Below are positions 1-64,000 of a DNA stretch of 64,000 nucleotides, in pieces. The notes beneath the pieces were generated by a model. That model did not search any database. It saw nothing but the letters and a program-made list of their open reading frames with translations, and was not told the DNA's origin. The position numbers and the translations under genes are program-made. The first letter of the stretch is position 1. Each line of letters opens with the position of its first letter. This DNA comes from Pseudomonadota bacterium (lineage in GTDB: Bacteria > Pseudomonadota > Alphaproteobacteria > Sphingomonadales > Sphingomonadaceae): positions 142,244 through 206,243 of the forward strand of contig JAKPHK010000068.1 of NCBI GenBank assembly GCA_029550345.1, given 5' to 3'.

Positions 1-408
1 CAGGTCCTGGTTGCCTTCGAAGATCACGCCGTAAAGGTCGAACACTTCGCGTTCGAGCCAGCCGGCGTTAGGCCACAACGTCGTCACGGTCGGCACCGGG
101 GTGTTTTCGGCAGCGTGAACCTTCACCAGCAGGCGGTGATTTTTCGTCACCGACAGCAGCATATAGACCACGTCGAACCGCTCGGCCCGCTCAGGGTAAT
201 CGGCCCCGGCGATTTCCATCAGCTGCTGGTATTCATGCTGATCGCGCAGAATACGCAGTGCATTCTCGATCTCGCCGCGCGCGATCGTCAGCACGATCTC
301 ACCATGCTGTTCAACAGCAGAAGTGAGCATCGATCCCAGCGATGCCGCCAGCGTGTCAATCACGCCGTCGTTCGAAGCGAAACGGGGGGCGGAGTGCACG
401 ACGGTCAT
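1..408 (-). CDS. nuoC: NADH-quinone oxidoreductase subunit C (NuoC), partial
   Basis: Peripheral-arm subunit of respiratory complex I, which passes electrons from NADH to quinone. The visible 136 residues start [10 protein letters not shown] and end at the window edge in WLEREVFDLYGVIFEGN, matching the conserved NuoC segment (W-x-E-R-E-x-x-D-x-x-G). The C-terminal part lies outside the window. The ATG overlaps the stop of the upstream secreted-protein gene by ATGA, so the two are probably translationally coupled. Identity is firm from the motif and from nuoA and nuoB upstream. The unusual point is that nuoB and nuoC are not adjacent. Confidence 0.93.
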   Translation of the reverse strand, partial: MTVVHSAPRFASNDGVIDTLAASLGSMLTSAVEQHGEIVLTIARGEIENALRILRDQHEYQQLMEIAGADYPERAERFDVVYMLLSVTKNHRLLVKVHAAENTPVPTVTTLWPNAGWLEREVFDLYGVIFEGNQDL

Positions 409-974
409 CCGACAAAGGCCAGAGAATTGAAGATGCGGAGCGCCTTGGCCTTGGTGGTGCTGCAATCATCCGCCCGGGCGAAATAGTTGATCGTCACCAG
501 ATCGGCACCGCGCCGCACGGCAAGCTTCCACTTGCACATCGCGGCGTCCTTCACGAGCGAAATGAACGCCCGGTCACCCTTGTGCTTGATGCGATCGACC
601 TTTCCGATCTTGGTATCATCGGCCATTTGCTTGTCGAAGAAATAGTCCGCCCCGGCGGCGCCGGTATCATAGCCAGCACGCAGGACCAGCGCCCAGCCCT
701 CAAGCTTTTCGGGCTCGACACACACGACGATCGTCGCGGCCTTGGCATAGGGCGACTTGCCATCGGAATTTGGCGCATCGGCAAAGCTCAGCTCATTGAA
801 CTTACACGGCATCTCAAAGGTCATGCCGCCAGTGACAGTGCGAACGCTGGTGAAGCCATCGGCGTCCAACGTGCCGGCCCCGCTCTGGTGCCGCTGCATA
901 TCGCCCGGCGCGGCCAGAGCCACTCCCGGCAGCGCCAGAGCCAGCGAAGCAATCGAAATCAGGGTCTTTTTCAT
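405..974 (-). CDS. Hypothetical secreted protein inserted between nuoB and nuoC
   Basis: A 189-residue protein with a typical signal peptide ([21 protein letters not shown], cleavage probably after ALA) and no later membrane segment, so predicted periplasmic. The mature part has four cysteines (in EMPCKF, VVCVEP, AAMCKWK and ADDCSTT), compatible with two disulfides. I recognise no family. It overlaps nuoB upstream and nuoC downstream by ATGA at each end, so it sits within the complex I operon and should be translated with it. Such an exported protein is not one of the 14 core Nuo subunits. A role as assembly or accessory factor is only a guess from position. Confidence 0.85.
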
Positions 975-1528
975 CGCTCGATCGTCCCCACGCGGCGGAT
1001 CTTCCGCTGCAATTGCATCACACCGTACATCAGTGCCTCTGCGGTCGGCGGACAGCCCGGAACGTAGATATCAACCGGCACGATACGGTCACACCCGCGC
1101 ACCACGCTGTAACTGTAGTGGTAGTAACCGCCACCATTAGCGCAGCTGCCCATGCTGATGACATATTTCGGTTCGCTCATCTGGTCATAGACCTTGCGCA
1201 GCGCCGGGGCCATCTTGTTGCAGAGCGTTCCCGCCACGATCATCACGTCGCTCTGGCGCGGGGACGCGCGCGGGGCGAAGCCGAAGCGTTCCATGTCATA
1301 GCGCGGCATGTTGACGTGGATCATCTCCACCGCGCAGCAGGCCAGGCCGAAGGTCATCCACCACAGCGAGCCGGTCCGGGCCCACTGGAACAGATCTTCG
1401 GTGCTGGTGACGACAAAGCCCTTGTCGTTCACCTCGGCGTTGACCGAGTTGAAGAAATCCGCATCCGGCGGGACCAGATCGTGCCGGTTCCAGAGCGGAC
1501 GGCCAATAGCGTCGAGTTGGTCGGTCAT
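971..1528 (-). CDS. nuoB: NADH-quinone oxidoreductase subunit B (NuoB)
   Basis: Complex I subunit that carries the [4Fe-4S] cluster N2, the last carrier before quinone. The 185-residue product starts MTDQLDAIG. It shows the adjacent cysteine pair in ACCAVEMI and the further ligands in GSCANGGG and YVPGCPP, as expected for N2. I chose the ATG at 1528 because it gives a normal length and overlaps the nuoA stop by ATGA; the longer reading adds unrelated sequence. It overlaps the following secreted-protein gene in the same way. Confidence 0.96.
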
Positions 1529-1899
1529 TCCCAGTCCAGAGCCCCCATCTTCCAGGCATATATCAGCCCGAACACCAGTTCGCCGATGAACACCATCATC
1601 GTGATCCACGCGGCCCAGCCCATTTCGAGGAAGCTGACCGACCAGGGGAACAGGAAGGCCGCTTCAAGATCGAAAACGATGAACAGAATCGCAACCAGAT
1701 AGAAGCGCACGTCGAACTGGCTGCGCGGTTCCTCGAACGCGGGAAAGCCGCATTCGTACTCGCTTTCCTTTTCCGCGGTCGGATTGTGGGCGCCGGTCAA
1801 GCGGGCCACGCCCATCGGCAGGAATACGAAGGCCGCCGAAAGCGCGAAGGCGATCCCGAGATAGATCAGGATCGGCAGGTACTGCGAAAGGTCTACCAA
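1525..1899 (-). CDS. nuoA: NADH-quinone oxidoreductase subunit A (NuoA)
   Basis: Small membrane subunit of complex I. It has three hydrophobic helices and the conserved loop [16 protein letters not shown] followed by [18 protein letters not shown], diagnostic of NuoA. No ATG lies at the expected place. The best start is a TTG at 1899 ([10 protein letters not shown]) with a weak AAGG site upstream, giving 124 residues; the ATG at 1971 would add about 24 unlikely residues. First gene of the nuo operon. Its promoter should lie in the short gap before the aldehyde dehydrogenase gene, where I see no clear consensus. Confidence 0.92.
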
Positions 1900-2006
1900 G
1901 GAGCCACACTCGCCTTGCTGAACAGATAGCCGCGCCCTAGTCCCGGCGCAGCTTCGGTGCAAGGGGGCCACCCCCCAGATTCAGCCCTATGTGACGAAAA
2001 ATTCCC

Positions 2007-3446
2007 CTACTTCTTCAGCTCCCGCTTCAGCGTGGCCTGGGTTTCCTTGCCGTAAGGCGGCTTGAATCCCGATAGTTTGCCGACATCGAGCCCGGACTGG
2101 CGATAGACCGCCCGCGCGTGGCTGAAAGTGCGGAACCCGTCGATGCCGTGATAACTTCCCATGCCGGACGGCCCGACTCCGCCAAACGGCAGGTCTTCCA
2201 TGGCATTGTGGAACAGCACATCGTTGACCGTGACGCCACCCGAAATGGTGCGCGAGAGAACCTTTTCCTCCTCAGCCCGGTCATCCCCGAAATAGTAGAG
2301 CCCCAGCGGGCGATCGTGGGCATTGACGTAATCAATCGCCTGATCGATCGAATCATAGGTCATCACCGGCAGGATCGGGCCGAAGATTTCCTCCTGCATC
2401 ACCTTCATGTCGTCGTTCACGCCGCGCACGATGGTAAGCGGCATCTTGTTGCCGTTGGACGATTTGAAGTCCTCACCGGCCGGATTGACCTCGATCAGCT
2501 CGGCCCCCTTTGCCCGGGCATCCTCAAGATAGCCCTGCAGCCGCTCGAAATTCCGACCGTTGACGACGGACGTATAGTCATCGTTGCCCAGCAGGGTCGG
2601 ATACATCGCCGCGACGCCGCCCCTGATGCTCTCGATGACATCACCTTCCTGATCCTTGGCCACCAGAAGATAGTCCGGCGCCAGGCAGATCTGGCCGGCA
2701 TTCATCATCTTGCCCATGGCGATCCGCTCACCGGCCTTGTTCTTGTCGGCGCTGCGGCCAATGAAAGTCGGGCTCTTGCCACCCAGCTCCAGCGTTACCG
2801 GAACCAGATTATCGGCCGCCGCCCGCATGATGTGCTTGCCGACACTGGTCGCCCCGGTAAAAATCAGGTGATCGAAGGCCAGCTTGCTGAAGGCCGTGCC
2901 AACTTCAACCCCACCGGTGAACACCGCCATTTCGTCTTCGGCGAAATATTGCGGCACCAGTTCGGCAAACAGATCGGCGACCCGCTCGGTAAATTCGCTC
3001 GGCTTGATCATGGCGCGGTTGCCGGCGGCCAGAATCCCGGCCATCGGCACCATCACCATGCCGATCGGGAAGTTCCACGGGGCGATCACCCCAACCACGC
3101 CCTTGGGCTGATAAACGACCTTGGCCTTCGCCCCGATCAGGCCGAGCGGGAACATCGCCTTGCGCTTTTCATCGCGGCTCCACGCATCGAAATGCTTTTT
3201 GGCATGCTTGAGCGCGCCGACCGACGGCATGATATCAGTCATCAGGGTCTGCTCGACACTGCGATGCCCGAAATCAGCGCTGACCGCCTTGGCAAAGGCA
3301 TCCTTGTGGTCGATCAGCAGGGCAATCGCGCGATCGATCCGATCACGCCGGGCACCGTGGCTTTCGGGCATCGCAGCGGCAAAAGCACCGCGCTGTTTCG
3401 CCAGTACGGCACTCATGCGTTCGATTTCTGCGGCGCTCATGGCCAT
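2007..3446 (-). CDS. Aldehyde dehydrogenase, coniferyl-aldehyde dehydrogenase-like
   Basis: NAD(P)-dependent oxidation of an aldehyde to the acid, cytoplasmic. The 479-residue protein has the ALDH fold landmarks: APWNFPIGM near the cofactor site, FTGATSVGKHIM, the general base in LELGGKSP, and the nucleophilic cysteine in NAGQICLAPDY. The CLAPDY context and the C-terminal VLFHNAMEDLPFGGVGPSG are typical of the class 3/CalB group that includes coniferyl-aldehyde dehydrogenase. The ATG at 3446 has a strong GGGAGGG site just upstream. Monocistronic and divergent from the YbjN gene. The natural substrate cannot be read from sequence. Confidence 0.88.
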   Translation of the reverse strand: MAMSAAEIERMSAVLAKQRGAFAAAMPESHGARRDRIDRAIALLIDHKDAFAKAVSADFGHRSVEQTLMTDIMPSVGALKHAKKHFDAWSRDEKRKAMFPLGLIGAKAKVVYQPKGVVGVIAPWNFPIGMVMVPMAGILAAGNRAMIKPSEFTERVADLFAELVPQYFAEDEMAVFTGGVEVGTAFSKLAFDHLIFTGATSVGKHIMRAAADNLVPVTLELGGKSPTFIGRSADKNKAGERIAMGKMMNAGQICLAPDYLLVAKDQEGDVIESIRGGVAAMYPTLLGNDDYTSVVNGRNFERLQGYLEDARAKGAELIEVNPAGEDFKSSNGNKMPLTIVRGVNDDMKVMQEEIFGPILPVMTYDSIDQAIDYVNAHDRPLGLYYFGDDRAEEEKVLSRTISGGVTVNDVLFHNAMEDLPFGGVGPSGMGSYHGIDGFRTFSHARAVYRQSGLDVGKLSGFKPPYGKETQATLKRELKK

Positions 3447-3585
3447 GCCCTCCCGTTGCTCTTTGCCACTCTTTTTCACGGATCGCACCGGTCTGGCAAG
3501 TGCAGAAGGCCGCCAGGCAATTGCCCGCTTCCATCAAGCCGCAAAAGTGATAGGCAGGTCCGAATTGATCCAGGGAGTTAACTTG

Positions 3586-4080
3586 ATGATGCGCTTGATC
3601 AAAGCCGCTTTTGCCATGCTTGCCGCTTTGGCCGCGCTTCAGGCTCCGCCATCGGCAGCAAAGAACGTCGTCGCCGATGTCGATCAGCTTGCCTCGGTGA
3701 TGAAGGACGCGGGCTACAAGGTCGAGATCAAGGATATGAAAGGCGAACGCTTCATCGCCGTGGAAAGCTCCGGCTACAAGTATGCGATCTTCCCGTTCGG
3801 CTGCGACGATGCCGGGAAGAACTGCAAGTCGGTGCAGTTTTTCGTGGCCTTCGATCCCAAGTCTAGCCCGACGCTGGAGCAGATGAACGGCTATGCCCGC
3901 GAATACCGCTGGGGCCGTGTCTATCTCGACAAGGATGGCGATCCGGCGGTGGAATTCGATCTCGATCTCGAAAAAGGCGGTATGTCGGCCGAGCTTTTCC
4001 TCGATAACGTCGAATATTGGGAGGCGATCATGGTCGCCTATGCCGATTGGGTTTTCGGGGGCAAGGACGAAAAGAAGTAG
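3586..4080 (+). CDS. YbjN-domain secreted protein
   Basis: A 164-residue protein with an N-terminal signal peptide (LIKAAFAMLAALAALQAPPSAA) followed by a YbjN-like domain (pattern ALxxxGYKVEIKD, FIAVESSGYKYAIFPFGC, then VQFFVAF and the C-terminal AELFLDNVEYWEAIM). The family resembles type III chaperone folds but has no settled biochemical role; exported versions are common in sphingomonads. The start is ATG 3586 or the next codon, with GGGAG eight bases upstream. It stands alone between the aldehyde dehydrogenase and thiolase genes. Confidence 0.8.
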   Translation: MMRLIKAAFAMLAALAALQAPPSAAKNVVADVDQLASVMKDAGYKVEIKDMKGERFIAVESSGYKYAIFPFGCDDAGKNCKSVQFFVAFDPKSSPTLEQMNGYAREYRWGRVYLDKDGDPAVEFDLDLEKGGMSAELFLDNVEYWEAIMVAYADWVFGGKDEKK

Positions 4081-4174
4081 GACCACCCCCTACTTTCCGA
4101 CGATTGCCTTTGCTGCGCCGCAGCACTAGAGCGGTGCGGAATCGTTCCCAAAGAAGCTGAGAGGTTGCCCAGCC

Positions 4175-5371
4175 ATGGCCCAGATTTCCGCCAACGATCC
4201 GATCGTCGTCCTTTCCTTCGCGCGTACCCCGATGGGTGCGATGCAGGGCGCGCTTGCCGATGTCAGCGCCACCGATCTGGGCGCCACCGCCATCAAGAGC
4301 GCGGTCGAACGCGCCGGGATCGCCGGTGAGGATGTTGAGCGTGTCTATATGGGCTGCGTGCTTCCGGCTGGCCTGGGCCAGGCCCCTGCCCGTCAGGCAA
4401 CGATCAAGGCCGGCCTGCCCAAATCGGTTCAGGCGACGACCGTCAACAAGGTCTGCGGCTCAGGGATGCAGACCGTTATCATGGGCGCAGAAGCGCTGGC
4501 GGCAGGGACGATCGACATGGTCGTATCCGGCGGCATGGAATCGATGACCAACGCCCCCTATTTGCTCAAGAAGCATCGCTCGGGCGCGCGCATCGGTCAT
4601 GACACCGCTTATGACCATATGTTCCTCGATGGGCTGGAAGATGCCTATGAGCCGGGCCGGGCCATGGGCACTTTTGCGCAGGACACCGCCAACGCCTATC
4701 AGCTGACCCGCGAGAACCAGGACGATTACGCGATCGAATCGCTGCGCCGGGCCAATGCGGCGATCGCCGATGGCGCCTTTACTGCCGAGATTGCGCCGGT
4801 CACCGTGGTAAGCCGTGCTGGCGAAACCGTCGTCGATACCGATGAAGGCCCCGGCAAGGGCCGCCCCGACAAGATCCCCGGCCTGCGCCCGGCCTTTGCC
4901 AAGGACGGCACGATCACCGCGGCAACCTCCAGCTCGATCTCTGACGGCGCCGCCGCGCTGGTGCTGACCCGGGCCAGCGTTGCAGCGGACAAAGGCTTGT
5001 CGCCGGTTGCAACCGTGGTTGCAGTAGCCGCGCACGCGCAGGAACCCAAGGATTTCACCACAGCTCCGGTTGGCGCGATCAACAAGGTTCTGGCCAAGGC
5101 TGGCTGGTCGATGGCCGACGTAGATCTGTTCGAAGTCAACGAGGCTTTCGCCTGTGTGGCGATGTTCGCGATGCATGATCTGGGCATCCCGCACGAAAAG
5201 GTGAACGTTCACGGCGGAGCGACCGCGCTGGGCCACCCGATCGGCGCTTCCGGTGCGCGCATCGTGACCACGCTGATCGCCGCCTTGCAGCGCCACGGTA
5301 AGACCAAGGGCGTGGCCAGCCTGTGCATTGGCGGCGGCGAAGCGACTGCGGTGGCGATCGAACTGGTCTGA
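4175..5371 (+). CDS. Acetyl-CoA C-acetyltransferase (thiolase II)
   Basis: Condenses two acetyl-CoA to acetoacetyl-CoA or runs in reverse; cytoplasmic. The 398-residue protein has the full thiolase signature set: acyl-accepting cysteine in [14 protein letters not shown], the histidine in [16 protein letters not shown] and the second cysteine in SLCIGGGEA. The family includes PhaA, AtoB and related biosynthetic enzymes. With no phaB, phaC or CoA-transferase gene nearby, the pathway (PHB, ketone or amino-acid metabolism) is undecided. The ATG follows GAGAGG at a good distance. Confidence 0.93.
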
Positions 5372-5409
5372 CCTTCGGCTTGCAAGCCAATCACAGAAGT
5401 CTAAGCTGC

Positions 5410-5433
5410 TCCTCAGGAAAAACATCCTGAGGA
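5410..5433 (+). promoter_or_regulatory. Hairpin overlapping the ribosome site of the lipoprotein gene
   Basis: TCCTCAGG and CCTGAGGA can pair as an 8-bp stem with an 8-base A-rich loop. The right arm contains the first half of the GAGGAGGG ribosome-binding site of the lipoprotein gene that starts at 5442. No U-tract follows, so it is not a normal terminator. It could dampen translation or stabilise the thiolase message end. Confidence 0.4.
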
Positions 5434-5441
5434 GGGTTCTG

Positions 5442-5855
5442 ATGCGCCTAACCGGCAAGATCGTCTTGACCGCCACTCTGGCCCTGGCGCTCGCGGCCTG
5501 CGGCAAGAAGGAGGAGGCTCCCGCAGCTACGGCCAGTGAAACCACCGCCGATGCGACAATGACCGATGCCGCGGCTTCAGGGCCAAAGCCTGGCACTTAT
5601 GAAGTAACCGATGCTGCCGGCAAGAAGGTCGGCACGACCACGATCAACGCCGATGGCACTTACGCCGACGATATGGCCACTGGCCAGCGTATCGCCGGGA
5701 TCGTCAAGGTGAGTGACGGCAAGACTTGCTTCGACCCGTCCGGTCCTGCTGCAGCCCAGTGCTTTACCGAAAGCGCGCCCGCAGCCGATGGCAGCTTCAC
5801 CGCAACCGACGAAAAAGGCGCGGTTGTGACCGTCCGCCCGGTTCCGGCGAAATAG
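5442..5855 (+). CDS. Small hypothetical lipoprotein
   Basis: A 137-residue exported lipoprotein: signal sequence MRLTGKIVLTATLALALAAC with a lipobox ending LAAC, then an Ala/Thr-rich linker and a small domain with GTYEVTDAAGKKVGTTTINA and two more cysteines (in GKTCFDP and AAQCFTE). The pattern suggests a compact beta-rich domain, common in sphingomonads but of unknown function. The start at 5442 follows a strong GAGGAGGG site, part of which lies in a hairpin. Confidence 0.85.
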   Translation: MRLTGKIVLTATLALALAACGKKEEAPAATASETTADATMTDAAASGPKPGTYEVTDAAGKKVGTTTINADGTYADDMATGQRIAGIVKVSDGKTCFDPSGPAAAQCFTESAPAADGSFTATDEKGAVVTVRPVPAK

Positions 5856-5880
5856 GCGACTGACGCTTGCGTGGGGGGCT

Positions 5881-6354
5881 TCAGGGCTCCCCCGCACCCC
5901 ATATGCGGTCTTGGGGCACGAAGCCTTTGCGCGGCCCGACGCTCATCTGACACCAGCCGTTGCCGCAATCTCCCAGTACCCCGACCACGCCGGGGGCGAG
6001 CCGCCACAGCAGCTTCGCATCGCCGCGCCCGGCATCGCGCATATCGGCCGGCGTTTTCCCGCGAATGTATCCGGTGCGCTGGCGCGTCAGGAAGCGGGCC
6101 AGCACCCAGCCTTGCGCACCGTCCGGATCTTCGACCAGCCGCCAGCCCTCTTTCAGGCGCAGCACCTTGAGCGGCAATGCCGGGCGCTTGTAAACCCACA
6201 GGATCCGATAGTCCTCGCCCGGCCCCACCCGCATATTGACCTCACTTGCCCGGATTGACGCCCAGTAGGGAGTCTGCACCGCATCCTGCGCCAATGCAGG
6301 AACGGCAAGGCCCAGCGCGGCCAGAATCAGGAACAATTTGCGAATGATCGGCAT
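5881..6354 (-). CDS. Exported SH3-like domain protein
   Basis: A 157-residue protein with signal peptide MPIIRKLFLILAALGLAVPA cleaved near ALAQ. The mature part holds two bacterial SH3-like motifs: SEVNMRVGPGEDYRILWVYK with EGWRLVEDPDGAQGWV, and a second unit ending NGWCQMSVGPRKGFVPQD. Such domains usually bind peptidoglycan or short peptides in the periplasm. It stands alone, convergent with the small lipoprotein gene and divergent from the hydroxyacid dehydrogenase gene. The partner is unknown. Confidence 0.85.
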   Translation of the reverse strand: MPIIRKLFLILAALGLAVPALAQDAVQTPYWASIRASEVNMRVGPGEDYRILWVYKRPALPLKVLRLKEGWRLVEDPDGAQGWVLARFLTRQRTGYIRGKTPADMRDAGRGDAKLLWRLAPGVVGVLGDCGNGWCQMSVGPRKGFVPQDRIWGAGEP

Positions 6355-6433
6355 GGCCGGACTCTTAGCGCGTGGGCGCCGATCTCTTCAAGCCGCTTGA
6401 CCCGCCCGCCCCCGACCGCCTAGCGATCACCTT

Positions 6434-7453
6434 ATGACAGTGGTCACCGACACCAGGCTAACCCGGCGCCTTGAAGGCAAACCGCGCGTCCACGTAACGC
6501 GCCATCTGCTGCCTTCGATCGAAGCGCGCATGAACGAATTGTTCGAGGTGGTTCTGAACCTTGAGGATCGGCCGCTCAGCCGCGATGAACTAGTCGCGGC
6601 GATGCGCGATTGCGACGTGCTGGTGCCGACCGTCACGGACCGGATCGATGCCGGAATGCTGGATGAGGCTGGTGATCGGCTTGGCCTGATCGCCAATTTC
6701 GGGGCGGGCATCGAGCACATCGACCTTACCGCAGCGCGGGCCCGCAAGGTGATCGTCACCAACACGCCGGGCGTCTTCACCGACGATACCGCCGATCTTG
6801 CCATGATGCTGGTCCTGTCTGTCCCGCGCCGCCTGGGTGAAGGCAGCAGGCTTGTCCGCGATGGCAAGTGGACCGGCTGGGCACCCAACGCGATGCTGGG
6901 CCATTGCATCGGAGGCAAGCGGCTGGGGATCGTCGGGATGGGCCGGATCGGCCAGGCCGTTGCCCACCGCGCGCGCGCGTTCGGGCTGGAGATCGTCTAT
7001 CACAACCGCAATCGCCTGCCTTCAAGCGTGGAGAATATGCTGGGCGCAAGCTACGAGCCGGACCTTGACCGGCTGTTCACGGATTGTGACATCATTTCGC
7101 TGCACACCCCGGCCGGATCGGGCACGCACCATCTGGTCAATGCCGCCCGCCTTTCGCTGATGAAGTCCACCGCTTACCTGATCAACACCGCACGCGGCGA
7201 TCTGATTGACGAAGACGCCTTGATCGCAGCGCTGGAAAACGGCACCATCGCCGGGGCCGGGCTCGATGTCTTCGCGCGGGAACCGGAAGTCAATCCCCGG
7301 CTGATAGCCTTGCCTGGTGTCATCACCCTGCCCCACCTGGGCAGCGCGACGATCGAAGGGCGCGAACACGCCGGTGAAAAGGTTATCGCCAACATCCGCT
7401 TCTGGGTCGATGGCCACCGCCCGCCCGATCAGGTGCTGGAAGGCTGGGCATAG
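6434..7453 (+). CDS. D-isomer-specific 2-hydroxyacid dehydrogenase (glyoxylate/hydroxypyruvate reductase type)
   Basis: NAD(P)H-dependent reduction of a 2-ketoacid such as glyoxylate or hydroxypyruvate. The 339-residue protein has a Rossmann motif GIVGMGRIGQAVAHRARAFG, the catalytic arginine in NTARGDLIDEDAL, the glutamate in GLDVFAREPEVN and the catalytic histidine in LPHLGSATIEGR. The substrate is not certain, because glyoxylate, hydroxypyruvate and related enzymes share these motifs. The gene is monocistronic and followed by the amtB promoter region. Confidence 0.9.
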   Translation: MTVVTDTRLTRRLEGKPRVHVTRHLLPSIEARMNELFEVVLNLEDRPLSRDELVAAMRDCDVLVPTVTDRIDAGMLDEAGDRLGLIANFGAGIEHIDLTAARARKVIVTNTPGVFTDDTADLAMMLVLSVPRRLGEGSRLVRDGKWTGWAPNAMLGHCIGGKRLGIVGMGRIGQAVAHRARAFGLEIVYHNRNRLPSSVENMLGASYEPDLDRLFTDCDIISLHTPAGSGTHHLVNAARLSLMKSTAYLINTARGDLIDEDALIAALENGTIAGAGLDVFAREPEVNPRLIALPGVITLPHLGSATIEGREHAGEKVIANIRFWVDGHRPPDQVLEGWA

Positions 7454-7487
7454 GCGCCCTTCGCGCAACATTACTACGCCAGACGGC

Positions 7488-7517
7488 TTGCACCCGCTGC
7501 AAACCTTGCATTAATGC
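7488..7517 (+). promoter_or_regulatory. Dyad symmetries upstream of amtB
   Basis: Two symmetric elements lie 55-85 bases before the amtB start: TTGCA-CCCGC-TGCAA and the perfect palindrome GCATTAATGC. The first contains the half-site TGCACC seen in NtrC operators, but the second half does not fit the consensus. Nitrogen control of this gene would be expected, so the site is a plausible regulator target. Weak evidence. Confidence 0.3.
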
Positions 7518-7571
7518 CGCCTCGATAATGGAATCAAGAATGGTGCCGATCGGGTGCCGGGGGAGCATTGA

Positions 7572-8897
7572 ATGCGCGTCTTTTCAGCGATCGGCCTTTT
7601 GACCATCGGACTGCTTGCACCGGCGATTGCTGCAGCGCAGCCTGCTGCCATCGAACCGGATGTCACCGCAGGTGTGCTGAACAGTGGCGATACGGCCTGG
7701 GTACTCGTTTCTGCGGCTTTGGTGATGATCATGGCTGCCCCAGGGCTGACGCTGTTCTATGGCGGGCTGCTGCGCGCCAAGAACTTCCTGTCGGTGATGG
7801 TGCAAACCGGTGCCATTGTAGCTGCCGTATCGGTGCTGTGGATCGTGATCGGCTATTCGCTGGCTTTCAGCCCGGGAACCAGCGGCTGGATCGGCAATCT
7901 TGACATGGCCATGCTCAACAACACGGTCGATGTGCTGCACGCCGACACCGACATTTCGGTGCGAACCAATGCGCTGTTCCAGATGACTTTCGCCGCCATA
8001 ACCCCGGCGCTGATGGTCGGCGCCTGGGCCGATCGTGCGCGGTTCGGCTGGGTGGTTGGCTTCTCGGCGCTGTGGAGCTTGCTGGTTTATGTCCCGGTCG
8101 CGCACTGGATCTGGGGCGATGGCTGGCTGGCGGCGATGGGGACCAAGGATTTCGCAGGCGGGATCGTCGTCCACACCACCGCCGGGATTTCGGCGCTGGT
8201 CGGCGCAGCCCTGGTCGGCAAACGGCAGGGCTTTCCCAAAACCATCATGTTGCCGCACAGCCCGTCGCTGACCATGGTCGGCGCAGCGCTGCTGTGGGCC
8301 GGCTGGTTCGGCTTTAACGGCGGATCGGCGCTTGCCGCCAGCGACGATGCGGTCAGCGCGATCATCAACACGCATCTGGGCGCCAGCATGGCCGCCCTCA
8401 CCTGGTTGCTGATTGAGCGGATCAAGATCGGCAAACCGACCAGCATCGGCTTTGCAACCGGCGCGATCGCCGGGCTGGCAACGATTACGCCGGCGGCCGG
8501 TTTCGTCTCACCGGGAGCGGCCATTCTGATCGGAATCGTGGGTGCGCTGGTCTGTTTCCCGATGATCCAGCTGGTCAAGCGCAAGCTCGAAATCGACGAT
8601 TCGCTCGACGTTTTCGCGGTCCATGGGATGGGCGGGATCACCGGATCCTTGCTGCTCGCGATCTTCCTGAACGCCGATACCTTTGGCGGAGCGGGATATG
8701 ATGAAGGCGCCTCGATGCTGAGCCAGCTTGCCGCGCAAGGCATCGGGGTTTTTGCGGTTGTGGCCTGGTCAGCGCTTGCCACCGCCCTGATCGCCATTGT
8801 GGTCGGGCTGTTTTTCCCGATGCGCGTCGGCGAAGATGACGAACGCGAAGGCCTTGACCTTACCAGCCACGGCGAACGCGCCTGGGAGATGGATTGA
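7572..8897 (+). CDS. amtB: Ammonium transporter AmtB
   Basis: Inner-membrane ammonium channel. The 441-residue protein has an N-terminal signal-like segment and eleven expected helices. It carries the twin pore histidines (in IVVHTTAGISAL and FAVHGMGGITGS) and the family patterns FYGGLLRAKNFLS and WAGWFGFNGGSAL. ATG 7572 follows GGGGGAG. Amt channels are normally gated by a GlnK/PII protein encoded just upstream, but the upstream gene here is a hydroxyacid dehydrogenase, so GlnK must be elsewhere. Confidence 0.96.
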   Translation: MRVFSAIGLLTIGLLAPAIAAAQPAAIEPDVTAGVLNSGDTAWVLVSAALVMIMAAPGLTLFYGGLLRAKNFLSVMVQTGAIVAAVSVLWIVIGYSLAFSPGTSGWIGNLDMAMLNNTVDVLHADTDISVRTNALFQMTFAAITPALMVGAWADRARFGWVVGFSALWSLLVYVPVAHWIWGDGWLAAMGTKDFAGGIVVHTTAGISALVGAALVGKRQGFPKTIMLPHSPSLTMVGAALLWAGWFGFNGGSALAASDDAVSAIINTHLGASMAALTWLLIERIKIGKPTSIGFATGAIAGLATITPAAGFVSPGAAILIGIVGALVCFPMIQLVKRKLEIDDSLDVFAVHGMGGITGSLLLAIFLNADTFGGAGYDEGASMLSQLAAQGIGVFAVVAWSALATALIAIVVGLFFPMRVGEDDEREGLDLTSHGERAWEMD

Positions 8898-8910
8898 GGC
8901 CGTGCCAGCG

Positions 8911-9396
8911 ATGGACGCTGCGCCCGAACCGCCCTGGCGCACGACCTATCTGGACATAATCAGGCAGAGCTTCAGACCCGCAGGCCGGGCAAAGCTGACC
9001 GATCTGGTCGGCTTCTGGTTGAGCGCCGCTTTTCTGCAGATGGTGGTTGGCCTGCCCTTGTTGCTGCTGCTGAGCAGTGAAACCTTTCAAAGGGCGATGG
9101 AGATCGTCTGGCTGGTCCTGCTCGTCCCGCTTCCGGCATTGATGGTCCGTCGCCTTCACGATCAGGGCCGGTCAGGAAAATGGCTGTGCCTGGCGCTGCC
9201 GGGACTGGCACTGTGGCTTGCGCAAAAGACCATCGCGCTGACCACCGGCCTCGATGCCAGAGTGCGCTTCGATACCTTCGCCTGGCCGCTGGACTGGCTT
9301 CAGACCGGCACGACACTGGCCCTGATAATCCTGATGCTGCTTCCTTCCACGCGGGGTCCAAACCGCTTCGGTCCGGACCCGCGCTGGCCGGATTAG
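8911..9396 (+). CDS. DUF805 family membrane protein
   Basis: A 161-residue polytopic membrane protein with three or four helices. The segment LPALMVRRLHDQGRSGKWL, ending GPNRFGPDPRW, is the hallmark of DUF805 proteins (R-R-L-H-D-x-G-x-S-G-W and a terminal N-x-F-G-P-DP). No function is established for the family. It begins 13 bases after amtB and may be co-transcribed. ATG 8911 is preferred over GTG 8902 for ribosome-site spacing. Confidence 0.82.
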   Translation: MDAAPEPPWRTTYLDIIRQSFRPAGRAKLTDLVGFWLSAAFLQMVVGLPLLLLLSSETFQRAMEIVWLVLLVPLPALMVRRLHDQGRSGKWLCLALPGLALWLAQKTIALTTGLDARVRFDTFAWPLDWLQTGTTLALIILMLLPSTRGPNRFGPDPRWPD

Positions 9397-9400
9397 TGCC

Positions 9401-10807
9401 TCAATCCCCGGTCAGGATCCGATCGACCAGTTGCTTCACCGTGGGGGTGAAGTTGTTCGAATAGAACGGGTCGGTCTTGAAATTGTGCGCGGCGTGGCCG
9501 GCGAACATCAGGTTCTGGTTGATGTCTTCGCCGTGGACAATCGCCTTCAGGGTCTTCTGGATGCAGAAGCTGCGCGGATCGGCCAGATAGCCGGTGGTGT
9601 AATCATCGTGGTCTTTCCATGACGAGAACCCGCAGTGTGAAAGGCAGCCCATGCAGTCTTTCTGGTCCTTCTGGATCTCGCCGCGCTCTTCCTCGGTCAC
9701 GAAGATGATCGTGTCGTCCGGGGTGCGGATGCCTTCCTTGAAGCCCTGGGCAACCCAGCCGCGGGCGCGCTCCAGATCGGCCGGGGCAACCCAGAAGTTC
9801 TTGTTGCCGACGCCCACGTCCAGCCGCGCGGTATGTTCGCCCGCTTCGACCTTGGAATAAGGGATCTGCCGCTCGCTGCGCGCTTCCAGGTTGCGCAGGA
9901 ACGGGTTACGCACCGCAGAGCTGTAAAAGCCGGTTGGCGAGAAACGGTGCAGCAGGATGTCGCCTTCGTTCAGGGTGCGCAGGTGATCCTTCCAGGCCTG
10001 CGGAATCGGGCTTTCCTGCGTCAGCAGCGGGCGGGTGCCGTACTGGAACACGATCTGGCCGAGTTCGGGATTGTCGATCCAGTTTTCCCAATCGCGCAGA
10101 TACCAGACCCCGCCGGCCATGACGATCGGCACGCTATCGGCAATGCCTTCGGCCCGCATCGTATCGCGCAGCGCCTTGACCCGGGGATAGGGGTCTTGCG
10201 GCTGCAGCGGGTCTTCGGCGTTGGACAGGCCGTTGTGCCCGCCCGCCAGCCAGGGGTCTTCATAGACCACCGCACCCATCAGATCGGCGACCTTGTGATA
10301 GGCCCGCTTCCACAGCGCGCGGAAGGCCCGGGCAGAGCTGATGATCGGCAGATAGTTGACGTTGAACCGCGCCGCGATTTCAGAAAGCTTGTAGGGCATC
10401 CCGGCACCGCAGGTCACGCCGGTTACCAGCCCCTTGGTGCGCTCCAGCACGCCTTCCAGCACCTGCTGCGCGCCGCCCATTTCCCACAGCACATTGATGT
10501 TGATCGCACCATTTCCGCCGGCGATGTCATAGGCCCGGCGAACCTGCTCCACACCGCCCTTGATACCATAGGCGACCAGTTCTTCATGACGGTCCTTACG
10601 CGCCGCGCCGTGATAGGGCTGATCGCAGATATTGCCGTTCTCGTCATAGAAATCGGCGTTAACGGCGCTGACCGTACCGATGCCGCCAGCCGCAGCCCAG
10701 GCGCCCGAGCTGGCATGGTTGGAAACGGCCACGCCCTTCCCGCCTTCGACCAGCGGCCAGACTTCACGTCCGCCATACAGAATCGGCTTCAGCCCCTTGA
10801 AACTCAT
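9401..10807 (-). CDS. Nitronate monooxygenase-family flavoprotein (large form)
   Basis: A 468-residue FMN-binding TIM-barrel protein of the nitronate monooxygenase/2-nitropropane dioxygenase group. Supporting motifs are SNHASSGAWAAAGGIGTVSA near the N terminus, TKGLVTGVTCGAGMP, DSVPIVMAGGVWYLRD and QYGTRPLLTQESPIP. The C-terminal third has a cysteine cluster (KDCMGCLSHCGFS) not found in short members. Start ATG 10807 overlaps the stop of the lipoprotein methyltransferase gene by ATGA. Last gene of the prfB-methyltransferase-NMO run. The physiological substrate is unknown. Confidence 0.83.
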   Translation of the reverse strand: MSFKGLKPILYGGREVWPLVEGGKGVAVSNHASSGAWAAAGGIGTVSAVNADFYDENGNICDQPYHGAARKDRHEELVAYGIKGGVEQVRRAYDIAGGNGAININVLWEMGGAQQVLEGVLERTKGLVTGVTCGAGMPYKLSEIAARFNVNYLPIISSARAFRALWKRAYHKVADLMGAVVYEDPWLAGGHNGLSNAEDPLQPQDPYPRVKALRDTMRAEGIADSVPIVMAGGVWYLRDWENWIDNPELGQIVFQYGTRPLLTQESPIPQAWKDHLRTLNEGDILLHRFSPTGFYSSAVRNPFLRNLEARSERQIPYSKVEAGEHTARLDVGVGNKNFWVAPADLERARGWVAQGFKEGIRTPDDTIIFVTEEERGEIQKDQKDCMGCLSHCGFSSWKDHDDYTTGYLADPRSFCIQKTLKAIVHGEDINQNLMFAGHAAHNFKTDPFYSNNFTPTVKQLVDRILTGD

Positions 10808-11535
10808 TGCGTCCCCGTCTTTCCAGTCGCCATGTTGCACGGCTTGATCGCTTGCGGCTCCGGCCGCGGCCCTACCGCCTCAAACGAGGCGTAATATCCA
10901 TTGAGTTCCGGCTTACGGACAAATTCAACCAGGCGAAAGCCCAGCGCCGCGAATTCGCAGAACAAAAGATCTGGCGGAATTCCATGCCGATCGGTCGCCC
11001 GATCAACGTCAACCACCACCACCTGCCCGCCCGGCTTCAATGCCGGGCGCAGATGCCACAGGAAGGCATAGGGCTCTGTCACCTCATGGTACATATGGAC
11101 CATGAATACGCGGTCGAAACTGGCCGCAGGCAGCCGCGGATCGGCTTCGCCGCCAAGCTTGATCGAAACGTTGTCCAGCCGTTCGCGCTCAACCCGCAGG
11201 CCCAGGCGGTTGAGCGTCGACTGGTCGATATCCTGCGCCAGGACGCGCCCCTTGGGGCCGACCCGTTCAGCCAAGCGAACGGTGTAATACCCCTCACCCG
11301 CGCCGATATCGGCAACGGTTGTCCCCGCGCCGATCCGGGCCAGGTCCATCACCACCTTTGCCTCACCCAGATTATCGCGCTGGTCTTCGTCGGAAAATTC
11401 GTTGGCCGCCACCGTCGAAACCGGACGGAACGCCTTGGGGAAATCGCGCGCGCCTTCGGGCCGGGCCGTATCAACCGCCTGGCTGTTGCATCCAGCCAGA
11501 GCCAGCAAGATCAAGGCGGCGAGGCGGCGCTTCAA
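10804..11535 (-). CDS. SAM-dependent methyltransferase-like lipoprotein
   Basis: A 243-residue protein that joins an exported lipoprotein signal ([16 protein letters not shown], lipobox LAGC) to a class I methyltransferase fold. Motif I is [20 protein letters not shown], and later strands include VLAQDID and [14 protein letters not shown]. It starts with TTG, overlapping the prfB stop by TTGA, and its own stop overlaps the next gene by ATGA. It lacks the NPPY motif of PrmC, so it is not the usual release-factor methylase. Where SAM would come from outside the cytoplasm is unclear. Confidence 0.82.
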
Positions 11536-12659
11536 TCAACGTCCTCCACATCGACCTTTTCGCCGGTAACGCGCTGGGCCAGTGCCGCCGCCATGAACGG
11601 ATCGAGCGCACCATCCAGCACATCCGACGGCGTTGGACTGGTAACCCCGGTACGCAGGTCCTTGACCATCTGATAGGGCTGCAACACGTAGGAACGAATC
11701 TGGTGGCCCCAGCCGATCTCGGTCTTGGCCTGATATTCGCCCGATGCCGCTTCCTCGCGCTTGCGCAGTTCGGCTTCGTAAAGGCGCGCTTTCAGCATCC
11801 CCATCGCGGTGGCGCGGTTCTTGTGCTGGCTGCGGTCGTTCTGGCTGGCCACGACGATGCCCGAGGGTACGTGTGTGATCCGGACCGCGGAGTCCGTCGT
11901 ATTGACGTGCTGCCCGCCCGCGCCCGAGGCCCGATAGGTATCGATCCGTAGATCGCCTTCGTTGATCTCGATCTCGATATTGTCGTCGATCACCGGATAG
12001 ACCCAGACGGAGCTGAAGCTGGTGTGGCGGCGGGCCGAACTGTCATAGGGAGAAATCCGCACCAGCCGGTGCACACCGCTTTCGGTCTTAGCCCAGCCAT
12101 AGGCGTTCTCACCCTTGACCAGAATCGTCGCGCTCTTGATCCCGGCCTGTTCACCGGCCTGATACTCAATCGTTTCGACCTTGAACCCGCGCTTTTCAGC
12201 CCAGCGGGTATACATCCGAAACAGCATTTCGGCCCAGTCCTGGCTTTCCGTGCCGCCGGCACCGGCGTGAATTTCGACGAAAGTGTCGTTGCCGTCCGCC
12301 TCGCCCGCCAGCAAGGCCTGCACCTTGTCGGCGTCGGCGCGGGCGGACAGCGCCGCGAGGGCGGCCAGCCCTTCATCGACGGTCGCTTCATCACCTTCCA
12401 TTTCGCCCAGCTCGACGAACTCGATCGCATCGGCCATCTGGGTGGAGATGTCCTTGACGGTGTTGACGGCGCCTTCGAGCCTGCGCCGTTCACGCATCAC
12501 GGCTTCGGCCTCCTTTGGGTTATCCCAAAGTTTCGGGTCCTCGACCCGGGCGTTGAGTTCGTCCAGGCGGCGCAGAGCGCGGTCCCAGTCAAGGAACTTG
12601 CGGACCAGGGCCATCGCAGCCTCGATCCGGTCAATATGGGCCTGCCCTTCGGCACGCAT
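11532..12659 (-). CDS. prfB: Peptide chain release factor 2
   Basis: Recognises UGA and UAA in the ribosomal A site and triggers peptide release. The 375-residue protein has the catalytic GGQ in [16 protein letters not shown]. At the codon-reading position it has SPY ([15 protein letters not shown]) where E. coli has SPF. The coding sequence runs in one frame, so the programmed frameshift that controls prfB in E. coli is absent. A weak hairpin (12687-12700) lies just upstream. The two downstream genes overlap successively and are probably co-transcribed. Confidence 0.96.
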
Positions 12660-12746
12660 GATGGTTCACTCCGGCAACAATTAAGGACGCCTGTTGGCGT
12701 TCTGGCTCCGCTTAGCGGAAGGCCCCGGATTGTAAAGCGTCGAGGC

Positions 12747-13292
12747 CTAGCGGCGCAGCGCCTTTACCGCATCCAGGGTCAGTCTGACGTGGTCGCGATA
12801 ATCCATGTTCGAATGGACCAGCTTGATCCGCCGATCCTTACCGATCACGAACGAGGTCCGGCTGGCCAGCCCGGTGTCGGATCCATCAGCCTTCTTGAGC
12901 GCAACCCCATAGGCGGCAACGATCTGCGGCTTGGCGATGCCCACCGCAAACTTGTCGCGGCAGGCCTCGCGCGAGAAGCGCTGGAGCGAGGGCAGATCAT
13001 CAACCGACAGCCCGATCACCGTAGCCCCGGCAGCGGCAAATTCCGGGCTTGCCTCGGCAAAGGCATGGGCCTCGAGCGTACAGCCCTGGGTGAAGGCCTT
13101 GGGGTAGAAATAGAGCACCACCGGCCCCTTGCGCAGCGCCTTTTCCAGGTTGAAGGTGAACGCCTTTCCGGCCAGCGCGCCCTGGGTGACAAATTGCGGG
13201 GCCCGGGCGCCCTGAGGCAGTACGGCAGGGGCAGCAGCCGGGGCGACAAACGCCGCAACGGCCAGCGGCAGGGCAAGAAATCTCGTTTTCAT
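12747..13292 (-). CDS. Exported peroxiredoxin (AhpC/TSA, Bcp-like)
   Basis: Thiol peroxidase that reduces hydroperoxides. It has 181 residues: signal peptide MKTRFLALPLAVAAFVAPAA, then a thioredoxin-fold domain with LYFYPKAFTQGCTLEAHAF, where the cysteine is the peroxidatic residue. A second cysteine (REACRDKF) could be resolving. RTSFVIGKDRRIKLVH fits the family's C-terminal half. The signal peptide indicates a periplasmic enzyme, unlike classical cytoplasmic Bcp. It lies between the PBP1A and prfB genes on the same strand. Confidence 0.88.
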   Translation of the reverse strand: MKTRFLALPLAVAAFVAPAAAPAVLPQGARAPQFVTQGALAGKAFTFNLEKALRKGPVVLYFYPKAFTQGCTLEAHAFAEASPEFAAAGATVIGLSVDDLPSLQRFSREACRDKFAVGIAKPQIVAAYGVALKKADGSDTGLASRTSFVIGKDRRIKLVHSNMDYRDHVRLTLDAVKALRR

Positions 13293-13334
13293 GGCAATCA
13301 GAATGCGCTTCGCAGCGGGCCTTGTCCAGCGTGT

Positions 13335-15956
13335 CTATTGGCCCGCGACAGCCGGGTCAGCGGCGATGGTCGGCGTTGCGGCAGGCGTTTGCGCCGATTG
13401 ATCGCCTTCCGCCGCTCCGCCTTGCGCAGCCCTGCGCGTCGAACCGCGTCGGATCGAATTGAGAAGCGCATCACGCTGTTTGCTCAATTCGTCGCTACTT
13501 GGCCCGGTCCGGGCTTCGGATTCAGCCTTGAAAGCCTCCCAGATGATCGAAGATTTGGGATCGCTGCCGGGCATTCCGTCCAGCACACGTTTTCCGCTAA
13601 TCCGGTCAACCCTGACCCAGAAGATGCCCTTGGGCGCAACAAAGGGTCGTTCGCTCCAGCGTGCCCTGGTCGATTGCACGACCTGCTTGAAGATCGGCGC
13701 GGCGATGGTACCGCCCTGGGCATAGCCGCCAAGGCTGGTCGGTTTGTCATAGCCGAGATAGACCCCGCCGACGATTTCCTGATTGCCGCCGACAAACCAC
13801 ACGTTGGTCGGACCGGATGTCGTCCCGGTTTTCCCGAACAGTGGCAGGTTCAGGTCCTTGAGCGCGATTGCAGTCCCGCGTGTGACCACCCCTTCGAGCA
13901 TATGGACGACCTGGAATGCGGTGCGCGGATCCATCACTTCCTTGCCGCGCGGCGCAAGCCGCGGCATCGGTTTGCCATCCCACTGCGCCATGTTGCAGTT
14001 GTCGCACCGCCGCGTGTCGGCCCGCCAGATCACCTTGCCGTTGCGGTCCTGAATGAAATCAATCGTCGAGGACGGATATTGCACGCCGTTGTTGGCCAGC
14101 GCGGCATAGGCATTGACCATCTTGAGCACGGTCGTATCGCCCGCCCCCAGCGCAAACGAAAGATAGGGTGGATACTTGCCGATGCCGACCCGTTCAAAGG
14201 TCTTCACGACGTTATCCATCCCGCTGTCGTTGGCGATCCGCACGGTCATCAGGTTGCGCGACTGTTCAAGGCCCCAGCGCATCGTATGGGTGCCGCCACC
14301 CTGGCTGCCGCCGAAGTTGACGAAGCACTTCTGGCCGAACTTCGATCCCTGATAGACGCAGAATTTGCCGTCAACGACCTCACTTGCCGGGCTCATCCCG
14401 AAGTCGAGCCCGGTTCCATAGACAAACGGCTTGATCGTGGAGCCTGGCTGGCGCTGCGCCTGGGTTGCCCGGTTGAAGCTACCAAGGCCGGCATCGAAAC
14501 CACCCTGGATCGCCAGGACCCTTCCCGAAAAGGCCTCTTCCAGCACCATACCACCGGAAACCGCCGGAACCACCCGCAGCGCCCAGGCATTGCCCGCCGG
14601 GGCGGCCGCGATAACGTCACCCTTGCGCAAGGCATCGGGCGTGCCGATCAGCGGCGCGGTCTTGCCGTCGGAAAAGCCGATCGTCGCCTTGCTGCCACTG
14701 CGCTCGATCACCACGCCGACCCGCCAATCCTGATAGGAAATGGTCTTGCCGGTCGAGATCAGCTGGCTTTGCCACTTGTCCTCATCAAGATCGACGTGAT
14801 CGATCGGCTTGCTGAAGGCGCGTCCGCCGCCATACCGCATCAGGCCCGCGCGCAAGGAATCCTGGGCGGCCTTCTGCAGTTCAGGATCAAGCGAAGTGCG
14901 GACCCACAGCCCGCCATCATAAACGCTGTTCGGCCCGGCCTCGGCATTTTCGCCATACTGGTCGATCAGCTGCCGCCGGACTTCTTCCACGAAATAGCCG
15001 GTTGAAGGGTCGTAGGCGGCCGAACGCCGGGCGACTATCCCAAGCGGCTGGGCCTTGGCCGCCGCGGCCTCCGCCTCAGAGACGGCACCATTGCGGACCA
15101 TCTGATCCAGAATCCAGTTTCGCCGATACAGCGCCCGGTCGGCATTTTTTTCACGGCCGTAGATTTCCGGCCCCTGTGGCAGCGCCGCCAGAAACGCGCA
15201 TTCGGCCAGATTGAGGTCGCTGACGGTCTTGCCGAAATAGGCCTGGGCCGCAGCCTCAACCCCAAAGCTCTGTCGGCCCAGCGGGATCTCGTTAAGGTAG
15301 AGCTCAAGGATCTGTTCCTTGCTCAGCACGCCCTCGATACGCCGCGCCAGCACCATTTCCTTCAGCTTGCGGGTGATGGAATATTCGTTGCCGATCAGGA
15401 TGTTCTTGGCGACCTGCTGGGTAATGGTCGAACCGCCCTTGGCCCGGGTGCCGGAACCCAGCTTGGACACATAGTCAACCACAGCCCCTGCCAGACCACC
15501 AAAGTCGATCCCGCCATGCGACCAGAAAGTCCGATCCTCGGCAGAGAGATAGGCATCGATCAGCGGCTTGGGAAAATCGACATAGCGCAGCTGCACCCGC
15601 CGCTCACGCGCGAACGAATAGACGATTTCGCCGTTCACACCGCGCACCATGGTCGGCATTCGCGGCTGATAGGTCAGCAGCCGGTCTGCCGAAGGAAGGT
15701 TCCAGGTCACCGCGACATACAGCACCGCCAAAGCGGCAAAGCCAGATACCGCCATGTAGTTCAGAACGCGAAACCGCTTGCTGCTGTCCCACTTGCCCTG
15801 ATGCCACTGCCCGAAGCGGCTATCGCGCAGCCGGGATCGCAATCCGCCCAGCCGCGACCAAAGCGCACCAAATGCGCCTTTCGCACCCGAAAACAGGCCG
15901 CGCGCCTCACGCCGGATTCGCAAGTGCACCGATTCAGGTTGGTTGTCGTCAGCCAT
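13335..15956 (-). CDS. mrcA: Penicillin-binding protein 1A (bifunctional transglycosylase/transpeptidase)
   Basis: Polymerises and cross-links peptidoglycan from the inner membrane. The 873-residue protein has one N-terminal helix (about residues 65-85). The GT51 transglycosylase domain follows, with catalytic glutamate in SAEDRTFWSHGG and GGSTITQQVAKNIL. The transpeptidase has SxxK in RQPGSTIKPFVYG, SxN in EQSRNLMTV and KTG in LFGKTGTTSGPT. The C-terminal tail is low-complexity Ala/Gln-rich. It follows the amidase gene by 47 bases on the same strand, forming a cell-wall operon. Confidence 0.96.
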   Translation of the reverse strand: MADDNQPESVHLRIRREARGLFSGAKGAFGALWSRLGGLRSRLRDSRFGQWHQGKWDSSKRFRVLNYMAVSGFAALAVLYVAVTWNLPSADRLLTYQPRMPTMVRGVNGEIVYSFARERRVQLRYVDFPKPLIDAYLSAEDRTFWSHGGIDFGGLAGAVVDYVSKLGSGTRAKGGSTITQQVAKNILIGNEYSITRKLKEMVLARRIEGVLSKEQILELYLNEIPLGRQSFGVEAAAQAYFGKTVSDLNLAECAFLAALPQGPEIYGREKNADRALYRRNWILDQMVRNGAVSEAEAAAAKAQPLGIVARRSAAYDPSTGYFVEEVRRQLIDQYGENAEAGPNSVYDGGLWVRTSLDPELQKAAQDSLRAGLMRYGGGRAFSKPIDHVDLDEDKWQSQLISTGKTISYQDWRVGVVIERSGSKATIGFSDGKTAPLIGTPDALRKGDVIAAAPAGNAWALRVVPAVSGGMVLEEAFSGRVLAIQGGFDAGLGSFNRATQAQRQPGSTIKPFVYGTGLDFGMSPASEVVDGKFCVYQGSKFGQKCFVNFGGSQGGGTHTMRWGLEQSRNLMTVRIANDSGMDNVVKTFERVGIGKYPPYLSFALGAGDTTVLKMVNAYAALANNGVQYPSSTIDFIQDRNGKVIWRADTRRCDNCNMAQWDGKPMPRLAPRGKEVMDPRTAFQVVHMLEGVVTRGTAIALKDLNLPLFGKTGTTSGPTNVWFVGGNQEIVGGVYLGYDKPTSLGGYAQGGTIAAPIFKQVVQSTRARWSERPFVAPKGIFWVRVDRISGKRVLDGMPGSDPKSSIIWEAFKAESEARTGPSSDELSKQRDALLNSIRRGSTRRAAQGGAAEGDQSAQTPAATPTIAADPAVAGQ

Positions 15957-16003
15957 GGTCAGCGCGCTCTAGCATGGGGATCGTCGGCATTTCCAGCGGC
16001 TTC

Positions 16004-16885
16004 CTATACACCAGCGCCATTCGTTCGGGTCCGCGCAAAAAACGCGCGGATTGCCGTGCCCATCACCGCCGCAAAGGTCTGCCGCCCCGCCGCAGATGTG
16101 AGCCGCGCGACATCGGCAGGGTTGTTTATATAACCGCTTTCAAACAGGATCGAAGGGACATCGGGAGACTTCAGGACAGCGAAGGCGGCTGACTGCGCCG
16201 CGGTTTCCTTGAACGGCATCCTGCCCTGCCCTTCACGCAGGACCAGTCCGGCGAACAACTCCGAATCTGCCTGGGTCTTGCGCTGGGCCAGATCGACCAG
16301 CACTGCGCCGACGCTCTGGCCATATTCGCTCATCGCAATGCCGCCGATCTTGTCGGCCGCATTTTCGCGCGCCGCCATCCGCTCGGCGACCTGATTGCTG
16401 CCTTTGGCGGAAAGCGTATAGACCGTGGCACCGATCGCCCCGCTGCTCACCTCGGTGCTGTCGGCATGGATGGAAATGAACAGATCCGCCCCCAGCTGCC
16501 GCGCGATCGCCGATCGTTCCCCCAGGAACAGATACCGATCGTCCCCGCGGGTCAGCGCCACCCGAACCCCGCCCTTGCGCAGCAACTCGTCCTTCAGCGC
16601 CAGAGCGAGAGCCAGGGTCAGATCCTTTTCGCGGGTTGTGCCAGCACCGGCGCCGGGATCCTTTCCGCCATGGCCGGCATCGATCACCACCAAGGGGCGC
16701 GTGGAATCAACAGGCCCTTCAATCTTCGGCAGCGCAGCCATGGCCTCGGGCTCGGGAAGATCGACCTTTACGACATAGTCGTAACCCCGGCCCACCGTGC
16801 CAAAAGTCCGATCGGCAAGGATCATCGCGGCAAACACCGCAACGGGTGCCAGAACGATCAGAAGCAGGAGCAGGAAGCGGCGCAT
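16004..16885 (-). CDS. N-acetylmuramoyl-L-alanine amidase (Amidase_3)
   Basis: Zinc enzyme that cleaves the stem peptide from peptidoglycan, used in daughter-cell separation. The 293-residue protein has an N-terminal membrane/signal segment (LLLLLIVLAPVAVFAAMIL). Zinc ligands appear in VIDAGHGGKDPG, TTREKDLTL and FISIHADST, and the catalytic glutamate in ILFESGYINNP. No AMIN domain precedes the catalytic part, so it is shorter than AmiC. First gene of the amidase-PBP1A unit, divergent from rne. Confidence 0.94.
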   Translation of the reverse strand: MRRFLLLLLIVLAPVAVFAAMILADRTFGTVGRGYDYVVKVDLPEPEAMAALPKIEGPVDSTRPLVVIDAGHGGKDPGAGAGTTREKDLTLALALALKDELLRKGGVRVALTRGDDRYLFLGERSAIARQLGADLFISIHADSTEVSSGAIGATVYTLSAKGSNQVAERMAARENAADKIGGIAMSEYGQSVGAVLVDLAQRKTQADSELFAGLVLREGQGRMPFKETAAQSAAFAVLKSPDVPSILFESGYINNPADVARLTSAAGRQTFAAVMGTAIRAFFARTRTNGAGV

Positions 16886-17324
16886 CTATGCCGCACTTAG
16901 TCCGCGCGCCAGGCGGGCGCAATCACCTTGCCGCAGACACGAAGCGGTGCTAGGCACCCGCCAACCTTAAGCGGAAGTCTTTAAGACAATCGGCTTAATG
17001 GGGGGAGAATCCGGGGATAGTTAGCCCGGATCAATCAGGTTGATGCCGTAATGAGAAGTCTTTTGCCGTCCTGTCTGCCGCAAGCCCACGGGGCCGCGGC
17101 AGTGCTGGCGGCAGACCGGGTGCGCTCGATTTCGCCGCACCATCCCCTTGCAGCAGACACACACGTCGCCGCCGAAACGCACCACGTCTTCGGCCCGTCC
17201 ATCGTTACCGCGCGCGCATTCCGGGTGAGCCCGATCGCAAGCGGACGTTTCGTACACAGCCGCGCCACCCCGGCGATTGCCCGAACAGGGCCGATCGCCG
17301 TTTGGCGCGCACGGAGAATTCATA
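16886..17324 (+). promoter_or_regulatory. Divergent amidase/rne intergenic region with possible structured rne leader
   Basis: A 439-base stretch with no credible gene. The left part is moderately AT-rich (TTAAGCGG...TTTAAGAC around 16970-16987) and probably carries promoters for both directions. From 17074 onward it is GC-rich with strong dyads. The arm TCTGCCGC at 17074-17081 can pair with GCGGCAG at 17096-17102 or with GCGGCAGA at 17108-17115, two mutually exclusive stems. In E. coli, RNase E controls its own message through a structured 5' leader; the same is possible here but not shown. Confidence 0.45.
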
Positions 17325-20021
17325 ATGACCATGCGCATGCTAATCGATGCGCGCCACCAGGAAGAGACCCGGGTGGCGGTGCTGAAGGGCAATCGGATTG
17401 AGGAATTCGACTTTGAATCTGCCGATCACAAGCAGATCAATGGCAATATCTATCTCGCCAAGGTAACCCGGGTTGAACCCTCGCTGCAGGCGGCTTTCGT
17501 CGATTTCGGCGGGAACCGGCACGGCTTTCTGGCGTTCAGCGAAATCCACCCCGATTATTACCAGATCCCCAAAGAGGATCGCGAGGCACTGCTGGCGGAA
17601 GAGGCCGCCCACGCTGAGGAAGAGGCCGCCCTGCGCGCCATCGCCGAGGGTGAAGAAGATTTCGTCGGGGACGACGAGCTTGGCGAAACTCTTGCCGATG
17701 AACTGGCCGGAACCAGCCACGACCACCACGACGAGGAAGACTTCGGCGGGGTGACAGAGGTCGATACGGACGAAAAAGACGAGGTCGCCACGATCGAGGA
17801 CGGCCACGTCGAAGGTGCCTTCGACCATGAAGGCGAAGAAGCCTCCGAAGAAAGCGAAGGCGATGATCAGCGCCGCCGCGGCCGGGGCCGTCGCCGCCAG
17901 GGCGGTAACCGTGGCCACGCCAAGGAAGCCGAAGAGCTGCGCGCCAAGCGCATGGCGCTGCGCCGCCGCTACAAGATCCAGGACGTGATCCAGCGCCGTC
18001 AGGTGCTGCTGGTGCAGGTCGTCAAGGAAGAGCGCGGCAACAAGGGTGCGGCGCTCACCACCTATCTTTCGCTGGCCGGCCGCTACTGCGTACTGATGCC
18101 CAATTCCAGCCATGGCGGCGGGATCAGCCGCAAGATCAGCTCTGCCGCCGATCGCAAGCGGCTCAAGACGATCATTGCCGAGCTTGACCTGCCCAAGTCG
18201 ATGGGCTGCATTGTCCGCACCGCTGGGCTTCAGCGCACCAAGACTGAAATCAAGCGCGATTTCGATTACCTTGCCCGCCTGTGGGACGGGATCCGTGAAA
18301 CCACGCTGAAAAGTACCGCTCCGGCGCTGATCCATTCGGACAGCGATCTGATCAAGCGCGCGATCCGTGACATCTACAATCGCGAGATCGAGGAAGTCGT
18401 CGTCGAAGGCGAAGACGGCTACCGCGCCGCCCGCGACTTCATGAAGCTGCTGATGCCGAGCCACGCCAAGCGGGTGAAGCACTACGCCGATCCGGTGCCG
18501 CTGTTCCAGCGCTATGGCGCCGAGGACCAGCTGACCGCAATGTACGATCCGGTGGTCCAGCTGAAGAGCGGCGGCTACATGGTCATCAACCCGACCGAGG
18601 CGCTGGTCTCGATCGATATCAACTCGGGCCGTTCGACCAAGGAACACGGGATCGAAGCGACCGCGCTCAGCACCAACCTTGAAGCCGCGCGTGAAATCGC
18701 CCGTCAGCTGCGGCTGCGCGACATGGCCGGGCTGGTGGTGATCGACTTCATCGACATGGAGTACAACTCCAACGTCCGTAAGGTCGAAAAGGCAATGAAA
18801 GAGGCGCTGAAGAACGACCGCGCCCGCATTCAGGTTGGCCGGATCTCCAGCTTTGGCCTGATGGAAATGAGCCGCCAGCGCCTGCGCACCGGGGTGCTTG
18901 AAGCCACCACCCGCGCCTGCCCGCACTGCGACGGCACCGGTCTGGTCCGCACCGCATCCAGCGCCGGACTTTCGGCGTTGCGCCTGATCGAGGACGAAGC
19001 GGCCAAGGGCAAGGGCTCGGTGATTTCGCTCTATGCGAGCACCGAAGCTGCGGTCTATCTGCTCAATGCCAAGCGCGCCGATCTCGCCGAGATCGAGGAA
19101 CGCTACGGCGTCAGGGTTGAGGTTCTGCCCGAAGGCGAGAACGAAGGTGCCAAGATGCGTGTCGGTTCGTCCGGCCCACGCCCCGAATTCGTCCCCCGCT
19201 TCGAACCTATCGCCATCGAGGAAGACGATGACGATGTGATCGACGAGGAAGACGATTTCGACGCCGAAACCGAAGACCGTTCCGACGATGGCGAAGGTCG
19301 CGGCAAACGCCGCCGCAAACGCCGCCGCCGGGGTGGCCGGGACCGCGATGAGAATCGCACTGCGCGCGATGGCGACGAGGCCGAGGAAGGTGAAGACGCT
19401 GCCGAGGGCGAAGAGCCCAGCGAAACCGCAGCCGACGGTGAGGACGGCGATGCTCCGCGCAAGAAGCGCCGTCGGGGCCGTCGGCGTCGCGGTGGCCGTG
19501 GGCGCAGCGATGGCGAAGTTGCGGGCGATGCCGATGAAGCGGGCGAGGCGTCAATCGAAGCTGAAGCTGAAGAGTCCGCAGAGGCTGGCGCTGCTGAGCC
19601 CACCGAGGCTCCTGAGGCTCCCGAACCGGCCGCAGAGGAAGCGCCCGCTAAGCCCAAGCGGACCCGCCGCAAGAAGGTGACCGATGAGGCTCCGGCGGCC
19701 GAAGCCGAAGTTGTCGCCGCCGAGGAACCCGCCGCAGCTGCTGCTCCTGTTGAGGAAGCTCCGGTCAAGCCCAAACGGACCCGCAAGAAGAAGGTCGAAG
19801 CCGAAGCTGAAGCCGAACCGGCAGCGCCGGCCGCGGAAGAACCTGCGGCAGAGGCGCCCCCGGCCAAGCCCAAGCGGACTCGCAAGAAGGCAGCCGAACC
19901 GGCACCGGAAGGCGCTGCTTCCGAGCCGGTGGCAGAGGCCGCGCCCGCCGCAGCCGAACCAGCCGACGATACACCTGCGACCCCGCGCCGCGGATGGTGG
20001 CAGCGAACCTTCGGCGAATAA
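17325..20021 (+). CDS. rne: Ribonuclease E
   Basis: Main endoribonuclease of the degradosome. The 898-residue protein opens MTMRMLIDARHQEETRVAVL. Its S1 domain is split by an insertion of roughly 130 residues, acidic then Arg-rich (DDQRRRGRGRRRQGG). The DNase I-like catalytic aspartates lie in SIDINSGRSTKE and VIDFIDMEYNSNVR, and the Zn-link is ACPHCDGTG. The disordered C-terminal scaffold mixes acidic runs, Arg-rich patches and three KPKRTR(R/K)K repeats, ending GWWQRTFGE. ATG 17325 is set by GGAG nine bases upstream and matches the family N terminus. Confidence 0.97.
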   Translation: MTMRMLIDARHQEETRVAVLKGNRIEEFDFESADHKQINGNIYLAKVTRVEPSLQAAFVDFGGNRHGFLAFSEIHPDYYQIPKEDREALLAEEAAHAEEEAALRAIAEGEEDFVGDDELGETLADELAGTSHDHHDEEDFGGVTEVDTDEKDEVATIEDGHVEGAFDHEGEEASEESEGDDQRRRGRGRRRQGGNRGHAKEAEELRAKRMALRRRYKIQDVIQRRQVLLVQVVKEERGNKGAALTTYLSLAGRYCVLMPNSSHGGGISRKISSAADRKRLKTIIAELDLPKSMGCIVRTAGLQRTKTEIKRDFDYLARLWDGIRETTLKSTAPALIHSDSDLIKRAIRDIYNREIEEVVVEGEDGYRAARDFMKLLMPSHAKRVKHYADPVPLFQRYGAEDQLTAMYDPVVQLKSGGYMVINPTEALVSIDINSGRSTKEHGIEATALSTNLEAAREIARQLRLRDMAGLVVIDFIDMEYNSNVRKVEKAMKEALKNDRARIQVGRISSFGLMEMSRQRLRTGVLEATTRACPHCDGTGLVRTASSAGLSALRLIEDEAAKGKGSVISLYASTEAAVYLLNAKRADLAEIEERYGVRVEVLPEGENEGAKMRVGSSGPRPEFVPRFEPIAIEEDDDDVIDEEDDFDAETEDRSDDGEGRGKRRRKRRRRGGRDRDENRTARDGDEAEEGEDAAEGEEPSETAADGEDGDAPRKKRRRGRRRRGGRGRSDGEVAGDADEAGEASIEAEAEESAEAGAAEPTEAPEAPEPAAEEAPAKPKRTRRKKVTDEAPAAEAEVVAAEEPAAAAAPVEEAPVKPKRTRKKKVEAEAEAEPAAPAAEEPAAEAPPAKPKRTRKKAAEPAPEGAASEPVAEAAPAAAEPADDTPATPRRGWWQRTFGE

Positions 20022-20042
20022 TTCAAGGTCAAGATCGTAGAG

Positions 20043-20080
20043 CCCCGCCCCGTCAATACAGATGGGGCGGGGTTTTCTTT
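20043..20080 (+). terminator. Rho-independent terminator of rne
   Basis: A perfect 9-bp stem, CCCCGCCCC with GGGGCGGGG, encloses a 12-base loop and is followed by TTTTCTTT. It begins 21 bases after the rne stop codon, a classic intrinsic terminator. Confidence 0.93.
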
Positions 20081-20114
20081 GCCCGGTTTGCGCTACATCT
20101 TGCCTGGGCCTTAC

Positions 20115-20747
20115 CTAGCCAATCCGCTGCGCCTCACCCCATTCCATCCATCCGGCAAAGCGCGGAGTTCCGGGGGCAAAGCGTTGCCCCAGCACGTTCA
20201 GCGAAAAGCCGGCTTGAGCGATCGGCGCGCCGATTGGCCGGGTCAGATGGCAACCGAGGGCAAGCCGCTTCCACACCGGCTCGATCCGGCGCTGCCATTT
20301 CTGCACCGCAGGATCGGGCGCCTGCCCGTGTTCGGCATAGAGCAGCCTTCCGCCCGGCTTTAGAATTCTGCGCAGTTCCGCCAAAGTCTGTTCCTGGCTG
20401 CCCACCGAGCACAGCGTGAAGGTACAGACGACACAATCGAAACTCGCGTCCTCAAAGGGAATCGCCTCACCAAAACCGCGCCGGACATCGGCCTCCCACC
20501 CCTTCCCGGCCACGGCAGCGCGGGTAAACTCCAGGCCTTTGGCGGACGGGTCCATCCCGGCGAACCCGGTCACGCGGGCCGGGTCATAGAACTGCTGGTT
20601 GATCCCCCCGCCGCAGCCGATCTCGAACACCCTTCCGCTGGCCAGCGGCACCACCGCTTCGCGCAGCCGCATGATCGCAGGCGCTGAACAGGCGCACTTG
20701 ATGAAACGCGGGACGATATGTTCGTCATACCAGTTGGCCAATCCCAC
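20115..20747 (-). CDS. Class I SAM-dependent methyltransferase
   Basis: A 210-residue soluble methyltransferase. Motif I is VFEIGCGGGINQQFYD, followed by the acidic loop GMDPSAKGLEF, then FDCVVCTFTLCSVGSQEQTL and LRRILKPGGRLLYAEHG, matching the UbiE/Methyltransf_11 type. GTG 20747 is the likely start, because a GGGAGGGG site lies upstream and the longer ATG reading adds a cysteine-rich stretch with no family look. The substrate is unknown; small-molecule methylation is likely from the fold. Divergent from the membrane HTH cassette. Confidence 0.83.
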   Translation of the reverse strand: MGLANWYDEHIVPRFIKCACSAPAIMRLREAVVPLASGRVFEIGCGGGINQQFYDPARVTGFAGMDPSAKGLEFTRAAVAGKGWEADVRRGFGEAIPFEDASFDCVVCTFTLCSVGSQEQTLAELRRILKPGGRLLYAEHGQAPDPAVQKWQRRIEPVWKRLALGCHLTRPIGAPIAQAGFSLNVLGQRFAPGTPRFAGWMEWGEAQRIG

Positions 20748-20832
20748 GCCTGCCCCTCCCCGTTTTAACGTTGGACCGCAGCATAGACGGGGGCTGAAAG
20801 TCAGGCAATCCATCGCCAGACAAGGCACACAC

Positions 20833-20853
20833 GCGGTGCACACCGCATGCACC
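20833..20853. promoter_or_regulatory. Nested inverted repeats, candidate operator
   Basis: Two overlapping perfect dyads: GCGGTG-CA-CACCGC (20833-20846) and GGTGCA-N7-TGCACC (20835-20853). They lie about 60 bases before the first HTH gene and 85 before the divergent methyltransferase gene. The size and symmetry suit a dimeric LuxR/GerE-type regulator, possibly the cassette's own products. No binding evidence. Confidence 0.4.
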
Positions 20854-20914
20854 CGACGCCGATTTTCACGCTGGCCACCGAACCTATTTGATACCAGCAG
20901 TGTGACGGGATAGG

Positions 20915-21472
20915 ATGGTACAGACCATGCCGGACATTCTCAAGCAAACCGCACTTCTGGATGCCCTGACCGAGAAGCAGCGTCAGGTGCTTGCACTCGT
21001 CTCAGAGGGCATGACAAGCAAAGAAATCGCAAGGAAAATAGGGATTTCCGAAAGTGCCGTTAACCAACGCATCGAGGTTATCCGGCAACGCCTGGGCGGC
21101 TTGTCACGAGCCCAGATCGCCCGTCTCTACCGACAGACAAGCACGCTGGTAATCACGATTCCGACCAGTAATTCGCTTACAGGTAAGCCAATCCAGCTTC
21201 AAGGCAATGAGGGTAGCGCGCACCAATCGTTGCCGGAGGGTGTTGATGGTTTTTCGGCAGTGGCCGACGAAGCCTTCGACGTGTTGCAGCCCTCCACCCT
21301 TTCCCCGATAACGGTCCTCCCATCGGCCCTGCATGGCCGCTGCGGAACGGCGCTGCGTCTGGCGCTGATCGTTTTGATCGCATTCGGGCTGCTGGCCTGT
21401 TCGGTCCTGGTCCTGACTGTCGCACACAGCCTCGATCAATTGGGGTGGCTGGGTTCACACCCCGCACCATGA
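20915..21472 (+). CDS. LuxR-type HTH protein with C-terminal membrane anchor (first of pair)
   Basis: A 185-residue protein. Residues about 15-75 form a GerE/LuxR helix-turn-helix (LTEKQRQVLALVSEGMTSKE, then ESAVNQRIEVIRQRLGG). A polar linker of about 60 residues follows, then one hydrophobic helix (LRLALIVLIAFGLLACSVLV) near the C terminus. The predicted topology puts the DNA-binding domain in the cytoplasm, tethered to the inner membrane. There is no receiver or autoinducer domain. The stop overlaps the next start by ATGA. Base composition is less GC-biased than in neighbouring genes, hinting at transfer. It is a paralogue of the gene at 21921. Confidence 0.85.
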   Translation: MVQTMPDILKQTALLDALTEKQRQVLALVSEGMTSKEIARKIGISESAVNQRIEVIRQRLGGLSRAQIARLYRQTSTLVITIPTSNSLTGKPIQLQGNEGSAHQSLPEGVDGFSAVADEAFDVLQPSTLSPITVLPSALHGRCGTALRLALIVLIAFGLLACSVLVLTVAHSLDQLGWLGSHPAP

Positions 21473-21924
21473 TCACTTCTTCCCTGGTTCTTGGACTCTT
21501 GACCTTGCTCGCCGTGGCGGCGACTGGTTGGCCGGTCCTCAGGCACGAGAGAAATCAGGCCATCGCTTCGGCAGCCATGCTTGTCGGCAAGTGGCCGTTG
21601 CTCTTTTCCGATCTGAGCGGGTCAGCCATTGACGAAGCGCTTGTTCTTGCCGCCTTTGCGGACGGCTTTGGCCTGATCTGGCTGGCCCGAATCGCAGTTC
21701 GACGCGACCGTTGGCATCCGCTGGTCATGGCAGCAACGGCCTTGATTGCCACATTGTGCGACGCGCTGTTTCTTGGCCACCTGTTCACAAGTCTCACCGC
21801 ACTTGTCGCGATGCTTGAAATTTCATGCTATATTCTCGTCATTACGCTCTGGATCGGCCTTTCCGCCACTATCTGGCGGTCGCGTCGCGGACCGGTCCTC
21901 AGCGAAGACGAGGCAAAGGAATGA
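21469..21924 (+). CDS. Small polytopic membrane protein between paired HTH genes
   Basis: A 151-residue hydrophobic protein with about four membrane helices (starting MITSSLVLGLLTLLAVAATG; later LVLAAFADGFGLIWLARIAV; ending with TALVAMLEISCYILVITLW and a basic tail WRSRRGP). I recognise no family and see no catalytic motif. It overlaps both flanking HTH-membrane genes by ATGA, so all three are likely made in fixed proportion. It could be a sensor or partner that controls the tethered regulators; that is inference from arrangement. Confidence 0.8.
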   Translation: MITSSLVLGLLTLLAVAATGWPVLRHERNQAIASAAMLVGKWPLLFSDLSGSAIDEALVLAAFADGFGLIWLARIAVRRDRWHPLVMAATALIATLCDALFLGHLFTSLTALVAMLEISCYILVITLWIGLSATIWRSRRGPVLSEDEAKE

Positions 21925-22454
21925 CCGGCAAGGCAACGGCCGCACAGTCGCTTCCGAACCTGACGCGCAAACAGCGCGATGTCCTTGCGTTGGTGGCGGA
22001 TAACCGCACCAGCAAGGAAATCGCCGCTCGGCTCGGCATTTCGGAAAGCGCGGTCAACCAGCGGATCGAGATGGTCCGGTCGCGGCTGGGCGGTTTGCCT
22101 CGCGGAGAGCTAGCCCGGCTCTATCGCCAGGAATTTCAGCCTCAGGATGCTGATTTATCGGCAAATAATGAAACATGGCAGAAAATTCACCTTCCCGAGG
22201 ACGCCCCTCCCGGCAAAGGCGGCGACGCGGAGAGTATCTCTGTGTTGCAAGCCGATGGGGTTCCTCCGGGCAGCCTGCAATCGGTAGATGGGTCGCAACT
22301 TTCCGCCTTTTTCTTTGAAGAAGATCGCAGCTGGCTGGGCCGGGATGACCGGCCCACCGCGATCGCGCGCCACGCCGTCATCGTCCTGATCGTGGCGATC
22401 AGCCTGGCTTTCGCGGTGGGCGTAACCTGGCTTCTGGGTCCGGTTGGCAGTTGA
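21921..22454 (+). CDS. LuxR-type HTH protein with C-terminal membrane anchor (second of pair)
   Basis: A 177-residue paralogue of the gene at 20915. The HTH region LTRKQRDVLALVADNRTSKE...ESAVNQRIEMVRSRLGGLPR aligns almost residue for residue with the first copy, including the LARLYRQ end. The linker differs (Asp/Ser-rich). A single C-terminal helix (AVIVLIVAISLAFAVGVTWL) anchors it. Such single-pass, N-terminal-HTH proteins recall ToxR/CadC topology but with a GerE domain. Last gene of the three; sdhB begins 99 bases downstream. Confidence 0.85.
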   Translation: MTGKATAAQSLPNLTRKQRDVLALVADNRTSKEIAARLGISESAVNQRIEMVRSRLGGLPRGELARLYRQEFQPQDADLSANNETWQKIHLPEDAPPGKGGDAESISVLQADGVPPGSLQSVDGSQLSAFFFEEDRSWLGRDDRPTAIARHAVIVLIVAISLAFAVGVTWLLGPVGS

Positions 22455-22553
22455 TCGCGCTTTTTTTGGCCAATGCCCGCTTGCCCCGACGCTCCGAATC
22501 GCTAGAGAAGCGCGAAGACGGCGGTATCGGCCGCGCAGCTAACAGGGATCGAA

Positions 22554-23336
22554 ATGGCAAGCTTTACTCTCCCCGCCAACAGCAAGATCTCGGGCCAGGG
22601 CACGCACCACAAAGCGAATGGCGCCGCCCGCGTGAAGAAATTCACGGTCTATCGCTACGATCCCGATAGCGGACAGAACCCGCACTATGACGTGTTCGAA
22701 ATCGATCTTGATTCCTGCGGACCGATGGTGCTCGACGCCCTGATCAAGATGAAGTCCGAAATGGACCCGTCGCTGACCTTCCGCCGCTCGTGCCGCGAAG
22801 GGATCTGTGGATCCTGCGCGATGAACATGAACGGGCGCAACGGCCTGGCCTGCACCACCGCGATCGAGGATCTGGATGGAGACATCCGCATCACTCCGCT
22901 GCCGGCGATGCAGGTGGTGAAGGACCTCGTTCCTGACTTCACTCACTTCTACGCCCAGTACGCTTCGATCCGTCCGTGGCTGCAAACCGTTTCGACCACG
23001 CCTTCGGGCAAGGAGCGCCTGCAATCGCCCGAAGAGCGCGAGAAGCTTGACGGCCTGTACGAGTGCATCCTGTGCGCCTGCTGCTCCACCAGCTGCCCCA
23101 GCTATTGGTGGAATTCGGACAAGTTCCTTGGCCCGGCGATCCTGCTGCAGGCCTATCGCTGGCTGGCCGACAGCCGCGATGAAATGACCGGTGAACGGCT
23201 GGATGAGCTGGAAGACCCGTTCCGGCTCTATCGCTGCCACACCATCATGAACTGCGCCAATGTCTGCCCCAAGGGTCTTTCCCCGGCACGGGCGATCGCC
23301 GAAATCAAGAAAATGGAAGCCGAACGGCACATTTGA
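22554..23336 (+). CDS. sdhB: Succinate dehydrogenase iron-sulfur subunit
   Basis: Carries the 2Fe-2S, 4Fe-4S and 3Fe-4S clusters that link SdhA flavin to quinone in complex II. The 260-residue protein shows the 2Fe-2S ligands in [16 protein letters not shown], and the 4Fe-4S/3Fe-4S ligands in [17 protein letters not shown] and [15 protein letters not shown]. All expected cysteines are present. sdhC, sdhD and sdhA are not next to it; instead the membrane-HTH cassette lies upstream. The thioesterase and zapE genes follow closely. Confidence 0.97.
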
Positions 23337-23351
23337 TAGGCTGGTTGCCCG

Positions 23352-23816
23352 ATGGGCGAGACGCACGGCTTCATCTACGAACCCGATCCGGCCAACCCCG
23401 GCTGGCATCGCTGGGAACTGGCCGATCAAGCCCGGTTCAACGCTCAGACGATGGGCGCCATGCTGGTCCGGGCCGAAGGTGATGGCCTGTGCCGCCTGCG
23501 GATGTTTCCCGAGCTGAAGCATTCCAACCTGCTCGACATGGTTCATGGGGCCGTTACCCTGGCGCTGATCGACATTTCGCTGTTTGCGGCCATGCGCACG
23601 CTGCTTGATGGTGATGCGGCCGGTTCGGTAACGCTGGAACTTTCCAGCCAATTTGTCGGCGCCGGCCGCCTTGATGCGCCGCTTGATGCGCTGGTCGAAG
23701 TCATGCGTGAAACCGGGCGCTTGGTCTTCATGCGCGGAACAGTCGTTCAGGGCACGGATGACAGCCACCTGGTCGCGACTTTTTCGGGCATCGTGCGCAA
23801 GCCCAGCCGCCGATGA
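23352..23816 (+). CDS. PaaI-type hotdog thioesterase
   Basis: Probably hydrolyses an acyl-CoA thioester. The 154-residue protein has the hotdog helix HSNLLDMVHGAVTLALIDI followed by VTLELSSQFVGAGRLDAPL and a terminal strand, as in the PaaI/4HBT family. The substrate is unknown. It starts 15 bases after sdhB and overlaps zapE by ATGA, so the three form an operon. Confidence 0.83.
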   Translation: MGETHGFIYEPDPANPGWHRWELADQARFNAQTMGAMLVRAEGDGLCRLRMFPELKHSNLLDMVHGAVTLALIDISLFAAMRTLLDGDAAGSVTLELSSQFVGAGRLDAPLDALVEVMRETGRLVFMRGTVVQGTDDSHLVATFSGIVRKPSRR

Positions 23817-24925
23817 CCCACGTTATCACCAGATACGAAGCGCTGCTGGCGGCAGGTGAGCTGCGCCCCGATCCCGAACAGCGCCTTTCCGCAGAACGGC
23901 TGGACGCCCTTCAGCGAGAGCTGGAGGCGGACCGGTCAACTGGCCTGATCGGGCGGTTTCTGGGCAAGAGGCCCCCCCAGCCGCGCGGCCTGTACCTGTG
24001 GGGCGGCGTCGGGCGCGGCAAATCGATGCTGATGGACCTGTTCCATGATTGCCTGGCGATCACGGAAAAGCGCCGTGTGCACTTCCACGCCTTCATGCTT
24101 GAGGTGCACGCCCTGCTGCGCGAGGCCCGCAAGACCGAAAGCGGCGATCCGATCCCGCAGGTGGCCGCCGCACTGGCCGCGAACCTGCGCGTACTCGCCT
24201 TCGATGAGATGGTGGTCAACAATTCCGCCGATGCAATGATCATGAGCAGGCTGTTTACAGCGCTGATCACCCAGCACCGCATGACCATCGTTACCACATC
24301 CAACCGCGCGCCCGATCAGCTCTACAAGGACGGACTCAACCGCGAACACTTCCTGCCGTTCATCGCCCTGATCGAACAGGAGCTTGATGTGATCGCGCTG
24401 AACGGCCCGCATGACTACCGGCTGGAACGACTGGCCGGGATCGATACCTGGCACGCCCCGCTTGGTGACGCGGCAACCGCGCAGGTAAGGGAGGCGTTTT
24501 ATCGCCTGACCGACTATCCGCCCGAGGATAGTGAGCACGTCCCCTCAGCCGATTTGGATCTGGGCGGCGGGCGCAAGCTCCATGTTCCAAAGAGCCTCAA
24601 AGGGGTGGCCGTTTTCAGCTTCCGGCGGCTCTGCGGCGAAGCGCGCGGCGCGATCGATTACCTGACCGTCGCGCAAACCTATCATACCGTGATCCTGGTC
24701 GGCATCCCCCGAATGGGCCCGCAGAACCGCAATGAGGCGGCCCGTTTCGTCACGCTGATCGACGCTCTCTATGAGAACAAAGTCAAGCTGTTTGCCGCCG
24801 CCGCAACCGAACCGGAACAGCTTTACACAGCCGGTGACGGCGCCTTCGAATTCGAACGCACCGTCAGCCGACTGATGGAAATGCAAAGCGCCGATTACCT
24901 CGCCGCCGGTCACGGCGAGGATTGA
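23813..24925 (+). CDS. zapE: Cell division protein ZapE / AFG1-like ATPase
   Basis: AAA-type P-loop ATPase of the AFG1/ZapE family. E. coli ZapE acts at the Z ring, and mitochondrial AFG1 in protein quality control. The 370-residue protein has Walker A in LWGGVGRGKSMLMDLFHDC, Walker B in LRVLAFDEMVVNNSADAM, the sensor segment TIVTTSNRAPDQLYKDGLNR and the conserved FSFRRLCGEARGAIDYL. Its start overlaps the thioesterase stop. Linkage to TCA-cycle genes is common in alphaproteobacteria. Confidence 0.92.
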   Translation: MTHVITRYEALLAAGELRPDPEQRLSAERLDALQRELEADRSTGLIGRFLGKRPPQPRGLYLWGGVGRGKSMLMDLFHDCLAITEKRRVHFHAFMLEVHALLREARKTESGDPIPQVAAALAANLRVLAFDEMVVNNSADAMIMSRLFTALITQHRMTIVTTSNRAPDQLYKDGLNREHFLPFIALIEQELDVIALNGPHDYRLERLAGIDTWHAPLGDAATAQVREAFYRLTDYPPEDSEHVPSADLDLGGGRKLHVPKSLKGVAVFSFRRLCGEARGAIDYLTVAQTYHTVILVGIPRMGPQNRNEAARFVTLIDALYENKVKLFAAAATEPEQLYTAGDGAFEFERTVSRLMEMQSADYLAAGHGED

Positions 24926-24932
24926 TCCTCAT

Positions 24933-25006
24933 GCCCCTGCAAGCGATGCAACGCTGTCCAGCGGAATTCCTGTCGTAACCCCGCAGGGGCGGGCCGAATT
25001 TGGCCC
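24933..25006. terminator. Cluster of GC-rich dyads in the convergent zapE/receptor gap
   Basis: The gap between the convergent zapE and receptor genes holds GCCCCTGC...GCAGGGGC (arms 24933 and 24983), the tight hairpin CCCC-GCA-GGGG (24979-24989) and GGGCC-GAATTT-GGCCC (24991-25006). None has a U-tract. Likely a bidirectional transcription-end region, but termination is not certain. Confidence 0.35.
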
Positions 25007-25077
25007 ACCACAGCGTCGCTCCTGGTGATGGACCAATTCGGCTCCGTCAGGGTGGATCAGAATGGGTGGAAACCGCT

Positions 25078-27174
25078 CTAGAACTCGACCCGGGCGCCAA
25101 CCCGCAGATCACGCCCCGCAAGCGGCGCGTAGTCCTTGAGGAACGAGGCGTGCCGGCGCGCTTCGACATCGAACAGGTTGTTGGCCGCAGCGAAGATCGT
25201 CAGCGGACGCAAGGTGCCCCACGGCCGCCATGACAGGCTGAGGTTCACCAGCGTGTAGCCCGGCGTTACCGTTTCATAGGCAGCAACGCGGTTCTGCGCG
25301 GTTACCCGCTCAACCTCAGCCCCCAATTCAAGGTGCGGGCTTTCCGCTTTCAGGCCGCCTTTGACCCGGAACGGCGGAATACGCGGCGCAGGCCCCACGC
25401 CGACGATGGTGGTGTGAACATAGTCCGCCAGCCCTTCGGCCTTGATCGTCCAGACCCCGGGTCGGGCCAGAACCAGACTGCCCTGCACTTCAAACCCATA
25501 GAGGCGGGCATCGGCTTGTCCAATCTGGATTACCGGCAGCCCATCCTCGAACGCGCCGGTGTGCGCCTCGTAAATGTAGTTGTCGAACCAGCTGTGATAG
25601 GCGGAAAGCTCAATATCGTAGCCGTCGCCGCTGCCGCGCAGGATCGCCTCGACGCTGCGAGCGCGCTCAAGGACGAGTGCGGGATTGCCGACCTCATAGG
25701 TTTCGGTTCCCTTGTGCGGACCGTTGGCGAACAGCTCTTCCGCCGCCGGGGCGCGTTCGGTTTGCGACAGGCTGAGACCAATCTTCCAGCCCGGTGCAAC
25801 ATCGTATGCGCCGCCGACGGATGCCGAAATGGCATCAAAGCGGCGTTCACCGGAATAGAATTGGGGCTGCGTGGAATCGGGCGTGGCGGTCTGGACGCTG
25901 TGCTCAAACCGCAGCCCCGCTTCCAGCCGCAAAGGCCCGCGCTGCAGCTGCTGGACTGTGAACAGGCCGAAATTGCTGGTGGTATTGGCGGGGAGAAACG
26001 CCTCCTCACCGACAACCGAGAAGTCCCGGAATACGAACTGCAGGCCGCTTGCCCCGCTCCAGCCGCCGCGCTCGTTCTGCGCGAGTTCGAGGCGCCCCTC
26101 CATCCCCTTGTTGAAGAATTGCGTGCCGACCGCGCCATCTTCCTCAAGCTCAGCATGGCGGTAATCGGCATAGGCATAGCGGAAGGTCATCCGGTCGAGC
26201 AGCCCTTCACTCAGGTTCAGGGCCACCTGTGCGTCGATCCGGTCCTGCTTGAGCGCGATCGTCGGCGCTTCCTGTTCCTGATCAGGCTGGGTCGCATAAC
26301 GGATCGGGATGCCATAGCGGTTATCGAGCCGCGAATAGGCCACCCCGATGCTGCCCTGATCATTGATATATCCGATCCCGGTGGCAAAGCTCCAGGTCCG
26401 CCCGGCGCTGTTCGGCAGCTTGCCTTCCACGGCGGCATTCGCGGCAAAATCGATGTCCTGACCGGGCAGCAGCGATGATGCCAACGCCTCAGCCCGCAGT
26501 TCGGGGGTCAGGGCATAGCCGGGAATCCGCAAGTCTCCGGTCTTGGACCAGGACCCGTCGATATGCCCTACCCAGCCCCCGCCAAGCCGGACATCGGCGG
26601 AGGCCGATAGCGAACGCTCGTTGGCGGCTGAGCCATAGTCGGCCAGAGCCGCGAAATGGATCGGCTCATCGGGAACGGTGGTGGGAACCCGGCGGTCGAT
26701 CACATTGACCACGCCGCCGATCGCCGCCGAACCATATTGCAGCGATTGCGGCCCGCGCAGCACCTCGATGCGTTGCGCCAGTAAGGGGTTGATCGCGGGG
26801 GCGTGATCGGCAGACGTGTTGGAGGCGTCGATCGAGCCAATGCCGTTTGACAGCAGGCGGACCCGTTCGCCCTGCATCCCGCGAAGAACCGGGCGTGAAG
26901 CATTCGGGCCAAACGACGTGGCCGATACGCCCGGCGTTTGCGCCAGCGTTTCCCCCAGTGAGGGCCGCACGTTTTCCGCCAGATCGGCGCCGGTCAGCAC
27001 CGCCACACCCGAAAGAACGTCCTTGCGTGAAACCTTGACCGCGCCGGTGACCACGATCTCCACATCAGGTTCGGCGTGGTAATCGGTATCCTCAGCCTGT
27101 GCGGCGCCGGTGGAGAGAACTTGAACGAAGGCGAAGGCCAGCACGCTGGCCGAAAGTCGGTATGTTTTGGTCAT
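25078..27174 (-). CDS. TonB-dependent receptor, ZnuD-like
   Basis: Outer-membrane gated barrel for metal or chelate uptake. The 698-residue protein has a signal peptide ending AAQA, a plug domain with VLTGADLAENVRPSLGETLA and RPVLRGMQGERVRLLSNGIG, and a long barrel ending in GARVEF. The plug segment with DASNTSADHAPAINPLLAQR and EVLRGPQSLQYGSAAIGGVV is characteristic of ZnuD-type zinc receptors (S-x-D-H-A-x-x-x-x-P-L). No TonB, permease or Zur gene is nearby. The upstream 27175-27230 stretch is AT-rich but shows no convincing Zur box. Confidence 0.85.
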   Translation of the reverse strand: MTKTYRLSASVLAFAFVQVLSTGAAQAEDTDYHAEPDVEIVVTGAVKVSRKDVLSGVAVLTGADLAENVRPSLGETLAQTPGVSATSFGPNASRPVLRGMQGERVRLLSNGIGSIDASNTSADHAPAINPLLAQRIEVLRGPQSLQYGSAAIGGVVNVIDRRVPTTVPDEPIHFAALADYGSAANERSLSASADVRLGGGWVGHIDGSWSKTGDLRIPGYALTPELRAEALASSLLPGQDIDFAANAAVEGKLPNSAGRTWSFATGIGYINDQGSIGVAYSRLDNRYGIPIRYATQPDQEQEAPTIALKQDRIDAQVALNLSEGLLDRMTFRYAYADYRHAELEEDGAVGTQFFNKGMEGRLELAQNERGGWSGASGLQFVFRDFSVVGEEAFLPANTTSNFGLFTVQQLQRGPLRLEAGLRFEHSVQTATPDSTQPQFYSGERRFDAISASVGGAYDVAPGWKIGLSLSQTERAPAAEELFANGPHKGTETYEVGNPALVLERARSVEAILRGSGDGYDIELSAYHSWFDNYIYEAHTGAFEDGLPVIQIGQADARLYGFEVQGSLVLARPGVWTIKAEGLADYVHTTIVGVGPAPRIPPFRVKGGLKAESPHLELGAEVERVTAQNRVAAYETVTPGYTLVNLSLSWRPWGTLRPLTIFAAANNLFDVEARRHASFLKDYAPLAGRDLRVGARVEF

Positions 27175-27420
27175 AGGTGAATCGTGTTACATTATCTCAT
27201 ACCATAGCGCAACCGATTAACCGACAACCTGTCCGATTGGCTGCCCGGCTCGTCTCACACCAAGGCTAACGGATTAGTTACCATATCCCGGCTATTGCGG
27301 GGGCATGAACTACGGGAGCATCCCCCGCGACCCCATTTCCTGCGCCGGCCAGACAGGTCGCAGCGCAGCCTTTCGGTGCGCGATCAATTGGCCCATCGCC
27401 GCGGCAGTGGGAATCCCGCA

Positions 27421-29739
27421 ATGATCTGGCCGTTCACCCGCAAAGACCCCGACAAGCGCAAAGGCCCCGCTTCGCGCCTGCGGATCTTCGGCTGGGCGCT
27501 GACATTCTGCGCATTTGCCGGCGCGATAGAAATGTTTCTGCCGCTGGAAGACATCTATCGCGGCGCCCGCGACACCGTTCGCGCCCGCCCGGCTGACGGC
27601 AAGACGGTTGTGATCGCAATCGACAACAAAGTCGTTTCGCGGCTTGGGTCTGACTATTACTCACGCAAATACAATGCTGAAATGCTGGACCGCGTGTTCG
27701 CAATGGGCGCCAAGCGGGTCTATTTCGACGAAGGATTTTCCAGACCGCTGGATCAAGCCGGTGACGATGCTTTTGTGGAAGCCCTCGGCCGCTACAAGGG
27801 CAAGGTTATTCTGGGCGCAGCGTCTCTGCGGTTGCGCGCTCCGGACGGATCATTGGCCATCGTTCCGATGGAAAAATTCAGGGCGAACGCGCAAATGGCA
27901 GCGTTAGTCTCAGACCGATCGCCGTTCTCGCTTTCTATATCCGCCTACTACTCCGACGTAATTCGCGGGGAAACCATCCCCTCCATTTCGGCCAGCATGA
28001 CAGGTACGGATGGCGCAGTCGGCGCTAGGTTCCGTCCAGACTGGTCAATTCGGGTGGATTCGGTTCCAACGATCAGCCTTGTCGACATTCTTGATGGCAA
28101 GGCGCAAGCGTCCTCGATTGCCGGTAAGGACCTGATTGTTGGCGTAACGTCGGACGACAACCCCGATTTCGCCAGCGTTGCCGGTCAGGGCTGGTTTCCC
28201 GGCGTCTATGTCCATACCGTAGCTGCACAGACCCTGCGGGAAGGTCACCCGACAAATATCGGCTGGATCCCTGCGCTGCTGTTCTTTGGCGCAGCCAGCG
28301 CCATTCTTCTGAGTGTGCGCAGCAGGCGCACTGTAGCGGCAATCGTGATAGGCGCCGCCCTGATCGGGTTGCTGGTACCGTTCGCTTTTGATGCGCATCA
28401 CATCTCGGCGGATTACCTGCCAGGCCAATTCATGTTCATCATCGTCGCGTTCCGCACCTTGCGGCTGCGCGAACAGGCCGCTGCGAAGCTCAAGAATGCA
28501 AGTACGCTGATGCCCAACCTGGCGGCGCTCCGCGTCGAACCACTGGCCGGTACTCGCCCGATCGTGGCAATGCGGATCCGCAACTACGCCGCGGTCTGCG
28601 CCAGCTTTTCCGACCTTGTGGAGGATGAGCTGGTACTGGAGGTCGCGCGGCGCCTGACCTTGCCGGGCGAACCAACGACATTTTATCAGGCGGAAGACGT
28701 ACTCTACTGGCTGGGTCCGGCGCTTCCACGCGACGAGCTTGGCGAACACCTGCACGGCCTTGCGCGACTGATCGAGAGCCAGTTCATCATTCGCGGCAGA
28801 ATGGTGGACGTTCACGTGGCCTTCGGTGTGGACAACGATCAGGCTCGATCGGTCTCCAGCCGGATCGGCAGCGCCCTGCTGGCAGCGGATACTGCCGCCA
28901 GCAGGCATCAGCTGGTCGCATTCAGCGCCGTGGACAGCGACGAGGATCGCGCCTGGGAACTGTCGTTGATGAGTGAGCTCGACGCCGCGATCGACAATGG
29001 CGACATCTGGGTTGCTTATCAGCCGCAATTCAACCTAAAAAGTGCGGGCATATTCGGCGTAGAAGCTCTGGTCCGCTGGCAACACCCGGCGCGCGGTGCG
29101 ATTTCGCCCGAAGCATTCATCTCGGCGGCAGAAAGCCACAACCGGATGATGCGCCTCACCCTCACCATCCTCAAGCAGGCCACCGCAGCCTGCAAATCGC
29201 TGGTCGATTCAACGCCCGGATTTCGCCTCAGTGTGAACCTTTCGGCCAGCCTGCTCGAACACCCGCGACTGCCTGAACGGATCGGCGAAATCCTGTTCCT
29301 CAATTCGTTCCCGGCATCGAGCCTGACACTCGAAGTTACCGAATCGGCCCCCTTTGCCGAGCGCGAAGCCGTATCCGCCTGCCTTGCCGAATTGGCGTCG
29401 ATCGGGATCGAGCTTTCGATCGATGATTACGGCACCGGCAACGCAACGCTCGAATATCTGCGCACGGTTCCCTGCCAGGAGATCAAGATCGACCGCCGTT
29501 TTGTACTTGGACTCAAGGACAACCCGAGTGACAGGCTCATGGTTGAATCAACGATCGAACTGGCGCACGGGCTTGGTCGCCGCGTGATTGCCGAAGGGAT
29601 CGAGGATAGCGAAACGTATGCGCTTCTGAAACGCACCGGCTGCGATGTTGCGCAGGGCTATTTCCTGGCAAAACCCATGCGGATCGAAGCATTGCGCAAG
29701 CTGATCGATCAGGATGACAGGCTTTACAGAATTGCCTGA
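27421..29739 (+). CDS. CHASE2-EAL cyclic-di-GMP phosphodiesterase
   Basis: Predicted to degrade c-di-GMP in response to an external signal. The 772-residue protein has helix 1 near residues 22-42, a periplasmic CHASE2 sensor (about 45-275), two or three helices, a divergent GGDEF-like domain without the GGDEF motif (about 375-490) and a C-terminal EAL domain. The EAL has FGVEALVRWQHP, LSVNLSAS, LEVTESAPF, SIDDYGTGNA, EIKIDRRFV and VAQGYFLAKP, so the catalytic set looks complete and the enzyme active. Monocistronic. The neighbouring exopolysaccharide cluster is a plausible c-di-GMP-controlled output. Confidence 0.9.
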   Translation: MIWPFTRKDPDKRKGPASRLRIFGWALTFCAFAGAIEMFLPLEDIYRGARDTVRARPADGKTVVIAIDNKVVSRLGSDYYSRKYNAEMLDRVFAMGAKRVYFDEGFSRPLDQAGDDAFVEALGRYKGKVILGAASLRLRAPDGSLAIVPMEKFRANAQMAALVSDRSPFSLSISAYYSDVIRGETIPSISASMTGTDGAVGARFRPDWSIRVDSVPTISLVDILDGKAQASSIAGKDLIVGVTSDDNPDFASVAGQGWFPGVYVHTVAAQTLREGHPTNIGWIPALLFFGAASAILLSVRSRRTVAAIVIGAALIGLLVPFAFDAHHISADYLPGQFMFIIVAFRTLRLREQAAAKLKNASTLMPNLAALRVEPLAGTRPIVAMRIRNYAAVCASFSDLVEDELVLEVARRLTLPGEPTTFYQAEDVLYWLGPALPRDELGEHLHGLARLIESQFIIRGRMVDVHVAFGVDNDQARSVSSRIGSALLAADTAASRHQLVAFSAVDSDEDRAWELSLMSELDAAIDNGDIWVAYQPQFNLKSAGIFGVEALVRWQHPARGAISPEAFISAAESHNRMMRLTLTILKQATAACKSLVDSTPGFRLSVNLSASLLEHPRLPERIGEILFLNSFPASSLTLEVTESAPFAEREAVSACLAELASIGIELSIDDYGTGNATLEYLRTVPCQEIKIDRRFVLGLKDNPSDRLMVESTIELAHGLGRRVIAEGIEDSETYALLKRTGCDVAQGYFLAKPMRIEALRKLIDQDDRLYRIA

Positions 29740-30063
29740 TCTCGCACGCCAAATAGCGGAAAGATTCCTGCAATAGTACTACGGAACAGTTCTGACGCAT
29801 CCATAAGTATTGCAGTTCGGTGACTCAACGCGAATCCAGAGACGATTCGGTGAGAAAATGCGCCTCCCACAACCAGGTGCACTCCATGCGGTGAAACACC
29901 ATCTGGAGGACTTCAGCGCATCCCTTTAGATTCGCTAAACTTTTTTGCGTGTCCCAATCCGAGACATGGTTAACAACTTATGATTGCATTTGGTTAGGAA
30001 TTCGTTAAAAGTCGGCGCGAGGTGAGCATGCTAGGTTAGGCTCACAGGATCAGGAGCGTTGCT
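29740..30063 (+). promoter_or_regulatory. AT-richer intergenic region with dyads and GANTC sites
   Basis: There is no gene here. Within 100 bases lie three GANTC methylation sites (29832, 29844, 29929). A two-tier hairpin spans 29882-29908 (CTCCA...GGTG-AAA-CACC...TGGAG), and TTTAG-N5-CTAAA at 29925-29939 is followed by TTTTTT, a possible weak terminator of the phosphodiesterase gene or of a small RNA. TTAG-N7-TTAA at 29994-30008 resembles the CtrA box TTAA-N7-TTAA. GTGAGC...GCTCAC (30022-30045) forms a hairpin just before the ribosome site of the micro-ORF. Confidence 0.4.
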
Positions 30064-30105
30064 ATGTGGGAATGGCTGAGAGAAGTAGTTACCGGTCGTC
30101 GTTGA
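30064..30105 (+). CDS. Putative 13-residue peptide (micro-ORF)
   Basis: ATG, twelve further codons, then TGA, encoding MWEWLREVVTGRR. A strong AGGAG site ends seven bases before the ATG, a hairpin lies just upstream and a near-ideal terminator just downstream, so the whole unit looks like a compact transcript of roughly 100-150 bases. The peptide is amphipathic with two Trp and three Arg. It cannot be a leader for asnB, which lies on the other strand. The transcript may instead act mainly as an RNA. I know no homologue. Confidence 0.45.
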   Translation: MWEWLREVVTGRR

Positions 30106-30127
30106 TCGATCGGTCAAGCTTCTGAAC

Positions 30128-30159
30128 ACGGCCTCGGCGAAAGTCGGGGCCGTTTCGAT
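30128..30159 (+). terminator. GAAA-capped intrinsic terminator
   Basis: An 11-bp stem (ACGGCCTCGGC with GTCGGGGCCGT, two G-U pairs on the RNA) capped by a GAAA tetraloop and followed by TTTCGATT. It lies 22 bases after the micro-ORF stop and 32 bases before the convergent amidotransferase stop. Confidence 0.8.
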
Positions 30160-30190
30160 TCCGGGCTATGCGATCCGGCGGTGCGGAAGC

Positions 30191-32083
30191 CTAGATCCCC
30201 AGTCGGGCCAGCGACCGGTCGAGCATCAGCAACTGCCACAGCAGTCGGCCGTGATCGCTACGCCCGTAAATATGCTCTTCCGCAAGGGCGGAGAGCCGCG
30301 CCTTGTCAAACCATCCGGTCCGCGCCAGGGCTGCGCTTGAGGCGATTTCCCTTGCCGTGCTGGCCAACGGCCCGCGCAGCCATTGCGCGATCGGCGTGAC
30401 GAAGCCTTGCTTTTGCCGAAACAGGATATCGTCCGGCAGATAGCGGCGCATGGCCTTCTTCAGCAGCCACTTGCCCTTACCCCGCCGAAGACGCAGGTCT
30501 TCCGGCAAGCAGGCGGCAAATTCGATCAGACGGTGATCGAGCAGCGGTTCGCGCGCTTCGAGGCTGACCGCCATGCTGGTACGGTCAACCTTGGTCAGGA
30601 TATCGCCGGGCAGCCAGAACTTGAGGTCGGCATACTGCGCCCGGTCCAGCCCTGAGCGGGCCGGCGCCTTGCGCATCATCGCTTCCCATGGCTGCTCGGC
30701 CCGGTAGTCGCCTCGCAGCCGCAAGAAGTCCTCGGAATAGAGCGCATCGCGTAGTTCCGGGGGCGTGATACTGACTGCCCGCGCATAACCCGCCTCGCTG
30801 CTGGCGCCGAGCGCCTGCAAAGTCGATTTGGCCCGCAGTGGCCGAGGGGCCCAGTCGGCCTTCGGATAGATTGCGCCCAGTCCGCCGAACAGCGGTCCGC
30901 GTAGAGCCTGCGGCAACAGCGCGCGCATCCGGTCTTCGCCATGCTGGAACTTGTGCCGCCGGTATCCCGCAAAGGCTTCGTCGGCGCCGTCGCCGGAGAG
31001 CGCGACGGTTACCGTTTCGCGCGCCAGTTGGCAGACCCGCCAAGTTGGCAGCGCCGAAGCGTCGGCAAACGGCTCGTCAAACATCGCTGCAAGCGTGTCG
31101 ATATGCTCGAAATCATCGGGCGAAACCTGCCGCGCACGATGATCGGTGGCAAAGCGCCGCGCGACCTGGTCGGCATAGCCGGTCTCGTCGAGCGACTGAA
31201 CATCGAAACCGATCGAGCAGGTCTTGACCGGGCTGGCGCTGGCTTCTGCCATCAGCGCCACGACGGACGAGCTATCGACTCCGCCCGAAAGGAACGCGCC
31301 CAGCGGCACGTCGGAGACCATACGGCTGGTCACTGCCTGGCGCAGCAAGTGGAGCAGTTCCGCCTCCAGATCGGCGGCCCGGCCCTTGCGCCGTTCGGCA
31401 AAGCTGACGTCCCACCATTGGCGCGGCGCGGGCAGCGGCGCATCGTGGCGCAGCAGCAGTGAGTGACCTGCCGGCAGTTTGTGCACCCCAGCCAGGATCG
31501 AGCGGTGATCGGGTACGTAGCCCCAGGCCAGATAGTCTTCCACCGCCAGCGGATCGATCTCTCGCCGCAGCAGCGGGTGCGCCACCAGCCCTTTGAGTTC
31601 GGATGCAAATGCCAGGCTGCCGTCGCTCAGCGGGGCATAGAACAGCGGCTTCACACCCAGCCGGTCGCGCGCCAGAAACAGGGTGCGCTGACCCAGATCA
31701 TAGATCGCAAAGGCGAACATCCCGTGCAGACGCGGCAGGCAATCCGGCCCCCAACGCTGCCATGCGGCAAGGATTACCTCGCTATCGCCGTCGGTATGGA
31801 ACTCTGCCCCGCCGGCCCGCAGTTCCTCGCGCAGTTCGCGGTAGTTGTAGATCTCTCCGTTGAAGACCAACATCGCCCGGCCATCGCTGCTGGCCATCGG
31901 CTGCGGCGATCCGGCAAGGTCGATGATCGACAGCCGCAAGTGGCCCAGCCCCACCCCCGGCGCCGTCCAGACCCCCTGCCCGTCGGGTCCACGGTGCGGC
32001 ATCGCCGCGCACATCTTTTCGATCCGCGCCGGATCGACCGGCTTGGGCGTGGACAGGTGAAAGATGCCGACGATTCCGCACAT
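30191..32083 (-). CDS. XrtA-cluster asparagine synthase-like amidotransferase
   Basis: Glutamine-dependent amidotransferase of the asparagine synthase B type, predicted to amidate a cluster-specific substrate such as a sugar acid or peptide rather than make free asparagine. The 630-residue protein begins MCGIVGIF (Cys2 nucleophile), with PHRGPDGQGVW and FNGEIYNYRELR in the glutaminase half and the PP-loop FLSGGVDSSSVVALM in the synthetase half. It lies 12 bases after the exosortase gene and ends the operon. Members with this gene order are annotated as exosortase A system-associated. Confidence 0.9.
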   Translation of the reverse strand: MCGIVGIFHLSTPKPVDPARIEKMCAAMPHRGPDGQGVWTAPGVGLGHLRLSIIDLAGSPQPMASSDGRAMLVFNGEIYNYRELREELRAGGAEFHTDGDSEVILAAWQRWGPDCLPRLHGMFAFAIYDLGQRTLFLARDRLGVKPLFYAPLSDGSLAFASELKGLVAHPLLRREIDPLAVEDYLAWGYVPDHRSILAGVHKLPAGHSLLLRHDAPLPAPRQWWDVSFAERRKGRAADLEAELLHLLRQAVTSRMVSDVPLGAFLSGGVDSSSVVALMAEASASPVKTCSIGFDVQSLDETGYADQVARRFATDHRARQVSPDDFEHIDTLAAMFDEPFADASALPTWRVCQLARETVTVALSGDGADEAFAGYRRHKFQHGEDRMRALLPQALRGPLFGGLGAIYPKADWAPRPLRAKSTLQALGASSEAGYARAVSITPPELRDALYSEDFLRLRGDYRAEQPWEAMMRKAPARSGLDRAQYADLKFWLPGDILTKVDRTSMAVSLEAREPLLDHRLIEFAACLPEDLRLRRGKGKWLLKKAMRRYLPDDILFRQKQGFVTPIAQWLRGPLASTAREIASSAALARTGWFDKARLSALAEEHIYGRSDHGRLLWQLLMLDRSLARLGI

Positions 32084-32095
32084 GATTGAAAGCGC

Positions 32096-33652
32096 TTAGC
32101 CGCCTTGTCCGATCCGGTCCATCCATGGCCCGATTTCCCCTGCCGCGCGATGGAAGGCAGCAAGCGCAGCAGCGGGATCGTTGCCGGGGGCGGCTTCGGC
32201 AGAGAAGATCAACATCGCCGTCGGCCTTGCACGCAGCAGCAGGCGATCGGCGATGTTGGCAAGTTTCAGCCTGGTGTTGCTACCGGTCAGCAGATCACCG
32301 GTGCGATACCAGGTCAGAGCCAGCCGCTCGGTGGTGCCCTCGTAAACCAGCCGCTCGCTTTTCGCGCCGCCGATCGCCGGGCCGGAACTGGTCCAGGCCC
32401 AGCCGCTTTCGGGCCGCAAAGCGCCTTCGCCAAAGCCGCCAGCTTCCTTGCCCTCGGCCTGACTGGCATACTGCGCGAAGAACACGTCAACGCGGCGCCC
32501 CTGCCCGTCGGTGTACGATCCGAGCAAGCGGTGTTCCGCCCCTTTGGCGCGCGGCTCCCACTTGGCGGTGGGCGCAAAATCGGCGCGCTGCCAGCCCGCA
32601 ACCTCGGGCAGGAATATCTGCCCGGGCAGCGGCGCTTGCAGGCTTTGGGCATAGGCCGACCAGCCCAGCGCCAGGCCCGCCAAACCAGCCATTCCAAGCA
32701 AGCCCAGATGATTGGTGAATGGCTTGCCTTCGAAGCGCGTCACCCAGTTCGTTTGCGCTATCGCCTGCGCATCAATCATCCGGTCGTTCGGCCCGCGATC
32801 GAAAAAACGCCACGACATCGCCAGCACAGCGGCGATGACCACGGCGAAGAAGATCCAGCCATAGATCAGGTGATCGATCCCGGCGGCCTTTTCCGCACCG
32901 ACGTGTTGCGCTGCAAAAACCGTGCCCCAGGCCCTGACTCCATTGGCGAGGATCGGCACGATCACGCACAAGGCCATGAAGCCTGCCCGCCTGCCCCAGC
33001 TGCGAAAGGTGACATTGGCAACCAGCGTTCCTAGCGCAATCATCGCGATCAGGAACTTCACCCCCGAACAGGCTTCGGCCACCACGAACAGTCCGGCCGG
33101 GGTGTGGATGAAGACGCCGTCGATAGTGGCCGGAATGCCGCTGAGGTTGACCAGCGCTATCGTCAGCTTGGCAGTGATGGTCTGCAGCGGCGGCACCAGC
33201 TCATCGCCGAACGGCACCAGAAAGGCCATGTAGGTAAGCGGAAACAGCAGCCCAAGACAGACCCGCGGCCCCAGCAGCAGCAATGCGCTGGCGATCAGCA
33301 TGGCCACCGCCGCGGCTTGGCGCAGCAGGTCGAACCCGGCAAAACTGCCCAGCACCCAGCCCAGCAGCGCCAGCGCGAACGGCACCACCCCCCAGCGCCA
33401 AGGCTGCGGTTCAAGCCGCAACAGTTCGGGCCAGCGCTGCCACACCAGCCAGCCGATGATCGCCGGAACCAGCAGAATGTGATTGTAGGTGGAAATATCC
33501 CACCACTGCCGGAACATCGCCGCCCAGTCGCTGCGAAACAGGACAATCAGCGCCAGCCAGACCAGTCCGAGATCACGCCCGGCCCGGCGCCACGCCGGCG
33601 GGATGCCTTTCTCGGTAGTGACGACGGCGGGCGAAGTGATCTCAGGCGGCAT
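32096..33652 (-). CDS. xrtA: Exosortase A fused to an EpsI domain
   Basis: Membrane cysteine protease/transpeptidase that recognises C-terminal PEP-CTERM signals. In the 518-residue protein, residues about 20-290 are the multi-helix exosortase with the catalytic triad: Cys near 195 (VVAEACSGVKFL), Arg near 240 (LANGVRAWG) and His near 261 (GIDHLIYGW). After a helix near 320 comes a periplasmic EpsI domain (LPEVAGWQRADFAP to the C terminus), a separate gene in many clusters. ATG 33652 has AGGGG upstream and overlaps the glycosyltransferase end by 11 bases. Confidence 0.94.
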   Translation of the reverse strand: MPPEITSPAVVTTEKGIPPAWRRAGRDLGLVWLALIVLFRSDWAAMFRQWWDISTYNHILLVPAIIGWLVWQRWPELLRLEPQPWRWGVVPFALALLGWVLGSFAGFDLLRQAAAVAMLIASALLLLGPRVCLGLLFPLTYMAFLVPFGDELVPPLQTITAKLTIALVNLSGIPATIDGVFIHTPAGLFVVAEACSGVKFLIAMIALGTLVANVTFRSWGRRAGFMALCVIVPILANGVRAWGTVFAAQHVGAEKAAGIDHLIYGWIFFAVVIAAVLAMSWRFFDRGPNDRMIDAQAIAQTNWVTRFEGKPFTNHLGLLGMAGLAGLALGWSAYAQSLQAPLPGQIFLPEVAGWQRADFAPTAKWEPRAKGAEHRLLGSYTDGQGRRVDVFFAQYASQAEGKEAGGFGEGALRPESGWAWTSSGPAIGGAKSERLVYEGTTERLALTWYRTGDLLTGSNTRLKLANIADRLLLRARPTAMLIFSAEAAPGNDPAAALAAFHRAAGEIGPWMDRIGQGG

Positions 33653-34883
33653 GACGCCCCTGCCCTTCCCTGCCGGGTGCAAGCAGATCGGCAAGCGGCG
33701 CCAGCGTGGCCTGCCAGCCTAGCTGTTCGACCACAAACCGCCGCGCCGCCTTGCCGATGCGCGCCTTGGCCGCTGGATCGCCGAGCAAATCAATCACCCG
33801 CCGAGCAAGGTCTTCGTCGCTTTCGGCAATCGACAGATGCTGGCCGTCGCAGGCCGAAATGCCAGTCGCGGCGCCGGGGGTAAGGACCACCGGCAGCTCC
33901 ATGGCCATGGCTTCCAGCACCTTATTCTGGACACCGCGCGCGATCTCCAGCGGGACCAGCGCCAGATCGGCAGCCGCGAGCCAGGTGCGGATATCCGGCA
34001 CCTCTCCCCAGATGTAGCAATCATTCGCGCCGTGCCGGGCCTTGAGCGACTCTGGCGGATTTCGTCCGACAACGTGAAAGCTGGCCTCCGGCACCTGCGC
34101 CCTGATCAGCGGCATCAGCCTTTCTATCGCGCGCTCAGCGGCGGCGATGTTGGGGGCATAGTCCATCTGGCCGGTGAAGATCAGCCTGGGGCCCGGCATC
34201 GCCAGCAATCGCGCTTCGGGCGCGGCCACGGCCGGATCGAAGACGGTGCTGTCTATCCCGTTGCGCAGCGCCCGAACGTCTGCCTTCCCGCGCTGTTCCG
34301 GGGCGAGACGGCCACTGAAGAGATCGGCCTCTTCCTGAGAGACGAACAGGCAGCAATCGGACCGCACGGCAAGGCGCGCTTCCTCGGCCTTGAGCAAGCG
34401 CCCCTCGCGCAAGTCGATCCAGGCCCGCGGCCCGGAACCCGCCGCGCCATAGGCTTCGAATTTTGCGGAATCGACATCGACCAGATCGGTAATCACCCGG
34501 CCGGAAAACCGGGCGGGCACATATTGCCCCATCTGCCCCGAGAAAGCGTAGATGGCGCTGATATCGCGCTCTTTCAGCACGCGCTCGACATATGCGGCGA
34601 TCCGGGACGAATGAAACGCCGCAAGGCTTACGGGCTGGCCGCGCAACAAGGCCTCGGCCCCGGCCAGAGCCAGTGGCTTGGTCCGGCGCACCAGGCAGTG
34701 ACTGGCCGCAAGGCCGGCCAATACAGGTTCCTGCGCCAGATCGGCCGCGCTTTCGGCAAAGGTCGCAACGTGAACCGGACCGAGCCCGGACAGATGGCGC
34801 AGCACGTGGCTTGAACGGATCTTGTCGCCCCGATCGGGCGGAAACGGCATCCGGTGGGCTAGGAACAGGACCTCGCCACTCAC
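33642..34883 (-). CDS. Exosortase-associated glycosyltransferase (TIGR03087 type)
   Basis: Retaining GT4-like glycosyltransferase for exopolysaccharide assembly. The 413-residue protein starts at GTG (VSGEVLFLAHRMPFPPDRGD), overlapping the FemAB stop by GTGA. The opening AHRMPFPPDRGDKIRSSH is the signature of the PEP-CTERM/exosortase-linked TIGR03087 group. The C-terminal Rossmann half has IFTGQMDYAPN and the donor site VPLEIARGVQNKVLEAMAM. The sugar donor cannot be told from sequence. Confidence 0.88.
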   Translation of the reverse strand: MSGEVLFLAHRMPFPPDRGDKIRSSHVLRHLSGLGPVHVATFAESAADLAQEPVLAGLAASHCLVRRTKPLALAGAEALLRGQPVSLAAFHSSRIAAYVERVLKERDISAIYAFSGQMGQYVPARFSGRVITDLVDVDSAKFEAYGAAGSGPRAWIDLREGRLLKAEEARLAVRSDCCLFVSQEEADLFSGRLAPEQRGKADVRALRNGIDSTVFDPAVAAPEARLLAMPGPRLIFTGQMDYAPNIAAAERAIERLMPLIRAQVPEASFHVVGRNPPESLKARHGANDCYIWGEVPDIRTWLAAADLALVPLEIARGVQNKVLEAMAMELPVVLTPGAATGISACDGQHLSIAESDEDLARRVIDLLGDPAAKARIGKAARRFVVEQLGWQATLAPLADLLAPGREGQGRHAA

Positions 34884-35956
34884 GCCAGACCCCGCGCGAT
34901 GTGCGGCCCGATCAGGTTCGCGATCGGCAGCGGTAGGCGCTTCCACAGTTCGATCTTGGCCGAATGGCTGGCGCTGGTCGGATCGGCATCGCGGGCCGGT
35001 GCGCCCGGCGCGGTCCAGCTGGCATAGCCCAGCGGTTCAGGCTCAAAACCCCAGTTTTTCTTGAAATCGTGCGCCCCGCTGCCGGTCTTGGAGCGGCCGA
35101 AATCAAACCGATCGCAGCCGCGCCGCCGGGCGTGGAGCATCAGTTCGTAATACATCCGGTCGTTCGCCCGCAGTCGCCGGGCATCCCAGGTGCCACCGCC
35201 CCAATAGGGCATCACCGCGCCCTTGTGGTAAAGCGAAAGCACGCTGGCGACCGGCTTGCCCTGATGCTGCACGGTCAGCACATCGGCATCGCTGCCAAAG
35301 TCGTCGAGCACGGCATCGAACAGGCTGCGCGGGAATACCGGCGTGCCCAGATTGCGGACGCTTTCGGCATAGACAGCATAGTGCGCGGCGCGATCTTGCG
35401 GTCCGCTGCCGACCGAAATCTCCAGATCGGCGGCCAGCCCCTTGCGGACTTCGGCGCGCTGTTTACGCGGGATCCAGCTGAGCTGCGCCTCATCGTCAGC
35501 GGCGAGCGGGGCAACGAAACCGCAGTGCGAGTCGTGCCGGATTTTCCAGCCGCTACGGACCCCGGGCAGCATCCCGCCGCGTAATTCGATCGCGGGACAG
35601 GAATGGCGCAGCGCCAGTTCCTTGGCCGCTTCAAGCAGCACTTCACCGGCACTGACATCACAGGCCAGAATACCACCACCAACACCGAACCCGCTTGAAA
35701 CCAGCACCCGCCCGAACAGCGGCGAATGTGCCTCGATCAGCGGAAGGTATGCCGCCAGTTCACCTTGTCGTTCAGCGACCAGTGCAAGCGCCTTGTTGCC
35801 GGTTCCACGGGCTACCGCCGCCAGCCAGGTCGGGCGGTGAAACGGGGTGGCTTCAGGCTGCTCAGATACAAAGCGCTCAAGCCGCGCGAACTCGTGCGGG
35901 TCGCGCAGATCAGCCGCGCGCGGGGACAGGGCCGCTGGTTTGAACGGCGCGTTCAT
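34880..35956 (-). CDS. FemAB-family protein, XrtA-associated
   Basis: A 358-residue GNAT-fold protein of the FemAB/BioF2-like acyltransferase family. The N-terminal part includes RPTWLAAVARGTGN and LPLIEAHSPLFGRVLVSSG, and the C-terminal acetyltransferase half ALYHKGAVMPYWGGGTWDAR with DRFDFGRSKTGSGAHDFKKN. Cluster members of this type are annotated as FemAB family XrtA/PEP-CTERM system-associated; they may attach an amino acid to a glycan. ATG 35956 overlaps the deacetylase stop by ATGA; the longer open frame upstream is not coding. Confidence 0.87.
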   Translation of the reverse strand: MNAPFKPAALSPRAADLRDPHEFARLERFVSEQPEATPFHRPTWLAAVARGTGNKALALVAERQGELAAYLPLIEAHSPLFGRVLVSSGFGVGGGILACDVSAGEVLLEAAKELALRHSCPAIELRGGMLPGVRSGWKIRHDSHCGFVAPLAADDEAQLSWIPRKQRAEVRKGLAADLEISVGSGPQDRAAHYAVYAESVRNLGTPVFPRSLFDAVLDDFGSDADVLTVQHQGKPVASVLSLYHKGAVMPYWGGGTWDARRLRANDRMYYELMLHARRRGCDRFDFGRSKTGSGAHDFKKNWGFEPEPLGYASWTAPGAPARDADPTSASHSAKIELWKRLPLPIANLIGPHIARGLA

Positions 35957-36825
35957 GCCGCCAGATCCACGGCCAGCGCAGCCTCGCGGTGCGCCAGCAG
36001 GTCCATTCGGCCCCAGGCGAACTCGCGGACCAGCTGGTTCAGCTTGTCCGCCATGACCGAGAGGTTGGTATAGTGCCTGACCCGCGAGCGGATCGAGGCA
36101 TTGGGAACCCGGGGCTGATCGGGATCGATCTCCCACGGGTGGAAATAGAACACCGCCGGCCTGCGGTCTTCCCGATTGACCTGGCGGATCGCCCAGCGCG
36201 AAAAGCCATAGGGCAGGACCCGGAAAAAGCCCCCTCCCCCCGCTGCCAGCCGCCGCCCGGCAAAGTGCGCGGTGGTGACCGGAATCTCGATCAGATCCGA
36301 CCACGGCAGCGGCTTGAAGGCAAACCGCGGTGCCTCACGCCAGCCGTAATGATCGTGAACGATCGGCGCGACCGAACTGGAATATTCAAAGCCCTGCTCA
36401 GCCAGCGCCATATAGGCCCAGGGCGTGCGGCTATCGATCGAAAAGCTGGGCGCGCGGTAGCCGGTGATGCGCTGGCCGCCGGCATCCTCAAGCACCTTTT
36501 TTGAGCGCTCAAGATCGGCCGAAAAACCTGCCTTGTCGAACCGAAACACCCGCTCGTGATCCCAGCCGTGGCTGGCCAGCTCGTGCCCCTGTTCAACGAT
36601 CCGGCGCATCAGCGCGCCATGGCGCTGGGCCACCCAACCGAGGGTAAAGAACGTCGCCTTGACTTCAGCCGCCGCGAACATTTCAAGGATTAGATCGCAG
36701 TTGCGCTCAACCCGGCTGCCAAGCGAATCCCAGTTCCCCCGATCGATCACCCCTTCAAAGGCGCCGACCTGGAACCAGTCCTCGACATCGACCGAAAGAC
36801 CATTGACCACACCCGGGAGAGCCAT
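35953..36825 (-). CDS. Polysaccharide deacetylase, XrtA-associated
   Basis: NodB-type carbohydrate esterase (CE4) that removes N-acetyl groups from a polysaccharide. The 290-residue protein begins with the metal-binding VNGLSVDVEDWFQVG. It then has ATFFTLGWVAQRH, the zinc histidines in LASHGWDHERV, GYRAPSFSIDSRTPWAY and the C-terminal VFYFHPWEIDPDQPR (DUF3473-like tail). The tail and position mark the exosortase-linked subfamily. No signal peptide is evident, so it probably acts on the cytoplasmic side of the membrane. Confidence 0.9.
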   Translation of the reverse strand: MALPGVVNGLSVDVEDWFQVGAFEGVIDRGNWDSLGSRVERNCDLILEMFAAAEVKATFFTLGWVAQRHGALMRRIVEQGHELASHGWDHERVFRFDKAGFSADLERSKKVLEDAGGQRITGYRAPSFSIDSRTPWAYMALAEQGFEYSSSVAPIVHDHYGWREAPRFAFKPLPWSDLIEIPVTTAHFAGRRLAAGGGGFFRVLPYGFSRWAIRQVNREDRRPAVFYFHPWEIDPDQPRVPNASIRSRVRHYTNLSVMADKLNQLVREFAWGRMDLLAHREAALAVDLAA

Positions 36826-36847
36826 CGCGACCTGCTCCTGATCCCGA

Positions 36848-38038
36848 TCAGGCCGCAGCGCGGCTGGCGTCGTCGGCTTCGATCCACTCGATCAGCATGG
36901 TCAGGGTGTGACGGATCGTGCGCTCCTGCTCCAGCATCTTGGTCTCGATCCCGGCCAGCTTGGCCTCCACTGCGGCAAGGGCGGCATTGTCCACCCCGGC
37001 TGCCGCCGGAACCGCCGGAGCCTCATCGCGCTCGTTGGCCAGCTCGATAACGGCCTGTTGCAGTTCCGCGATCTGGGCGTCACGCTCTGCCAGCAGGGCC
37101 TGAAGCTGGGCCATTGCCACGGCATCGACCGGAACCGCCGGAGCGGCAACCGGCACGGGCGGCACCTCGGGCTGCGCGACCGGGGCGGGAGCCGCCTGCC
37201 GCTCTACCTTCTTCAGCTGCAAGGTCCCGTCCAGCTCAAGCTCGTCCAGCACCTGGGTCAGCATCGCCCCGTCGATCCGGTTGCGCTGCTCGACCGCGCC
37301 GAGCAGCATCAGCCGGTTGCAGATCTGGTTGATCCGGCGCGGAACCCCGCCCGAAGCCTCATACAGCACGGTATAGACGCGCTGATCGAACTTGGGATTG
37401 CCGGTCCAGCCGACGCATTTCAGGCGGTGCTCGATATAGGGCTGAACCTCGGCCAGCTCCATCGCCTCAAGGTGGTGGGCCGCGATCACACGCTGGCGCA
37501 GCTGCTCCAGCTGGGGGTGATCCTGAATCGTTTCGCGAAATTCCGGCTGACCCAGCAGCAGGGTTTGCAGCAGCGGGTGCGCGCCAAGCTGGAAGTTGGA
37601 CAGCATCCGCAGTTCTTCCAGCGCCTCGATCGCCAGGTTCTGGCTTTCGTCCACCACCAGCAGGCAGCGGCGGCCCGCGCGGGCTTCATCGTGCAGGAAA
37701 GCTTCGATCGCCCCCAGCGCCGAGGCCTTGTCGTGCCCATCGACGATCAGGCCAAAGGCCTGGGCGACGACGTGAACCAGCTCTTCGCCATCCAGTTTCG
37801 AGGTGACGATCTGCGCGGCGGTCAGCCGGGCCGGATCGATCGTCGCCATCAGATGCGCAACCAGCGTTGACTTACCCGCGCCGACTTCACCGGTGATCAC
37901 CACGAAGCCTTCGCCCTGCGCCAGCCCGTAAGAGAGGTAGGACAGCGCCTTGCGATGCGTCAGGCTCTCAAAATAGAACGCCGGATCGGGGGTCAGCTGG
38001 AACGGCCGGCCGGTAAGTCCGTAATAGTCGTTGAACAT
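36848..38038 (-). CDS. XrtA-associated AAA ATPase (ExeA-like)
   Basis: A 396-residue ATPase beginning MFNDYYGLTGRPFQLTPDP, the standard opening of ExeA-like proteins in exosortase clusters (TIGR03015 type). Walker A is ITGEVGAGKSTLVAHLM and Walker B is RCLLVVDESQNLA, with an HHLEAMELAEVQPYI segment behind. After about residue 270 it becomes Pro/Ala/Val-rich, then a coiled coil (LQALLAERDAQIAELQQAVI). Its role in the system is not settled; coupling to secretion or to the chain-length complex is plausible. Confidence 0.88.
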   Translation of the reverse strand: MFNDYYGLTGRPFQLTPDPAFYFESLTHRKALSYLSYGLAQGEGFVVITGEVGAGKSTLVAHLMATIDPARLTAAQIVTSKLDGEELVHVVAQAFGLIVDGHDKASALGAIEAFLHDEARAGRRCLLVVDESQNLAIEALEELRMLSNFQLGAHPLLQTLLLGQPEFRETIQDHPQLEQLRQRVIAAHHLEAMELAEVQPYIEHRLKCVGWTGNPKFDQRVYTVLYEASGGVPRRINQICNRLMLLGAVEQRNRIDGAMLTQVLDELELDGTLQLKKVERQAAPAPVAQPEVPPVPVAAPAVPVDAVAMAQLQALLAERDAQIAELQQAVIELANERDEAPAVPAAAGVDNAALAAVEAKLAGIETKMLEQERTIRHTLTMLIEWIEADDASRAAA

Positions 38039-38061
38039 CGTCTTCTTCCCTTCCGAGCCGA

Positions 38062-39810
38062 TCAGAACGAATACCGGACGCCGACCATTGCCTGGGCGGT
38101 CCAGATATCCTGAAGCAGCTCGCGATTGACCCCTTCGACACCAACGGCCGCGCTGGCCGAAAGGTTGCGGGTGAGCGAGCGGTAATAGGCGGCAGTTGCC
38201 CCATAGGCCGAGACATCGCCAGCGAGAGAATCTCCGCTTTGGTACCAGTTGGCCCAGATATTGGTGCCAAAGCTGGAATTGCGGTCGATCCGTCCGTTGA
38301 GATAGGCCGAAACCCAGTAGTTCTCGTCGATCACGCCATTGGCACTGGCAAGGACGGTGCCGGGCGCGGCGATGAACGTGCGGCGGTTGTAACCGCCGCC
38401 AATCCCGTACTGCAGCACGCCCGAAGTGACCCCGAAGGTGGCCAGCACACCGCGTCCCCGGAATACCGAGGAGCTGACCGAAGCCAGCGCGCCGTTAAGG
38501 CAGGTTCCCTGCCCCTCCGTCACCGCGCCGGTCGCCACAACGCAGGTGCCCAGATCGCCGGTCAGCGGATTGTGGATCGCGTCGAACTGGGTCGGCAGTG
38601 CCGCCAGCTGGTTGTTGAGCAGCCCGCCAAAGCCGGTAACGTTATCATAGACCGAGACATTCAGGCTCATCCGCGAATTGGGCGCATAAGCGAAGCTGCC
38701 GAAATAGGTGGTCGAACCGTACCGCCGCCCGACGTGGGCCTCAAGCGCGGTGCGCGAGCTTGGCCGCCAGATCAGCCCGGCATCCCAGATCAGGCCATCG
38801 GCCTCATAGGCGATCTGGCGCGGCTGGCTTTTGTCGGTGAGATAGCGTCCGTTGCTGTCGATCACCGGCAGGCCGCTGAGGGTATCGATCACCGCATCAC
38901 GGTGCGAAATCTTGACGTCTTCATAGCCGATCCCGGCCACCACGGCGAGGTCCGCGCCAAGCGGAACGGTAATATCGCCGCGCACGTGCTTGTCATCGAT
39001 CCGCTGATCGAGATTGGATACATCTTCGCGGTTCCAGCCCGCACCTATGCCAACGCCGATCGGAAGAACCGTCCCGGCCTTGAACCCGGCGTGCAGCGCA
39101 GCGTTGTGGACCGTGCCTTCGTCGTAAACGTCAATCGGGTTCTGCCCGGGCACGACGACCAGCGAATTGGGCGCTTCGACACGGTTGTAGCCGAACCGGT
39201 AATGCCCTTCGACCAGCAGTTCACCCATATGGGTGCGCAGCGACGGGCCGAGATAGGCGCCGTAAACCTGCGAGGTGGAATTGCCCTCGAACCCGTTCAG
39301 CGCGGCGCCGTTGTTCTCCACGCTCATCCGCGCGGCCATGGCCCCGGCTTCAAAGGTCAGCGCCTGGGGCACGATCCCGATCGAGCCGCGCGCGATCCCA
39401 CTCACCACGTCGCTGTCGGGCACGCGGTTGCTGCCATAGCCGAAGCGGCGCTCATAACGGACTGCCACGGCGCCCTGGCTGTTGCGGCCGGCGATGCTGG
39501 CGTCCAGCCCGGCGGCCAGCGCGGTGTAGGTCAACACTTCGCTGCCGGGCGAAAGCTCGGCGGTGACGACCTGCTGCGCCTCGATATAGGGCGTGACCTT
39601 GACCTTCTTGGTCCGGATCCGGGCGCTGGGCGCATCACCATCGCTGTCGCCATCGTCGGTATCGCCGCTGTCGGCAGAGCCGCCAGAGTTTCCGGCGCCA
39701 GTCACGTCGCCATAGGCAAGGCTTTGGGCATGGGCCAGGCCCGGCACACCGGCACCGCAGCAGATCGCCAGCAAGGCAAGATTCTTAAAGAGGCGCGACT
39801 TCATGGTCAT
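38062..39810 (-). CDS. Outer-membrane beta-barrel protein of the exopolysaccharide cluster
   Basis: A 582-residue exported protein: signal peptide ending GLAHAQS, then an unusual Gly/Ser/Asp-rich stretch (about residues 38-60, GNSGGSADSGDTDDGDSDGD). After that come alternating hydrophobic/aromatic strands typical of a barrel, ending in GVRYSF with terminal Phe, the outer-membrane insertion signal. By position it matches the TIGR03016-type outer-membrane protein of PEP-CTERM clusters. The Asp-rich stretch could bind calcium; that is a guess. Confidence 0.8.
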   Translation of the reverse strand: MTMKSRLFKNLALLAICCGAGVPGLAHAQSLAYGDVTGAGNSGGSADSGDTDDGDSDGDAPSARIRTKKVKVTPYIEAQQVVTAELSPGSEVLTYTALAAGLDASIAGRNSQGAVAVRYERRFGYGSNRVPDSDVVSGIARGSIGIVPQALTFEAGAMAARMSVENNGAALNGFEGNSTSQVYGAYLGPSLRTHMGELLVEGHYRFGYNRVEAPNSLVVVPGQNPIDVYDEGTVHNAALHAGFKAGTVLPIGVGIGAGWNREDVSNLDQRIDDKHVRGDITVPLGADLAVVAGIGYEDVKISHRDAVIDTLSGLPVIDSNGRYLTDKSQPRQIAYEADGLIWDAGLIWRPSSRTALEAHVGRRYGSTTYFGSFAYAPNSRMSLNVSVYDNVTGFGGLLNNQLAALPTQFDAIHNPLTGDLGTCVVATGAVTEGQGTCLNGALASVSSSVFRGRGVLATFGVTSGVLQYGIGGGYNRRTFIAAPGTVLASANGVIDENYWVSAYLNGRIDRNSSFGTNIWANWYQSGDSLAGDVSAYGATAAYYRSLTRNLSASAAVGVEGVNRELLQDIWTAQAMVGVRYSF

Positions 39811-40907
39811 CCCCCGTATCCATAGTAAGAGCCGAAGCGGCGACCGCTCGGGCTGAAGTGAACGGCGTTCAGCAAAAGCTGAATGTTCGGGCAGGCCGAA
39901 AGCAGCGAGATCGCGTCTTCAAGCGCGCCCTGTCCGGTCCGGTCGGCCCGGGCGACCAGAACCGCCTGGCCGACATATTTGGCCAGTTCCGCCGCGGGCG
40001 ATGCGGCAAGGGCTGGCGGCGAATCGAAAATCACGATGCGGTGCGGCGCGCCCTGGGTCAGGCGTTCCAGCACGGCAGCGGTGCGCGAGGATGAAAGGTA
40101 CTCGCTGTCAGAAGTGGTCGCACTTCCGGCGGGCAGCACCCACAGCCCGGGAATATCAGTCCCGATCACGCAATCGGCAACATCGATATCGGGATTGGAC
40201 AAGGCGTCCATCAACCCCGGACCGCCCGGCAGGCCAAGCATCGAAAGCACCGAAGGCTTGGCGAAATCGGCATCGACCAGCAGGACTTCGCTTTCCTTTT
40301 CGGCCGCGATCGCCAGAGCCAGATTAACCGAGGTAAAGCTCTTGCCCTCACCCGGATGCGGCGAGCAGATCAGGATCCGCTGTGCAGCCGAACCCATGCC
40401 CTGCTGGCCAAGCTGACCGGCATTGTAGAGCAGCTGCCGCTTGATGATGCGAAACTCCTCCAGCAGCGCGGTGACGCTGCTTTCGGGCACGATCAGGCCC
40501 TGATCGCGCAGGTGCTGGCGGTTGACGGTGTGCTTTTCACCCCGGAAGCGGACCGGGACGGCGACGGGCGCCGGAACCTTGCCGGTCGGCGCGGGCGCGA
40601 TCACTTCGGGTTCGACCACTTCGGGCGCGGCCTCGGCGATCGGCTCAGGGCGCGGGGCGGGCTTCGGCTCGGGCGCGGCGGCGGCTTCGGCCACCGGCGA
40701 GATTTCAGCCTCTTCCACCACTTCGTCGGCGCGGCGATAGCGGCGGCGCTTGGAAGGCGGCGGAACCAGGTTTTCCGGGATCGGGGCCGGGGCGAGTTTG
40801 ACCAGATCGTAATTGCGGACAACCCGCTCGATCAGCGTCGCCGCGTCCTTCTTCACTTCGGCCTCGGCCTCGGTTTCAGGCAGGGGGATCTTGGTTTGCT
40901 TGGTCAT
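39807..40907 (-). CDS. XrtA-associated tyrosine autokinase (CpsD/BY-kinase type)
   Basis: Cytoplasmic BY-kinase that controls polysaccharide chain assembly together with the Wzz-like protein. In the 366-residue protein, residues 1-150 are a Pro/Glu-rich variable region. Then come Walker A (ILICSPHPGEGKSFTSVNL), Walker A' (VLLVDADFAKPSVL) and Walker B (RIVIFDSPPALA). The extreme C terminus RRFGSYYGYGG gives the tyrosine cluster expected for autophosphorylation. Stop and start overlap the outer-membrane gene by ATGA. Confidence 0.92.
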   Translation of the reverse strand: MTKQTKIPLPETEAEAEVKKDAATLIERVVRNYDLVKLAPAPIPENLVPPPSKRRRYRRADEVVEEAEISPVAEAAAAPEPKPAPRPEPIAEAAPEVVEPEVIAPAPTGKVPAPVAVPVRFRGEKHTVNRQHLRDQGLIVPESSVTALLEEFRIIKRQLLYNAGQLGQQGMGSAAQRILICSPHPGEGKSFTSVNLALAIAAEKESEVLLVDADFAKPSVLSMLGLPGGPGLMDALSNPDIDVADCVIGTDIPGLWVLPAGSATTSDSEYLSSSRTAAVLERLTQGAPHRIVIFDSPPALAASPAAELAKYVGQAVLVARADRTGQGALEDAISLLSACPNIQLLLNAVHFSPSGRRFGSYYGYGG

Positions 40908-40917
40908 TTGATCCCTC

Positions 40918-42432
40918 TCAGGCCACCATGCTGCGCTGGATCATCTCCAGCGAAAGCAACAGAACGAAGACCCCGCCCAGGGCGGCAGTGGCGGCGTAGA
41001 ACCAGGTCAGGCGCTTGCGCCGCAGCGCGCGGGCACCATCGGTCAGAGTCTGGCTGACGGCGCCAAGCACTGGCAGTCCCAGCGTCCGTTCAAGTTTGGC
41101 CGTGGTTGCAAAGGTTGAGCGCAGCTGGCCCACCGCAAAGGCGGCAGCGGCACCGGCGCCCAGCCCGGCGATCAGAACGCCGAACAGCAGCAGCGGGCGG
41201 TTGGGTGCAACCGGGCTGCGCGGGGTGCTGGGCGGATCGATCACCTGGAACTTCACCGAACTGTGCTCGGTTTCGACCTGACCGCGCAGGCGCAGCTCCT
41301 CACGGTCCTGCAGCAGCTTGTCGTACTGCTGCTTGAGCACGTCGTAATCGCGGTTGATCCGCTGCTGCTCGGCCAGCGCTTCCGGATTGGAGAACTGCTG
41401 CGCGGTGACCTGGCTGAGTTCGGCCTGCACCGCGGCGCGGCGCGCGGTCAGCGCCTGAACATTGGCCTGACGTTCGGCCTTGATCGATTCGAGCGAGGCA
41501 TAGGCCGGATTGGGCTGTCCGGCGGGGCCGCTCTCTCCGGCAGCGGCCTGCTTCAGCATATTGACCTGATTGCGGGCAGCGATCACGTCGGGGTGGTTCT
41601 CGGTCAGGCCGCGGGCACGCAGCGAATTGAGCTGCGCCTGGGCATCGCTGAGCGCGCCGCGCGCACCCCCGGCAGAGGTCCCGGCCAGGGTCTTGGGCGT
41701 TCCGGCCAGTTGGCCGTTGATCGCCGCCAGCGCGCTTTGCGCGGCGGCCAGATCAGCATCGATCCCGCGAAGTTCGGCACGCAGTGCCTCAACCCGCTGG
41801 ATCGGCGAAGTGCCGCCCTTGGCCAGGGCAGGATTAGCGGCTTCAAAGGCCAGGCGCTTCTGCTCGGCCGCCTCAAGCTCCTTCTGGCGCTGGGCCAGCT
41901 GCTGATCCATGAAATCGAGCGAGGAGCTGACCTCACCCTTGTTCCCGGCAAGGTTTTCCTCGCGGAAGATGTCGATCAGCTTCTGCACAACCGCCTGCGC
42001 GATCTTGGCGTTGGCGGCATCGGAGCGTCCGCCATCGCCATAGCTGGCGGTGATTTCGAACAGGTTGTCCTTGGTGCTCTCGATCTTGATCTTCTTGCCC
42101 AGCCCGGCAATCGCGCCTTCCATCTGCTTGGGATCGGTGATCCCCGCGCCGATTTCGGTGCCGCGGATCACCTTCTCAAGATTGACCGAGCTGGTCAGGG
42201 TCTGCTGGACCCGCTCAATGTCGCGCTTGTTGCTGGTGGGAACGCCGGTCACGTCGGACAGGACGTCTTCCAGCTTCACGAAGATCCGGGCCTTCGATTC
42301 ATAGCTGTTGGGGATCATCCCCACCACCAGCCAACCGAGCAGGCAAACCGCCCAGGCCACGGCCAGCGCCAGCCAGCGGCGGTGCCAGACGGTGAAGATC
42401 GCAGCGCGGATTTCATCGAAAATGTTGTTCAT
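40918..42432 (-). CDS. Polysaccharide chain-length determinant (Wzz/GNVR type), XrtA-associated
   Basis: Inner-membrane co-polymerase that sets exopolysaccharide length. The 504-residue protein has an N-terminal helix (RRWLALAVAWAVCLLGWLVV), a Wzz domain and a long periplasmic coiled coil (about residues 170-390, with LAQRQKELEAAEQKRLAFEA). The GNVR-type proline motif PRSPVAPNRPLLLFGVLIAG leads into the second helix, and a third hydrophobic segment lies at the C terminus. It is paired with the separate tyrosine kinase ten bases downstream, as usual in exosortase clusters. Confidence 0.92.
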   Translation of the reverse strand: MNNIFDEIRAAIFTVWHRRWLALAVAWAVCLLGWLVVGMIPNSYESKARIFVKLEDVLSDVTGVPTSNKRDIERVQQTLTSSVNLEKVIRGTEIGAGITDPKQMEGAIAGLGKKIKIESTKDNLFEITASYGDGGRSDAANAKIAQAVVQKLIDIFREENLAGNKGEVSSSLDFMDQQLAQRQKELEAAEQKRLAFEAANPALAKGGTSPIQRVEALRAELRGIDADLAAAQSALAAINGQLAGTPKTLAGTSAGGARGALSDAQAQLNSLRARGLTENHPDVIAARNQVNMLKQAAAGESGPAGQPNPAYASLESIKAERQANVQALTARRAAVQAELSQVTAQQFSNPEALAEQQRINRDYDVLKQQYDKLLQDREELRLRGQVETEHSSVKFQVIDPPSTPRSPVAPNRPLLLFGVLIAGLGAGAAAAFAVGQLRSTFATTAKLERTLGLPVLGAVSQTLTDGARALRRKRLTWFYAATAALGGVFVLLLSLEMIQRSMVA

Positions 42433-42457
42433 CGTCTGCCCCCGAGGCGCCCCTTCC

Positions 42458-43102
42458 TCAGAATGTGCTTTCGGGGATGATGATGACGTCGCCCGGCATC
42501 AGCATCACATTGGCGCGGCTGTCTCCCTTCTTGAGGAGATCGCCCAGACGGATCGAATATTCCTTCTGCCGCCCGGTGGCCTTGTCGAAGCGGATCAGCT
42601 TGGCCCGGTTTCCGGCGGCAAATTCACTCAGCCCGCCAACCGCGATCATCGCGTCGAGCAGGGTCATATTGGCGCGGTAAGGCAGCGAAGCAGGCTTTTC
42701 GGTCGCGCCGACGATCCGCACCTGCTGGCTGTAGGTTCCGGCAAACTTGTTGACGATCACCGACACCAGCGGGTCCTGGATGTACTGCGAAAGTTGCAAA
42801 GTGATATCGTCGGCCAGCATCTTGGGGGTCTTGCCCACGGCCGGCATATCGGTGATCAGCGGGGTCGTGATCCGCCCGTCGGGGCGGACCTGAACCTTGG
42901 CGCCCAGTTCCGGGTTGCGCCACACGAAGATCGTCAATTCATCAAGCGGACCAATGATATAGTCTTCACCCGGCCCTTCCTGCATCGCCACGAATGAGGC
43001 GGGCGGAAGCTGCGGACCGCTCGCGCCGCCGGCACAGCCGGTCAGCATCAGGCTCAGCATCGCGCTGCTGGCCAGAAGACGCGAGAAAGGGTTGTTCGGC
43101 AT
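42458..43102 (-). CDS. Polysaccharide export lipoprotein (Wza-like), XrtA-associated
   Basis: Outer-membrane export channel subunit. The 214-residue lipoprotein has signal MPNNPFSRLLASSAMLSLML with lipobox LTGC, then a Poly_export domain (EDYIIGPLDELTIFVWRNPE, VQVRPDGRITTPLITDMPAV) and a SLBB-like domain (VRIVGATEKPASLPYRANM, LLDAMIAVGGLSEFAAGNR). ATG 43102 gives a proper signal peptide; the longer reading does not. First gene of the ten-gene minus-strand operon down to the amidotransferase, so the main promoter should lie at 43103-43279. Confidence 0.93.
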   Translation of the reverse strand: MPNNPFSRLLASSAMLSLMLTGCAGGASGPQLPPASFVAMQEGPGEDYIIGPLDELTIFVWRNPELGAKVQVRPDGRITTPLITDMPAVGKTPKMLADDITLQLSQYIQDPLVSVIVNKFAGTYSQQVRIVGATEKPASLPYRANMTLLDAMIAVGGLSEFAAGNRAKLIRFDKATGRQKEYSIRLGDLLKKGDSRANVMLMPGDVIIIPESTF

Positions 43103-43247
43103 CGGGCATTTCCTCTTTGAGGCGCCGCGCCGCAGGCCGGGCAATGCCCTTCCCGATCAGCGACCCGGCTGTTCACCGTCCGCTATCGGAAAAAAGGGTG
43201 AATATTGCGTTAGCCCTATGTGCAGATTGTGTGTTCACCCGGATGGG

Positions 43248-43262
43248 GTCCCAGATTGGGAC
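43248..43262. promoter_or_regulatory. Inverted repeat upstream of the exopolysaccharide operon
   Basis: A perfect dyad, GTCCCA-GAT-TGGGAC, lies about 145 bases upstream of the export lipoprotein start, just beyond the end of the decarboxylase gene. It may be an operator for the operon or the end hairpin of the decarboxylase message; no U-tract is present. No convincing sigma-54 site was found in this gap. Confidence 0.35.
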
Positions 43263-43279
43263 AAGCCGGAATGTGGTTG

Positions 43280-44506
43280 TTAAACCAGCATTTCCGCCGC
43301 CGGACCGTGACCCAGGAACAAGGCCGGGCTGGCGCTGGCGCCATAGGCCCCGGCGCAGAACACCGCGACCAGATCGCCGACATCGGCATGAGGGAAGCCG
43401 CCCTTGTCGGCCAGCCGGTCAAGCGGGGTGCACAGGCACCCGACCACGTTGGCCTCTTCCGCAACCGGCGCATCAAAGCGGCTGGCGATCGCCACCGGGT
43501 AATTGCGCCGAACCACCGTGCCGAAATTGCCGGACGCCGCCAGCTGGTGGTGCAAGCCGCCATCGACGATCAGGAAAGTCTCGCCATGGCTGACCTTGCG
43601 ATCGACGATCCGGGTCAGATAGACTCCCGCTTCACCCACCAGAAACCGGCCCAGCTCGATGCAGAAATCGGTGCTTGCCAGGCTGTCCGGCAGAGCGCCG
43701 AACGCAGTCTCCAGTGCAGAGCCAATCGCTTCAATATCAAGAGCTTGATCGCCGGGGAAATAGGGAATCCCGAACCCGCCGCCAAGATTGCAATGCGGCA
43801 GCGGCGCGCCGCTCTGATCGGCCAATCGCGCGGCAAGTGCCAGCGTCTGGGCCTGGGTTTCGATGATCGCATCGGCATCAAGCGCCTGACTGCCGGCAAA
43901 GATGTGAAATCCGCGCCATTCCGCACCACTGGCGATCACCTGCCGGGCCATTTCCGGTACCCGTTCGGCATCGACGCCGAACTGCTTGGCCCCGCCGCCC
44001 ATTTTCATGCCCGATCCCTTGAGATCGAAATCGGGATTGACCCGGATCGCCAGTCTGGGCCGAATGCCAAGCCGCTCACCCGCCGCCAGCGCGCGGTCCA
44101 GTTCGCCTTCGGATTCAAGGTTTAGCGTGGTCCCGGCGGATATGGCCGATTCCAGTTCAGCGGTCCGCTTTCCCGGCCCGGCAAAGCTTATCCGAGCGGG
44201 ATCAAGTCCGGCGGCCAGCGCCATCGCCAATTCGCCGCCAGATGCCACATCAAACCCATCGACCAGATCAGACATTGCCTGAAGAACCGGAGTGAAAGGA
44301 TTGGCTTTCATGGCATAATGGATGGCAATGCGCCGCGGCATGGCCGCCCGCAATTGCGCTGCACGGCGCTCAAGATGCTGCCGAGAATAGACGAAGAGCG
44401 GGGTGCTGCCCGCCTCGGCGACAAGCGCGGACGCCTTGCGCCCGGCAATCGCCAGTTCACCGTCCAGCGCTTCATATCCGGCAGGAATCGGGCCAAGCGG
44501 CTTCAT
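43280..44506 (-). CDS. PLP-dependent decarboxylase, exosortase A-associated
   Basis: Fold III (alanine racemase-like) decarboxylase of the Orn/DAP/Lys group, acting on an amino acid or amino-acyl substrate. The 408-residue protein has the PLP lysine in IHYAMKANPFTPVLQ, GFDVASGGELAMAL, FHIFAGSQALDAD, the glycine loop CNLGGGFGIPYFPG and CIELGRFLVGEAGVYL. The C-terminal active-site cysteine segment is VVGCLCTPLDRL. Annotated in such clusters as TIGR03099. The start overlaps the AMP ligase stop by ATGA, so the two are coupled. Confidence 0.9.
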   Translation of the reverse strand: MKPLGPIPAGYEALDGELAIAGRKASALVAEAGSTPLFVYSRQHLERRAAQLRAAMPRRIAIHYAMKANPFTPVLQAMSDLVDGFDVASGGELAMALAAGLDPARISFAGPGKRTAELESAISAGTTLNLESEGELDRALAAGERLGIRPRLAIRVNPDFDLKGSGMKMGGGAKQFGVDAERVPEMARQVIASGAEWRGFHIFAGSQALDADAIIETQAQTLALAARLADQSGAPLPHCNLGGGFGIPYFPGDQALDIEAIGSALETAFGALPDSLASTDFCIELGRFLVGEAGVYLTRIVDRKVSHGETFLIVDGGLHHQLAASGNFGTVVRRNYPVAIASRFDAPVAEEANVVGCLCTPLDRLADKGGFPHADVGDLVAVFCAGAYGASASPALFLGHGPAAEMLV

Positions 44507-46029
44507 GCGGCAAGCTCCTGATAGAGCCCGGTCCGGTCGATCTTGCCATTGGGCGAAATCGGCATCGCCTGACGCCAGTGGATGACTTTCGGCTGCATAA
44601 AGTTTGGCAGTTCTTTCAATAAAATACGCGGCAATTCTTGTTCGGCGCCTGAATGACCGGACGCGGCCCGCACGACCAGGTGCACCGCCTGGCCCAGCCG
44701 TTCGTCGGGAATGCCCAGCGCCACGGCCTCGGCCACCAGGCCGCTGGCCAGCGCCGCCTCCTCGATCTCCTGCGGGGATATGCGGTTTCCGGCGCTCTTG
44801 ATCATCGCATCGCGGCGTCCGACAAAGTAGAGCAGCCCTTCGCCTTCCCGCTTCACCCGGTCACCCGACCAGACGGCCATGCCGCCATAGCGCGAGGCCG
44901 CCGGAGCCGGTTTGAACCGCTCGGCTGTTCGCACCGGATCCTGCCAGTACCCTTGCGCGACCAGCGGCCCGCAGTGGACCAGCTCGCCCTCCTCGCCATC
45001 GGCGGTCACCTCGCCGCCATCGCCAATCACAAGGATTTCGGCGTGGGGAATGGCCTTGCCCATCGAGGTCGGGTGGCTATCGACCAGCGACGGATCGAGG
45101 TAGGTCGAGCGGAAAGCCTCGGTCAGGCCGTACATCGGGAACAACCGCGCCTGCGGGAACAGGCCGCGCAGGCTGCGGACCAGATCAGGGGTCAAAGCTC
45201 CACCCGAATTGGTCAGACGGCGCAATTTGGCGGCCACTTCATTGGGCCATTCGAGTTCGACCAGCTGCACCCAAAGCGGCGGCACGGCTGCCAGCGTTGT
45301 CACACCATGGCGATCGACCGCCTTCACCACGTCGCGCGGGGTCAGATAGTCGAGCGGAACCACGCTGCCACCTGCATACCAGGTGGAGAGCAGCTGGTTC
45401 TGCCCATAGTCGAACGACAAGGGCAGCACCGCCAGCGTCACATCGTCTGCCGCCATGCCGAGATAGTCGGCAACGCTTTCGGCGCCGAGCCACATATTGG
45501 CGTGGCTGAGCATGACCCCCTTGGGCTTTCCGGTGGAACCGCTGGTGTAAAGGATTGCCGCCAGGGCATCGGGATCGGCCTCGCTTGGCGCCAGGGCCTC
45601 AGCGTGGGCGGCAACCGCCGCCAGTGCGTCAGCCTCTGCCAGCAGACGGCAATCGGCGGGGCAATCGCCTGCCTCCAGCCCTGCCAGCCGCGAAGCTGTG
45701 GCGATCAGAAGCCGCGCGCCGCTGTCGGCCAGAATATGCGCGACCTGCGCGTGCTTGAGCAGCGGATTGATCGGAACGTGGACCAGCCCGGCCCGCGCGG
45801 CGGCCAGCGGCATCAGGCAGGTCAGCTCGCCCTTGGCAGCCCAGCTGGCAACCCGTCCGCCCGGCTCGTTTACCTGGCTTTGCAACCATGCCGCCATGCG
45901 GCCGACACGATCCCTTAAGTCCTTGTAGCTAAGAGGGCCTTCACGCAGCACCAGTGCCGGGGCTGCATCGGCGCCGCGCAGGGCGAGATGGTCTAGCGGC
46001 CGGATCGTTGTGGGCAGGTCAAAGGACAC
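44503..46029 (-). CDS. AMP-forming acyl-CoA ligase-like enzyme, exosortase A-associated
   Basis: ANL-superfamily adenylating enzyme (TIGR03098 type) that activates a carboxylate as acyl-AMP. The 508-residue protein has the P-loop ILYTSGSTGKPKGVMLSHAN, MYGLTEAFRSTYLDPSL, the hinge VWSGDRVKREGEGLLYFVGR and the terminal lysine in ISPNGKIDRTGLY. The acceptor is probably the carrier protein encoded at 47103 on the other strand, though CoA is possible. Divergent from the GNAT gene; the two starts are only about 40 bases apart. Confidence 0.9.
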   Translation of the reverse strand: MSFDLPTTIRPLDHLALRGADAAPALVLREGPLSYKDLRDRVGRMAAWLQSQVNEPGGRVASWAAKGELTCLMPLAAARAGLVHVPINPLLKHAQVAHILADSGARLLIATASRLAGLEAGDCPADCRLLAEADALAAVAAHAEALAPSEADPDALAAILYTSGSTGKPKGVMLSHANMWLGAESVADYLGMAADDVTLAVLPLSFDYGQNQLLSTWYAGGSVVPLDYLTPRDVVKAVDRHGVTTLAAVPPLWVQLVELEWPNEVAAKLRRLTNSGGALTPDLVRSLRGLFPQARLFPMYGLTEAFRSTYLDPSLVDSHPTSMGKAIPHAEILVIGDGGEVTADGEEGELVHCGPLVAQGYWQDPVRTAERFKPAPAASRYGGMAVWSGDRVKREGEGLLYFVGRRDAMIKSAGNRISPQEIEEAALASGLVAEAVALGIPDERLGQAVHLVVRAASGHSGAEQELPRILLKELPNFMQPKVIHWRQAMPISPNGKIDRTGLYQELAA

Positions 46030-46066
46030 GGGTTCGAAAGGCTCCGAAAGGATAAGGGTCAGGCAA

Positions 46067-47071
46067 TTGGTTGCGGTCGTTTACCACGATGATCTTAAGG
46101 AAATGCAAGCCGATAATGCGCTGGCCGCAACGGTCGGCGCGCCGCTGGCGCTTGCCCCCTTCGATCGGGCGGAATGGTGGGCGCTGTTGGAGAGCCATTG
46201 CGCAATCAAACCCCTGATCGCCGTTGCCGTAAAGGACGGCCAGCGCGCCGTTCTGCCGCTGGTGCGCCGGGACGATGGCCTTCACGCCCTCGCCAACTGG
46301 TACAATTTCCGCGTTCGCCCGCTTGTTTCCGATGGGGCAGACGCAGCCGCGCTGCTTACCGCACTGGCCCGGGATCTTACGAAACAGGCGCCGCGCCTGC
46401 TGCTCGCCCCGCTGCCCGATGAGCAGAACGAAACCACCGTGCTTGCCGCCGCGCTGCACAAAGCCGGGTGGGTGGTGTTCGTCACCCAGTGCGACGTCAA
46501 CCATGTGCTCGATGTCGGCGGCCGCAACTTTGCCGATTATCTCGCCGGACGCCCCGGTCAGGTCCGCACCACGCTGAAACGCAAGGCGGCAAAAGTCACC
46601 GTCGAGTTGGCCGACCGCTTTGATCCCACGCTGTGGGACGAATATGAGGCGGTCTATGCCGCCAGCTGGAAGCCCGAGGAAGGCTCCCCCCCCTTCCTGC
46701 GCGCCTTTGCCGAGGCCGAGGGCGCGGCCGGGCGGCTGCGGATGGCGATCGCAAGGGCCGATGGCGCAGCTGTTGCGGCGCAGTTCTGGACAGTCGAGCA
46801 CGGCACCGCCTTCATCCACAAACTTGCCCATACCGAGGCGAGCAAGCCGCTGTCCCCCGGCACCACCCTGTCAGCGGCGCTGTTCGAACAGGTGATCGAC
46901 CGTGACAAGGTGAGCCTGGTCGATTTCGGCACCGGCAACGATGGCTACAAGCGCGACTGGATGGAACAGGTCCGCCCGCGCTTTCGGATTGAGGCCTTTC
47001 GCCCAGAATCGCCCGCAAACTGGCCGAAGATCGCCAAGCTGGCCTTGCGCAAGGCGCTGGGCCGGGGCTAG
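46067..47071 (+). CDS. GNAT/FemAB-like acyltransferase, exosortase A-associated
   Basis: A 334-residue acyltransferase of the CelD/BioF2-like GNAT group: early RAEWWALLESHCAIKPLIAV, central WDEYEAVYAASWKPEEGSPP and LRMAIARADGAAVAAQFWTV, and C-terminal SLVDFGTGNDGYKRDWM. The start is uncertain: TTG 46067 keeps the opening VVYHDDL, while ATG 46103 is the first ATG but has its ribosome site too close. It could transfer an acyl group from the carrier protein encoded next in the same operon. Confidence 0.82.
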   Translation: MVAVVYHDDLKEMQADNALAATVGAPLALAPFDRAEWWALLESHCAIKPLIAVAVKDGQRAVLPLVRRDDGLHALANWYNFRVRPLVSDGADAAALLTALARDLTKQAPRLLLAPLPDEQNETTVLAAALHKAGWVVFVTQCDVNHVLDVGGRNFADYLAGRPGQVRTTLKRKAAKVTVELADRFDPTLWDEYEAVYAASWKPEEGSPPFLRAFAEAEGAAGRLRMAIARADGAAVAAQFWTVEHGTAFIHKLAHTEASKPLSPGTTLSAALFEQVIDRDKVSLVDFGTGNDGYKRDWMEQVRPRFRIEAFRPESPANWPKIAKLALRKALGRG

Positions 47072-47102
47072 ACGCCGAACCAAACAACAGGGTTTCGTTC
47101 CA

Positions 47103-47366
47103 ATGCATTCCAAGACCGATCGCAAGCTGCGCCAGATTCTGGAAGACGTGCTGGGCCTCAAGCCCGGGCAGGTCGATGACTTTACAGAGGAAACGGGCCT
47201 GTTCGGCGAACTGCCCGAACTCGATTCGATGGCCGTCGCCGGCCTGTTGACCGAAATGGAAGATCGGCTCGACATCGTGATTGACGAAGACGAGATCGAC
47301 GGCGAGCTGTTCGAAACCTATGGCAGCCTGCTCGCCTTCGCGGTGGCCAAGCAAGCGGCTGCATGA
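47103..47366 (+). CDS. Acyl carrier protein, exosortase A-associated
   Basis: An 87-residue acidic four-helix carrier protein with the phosphopantetheine serine in LPELDSMAVAGLLTEM. It is not the fatty-acid AcpP, which would sit beside fabF. Its overlap by ATGA with hydrolase 2, and the nearby AMP ligase and PLP decarboxylase genes, suggest it holds the substrate of that module as a thioester. Confidence 0.9.
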   Translation: MHSKTDRKLRQILEDVLGLKPGQVDDFTEETGLFGELPELDSMAVAGLLTEMEDRLDIVIDEDEIDGELFETYGSLLAFAVAKQAAA

Positions 47367-48043
47367 AGGCCGAAAGCTACCCCTGCCCCCTGCCCGGCGG
47401 CGCTGCGGCCAGCGAACTAGCGCTGGTTTTCGATCAAGGCCGCGAAAAGCGTGTACTGATCGCCCCGGCGCTGTTCGATGAAGCCAACCGGATGCGCCGC
47501 CTGACCGTTGAAGTGATGCGGCGGCTCGATGGCGCGGGACTGGACAGTTTCCTGCCCGACCTGCCCGGCTGCAACGAGAGTGAGCAAGACCTTGCGCTGG
47601 TCGAGCCGGAGGACTGGCGCATGGCGGTTGAGGCCGCGGCACGCCACTTCCGCGCAACTCACGTTCTGGCAATCCGCGGCGGCGGCTTGCTCCTGCCCGA
47701 AAAACTGCCCGGCTGGCACTATGCCCCGGTCAAGGGGGCCAGCCTGATCAAGACCATGCTGCGCGCCCGGATCCTCGCCTCGCGTGAGGCCGGCAAGGTT
47801 GAAAACGCCGCTGAACTGATGGAACAGGGCAAGCAGCTTGGCCTGGATCTGGCTGGCTGGTCGCTTTCGGGCGAGATGCTGCGCCAGCTCGATCAGATGG
47901 TTCCCCCCAAACGCGGTAACCTGATCCCGATCGATCAGGAAACGGTCGGCGGCGCCGGGCTGTGGCTTCGCGCCGAACCCGATGAAAATCCCGCGCAGGC
48001 CGATGCCCTCGCCGCTTTTGTCACCATGGCGCTGACGGCATGA
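47363..48043 (+). CDS. Exosortase A-associated hydrolase 2-like protein
   Basis: A 226-residue alpha/beta-hydrolase-fold protein of the TIGR03101 type (VLIAPALFDEANRMRRLTVE, GLDSFLPDLPGCNESEQDL). At the nucleophile-elbow position the sequence is LAIRGGGLLLPEK, with no Ser, Cys or Asp, so it may be catalytically inactive or use another residue. It overlaps the carrier protein gene and the hydrolase 1 gene by ATGA on both sides. The partner and substrate are unknown. Confidence 0.85.
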   Translation: MKAESYPCPLPGGAAASELALVFDQGREKRVLIAPALFDEANRMRRLTVEVMRRLDGAGLDSFLPDLPGCNESEQDLALVEPEDWRMAVEAAARHFRATHVLAIRGGGLLLPEKLPGWHYAPVKGASLIKTMLRARILASREAGKVENAAELMEQGKQLGLDLAGWSLSGEMLRQLDQMVPPKRGNLIPIDQETVGGAGLWLRAEPDENPAQADALAAFVTMALTA

Positions 48044-48879
48044 ACCGCAAACACTTCACTTTCACCTGCGAAGGCGCGCAGCTGGTCGGCACGATCGACA
48101 TGGCGCAGGCGACCACCGGGCTGCTGATCGTCAGCGGCGGGAACGAGGTGCGCGCCGGGCCGTGGGGCAGCCAGGCGCTGCTGGCGGACCGGATCGCCGC
48201 AGCGGGATTTCCGGTGCTGCGCTTTGATCGGCGCGGCGTGGGGGACAGCGAGGGCGAGAACGCCACCTTCACCGGCAGCGGCCCCGATATTGCCGCCGCG
48301 ATCAACGCCTTCCGCGCCCATGTGCCAACCCTGCGCAAGATCGTCGCTTTCGGCAATTGCGATGCCGCCAGCGCACTGATGCTGGCCAAGGGCGCGATGT
48401 GCGATGCGCTGGTGCTGGCCAATCCCTGGACCTTCGATCCCGAGCCCGAAGCGGAGCCGGAAGCAGTGGCCGAAGCTGCCGCGCCAGAGCCGGAGCCGGA
48501 AGCAACCCCGATGCCGCCCTCGGCGATGCGCAGCTATTATCTGCGGCGGCTGACCAATCCGGCTGCGCTGAAGCGGCTGTTCTCCGGCAAGGTCAAGGTC
48601 ACCAAAATGGCCAGCAGCCTGGTAGAGGCGGTAAAGCCCGCCCCGCCGCCAAGCTCGCTGGCGCAGGACATGGCAGAGGCGCTCAAGGCCTATTACGGCC
48701 CGGCGACGATCCTGCTGGCTGAAAACGATCGCACCGCACAGGCTTTCAAGGCAGTTTGGGACAAGGACGATCCGCGCCTGCGCACCTGCCCCAAGGCCGG
48801 GCACAGCTTTGTCGAGCCGCAGGCGACGATCTGGCTTCAGGGCCAGATCCTCGCCGCGCTGCGCGGGGTCAGCCCTTAG
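48040..48879 (+). CDS. Exosortase A-associated hydrolase 1
   Basis: A 279-residue alpha/beta-hydrolase-fold protein of the TIGR03100 type. The pattern is LIVSGGNEVRAGPWGSQALL, PVLRFDRRGVGDSEGEN, then the elbow VAFGNCDAASALML, where Cys replaces the usual Ser, and a C-terminal histidine in KAGHSFVEP. A Pro/Glu-rich insertion (EPEAEPEAVAEAAAPEPEPE) lies in the cap region. It ends the plus-strand operon and overlaps trxB convergently by 11 bases. Confidence 0.88.
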   Translation: MNRKHFTFTCEGAQLVGTIDMAQATTGLLIVSGGNEVRAGPWGSQALLADRIAAAGFPVLRFDRRGVGDSEGENATFTGSGPDIAAAINAFRAHVPTLRKIVAFGNCDAASALMLAKGAMCDALVLANPWTFDPEPEAEPEAVAEAAAPEPEPEATPMPPSAMRSYYLRRLTNPAALKRLFSGKVKVTKMASSLVEAVKPAPPPSSLAQDMAEALKAYYGPATILLAENDRTAQAFKAVWDKDDPRLRTCPKAGHSFVEPQATIWLQGQILAALRGVSP

Positions 48880-49822
48880 ACGCTGCGAAGTCGCGCTCGG
48901 CCACGAACCGCTCGGCGTCGAGCGCGGCCATGCAGCCCGTGCCTGCGGCGGTTACCGCCTGACGATAGGTGTGGTCCATCACGTCACCGCAGGCGAAAAC
49001 GCCGGGGATCGCAGTCTTGGGCGTGCCGGGCTGGACCACGATATAGCCGCCACCATCCAGTTCCAGCTTGCCCTTGAACAGCTCGGTCGCGGGAGCGTGG
49101 CCGATCGCGACGAAAGCCCCGTCGGTCGGCGCGATGCTGCTTTCGCCGGTTACGGTGTCTTTCAGCGCCACCCCGGTCAGCCCGGTATCGCCTCCGACGA
49201 AATGATCGACCGCCTTGTTCCACAGCACCTTGATGTTGGGATGGGCCAGCAGCCGGTCCTGCAAGATCTTTTCCGCCCGCAGCGAATCCCGGCGGTGGAT
49301 CAGGGTCACGTCCTGGCTGTGGTTGGTAAGGTACAGCGCCTCTTCCACGGCGGTGTTGCCGCCGCCGATCACCACCACTTTCTTGCCGCGATAGAAAAAC
49401 CCGTCACAGGTAGCGCAAGCTGAAACCCCCTTACCCGAAAGCTCCTGTTCACCCGCCACGCCCAGCCATTTGGCCTGGGCACCGGTGGCGATCACCAGCG
49501 TTTCGCCTTCGTAAACGTCGCCGCTGTCTCCGGTCGCACGGAACGGCGGGCCGGAAAGGTCGATATCGACGATCGTATCCCACAGCATCCGGGTGCCGAC
49601 GTGTTCGGCCTGGGCCTGCATTTCCTGCATCAGCCACGGGCCCTGGATCACATCACGAAAGCCCGGATAATTTTCGACATCGGTGGTGATGGTCAGCTGC
49701 CCGCCGGGCTGAAGCCCCTGCACCACGATCGGCTGCATCCCGGCGCGCGCGCCATAGATCGCCGCGGAAAGCCCGGCCGGGCCCGAGCCGATGATCAACA
49801 TCCGGGTGGTGTGAACTGCCAT
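48869..49822 (-). CDS. trxB: Thioredoxin reductase
   Basis: NADPH-dependent flavoenzyme that reduces thioredoxin. The 317-residue protein has the FAD site LIIGSGPAGLSAAIYGARAG, redox-active CATC in SACATCDGFFYRG, the NADPH site VVVIGGGNTAVEEAL and VFACGDVMDHTYRQAV. ATG 49822 is favoured over 49825 by the GGAGG spacing. Monocistronic, divergent from the alpha/beta hydrolase gene. Confidence 0.97.
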   Translation of the reverse strand: MAVHTTRMLIIGSGPAGLSAAIYGARAGMQPIVVQGLQPGGQLTITTDVENYPGFRDVIQGPWLMQEMQAQAEHVGTRMLWDTIVDIDLSGPPFRATGDSGDVYEGETLVIATGAQAKWLGVAGEQELSGKGVSACATCDGFFYRGKKVVVIGGGNTAVEEALYLTNHSQDVTLIHRRDSLRAEKILQDRLLAHPNIKVLWNKAVDHFVGGDTGLTGVALKDTVTGESSIAPTDGAFVAIGHAPATELFKGKLELDGGGYIVVQPGTPKTAIPGVFACGDVMDHTYRQAVTAAGTGCMAALDAERFVAERDFAASKG

Positions 49823-49936
49823 CATGTCCTCCGTTATGCCGCAGCAGATAGGCAGCGTGCCTGAACATTGCCAGTGCCAACCCGTGCAATTTCCCCGGGA
49901 TTGACGCGCTGTCCGGATCAGAGCAAGGCACAGCCC

Positions 49937-50809
49937 ATGACCCCGCACGGACCGACCGCAAACACCTTCATCTCACAGCGCCTGCGCCTGCACTACGTCG
50001 ATTGGGGTAACCCCGATGCGCCGCCGCTGATCCTACAACATGGCGGGCGCGATCATTGCCGCAGCTGGGACTGGGTGGCAGAGGAACTGGCGAAAGACTG
50101 GCACGTCATCGCCCCCGATCTTCGCGGCCATGGCGACAGCGCCTGGGCGCCGGACGGCAATTACGAGATGAACGCCTTCGTCTATGACTTCGCGCAGCTG
50201 GTCCACACCCTGGGTCATGACGAGGTGACGATCGTTTCGCATTCGCTGGGCGGAAACATTGCCACGCGCTTTACCGGCCTTTACCCCGAAAAGGTCCGCA
50301 AGCTCGTCAACATCGAAGGGCTTGGCCCCTCTCCCAAGGTCCGGGCCGAGCGCGAAGAGGAAGGCTATGCCAATCGCTTTCGCGACTGGATCGACAAGCG
50401 CCGCGCCGCCGCCGGACGAATGCCGCGCCGCTATCCCACGATCGAGGCCGCCTATGCCCGGATGAAGGAGGAAAACGCCTTCCTGACCGATGAACAGGCC
50501 CGCCACCTGACCATCCACGGCGCCAGCCGTAACGAGGACGGCACCTGGAGCTGGAAATTCGATCCCTATCTCAACGTCTGGCCGTTTGAGGATACTCCGC
50601 AGGACCGGATGGACCAGTTGTGGGCCGCGATAACCTGCCCGATCCTGCTGCTCTATGGGCTCGATTCATGGGCCAGCAGCCCGGCCAAGGATGGCCGACT
50701 GGCAGCCTTCCACGCCGGAACGCGGCTGGTCGAGTTCGAAAACGCCGGCCACTGGCTGCATCATGACCAGTTTGACCGGTTCATGGCCGAAGTGAAGGCG
50801 TTTCTTTAA
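49937..50809 (+). CDS. Alpha/beta hydrolase
   Basis: A 290-residue cytoplasmic hydrolase: LILQHGGRDHCRSWDWVAEE (oxyanion strand), HVIAPDLRGHGDSAWAP, nucleophile elbow TIVSHSLGGNIATR and catalytic histidine in ENAGHWLHHDQFD. The pattern is of the general esterase/epoxide-hydrolase-like family; the substrate is unknown. Its stop overlaps the convergent phosphatase stop. Confidence 0.87.
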   Translation: MTPHGPTANTFISQRLRLHYVDWGNPDAPPLILQHGGRDHCRSWDWVAEELAKDWHVIAPDLRGHGDSAWAPDGNYEMNAFVYDFAQLVHTLGHDEVTIVSHSLGGNIATRFTGLYPEKVRKLVNIEGLGPSPKVRAEREEEGYANRFRDWIDKRRAAAGRMPRRYPTIEAAYARMKEENAFLTDEQARHLTIHGASRNEDGTWSWKFDPYLNVWPFEDTPQDRMDQLWAAITCPILLLYGLDSWASSPAKDGRLAAFHAGTRLVEFENAGHWLHHDQFDRFMAEVKAFL

Positions 50810-51585
50810 CTGACAAGGTAGTGGCCGCGCAGCGCATCCCGCCTGGCCGCATCAATCCCCAGCACAGCTTCAAGATAGGCGTCGATCGTGCCGTGCCGCG
50901 CCTCCACCGCATCAAGCGCGGTGTTGAGGTAATCGGCCTCCACACCCCACAGCGCCCGGACCGTAGCGGGATCGAGCGCGGCATATTTCGGGTGATCCTT
51001 GAAAGCCTCAGCCGCGATCCGGTCTTCCAGCTTGCTGGCGGCATTGGTCAACAGATAGTCTTCAAGGATCGCGCCACGCGAAACGCCCAGCGCGTATTGG
51101 GCCATCGCCACGGCAAAGCCGGTGCGGTCCTTGCCCGCCACGCAGTGCACCAGGCTGGGGCCATCGGCGCGGAGCAGCAATTCGAAATAGAGCCGCAGCA
51201 TCGGCACCAGATTGTCACGAAAGGCGATTCCTTCGTAAAGCCGGATCATTGCGGCGCGCGCCTCTGCCGCGCTGACCACCCCGTCCGCCGCCTCGCTGTG
51301 CAGGGCAAGCCCGGCGGTTTCTTCGGGATAGGTCCAGACGTTTGCCGAAAACTCGTCATGGCGGCGGCACGGCTTCCTTTCCCGCTCGCTCGGGCCGCGC
51401 AGGTCGATCACGTGTGCGATCCCCAGATCGTGGATCGCCTGCAGATCGGCATCGCTGGCATCGCCGTGCTGGGCCGATCGCCACAGCAGCCCGGTCTTCA
51501 GCCGCGCGCCATCTGCGCCGTGATAGCCGCCATAGTCGCGGAAGTTGTGGACACCTGCCAGCGGGAGAACGCGCAAATCGGTCAT
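50806..51585 (-). CDS. Tyrosine/serine protein phosphatase
   Basis: A 259-residue phosphatase with the P-loop LVHCVAGKDRTGFAVA (C-x-x-G-K-D-R-T-G) and the N-terminal motif GVHNFRDYGGYHGADGARLK with LWRSAQ, matching the MptpB-like group, which can act on phosphotyrosine, phosphoserine or phosphoinositides. ATG 51585 gives the usual family start MTDLRVLPL. Divergent from the YeiH-type transporter gene. Confidence 0.9.
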   Translation of the reverse strand: MTDLRVLPLAGVHNFRDYGGYHGADGARLKTGLLWRSAQHGDASDADLQAIHDLGIAHVIDLRGPSERERKPCRRHDEFSANVWTYPEETAGLALHSEAADGVVSAAEARAAMIRLYEGIAFRDNLVPMLRLYFELLLRADGPSLVHCVAGKDRTGFAVAMAQYALGVSRGAILEDYLLTNAASKLEDRIAAEAFKDHPKYAALDPATVRALWGVEADYLNTALDAVEARHGTIDAYLEAVLGIDAARRDALRGHYLVS

Positions 51586-51699
51586 GCAGCCGCGCTTGCC
51601 AGCAAGCCAGGTTGGGCGCAAGCCTCGACGCGGCGCCCGGTAACTGGCAACAGCCCCACAGGTCACCGTCAACCCAGTCTGTCAGGAGCATCGCCGATC

Positions 51700-52713
51700 A
51701 TGCCAAGCACTTCCCCACCGGCCTGGCAGGACTGGCTCATAAGGCACTACCCGGGGATCCTGATTGCAGCGGTTGGCGGGATCTGTGCCGAGGCAATCAG
51801 CCAGCATTACGGCGCGCCGCCGATGCTGATCGCGCTGCTGATCGGGCTGGCAATCCACTTCGTCTATGATTTGGAAAAGACCAAAGCTGGGATCGCCTTT
51901 TCTGCCCGCAACGTATTGCGCTTCGGCGTGGCGCTGCTCGGCATCAAGATCGCCTATTCGGACATCATCTCGATCGGGCTTGCGCCGCTGCTGCTGGTGA
52001 TTTTCGCGATGGGCGTAACCATGCTGACGGCAGCCCTGGGTGCACGGATGCTGGGTCTTTCGCCCGAATTTGCCGCGCTCAGCGGCGGCTCGGTCGCGGT
52101 TTGCGGAGCCTCGGCAGCGGCGGCGGTTTCCAGCGTCCTGCCGCAGGACAAGGAAAGCGAGCGATCGCTTGCCGTGGTGATCGCGGTGGTCACCCTGATG
52201 GCGACCGTGGCGATGATCTTCTATCCTCTGCTGGTCACGGCGCTGGGCCTGACCGAAGAGGAAATGGGCGTCATCCTGGGCGGCACGATCCACGATGTTG
52301 CCCAGGTGGTTGCGGCGGGGAAAGCCATCTCTCCGAAAGTGGGTGATCTTTCGACCTTCGTGAAACTGGTTCGCGTGGCGATGTTGCTGCCGATCGTCAT
52401 GGGGGTTTATTTCTGGCTTGGCCGCAAGGCCGCGCGGCAGGATGGCGCATCCAGAATCCAGTATGTCCCGGGCTTTCTGATTGCCTTCTTCGTTCTCGCG
52501 GCGCTCAATTCGCTGAAGCTCATTCCGGCGAATGTCGCCACGCTGGGCACCACCGCTTCGCACTATTTCCTGGTCGTTTCGATCACCGCGATCGGGGTCA
52601 AGACCGATCTCAAAAGCGTACTCAGCGTTGGCTGGCGTCCGTTTGCGCTGATTGTGCTGGAAACGGTGGTGATGCTGCTGGTGGTGCTGGGCGGGGTTCT
52701 CGCGATGCGCTGA
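51700..52713 (+). CDS. YeiH-family putative sulfate exporter
   Basis: A 337-residue inner-membrane protein with about ten helices. YeiH/Cons_hypoth698 landmarks are [15 protein letters not shown] early helices, [38 protein letters not shown] and [15 protein letters not shown]. The family is annotated as putative sulfate exporters, and some members are linked to taurine or sulfite handling. No LysR regulator (the frequent neighbour) is present. AGGAG lies 11 bases before the ATG. Confidence 0.88.
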
Positions 52714-52778
52714 TCAGCGTAGGCGGCACCGGATCGGGGGCATTCCATGTCTGGCCATTTTGGATTAGGGGCGCGCGC

Positions 52779-53633
52779 ATGACACGCAATTTCATCCTGC
52801 GGATCGTCTGTAACGATCGCCCCGGCATCGTCGCGCGGGTTTCAAGCTATCTCGCCGCGCTGGGCTGCAACATCCTTGATGCCCAGCAGTTCGAGGATCG
52901 GCGCACCCGCCGGTTCTTCATGCGGGTAGTGTTCGATCCCGCCAGCCACGACATCGAAACCCTGCGCACCGGCTTTACCCCGATCGCGGCCGATCTGGGG
53001 ATGGAATGGGAATTGCGCGATCCCGCCGTGCCACAGAAAGTGCTGATCCTGGTGTCCGGTTTCGATCACTGTCTGGTCGATCTGCTTTATCGCAAGCACA
53101 TCGGAGAAATCGCGATGGACGTGGTCGGGATCGTTTCCAACCACCCGCGCGCAGACGATCAGCCGCAGGTCGTGCCCGGCATTCCGTTCCACCATCTGCC
53201 GATCACGCGCGACACCAAGCCCCAGCAGGAAGCCGCCATTCGCGCGATCATCGACGATACCGGTGCGGATCTGGTGGTGCTGGCCCGCTATATGCAGATC
53301 CTGTCGGACGAGATGGCACAGTTCCTTTCAGGGCGCTGCATCAACATCCACCACAGCTTCCTGCCCGGCTTCAAGGGCGCCAAGCCCTATCACCAGGCCT
53401 ATGAGCGCGGGGTGAAGATGATCGGCGCGACCAGCCACTACGTCACCGCCGATCTCGATGAAGGGCCGATCATCGCCCAGGATGTTGAGGCGATCACCCA
53501 TCGCGATACCCCCGAAGATCTGGTCGCCAAGGGCCGCGATGTCGAGCGCCGGGTTCTGGCCAGCGCGGTCAAGATGCATCTCGAAGGCCGGGTTTTCCTG
53601 AACGGCACGCGCACGGTGGTTTTCGCCAACTGA
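52779..53633 (+). CDS. purU: Formyltetrahydrofolate deformylase
   Basis: Hydrolyses 10-formyl-THF to formate and THF. The 284-residue protein has an N-terminal ACT-like domain ([20 protein letters not shown]) and a formyltransferase-fold domain with [20 protein letters not shown], the catalytic [20 protein letters not shown] (Asn/His) and [20 protein letters not shown] (Asp). All catalytic residues are present. It lies 65 bases after the transporter gene and may have its own promoter. Confidence 0.95.
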
Positions 53634-53651
53634 CGGCGGGCCGGGCGCGGA

Positions 53652-54401
53652 TCAGGCCCGGCTCTGTGCCTCTGCCGCGAGCCGCAGCAGCGATCGGCGC
53701 AGCGCCCTGACCCTGACGGGGTCCGGCGCCTGACCGAGGAAGCTGGCCGACATCCCGGCGATCACCCGATCGTTTTCGTCGGTGACGGGAATGGCCACGC
53801 AGAACAGATCCTCGCGCACCTCAAACCGGTCATAGGCAACGCCTTCATCGCGCACGATTACCAGTTCGCGCCGCAGCTGCTCGGGCGTGGTGATGGTCCG
53901 CGGGGTCAGCGGCACGAAGGGGCCGTTGGCCAGATAACTTTCCAGCTCGTCATCCGGCAAAGCCGCCAGCAGCACCTTTCCGATGCCCGAGCAATAGGCC
54001 TCAAGCTGCATATGCTCCTGGGTAAACAGTTCCTGCCCGCCGCCGTTTTCCTTGGCCAGATAGGTCACCATGCCGTCTTCCAGAATCCCAAAGTGGACAA
54101 GCACCGAGTGCTTGGCCGCCAGCTTGCGCAGCGAACGCCGCAGGGCCAGCGCCAGCCGCCGTTCTGGTGCCTGGTCCGCGACCTGCGGCGATGGCAGGGC
54201 CTGGCCAGGCAGGAAGCAGCCCCACTCGTTACGCTCGATGAACCCTTCCGCCTCAAGCGTTAGAGAGAGCCGGTGGGCCGTCGGCAGCGGTACGCCTTGT
54301 TGCCGCGCGATCTCCGACAGGGTCGAGCGGCCACCATCGGCCAGAATCGCCTGAAGCAGGCGCAGTCCCTTCGCCAGGGTTGTTGACTGCTTGGTCGCCA
54401 T
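53652..54401 (-). CDS. IclR-family regulator, MhpR-like
   Basis: A 249-residue transcription factor with an N-terminal winged HTH (LAKGLRLLQAILADGGRSTL, then EIARQQGVPLPTAHRLSLTL) and a C-terminal IclR effector domain (LEAYCSGIGKVLLAALPDDE and VAIPVTDENDRVIAGMSASF). E. coli MhpR, which activates the mhp operon, is an IclR protein, and this gene is divergent from mhpDFE-like genes, so it most likely controls them. The effector is expected to be a phenylpropionate, not shown. Confidence 0.88.
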   Translation of the reverse strand: MATKQSTTLAKGLRLLQAILADGGRSTLSEIARQQGVPLPTAHRLSLTLEAEGFIERNEWGCFLPGQALPSPQVADQAPERRLALALRRSLRKLAAKHSVLVHFGILEDGMVTYLAKENGGGQELFTQEHMQLEAYCSGIGKVLLAALPDDELESYLANGPFVPLTPRTITTPEQLRRELVIVRDEGVAYDRFEVREDLFCVAIPVTDENDRVIAGMSASFLGQAPDPVRVRALRRSLLRLAAEAQSRA

Positions 54402-54503
54402 GCCTCTGACTGGCAAGAATGATCTCACTATGCAAGATTTATGTAGTTGTAGAAGATCGAACGAATGCCAAATCGGGTTACAAGGACAGCGAGGAGAGAT
54501 GCC
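54402..54503. promoter_or_regulatory. Divergent regulator/mhpD promoter region
   Basis: A 102-base gap, clearly richer in A and T than its surroundings, between the IclR-type regulator and the hydratase gene. It should contain both promoters and the regulator's operator. I see no convincing perfect palindrome. Confidence 0.45.
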
Positions 54504-55289
54504 GTGAACGCCATCTATCAGGAAGCCGCAAAACGCCTGCGCGATGCCTATGCGGGCAGCACCGTCGCCCCGCTGCGCGATCTGCTGGAACCGACCGATT
54601 CCGTCGGCGCTTATGCCGTGCAGGAAATCAACACCCGGCTGTGGCAGGCAGAAGGCCGCCGCATCGTCGGCCGCAAAGCCGGGCTGACCGCCGAAGCCGT
54701 GCAGAAGCAGCTGGGCGTTGACCAGCCCGATTTCGGCGTGCTGTTCGCCGATATGCAGATTGCCGACGGCGGGCGGCTCGATCCGGCGCAGTCGATCCAG
54801 CCCAAGGCCGAAGCCGAAATCGCCTTCGTTCTGGGTGCCGATCTGCCCTCCCCTCAGACCACCGCCGAACAGGTGGCAGAGGCGGTGGCGAGCGTCCACG
54901 CCGCGATCGAGATCGTCGATAGCCGCATTGCCGACTGGAAGATCACCTTTGCCGATACCGTTGCCGACAACGGTTCATCGGCGTTCTTCGTCCTGGCCGA
55001 GGCGGGGCTGCCGCTCAGCGGACTGGATCTGCCCGCTGCGGACATGACGATGACCGTCAACGGCGCGGCCGTATCGCGCGGCAGCGGGGCGGCGGTGATG
55101 GGCAATCCGCTGAACGCGGCGGCCTGGCTGGCGCGTACCCTGGCCGAGCGGGGCGAGCCGCTGAAGGCCGGAGACATCCTGTTGGCCGGGGCCCTCGGGC
55201 CGATGATCACGCTCAACCCCGGTGACCGGGTTCATGCAATCGTTGGCGGCATCGGTGAATGCGGCTTTAGCTTTGGAGATGCGGAATGA
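54504..55289 (+). CDS. mhpD: 2-keto-4-pentenoate hydratase
   Basis: Adds water to 2-hydroxypenta-2,4-dienoate to give 4-hydroxy-2-oxovalerate, the lower meta-cleavage step. The 261-residue protein has [36 protein letters not shown] and [20 protein letters not shown], matching the MhpD/BphH/XylJ family. It starts at GTG 54504 after a GAGGAG site. First gene of the plus-strand catabolic operon; overlaps mhpF by ATGA. Confidence 0.93.
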
Positions 55290-56230
55290 GTGGCAAGACC
55301 AAGGTTGCCATCATCGGATCGGGCAATATCGGCACCGACCTGATGATCAAGGTGATGCGCCTGTCAAAAACCCTGGAGATGGGCGTGATGGTGGGGATCG
55401 ATCCCGAATCCGATGGCCTGGCCAGGGCCCAGCGGATGGGCGTGGCCACCACCCACGAAGGGATCGACGGCCTGATCGCCATGCCCGAATTCGCCGATGT
55501 CGAAATCGTTTTCGACGCGACCAGCGCCGGCGCGCACAAGCGCAACAACGAACTGGTTCAGGCCGCGGGCAAGCGGATGGTCGATCTGACCCCGGCCGCG
55601 ATCGGCCCCTATGTTGTCCCGCCGGTCAACGGCGAAACCTGCCTTGATGCAAAGAACGTCAACATGGTCACCTGCGGCGGCCAGGCCACTATCCCGATCG
55701 TCGCGGCGGTCAACCGTGTTGCCAAGGTCCACTATGGCGAAATCGTCGCCTCGATCTCCTCGAAGAGCGCCGGTCCCGGCACCCGCGCCAATATCGACGA
55801 GTTCACCGAAACCACCAGCCAGGCAATCATGGACGTCGGCGGCGCGACCCGCGGCAAGGCGATCATCATCCTCAACCCCGCCGAACCGCCGCTGATCATG
55901 CGCGATACGGTCTATTGCCTGTGCGAAGATGCCGATCAGGACGCGATCCGCAAAAGCGTGCACGACATGGTGGCAGAGGTGCAGACCTATGTCCCCGGCT
56001 ACCGCATGAAGCAGGCTGTGTAGTTCGAACACATCGGATCGAACCGCCCGCTGCGCATTCCTGAAATGGACGCCCAGTTCACGGGGCTCAAGGTTTCGGT
56101 CTTCCTCGAAGTGGAAGGCGCGGCGCACTATCTCCCGGCCTATGCCGGCAACCTCGACATCATGACCTCCGCCGCGCTGCGGACCGCTGAAAAGATGGTG
56201 GCGCGTATGCATGAAGGAGCCCCGGCATGA
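55286..56230 (+). pseudogene. mhpF: Acetaldehyde dehydrogenase (acylating), interrupted by an amber codon
   Basis: Converts acetaldehyde to acetyl-CoA, normally in a channelling complex with the aldolase. The N-terminal 245 codons are intact, with NAD site [12 protein letters not shown], active-site cysteine in [12 protein letters not shown] and [19 protein letters not shown]. At 56021-56023 the frame has TAG in KQAV-TAG-FEHIG, exactly where relatives have Gln (VQFE). The frame then continues with normal family sequence ([20 protein letters not shown]) to a TGA at 56230 that overlaps mhpE by ATGA. One C-to-T change (CAG to TAG) explains it. It is a nonsense allele, a readthrough site or a sequencing error. 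Confidence 0.85.
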
Positions 56231-57249
56231 CCTTTGATCCGACCACCACCAAGCTCTACATCCAGGACGTTACCCTGCGTGACGGGATGCACGCGATCCG
56301 CCACCAGTATGGCCTCGATCACGTCAAGGCGATCGCCCGCGCGCTCGATCAGGCCAAGATCGATGCGATTGAGGTTGCGCACGGCGACGGGCTGCAGGGA
56401 TCGAGTTTCAACTACGGCTTTGGCGCCTACACCGATTGGGACTGGATCGGCGCCGTTGCCGAGGTTCTTGAACATTCGGTGCTGACCACCCTGCTGCTGC
56501 CGGGCATCGGCACGGTCCACGATCTCAAGCACGCCTATGAAATGGGCGTCCGCTCGGTCCGGATCGCCACCCATTGCACCGAAGCCGATGTGTCGAAGCA
56601 GCACATCGAGGCGGCCCGCAACCTTGGGATCGACGTCTCGGGCTTTCTGATGATGAGCCACATGACCAGCCCCGAAGCGCTGGCCCAGCAGGCCTTGCTG
56701 ATGGAAAGCTATGGCGCGCACTGCGTCTATGTGACCGACAGCGGCGGGGCCATGAACATGGACGAATATGCCGCGCGCCTGCAGGCCTATGACCGGGTTC
56801 TCAAGCCCGAAACCCAGCGCGGCGTTCACGCCCACCACAACCTTTCGCTGGGGGTCGCCAATTCGATGGTCGCGGTTCAGAACGGCGCAGTGCGGGTCGA
56901 TGCCAGCCTGGCGGGCGTGGGCGCGGGCGCGGGCAATGCCCCGCTGGAGGTGTTCATCGCCGCCGCCGATCGCTGCGGCTGGAACCACGGCTGCGATCTG
57001 TTTGCGCTGATGGACGCGGCGGAGGATCTGGTGCGGCCGCTACAGGACCGTCCGGTCCGGGTCGATCGCGAAACGCTGACGCTGGGCTATGCCGGGGTCT
57101 ATTCCAGCTTCCTGCGGCACGCTGAAAAGGCGTCTGAGGATTACGGCGTCGATACCCGCTCGATCCTGGCCGAAGTTGGCCGCCGCAAGATGGTCGGCGG
57201 GCAGGAAGACATGATTGTCGATATCGCGCTTGATCTGCTGAAGCATTGA
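56227..57249 (+). CDS. mhpE: 4-hydroxy-2-oxovalerate aldolase
   Basis: Cleaves 4-hydroxy-2-oxovalerate to pyruvate and acetaldehyde, passing the latter to MhpF. The 340-residue DmpG/MhpE-type protein has [19 protein letters not shown] (metal and catalytic residues), [35 protein letters not shown] and [20 protein letters not shown]. The start overlaps the mhpF end by ATGA and the stop overlaps the next gene by TTGA. With MhpF broken, the acetaldehyde would have no dedicated partner. Confidence 0.95.
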
Positions 57250-58199
57250 ACGAGGGCGCGCCGCGCATTCTGGTGATCGGGGCCGGCGCCGCCGGATCGG
57301 CGCTGGCCGCCCTGCTCCACCGGGCCGGCGCGCAGGTTTCCCTGCTTGCCAGGGGCAACCGGCTGGCCCGGCTCTGTGAACAGGGGCTGCACTTTGCCGA
57401 CAGCACCGGGACGCGGAGCGTGCCGGTCCCGGCAGTCAGCTGGGACGCGATTGCGGAGCCACCCGATCTGGCTCTTCTGGCGGTGAAGACCTGCGATCTT
57501 GACGGCGCACTTGCCCAGGCCGCGTGCCGCCCGTTGCTGCGCGATGCCGCCTTCGTCACGCTGCAAAACGGGATCGACGCGCCGGATCAGGTATGCCGCG
57601 CCCTCCCCCAGGCCCGCGTCATCGCCGCCCGGATGCACGGCTTCGTCGAATATGACGGCGATATGCTGCGGCACGTCGGCGTGCCGATTTCACTTGCCTT
57701 CGCAGCATGGCGGCCCGAACCCGGGCAGACTCAAGCCTGTGAAAGCGTTCTGTCGCAGTTCCATGCGGTGCTGGAAGCAGCCGGGATCGGGGCAAGCCGG
57801 GAAGACCGGATCGAAGCTGCCCTGTGGACCAAATTCATGCTTGCCGCTTCGCTTGGTGGCACCGCAGCCGCGCTGGGGGTTCCGGCCGGACAGGTTCTTT
57901 CCAGTGCCGAAGGTGCGGCCTTGCTGCGCGGCGCGATGGAAGAGATTGCCCGGCTGGCGCAGCGCAGCGGCATTGCCCTGCCCGCCGACTGCGCAGAGCA
58001 GACGCTGCGGTTCATCGCGGGCTTTCCGGCCGAAGCCACCACCTCGCTGCAACGCGATCTTGAGGCGGGAAATCGCAGCGAATACGCGGCGCTGGTCGGT
58101 GCCGCACTGCGCCTGGGCCGCGATCTGGAAGAGCCGCTGCGGGCCTTCCCCGCAATAGACGCGATGGTCCGCGCGCGCGGGATCACGCCGATCGGCTGA
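57246..58199 (+). CDS. 2-dehydropantoate 2-reductase-like oxidoreductase (ApbA/PanE)
   Basis: A 317-residue NADPH-dependent ketoacid reductase: Rossmann start [53 protein letters not shown], and the C-terminal [19 protein letters not shown] with [18 protein letters not shown]. It starts with TTG, overlapping the aldolase stop, so it is part of the operon. PanE paralogues in catabolic clusters probably act on pathway ketoacids or aldehydes rather than in pantothenate synthesis. Convergent with the nitronate monooxygenase-family gene by 17 bases. Confidence 0.85.
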
Positions 58200-59009
58200 C
58201 CGCCCCGGCAGCGGCATATTGCTGCGCCAGATCTTCGACAATTGCGGCGAGCGGGCGCGCGCCGGGAGTCTGCCCCGCCCCCCAGATATCCTTCCACGCC
58301 TTTGACGACGAATGCAGGTTCGAAAAGTCTGGCGCGGCAACCGGCTTGCCCTCGCGGCTGTCCAACTGGGCCTTCTCAAGGCTGGGCCGCAACCAGTTGG
58401 CCGGAACCCCCGACACGGCATCCGTGGTGACAACATCGGCGCTGCTGCACTGGCCCAGCAGTTGCCGGTTCTCATCGCTGACCAGGCTTTCCTGCGCGGC
58501 GATGAAATGGGTGCCGATATAGGCCAGGTCGGCCCCTGCGGCCTCGGCGGCACGGATCGCCCGGCCGGTCGCGATTCCGCCCGCCAGTGCGATCGGACCG
58601 TCCCAGAATTGCCGGACCTCATCGACGAAGGCAAAGGGGTTGAGCGTGCCGGTGTGGCCGCCCGCACCCGCGGTGACGAGGATCAGGCCATCAGCCCCGC
58701 CGGCAATCGCCTTGCGCGCCTGGGCCACCGAAATCACATCGGCAAAAACTGCGCCGCCATAGGCGTGGACCTGTTCGGTCACGCGCGCCGGGCTGCCCAT
58801 CGCGGCGAAGGCCGCGTCGATCTGCGCCAGCCAATCGGCCAGCACTTCGATCGTCCGGGCATTGGGTGCAGGCAAGGCGCCCAGGACCCCTGCCTGTCCG
58901 GCGGCGATGACCATGTCCGGGCCGCTGATCAAAAACATCGGGGCGACCACGATCGGCAGGCGCAGATCGCGCCTGACATCGGCCAGCAGATCACGACCGG
59001 CCTGGGTGC

Positions 59010-59013
<4 letters not shown>
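58183..59013 (-). CDS. Nitronate monooxygenase-family flavoprotein (short form)
   Basis: A 276-residue FMN TIM-barrel oxidoreductase: LRLPIVVAPMFLISGPDMVI, GGADGLILVTAGAGGHTGTL, IALAGGIATGRAIRAAEAAG and GADLAYIGTHFIAAQES. It starts at GTG 59013, overlapping the transporter stop by GTGA. Some relatives act as enoyl reductases or nitronate oxygenases; its place in this aromatic cluster is not explained by the classical pathway. A paralogue group member (long form) lies at 9401-10807. Confidence 0.85.
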
Positions 59014-61145
<2,132 letters not shown>

Positions 61146-61342
61146 ATTCGTGCTCTCCGGCATAGAGGTCAGACCCTGACACCGAAGGAGTTGCACGGCG
61201 GCAGGAATGCACCAAAGCATCCGCGCGCCCAGACGTTCGCCGATTTTGCCCTGGTTCCGGGCTTTATGGTTTGCCCCGGCCGGAATGTCACGCACCCGGC
61301 ACGGCGGCCGGGCGCAGCGAGCCGCTTTGCCGCCTGACGGCA

Positions 61343-61358
61343 ACCGCGCGAACGCGGT
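61343..61358. repeat. Short GC hairpin between mhpB and flavin reductase
   Basis: ACCGCG-CGAA-CGCGGT is a perfect 6-bp inverted repeat. On the mhpB transcript (minus strand) the loop is UUCG, a very stable tetraloop. It lies 45 bases after the mhpB stop in a 257-base gap with no gene. It could protect the message end or attenuate the downstream genes. Confidence 0.45.
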
Positions 61359-61402
61359 CCGGACGGGTTCGGTTCCGGTCACCTCAGCCCGGAACGCGCG
61401 GC

Positions 61403-62398
61403 TCATCGCCCCGCACCGTCGCTTTGCTGCTGGCCGCTTAGCGCTTCGGGCTGACCCACGTGTTCAGCGGTCACCGCGCCATAGCCAGCAATCCATTCAT
61501 TGATCGGCCGATAATAGTCCTTGCGCGCGGTATAGGCGCCATTGCTGGAAATCGCCGCAAAGGCGGCCACCCAGGTGCGGACTTCATGGGTAGAGCGCCC
61601 GGCCTCGCGCGAGATTTCGGCGATGTCGAACTTGTCCGCCTCGGCCACGCGCCCGGACACAAGCAGGTCGATGAACCATTCGTCCCATTCGGGATTGAGC
61701 GGCGTCAATGTGCTTTGCGGTGTCCCATATATCTGCCCTGCGGCAATGGTTCTGGCTTGCCGTGCGGCGCGCGCCTCTTCCGTCGGGTTGCGCCCGGCGA
61801 TCAGGAACTCACGAACATCGTCGGGAGCCCCCGCCACCAGCGGCACTGGCGGCTCGTGCGAGAGACCGCCCGTGCCCAGCACCAGCACCCGCTTGTCCAG
61901 TCCCGCCAGATACCGCCCCACCGCATCGCCCAGTTTGCGGATCCGACGATAAGCCGCGAACGGCGGCGCGACGCAATTGATGATGATCGGGATCACCGGA
62001 TAGCGGGTCAGACTGCCAGTCATTTCCTCAAATGTCTGGGTGCAGCCGTGATCGACCTGCAGACGGTGCGACAGGGCGACATCGATGTCGCTTTCATGCA
62101 GATGCTCAACCAGGCCCAGCGCGAGGTCAGACGGCACCGAAAGGGCGCCCGGCAAAGTCTTGTAATCGGCGACTGATTCTGCCGCCGTGGCGACCACGAA
62201 GGGCGGCATCAGATCATAGAACAAGCCGTTGTAGTGGTCCGGCGCGAAGATCACGATCAGCTCCGGATCGAACGCCTCCACCTCAGCACGCGCCCGGGCA
62301 GTCACCGCATCGACTTCGGCTACCACATCGGCCCCGGGATCGTTGATCCCCCGCAGCGGACTGTGCGTCAGGCATTTGAGCATGATTTTCGATGCCAT
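61403..62398 (-). CDS. mhpB: 2,3-dihydroxyphenylpropionate 1,2-dioxygenase-like extradiol dioxygenase
   Basis: Fe(II) ring-cleaving dioxygenase of the class III/LigB fold. The 331-residue protein has CLTHSPLRGINDPG (first metal-ligand region), LIVIFAPDHYNGLFYDLMPP, LSHRLQVDHGCTQTFEEM (catalytic histidine), VIPIIINCVAPPFAAYRRIR and LGTGGLSHEPPVPLV, all typical of MhpB. It produces the ring-opened substrate that MhpC would hydrolyse. ATG 62398 (MASKIM) or the inner ATG 62383 are both possible. Confidence 0.93.
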   Translation of the reverse strand: MASKIMLKCLTHSPLRGINDPGADVVAEVDAVTARARAEVEAFDPELIVIFAPDHYNGLFYDLMPPFVVATAAESVADYKTLPGALSVPSDLALGLVEHLHESDIDVALSHRLQVDHGCTQTFEEMTGSLTRYPVIPIIINCVAPPFAAYRRIRKLGDAVGRYLAGLDKRVLVLGTGGLSHEPPVPLVAGAPDDVREFLIAGRNPTEEARAARQARTIAAGQIYGTPQSTLTPLNPEWDEWFIDLLVSGRVAEADKFDIAEISREAGRSTHEVRTWVAAFAAISSNGAYTARKDYYRPINEWIAGYGAVTAEHVGQPEALSGQQQSDGAGR

Positions 62399-62402
62399 TA
62401 CA

Positions 62403-62699
62403 TCAGGCCTTGTAGTGAATTTGCACACAACATCCGCCGTCCCGGTGCAGCACCGTTTGTTCGCCGGATTCGAAGACATCCCATCCTTGCGGCCGATACT
62501 TTCCTATCTGATCGCGCACGGCAATGCCCTCGCCGCGTGTGTGCAACAGGTGAACAGGTCCACGCAGGCAAATCCGTGCCCCGATCCAACGATCACGGTC
62601 AGGTAACGCCAGAACTAAAGTGGCAGCCGCACAGTCCAGCGGAACCCGCCGACGGAAAATCAGAAAATCCGATCGAAACGGTCCGCCGGTAAATGGCAA
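62403..62699 (-). CDS. Hypothetical protein upstream of mhpB, possible gene remnant
   Basis: An open frame of 98 residues ends four bases before mhpB, a spacing that suggests translational linkage. The C-terminal part (RGPVHLLHTRGEGIAVRDQI, ESGEQTVLHRDGGCCVQIHY) looks protein-like, but I recognise no family. Base use is less GC-rich at third positions than in mhpB. It may be the 3' remnant of a larger gene cut by the neighbouring integrated element, or chance. Confidence 0.35.
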   Translation of the reverse strand: MPFTGGPFRSDFLIFRRRVPLDCAAATLVLALPDRDRWIGARICLRGPVHLLHTRGEGIAVRDQIGKYRPQGWDVFESGEQTVLHRDGGCCVQIHYKA

Positions 62700-62890
62700 T
62701 GACCTGAAATGGTAGCGGAGGAGGCGCTATAACTTTCGTCTCGGGCAATTTCAGAGCGTCTCCAACTACTCTGTAAAATCAGCGATTTATCTTGTAACGT
62801 GTTCGCGGTCGGTCGCCCTGAATCGCCTAAATTCCCGCTGAAATGTGGGAACGATTGTGGGACCAAATACCCCCGTTTTTGGCGGTATAA

Positions 62891-62914
62891 ATCCCTGACA
62901 GGGACTCGAACCTG
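62891..62914. other. Possible integration site with tRNA T-arm-like sequence
   Basis: Read on the minus strand, 62901-62912 is GGTTCGAGTCCC, identical to the conserved T-arm core of many tRNAs, and it directly abuts the integrase start codon. The neighbouring TCCCTG-A-CAGGGA (62892-62904) is a perfect dyad. A 3' tRNA fragment next to an integrase gene is what attL looks like after integration into a tRNA gene. The T-stem is not perfectly formed and no CCA end is seen, so this is tentative. Confidence 0.4.
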
Positions 62915-64000
62915 ATGGCGCTGACAGTATTGAAAGTGAAGAACGCGAAGCCCGGTCGCCATGTCGATGGCAGGGGCTTGTGCCTGGTCGTAAAGCCTAG
63001 CGGCGCGCGCACCTGGGTGCTGCGCATGCAGTTGAAAGGCCACCGCCGCGACTATGGGCTGGGATCGGCGCATGATGTTTCGCTGACCGATGCCAGAACA
63101 GCGGCAGCAGAATTGCGCCGCCGGGTTCGTGACGGCTTCGATCCTGTCGCCGAGCGGCGAAAGGCACGCAAGGTCATACCGACCTTCGAGGCGGCAACCC
63201 GGACGTGCCATGAAACCCTGGGCGACGGTTGGAAGGATGGCCATCATGCCCGCTGGCTTTCGGGGTTTGAGCGACACCTCTTTCCGCGCATCGGCAAGAA
63301 GCCGGTCGATAAGGTGGACAGCGCCAGCGTCGTCGAGGCTCTCTCACCGATCTGGCTTGAGATACCGGAAACAGCCCGGCGCTTGCTCCAGCGCATCGGC
63401 GTTGTGCTCGATTTCGCGCATGTGAAAGGCTGGGTGCCAGAAGAGGTTTCATTGCGTTCGGTGCGCAAGGGGCTGCCGCGTCAGAACGACAAGCGGGGGC
63501 ACATGGAGGCCATGCCATATTCCGATGTCCCGGCGCTGATGCAGAAGCTTGCCGCCGCCTCCCCAACGACGGGGCGCGATGCCTTGCGCTTCACGATCTA
63601 CAATGCAGTGCGGTCCAACGAGACGCGCCTTGCGGTATGGGCCGAGTTCGATCTCGAGAACGCGGTATGGACCATTCCGGCTGCACGGATGAAGGCGGGC
63701 GAAACCCATGTGGTGCCGCTTTCGGCAGCGGTTGTGGCACTGCTGCGCAAACGCTGGGAAGAGCGGACCAGCGATACGGGCTTGGTCTTTTCCAACGATG
63801 GCAAGAAGCCGATCAGCGACATGACTATGACCAAGCTGCTGCGCGACGATGGTTTCGCGAGCATCACCGTGCATGGCTTCCGATCCACCTTCACAGACTG
63901 GGCTGCCGAATGCACCGACTTCCCCAAGGAGGTTGCTGACAAGGCCCTCGCCCACAAGCTGCCCAATAAGGTCGAAGCCGCCTACCGCCGAACCGATTTC
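62915..64000 (+). CDS. Tyrosine recombinase/integrase (P4/DUF4102 type), partial
   Basis: Site-specific recombinase of genomic islands and prophages. The 362 residues visible include the N-terminal arm-binding domain (RHVDGRGLCLVVKPSGARTW, DYGLGSAHDVSLTDARTAAA), a core-binding domain and the catalytic domain. The active-site residues seen are Arg in IYNAVRSNETRLA, His-x-x-Arg in TVHGFRSTFTDWA, His in ALAHKLPN and the nucleophile Tyr in EAAYRRTDF just before the window ends. The C terminus is outside the window. It marks the start of an integrated element to the right. Confidence 0.93.
   Translation, partial: MALTVLKVKNAKPGRHVDGRGLCLVVKPSGARTWVLRMQLKGHRRDYGLGSAHDVSLTDARTAAAELRRRVRDGFDPVAERRKARKVIPTFEAATRTCHETLGDGWKDGHHARWLSGFERHLFPRIGKKPVDKVDSASVVEALSPIWLEIPETARRLLQRIGVVLDFAHVKGWVPEEVSLRSVRKGLPRQNDKRGHMEAMPYSDVPALMQKLAAASPTTGRDALRFTIYNAVRSNETRLAVWAEFDLENAVWTIPAARMKAGETHVVPLSAAVVALLRKRWEERTSDTGLVFSNDGKKPISDMTMTKLLRDDGFASITVHGFRSTFTDWAAECTDFPKEVADKALAHKLPNKVEAAYRRTDF

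What the first reader, a model, noticed from the sequence alone, without database searches (positions are those of the whole stretch)
20915..22454. Three-gene cassette of paired membrane-tethered LuxR-type regulators
Two paralogous proteins, each with an N-terminal GerE/LuxR HTH and a C-terminal single membrane helix, flank an unrecognised protein of about four helices. All genes overlap by ATGA. No phosphoreceiver or autoinducer domain is present. The arrangement suggests a one-component membrane signalling system in which the polytopic protein controls a heterodimer of tethered regulators. Composition differs from neighbouring genes, hinting at transfer. I do not know a described system of this form.
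Basis: partly seen in the sequence, partly recalled or inferred. Interest (0 to 1): 0.75.

Follow-up and report, generated by a model that had tools for sequence, protein, structure and literature searches.

The report
Tail-anchored LuxR regulators with membrane partner
In what is likely a Novosphingobium genome, two similar LuxR-type DNA-binding proteins, each predicted to be moored in the membrane by its tail, flank a membrane protein predicted to have five helices; in the related loci examined the membrane protein always comes with the first regulator and often without the second, so the first two likely form a kinase-free signalling switch that would control its own promoter.

Summary
The three genes are real and overlap as described. 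Genes 1 and 3 encode LuxR/GerE helix-turn-helix proteins ending in one predicted membrane helix; gene 2 a predicted five-helix membrane protein. The triad is not one indivisible machine. At the slot before sdhB in 31 opened loci of the genus, 8 hold the triad, 7 gene 1 + gene 2 (one with a broken remnant of gene 3), 3 gene 1 alone, 13 gene 3 alone: the membrane gene is with gene 1 in 15 of 15. By sequence search gene 2 looked orphan; profiles place it in a family found in 112 of 246 genomes sampled from the order. In the 20 best of those loci it follows a LuxR-type gene with a membrane helix, in 19 also a ~110-residue helical protein. I found no Pfam or NCBIfam model for the membrane or helical family. 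Gene 1 carries a promoter element (ATTTGNTACCAG, 12 of 17 relatives) over its -35 that is otherwise at background. Most likely mechanism (inferred): gene 2's product senses and restrains regulator 1, which controls its own operon; regulator 3 is a separable paralogue. Low GC3 is shared by relatives, so recent transfer is not supported.

The parts
20886..20897 (+). ATTTGATACCAG: conserved element over the -35 of gene 1 (predicted operator)
   Evidence: Strict ATTTGNTACCAG 45-47 bp before the ATG in 12 of 17 gene-1 upstream regions, relaxed form in 14 of 17; none in 1000 shuffled sets; in 13 gene-1 genomes scanned whole, 12 of 15 strict matches are this site
20888..20916 (+). Predicted sigma-70 promoter, TTGATA-17-TAGGAT
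   Evidence: Consensus scan; similar layout in relatives by eye
20927..21472 (+). Gene 1: LuxR/GerE HTH, linker, C-terminal membrane helix (ORF opens at 20915; proposed start 20927)
21469..21924 (+). Gene 2: membrane protein, five helices and N-out/C-in predicted
   Evidence: family
21921..22454 (+). Gene 3: paralogous LuxR/GerE HTH with C-terminal membrane helix
22480..22508 (+). Promoter-like element before sdhB (CTTGCCCC...AATCGCTAGAGA); sdhB likely has its own promoter
   Evidence: 31 sdhB upstream regions compared by eye; ATCGCTAGA exact in 23 of 31

Best explanation
Genes 1 and 2 likely form a kinase-free signalling pair in which a membrane protein, predicted to have five helices, would sense a cue and restrain a LuxR-type regulator that is predicted to be anchored in the membrane by its tail and to act on its own promoter, while gene 3 encodes a similar regulator that occurs next to the pair in some species and alone in others. 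Shown by sequence: domain make-up, overlapping genes, linkage of gene 2 to gene 1, homology of gene 2 to a sphingomonad membrane family encoded behind LuxR-type genes with a membrane helix, the conserved element over the gene 1 promoter, dN/dS well below 1. Inferred: topology, contact between proteins 1 and 2, that protein 1 binds the element, the sign (restraint rather than activation), the signal. Proposed working: protein 1 is held at the membrane by its C-terminal helix; the predicted cytosolic loops of protein 2, which carry the family's conserved motifs (ERxxA, ANRxxPL, basic C-tail), hold its DNA-binding head; a cue releases it and it binds ATTTGNTACCAG at its own operon. In the window gene 3 lacks the upstream pattern that it has in 18 other loci and is coupled by ATGA, so here it would be made together with the pair.
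For: Of 31 opened sdhB-slot loci, 15 have the membrane gene and all 15 have gene 1; of 13 loci with gene 3 alone none has it by my test (BLAST to protein 2, or a same-strand ORF of 100-260 residues with 3 or more hydrophobic segments within 1.5 kb). A canonical membrane profile built without the window's protein finds it in the own genome at E = 2.6e-9; profile-profile comparison gives 99.6% probability, controls at most 1.5%. Reverse test: the 20 best membrane-family loci all have a LuxR-HTH protein with one membrane helix upstream (C-terminal by my rule in 19), 19 also the helical protein (some genomes overlap the first set). Helical next to membrane gene in 50 of 53 hits; the other 3 have no neighbour in the list, which was cut. 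Promoter element. dN/dS 0.17 and 0.20 (gene 1), 0.26 and 0.40 (gene 2), 0.28 (gene 3), against 0.04 and 0.08 for sdhB; two species pairs, ORFs as called. Positive charge is concentrated in loops 1-2, 3-4 and the C-tail, where the conserved motifs lie.
Against: No expression, binding or interaction data. Gene 1 stands without gene 2 in 3 of 18 loci. The element is missing at gene 1 in 3 of 17, one of which keeps the membrane gene (G345). It lies over the -35, which fits repression as well as activation. It is mostly not a clean palindrome (CAAAT-2-ATTTG exact in 4 of 18) and is absent from 51 upstream regions of LuxR-type genes elsewhere (two of these are ORFs without a membrane segment, one region is truncated). 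The gene 1 sequences group with weak support (0.50) and canonical regulators fall between the gene 1 and gene 3 groups, so a duplication in place is not shown. Protein 2 has 12-30% identity to its relatives, so equal function across the family is an inference.
Confidence: 0.55

Rival explanations
1. One reading: the membrane protein controls an obligate heterodimer of the two tethered regulators; the triad is the working unit.
For: Triad in 8 of 31 loci, at three places in a tree with some weak nodes; one pair locus, G336, keeps a remnant of the linker and tail of gene 3 without its HTH and in broken frame (tblastn E down to 3e-12), so the triad is likely old; the stretch SESAVNQRIE of the recognition helix is identical.
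Against: Membrane gene without intact gene 3 in 7 of 15 loci; gene 3 without membrane gene in 13 of 21; in the other 9 loci that have gene 1 but no gene 3, no match better than E = 0.03 lies between gene 1 or 2 and sdhB.
Confidence: 0.15
2. The membrane protein is not a partner of the regulator but its target: a small membrane or transport protein whose amount is set by the linked regulator.
For: The gene follows the regulator directly, like a target gene; fold comparison gives only helical bundles without a telling relative.
Against: The most conserved motifs lie in predicted cytosolic loops; linkage across the family is to regulators with a membrane helix.
Confidence: 0.2
3. The cassette regulates the neighbouring sdhB (succinate dehydrogenase), and the linkage to sdhB is functional.
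For: All 31 opened loci of this subfamily lie directly before sdhB.
Against: The element before sdhB looks alike whichever cassette form is present (by eye); the gene 1 element does not occur before sdhB (0 of 31).
Confidence: 0.1

Closest known systems
LytTR Regulatory Systems (HdrRM/BrsRM; PMC6193735: abstract and passages read)
   Same: Regulator gene followed by a membrane protein gene, no kinase; promoter element near the -35 and autoregulation (here only inferred)
   Different: Soluble LytTR regulator and direct repeats just upstream of the -35 there; GerE-type HTH with its own membrane helix and one element over the -35 here
Co-component systems VtrA/VtrC, ToxR/ToxS, TcpP/TcpH (PMC9214523: abstract and passages read)
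   Same: Membrane-tethered HTH regulator plus a fast-evolving partner, often encoded by an overlapping gene
   Different: Their regulator has a periplasmic domain and the partner a periplasmic lipocalin-like domain; here the regulator ends a few residues after its membrane helix and the partner is polytopic
10-12-TM LuxR regulators of Eggerthella lenta, DadR/CadR/HcdR (PMC9734109: passages read)
   Same: LuxR-type HTH coupled to a polytopic membrane part
   Different: One fused protein with 10-12 N-terminal helices there; a separate five-helix protein and an N-terminal HTH here
Canonical sphingomonad cassette found here: LuxR-type regulator with membrane tail / ~110-aa helical protein / five-helix protein
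   Same: Homologous regulator and homologous membrane protein, same order
   Different: The sdhB-slot version lacks the helical protein and, in 8 of 31 loci, has a second regulator after the membrane protein

Membership tests
LuxR/GerE-type HTH regulators | GerE HTH (PF00196) | tested here: met
   45.1 and 33.6 bits, cut-off 23.5
Quorum-sensing LuxR or NarL-type response regulator | Autoinducer-binding or receiver domain | tested here: not met
   None among the Pfam rows shown (25 of 40 families shown for protein 1, all 25 for protein 3)
LytTR Regulatory System | LytTR DNA-binding domain | tested here: not met
   GerE-type HTH; no LytTR among the Pfam rows shown
LytTR Regulatory System | Membrane protein inhibits the regulator | not testable with these tools
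   Needs a deletion and a reporter
Co-component system (VtrA/VtrC, ToxR/ToxS) | Periplasmic domain on the regulator after its membrane helix | tested here: not met
   In the model of protein 1 the last helix runs 144-179 of 185 residues
Co-component system (VtrA/VtrC, ToxR/ToxS) | Adjacent, often overlapping partner gene | tested here: met
   4-nt overlap of genes 1 and 2 in 8 of 15 loci with both (window, others)
Sphingomonad regulator / helical / five-helix cassette | Regulator with N-terminal GerE HTH and C-terminal membrane helix | tested here: met
Sphingomonad regulator / helical / five-helix cassette | Five-helix membrane protein of the same family downstream | tested here: met
Sphingomonad regulator / helical / five-helix cassette | ~110-aa helical protein between them | tested here: not met
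   The helical profile's one match in the own genome at E <= 1e-5 is at C119, not in the window

The most novel reading that the evidence does not exclude
Sphingomonads carry an undescribed, kinase-free transmembrane signalling module: a five-helix membrane sensor, a small helical adaptor and a LuxR-type regulator moored in the membrane by its tail. The window holds a rewired form in which the adaptor is gone and a second moored regulator has joined, so that two regulators of one DNA-binding specificity share one sensor and one self-controlled promoter.
Probability: 0.3. Interest if true: 0.78.

Novelty: new variant of a known kind. Interest (0 to 1): 0.55.

Why it matters
If true, a family of environmentally important bacteria (degraders of aromatic compounds among them, recalled) uses a membrane signalling module whose parts have no model of their own in the libraries searched. 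The triad, pair and single forms at one chromosomal slot are a natural experiment on how such a module gains and loses parts, and the nearly unique 12-bp promoter element offers a reporter for finding the signal.

Full report
OBSERVATION. Proteins 1 and 3 match GerE and have one hydrophobic C-terminal segment; they are 59% identical over the head domain. Protein 2 matches no Pfam model above cut-off and no NCBIfam model. AlphaFold with 34 aligned sequences gives protein 2 five helices at mean pLDDT 89.6. Mean K+R per region (loop 1-2: 2.3, loop 3-4: 1.8, C-tail: 5.7; N-terminus 0.1, loop 2-3: 0.6, loop 4-5: 1.0) predicts N-out, C-in. Protein 1 is modelled as a head (5-81), a low-confidence linker and a long helix 144-179 (mean pLDDT 77.2).

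WHERE IT IS. The genus has 195 held genomes. The cassette lies between a methyltransferase/rne side and sdhB-PaaI-zapE. In the 195 genomes, 44 had a match to protein 1 or 3 at E <= 1e-20 (union). I opened a matching region in 39 of these: 31 hold the genes directly before sdhB; one (G360) holds a related regulator with a membrane gene and no sdhB beside it; in 7 the opened match is the canonical cassette elsewhere, and their sdhB slot was not opened. Five (G296, G302, G304, G343, G353) were not opened.

THE SLOT BEFORE sdhB. Of the 31 loci: triad in 8 (G000, G252, G344 with gene 1 cut by the contig end, G328, G379, G350, G346, G340); gene 1 + membrane gene in 7 (G286, G221, G338, G367, G345, G354, G336); gene 1 alone in 3; gene 3 alone in 13. 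The membrane gene is thus with gene 1 in 15 of 15 and in none of the 13 gene-3-only loci. G336 keeps a remnant of gene 3 (linker and tail, no HTH, broken frame) between gene 2 and sdhB; the other 9 loci with gene 1 but no gene 3 show no match better than E = 0.03 there. In the locus tree all 13 gene-3-only genomes form one clade (0.94) and triads stand at three places among the pairs, with several weak nodes; in the regulator tree gene 3 sequences form one clade (0.99), gene 1 sequences group weakly (0.50), and canonical regulators fall between the two. The simplest reading is an old triad with later losses; this is inference. dN/dS: gene 1 0.20 and 0.17, gene 2 0.26 and 0.40, gene 3 0.28, sdhB 0.08 and 0.04 (two species pairs, one for gene 3). 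GC3 of genes 1 and 3 is below that of sdhB in 30 of 31 loci, so low GC3 is a property of the genes.

THE WIDER FAMILY. The 60 loci comprise 11 of the sdhB slot (12 regulator entries) and 49 elsewhere: of these 49, 40 have regulator + ~110-aa helical protein + membrane protein, 7 regulator + membrane protein, 1 regulator + helical protein, 1 regulator alone. They were picked as best matches to the regulators, so the reverse test matters: the 20 best membrane-family loci all have a regulator with one membrane helix upstream, and 19 the helical protein (some genomes overlap). Helical and membrane genes found by separate profiles lie within 209 bp in 50 of 53 cases. The membrane family is in 112 of 246 genomes sampled from the order, all labelled as of the window's genus or family, and in 6 of 289 from the class: 4 of the window's family and 2 of one other family. 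In one of those two (G831) helical and membrane genes each stand twice in tandem (by eye). The own genome has a canonical cassette at C119. Two helical and two membrane members (one a fragment) match no Pfam model above cut-off; 26 membrane members match no NCBIfam model at E <= 0.01, and of 20 helical members two have one stray weak match each.

HOMOLOGY OF PROTEIN 2. Profile-profile comparison of 32 canonical and 15 gene-1-linked membrane proteins: 99.6% probability, E = 1.3e-24; controls: reversed alignments 0.2 and 1.5%, 20 column shuffles at most 0.5%, 28 rotations at most 1.2%. A first comparison with four gene-1-linked proteins gave 97.8%, and the window's protein alone 91.8%. A profile without the window's protein finds it at E = 2.6e-9.

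PROMOTERS. Upstream of gene 1, ATTTGNTACCAG starts 45-47 bp before the ATG in 12 of 17 available regions, a relaxed form in 14 of 17 (G344 has no upstream sequence). It covers the predicted -35 and runs into the spacer. In 13 of the 18 gene-1 genomes scanned whole there are 15 strict matches, 12 of them this site; the backward control pattern has 5. In 10 gene-3-only genomes there are 3 matches, none before gene 3, control 2. Five of the six other matches lie in the promoter of a dehydrogenase gene in which the sequence is not generally kept. With this spacing the -10 ends about 10 bp before the ATG, so the transcript would be nearly leaderless (inferred). Gene 3 has an ATTG-type pattern in 18 of 19 regions scored; the window is the exception, and there gene 3 overlaps gene 2 by ATGA, so here it would depend on the gene 1 promoter (inferred). 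sdhB has its own conserved element.

MECHANISM. I commit to: protein 2 senses and restrains protein 1; protein 1 controls its own operon through the 12-bp element; protein 3 is a paralogue with the same core of the recognition helix (SESAVNQRIE in both) that may compete or cooperate at the same sites. Linkage, homology and element are shown; contact, sign and signal are not.

COMPARISON WITH THE KNOWN. It works like LytTR Regulatory Systems (PMC6193735) and co-component systems (PMC9214523) but fails a defining feature of each (LytTR domain; periplasmic domain on the regulator). It is not a fused multi-helix LuxR of the DadR type (PMC9734109). My searches found no paper on this module; the library holds only open-licence papers, so this is weak evidence of absence.

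VERDICT. Real, conserved and without a model in the libraries searched; the conserved pair is gene 1 + gene 2 rather than the triad; new variant of a known kind.

Noticed in passing
L137 (own genome C119:20000-28000), 3773-5140: Canonical cassette in the same genome: LuxR-type regulator with membrane tail, helical protein, five-helix protein of the same family as the window's gene 2.
   Followed up: yes
L187 (genome G336), between about 2990 and 3240: Broken remnant of gene 3 (linker and tail without the HTH, frame broken) between the membrane gene and sdhB.
   Followed up: partly
L273 (genome G831 of another alphaproteobacterial family), 126-1905: Two helical-protein genes followed by two five-helix genes in tandem; by eye no LuxR-type regulator in the fetched stretch, which begins just before them.
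   Followed up: partly
L004 (own genome C26), 1411-2247: 278-residue protein with a LuxR-type HTH, a membrane segment and then a longer C-terminal part: a different membrane-tethered LuxR architecture in the same genome.
   Followed up: no
Genome G353, C26:66743-67261: Gene 1 relative with an internal stop; the locus was not opened.
   Followed up: no
window 22480-22508 and the same place in the 31 loci: Conserved promoter-like element of sdhB (CTTGCCCC ... AATCGCTAGAGA), alike whichever regulator form precedes it.
   Followed up: partly
L281, L285, L290, L291, L295 (dehydrogenase promoter); L296: Six further strict matches, all reading ATTTGCTACCAG; five sit at the -10/start region of one dehydrogenase gene, exact in 5 of 17 aligned upstream regions, so probably chance; the sixth is unresolved.
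   Followed up: partly
Linkers of proteins 1 and 3 (alignments A1, A5): The predicted disordered linkers carry conserved short motifs (TIPTSNSLTGKPIQLQ-like in protein 1, TWQKIHLP and GSQLSA in protein 3), more than a plain tether would need.
   Followed up: no
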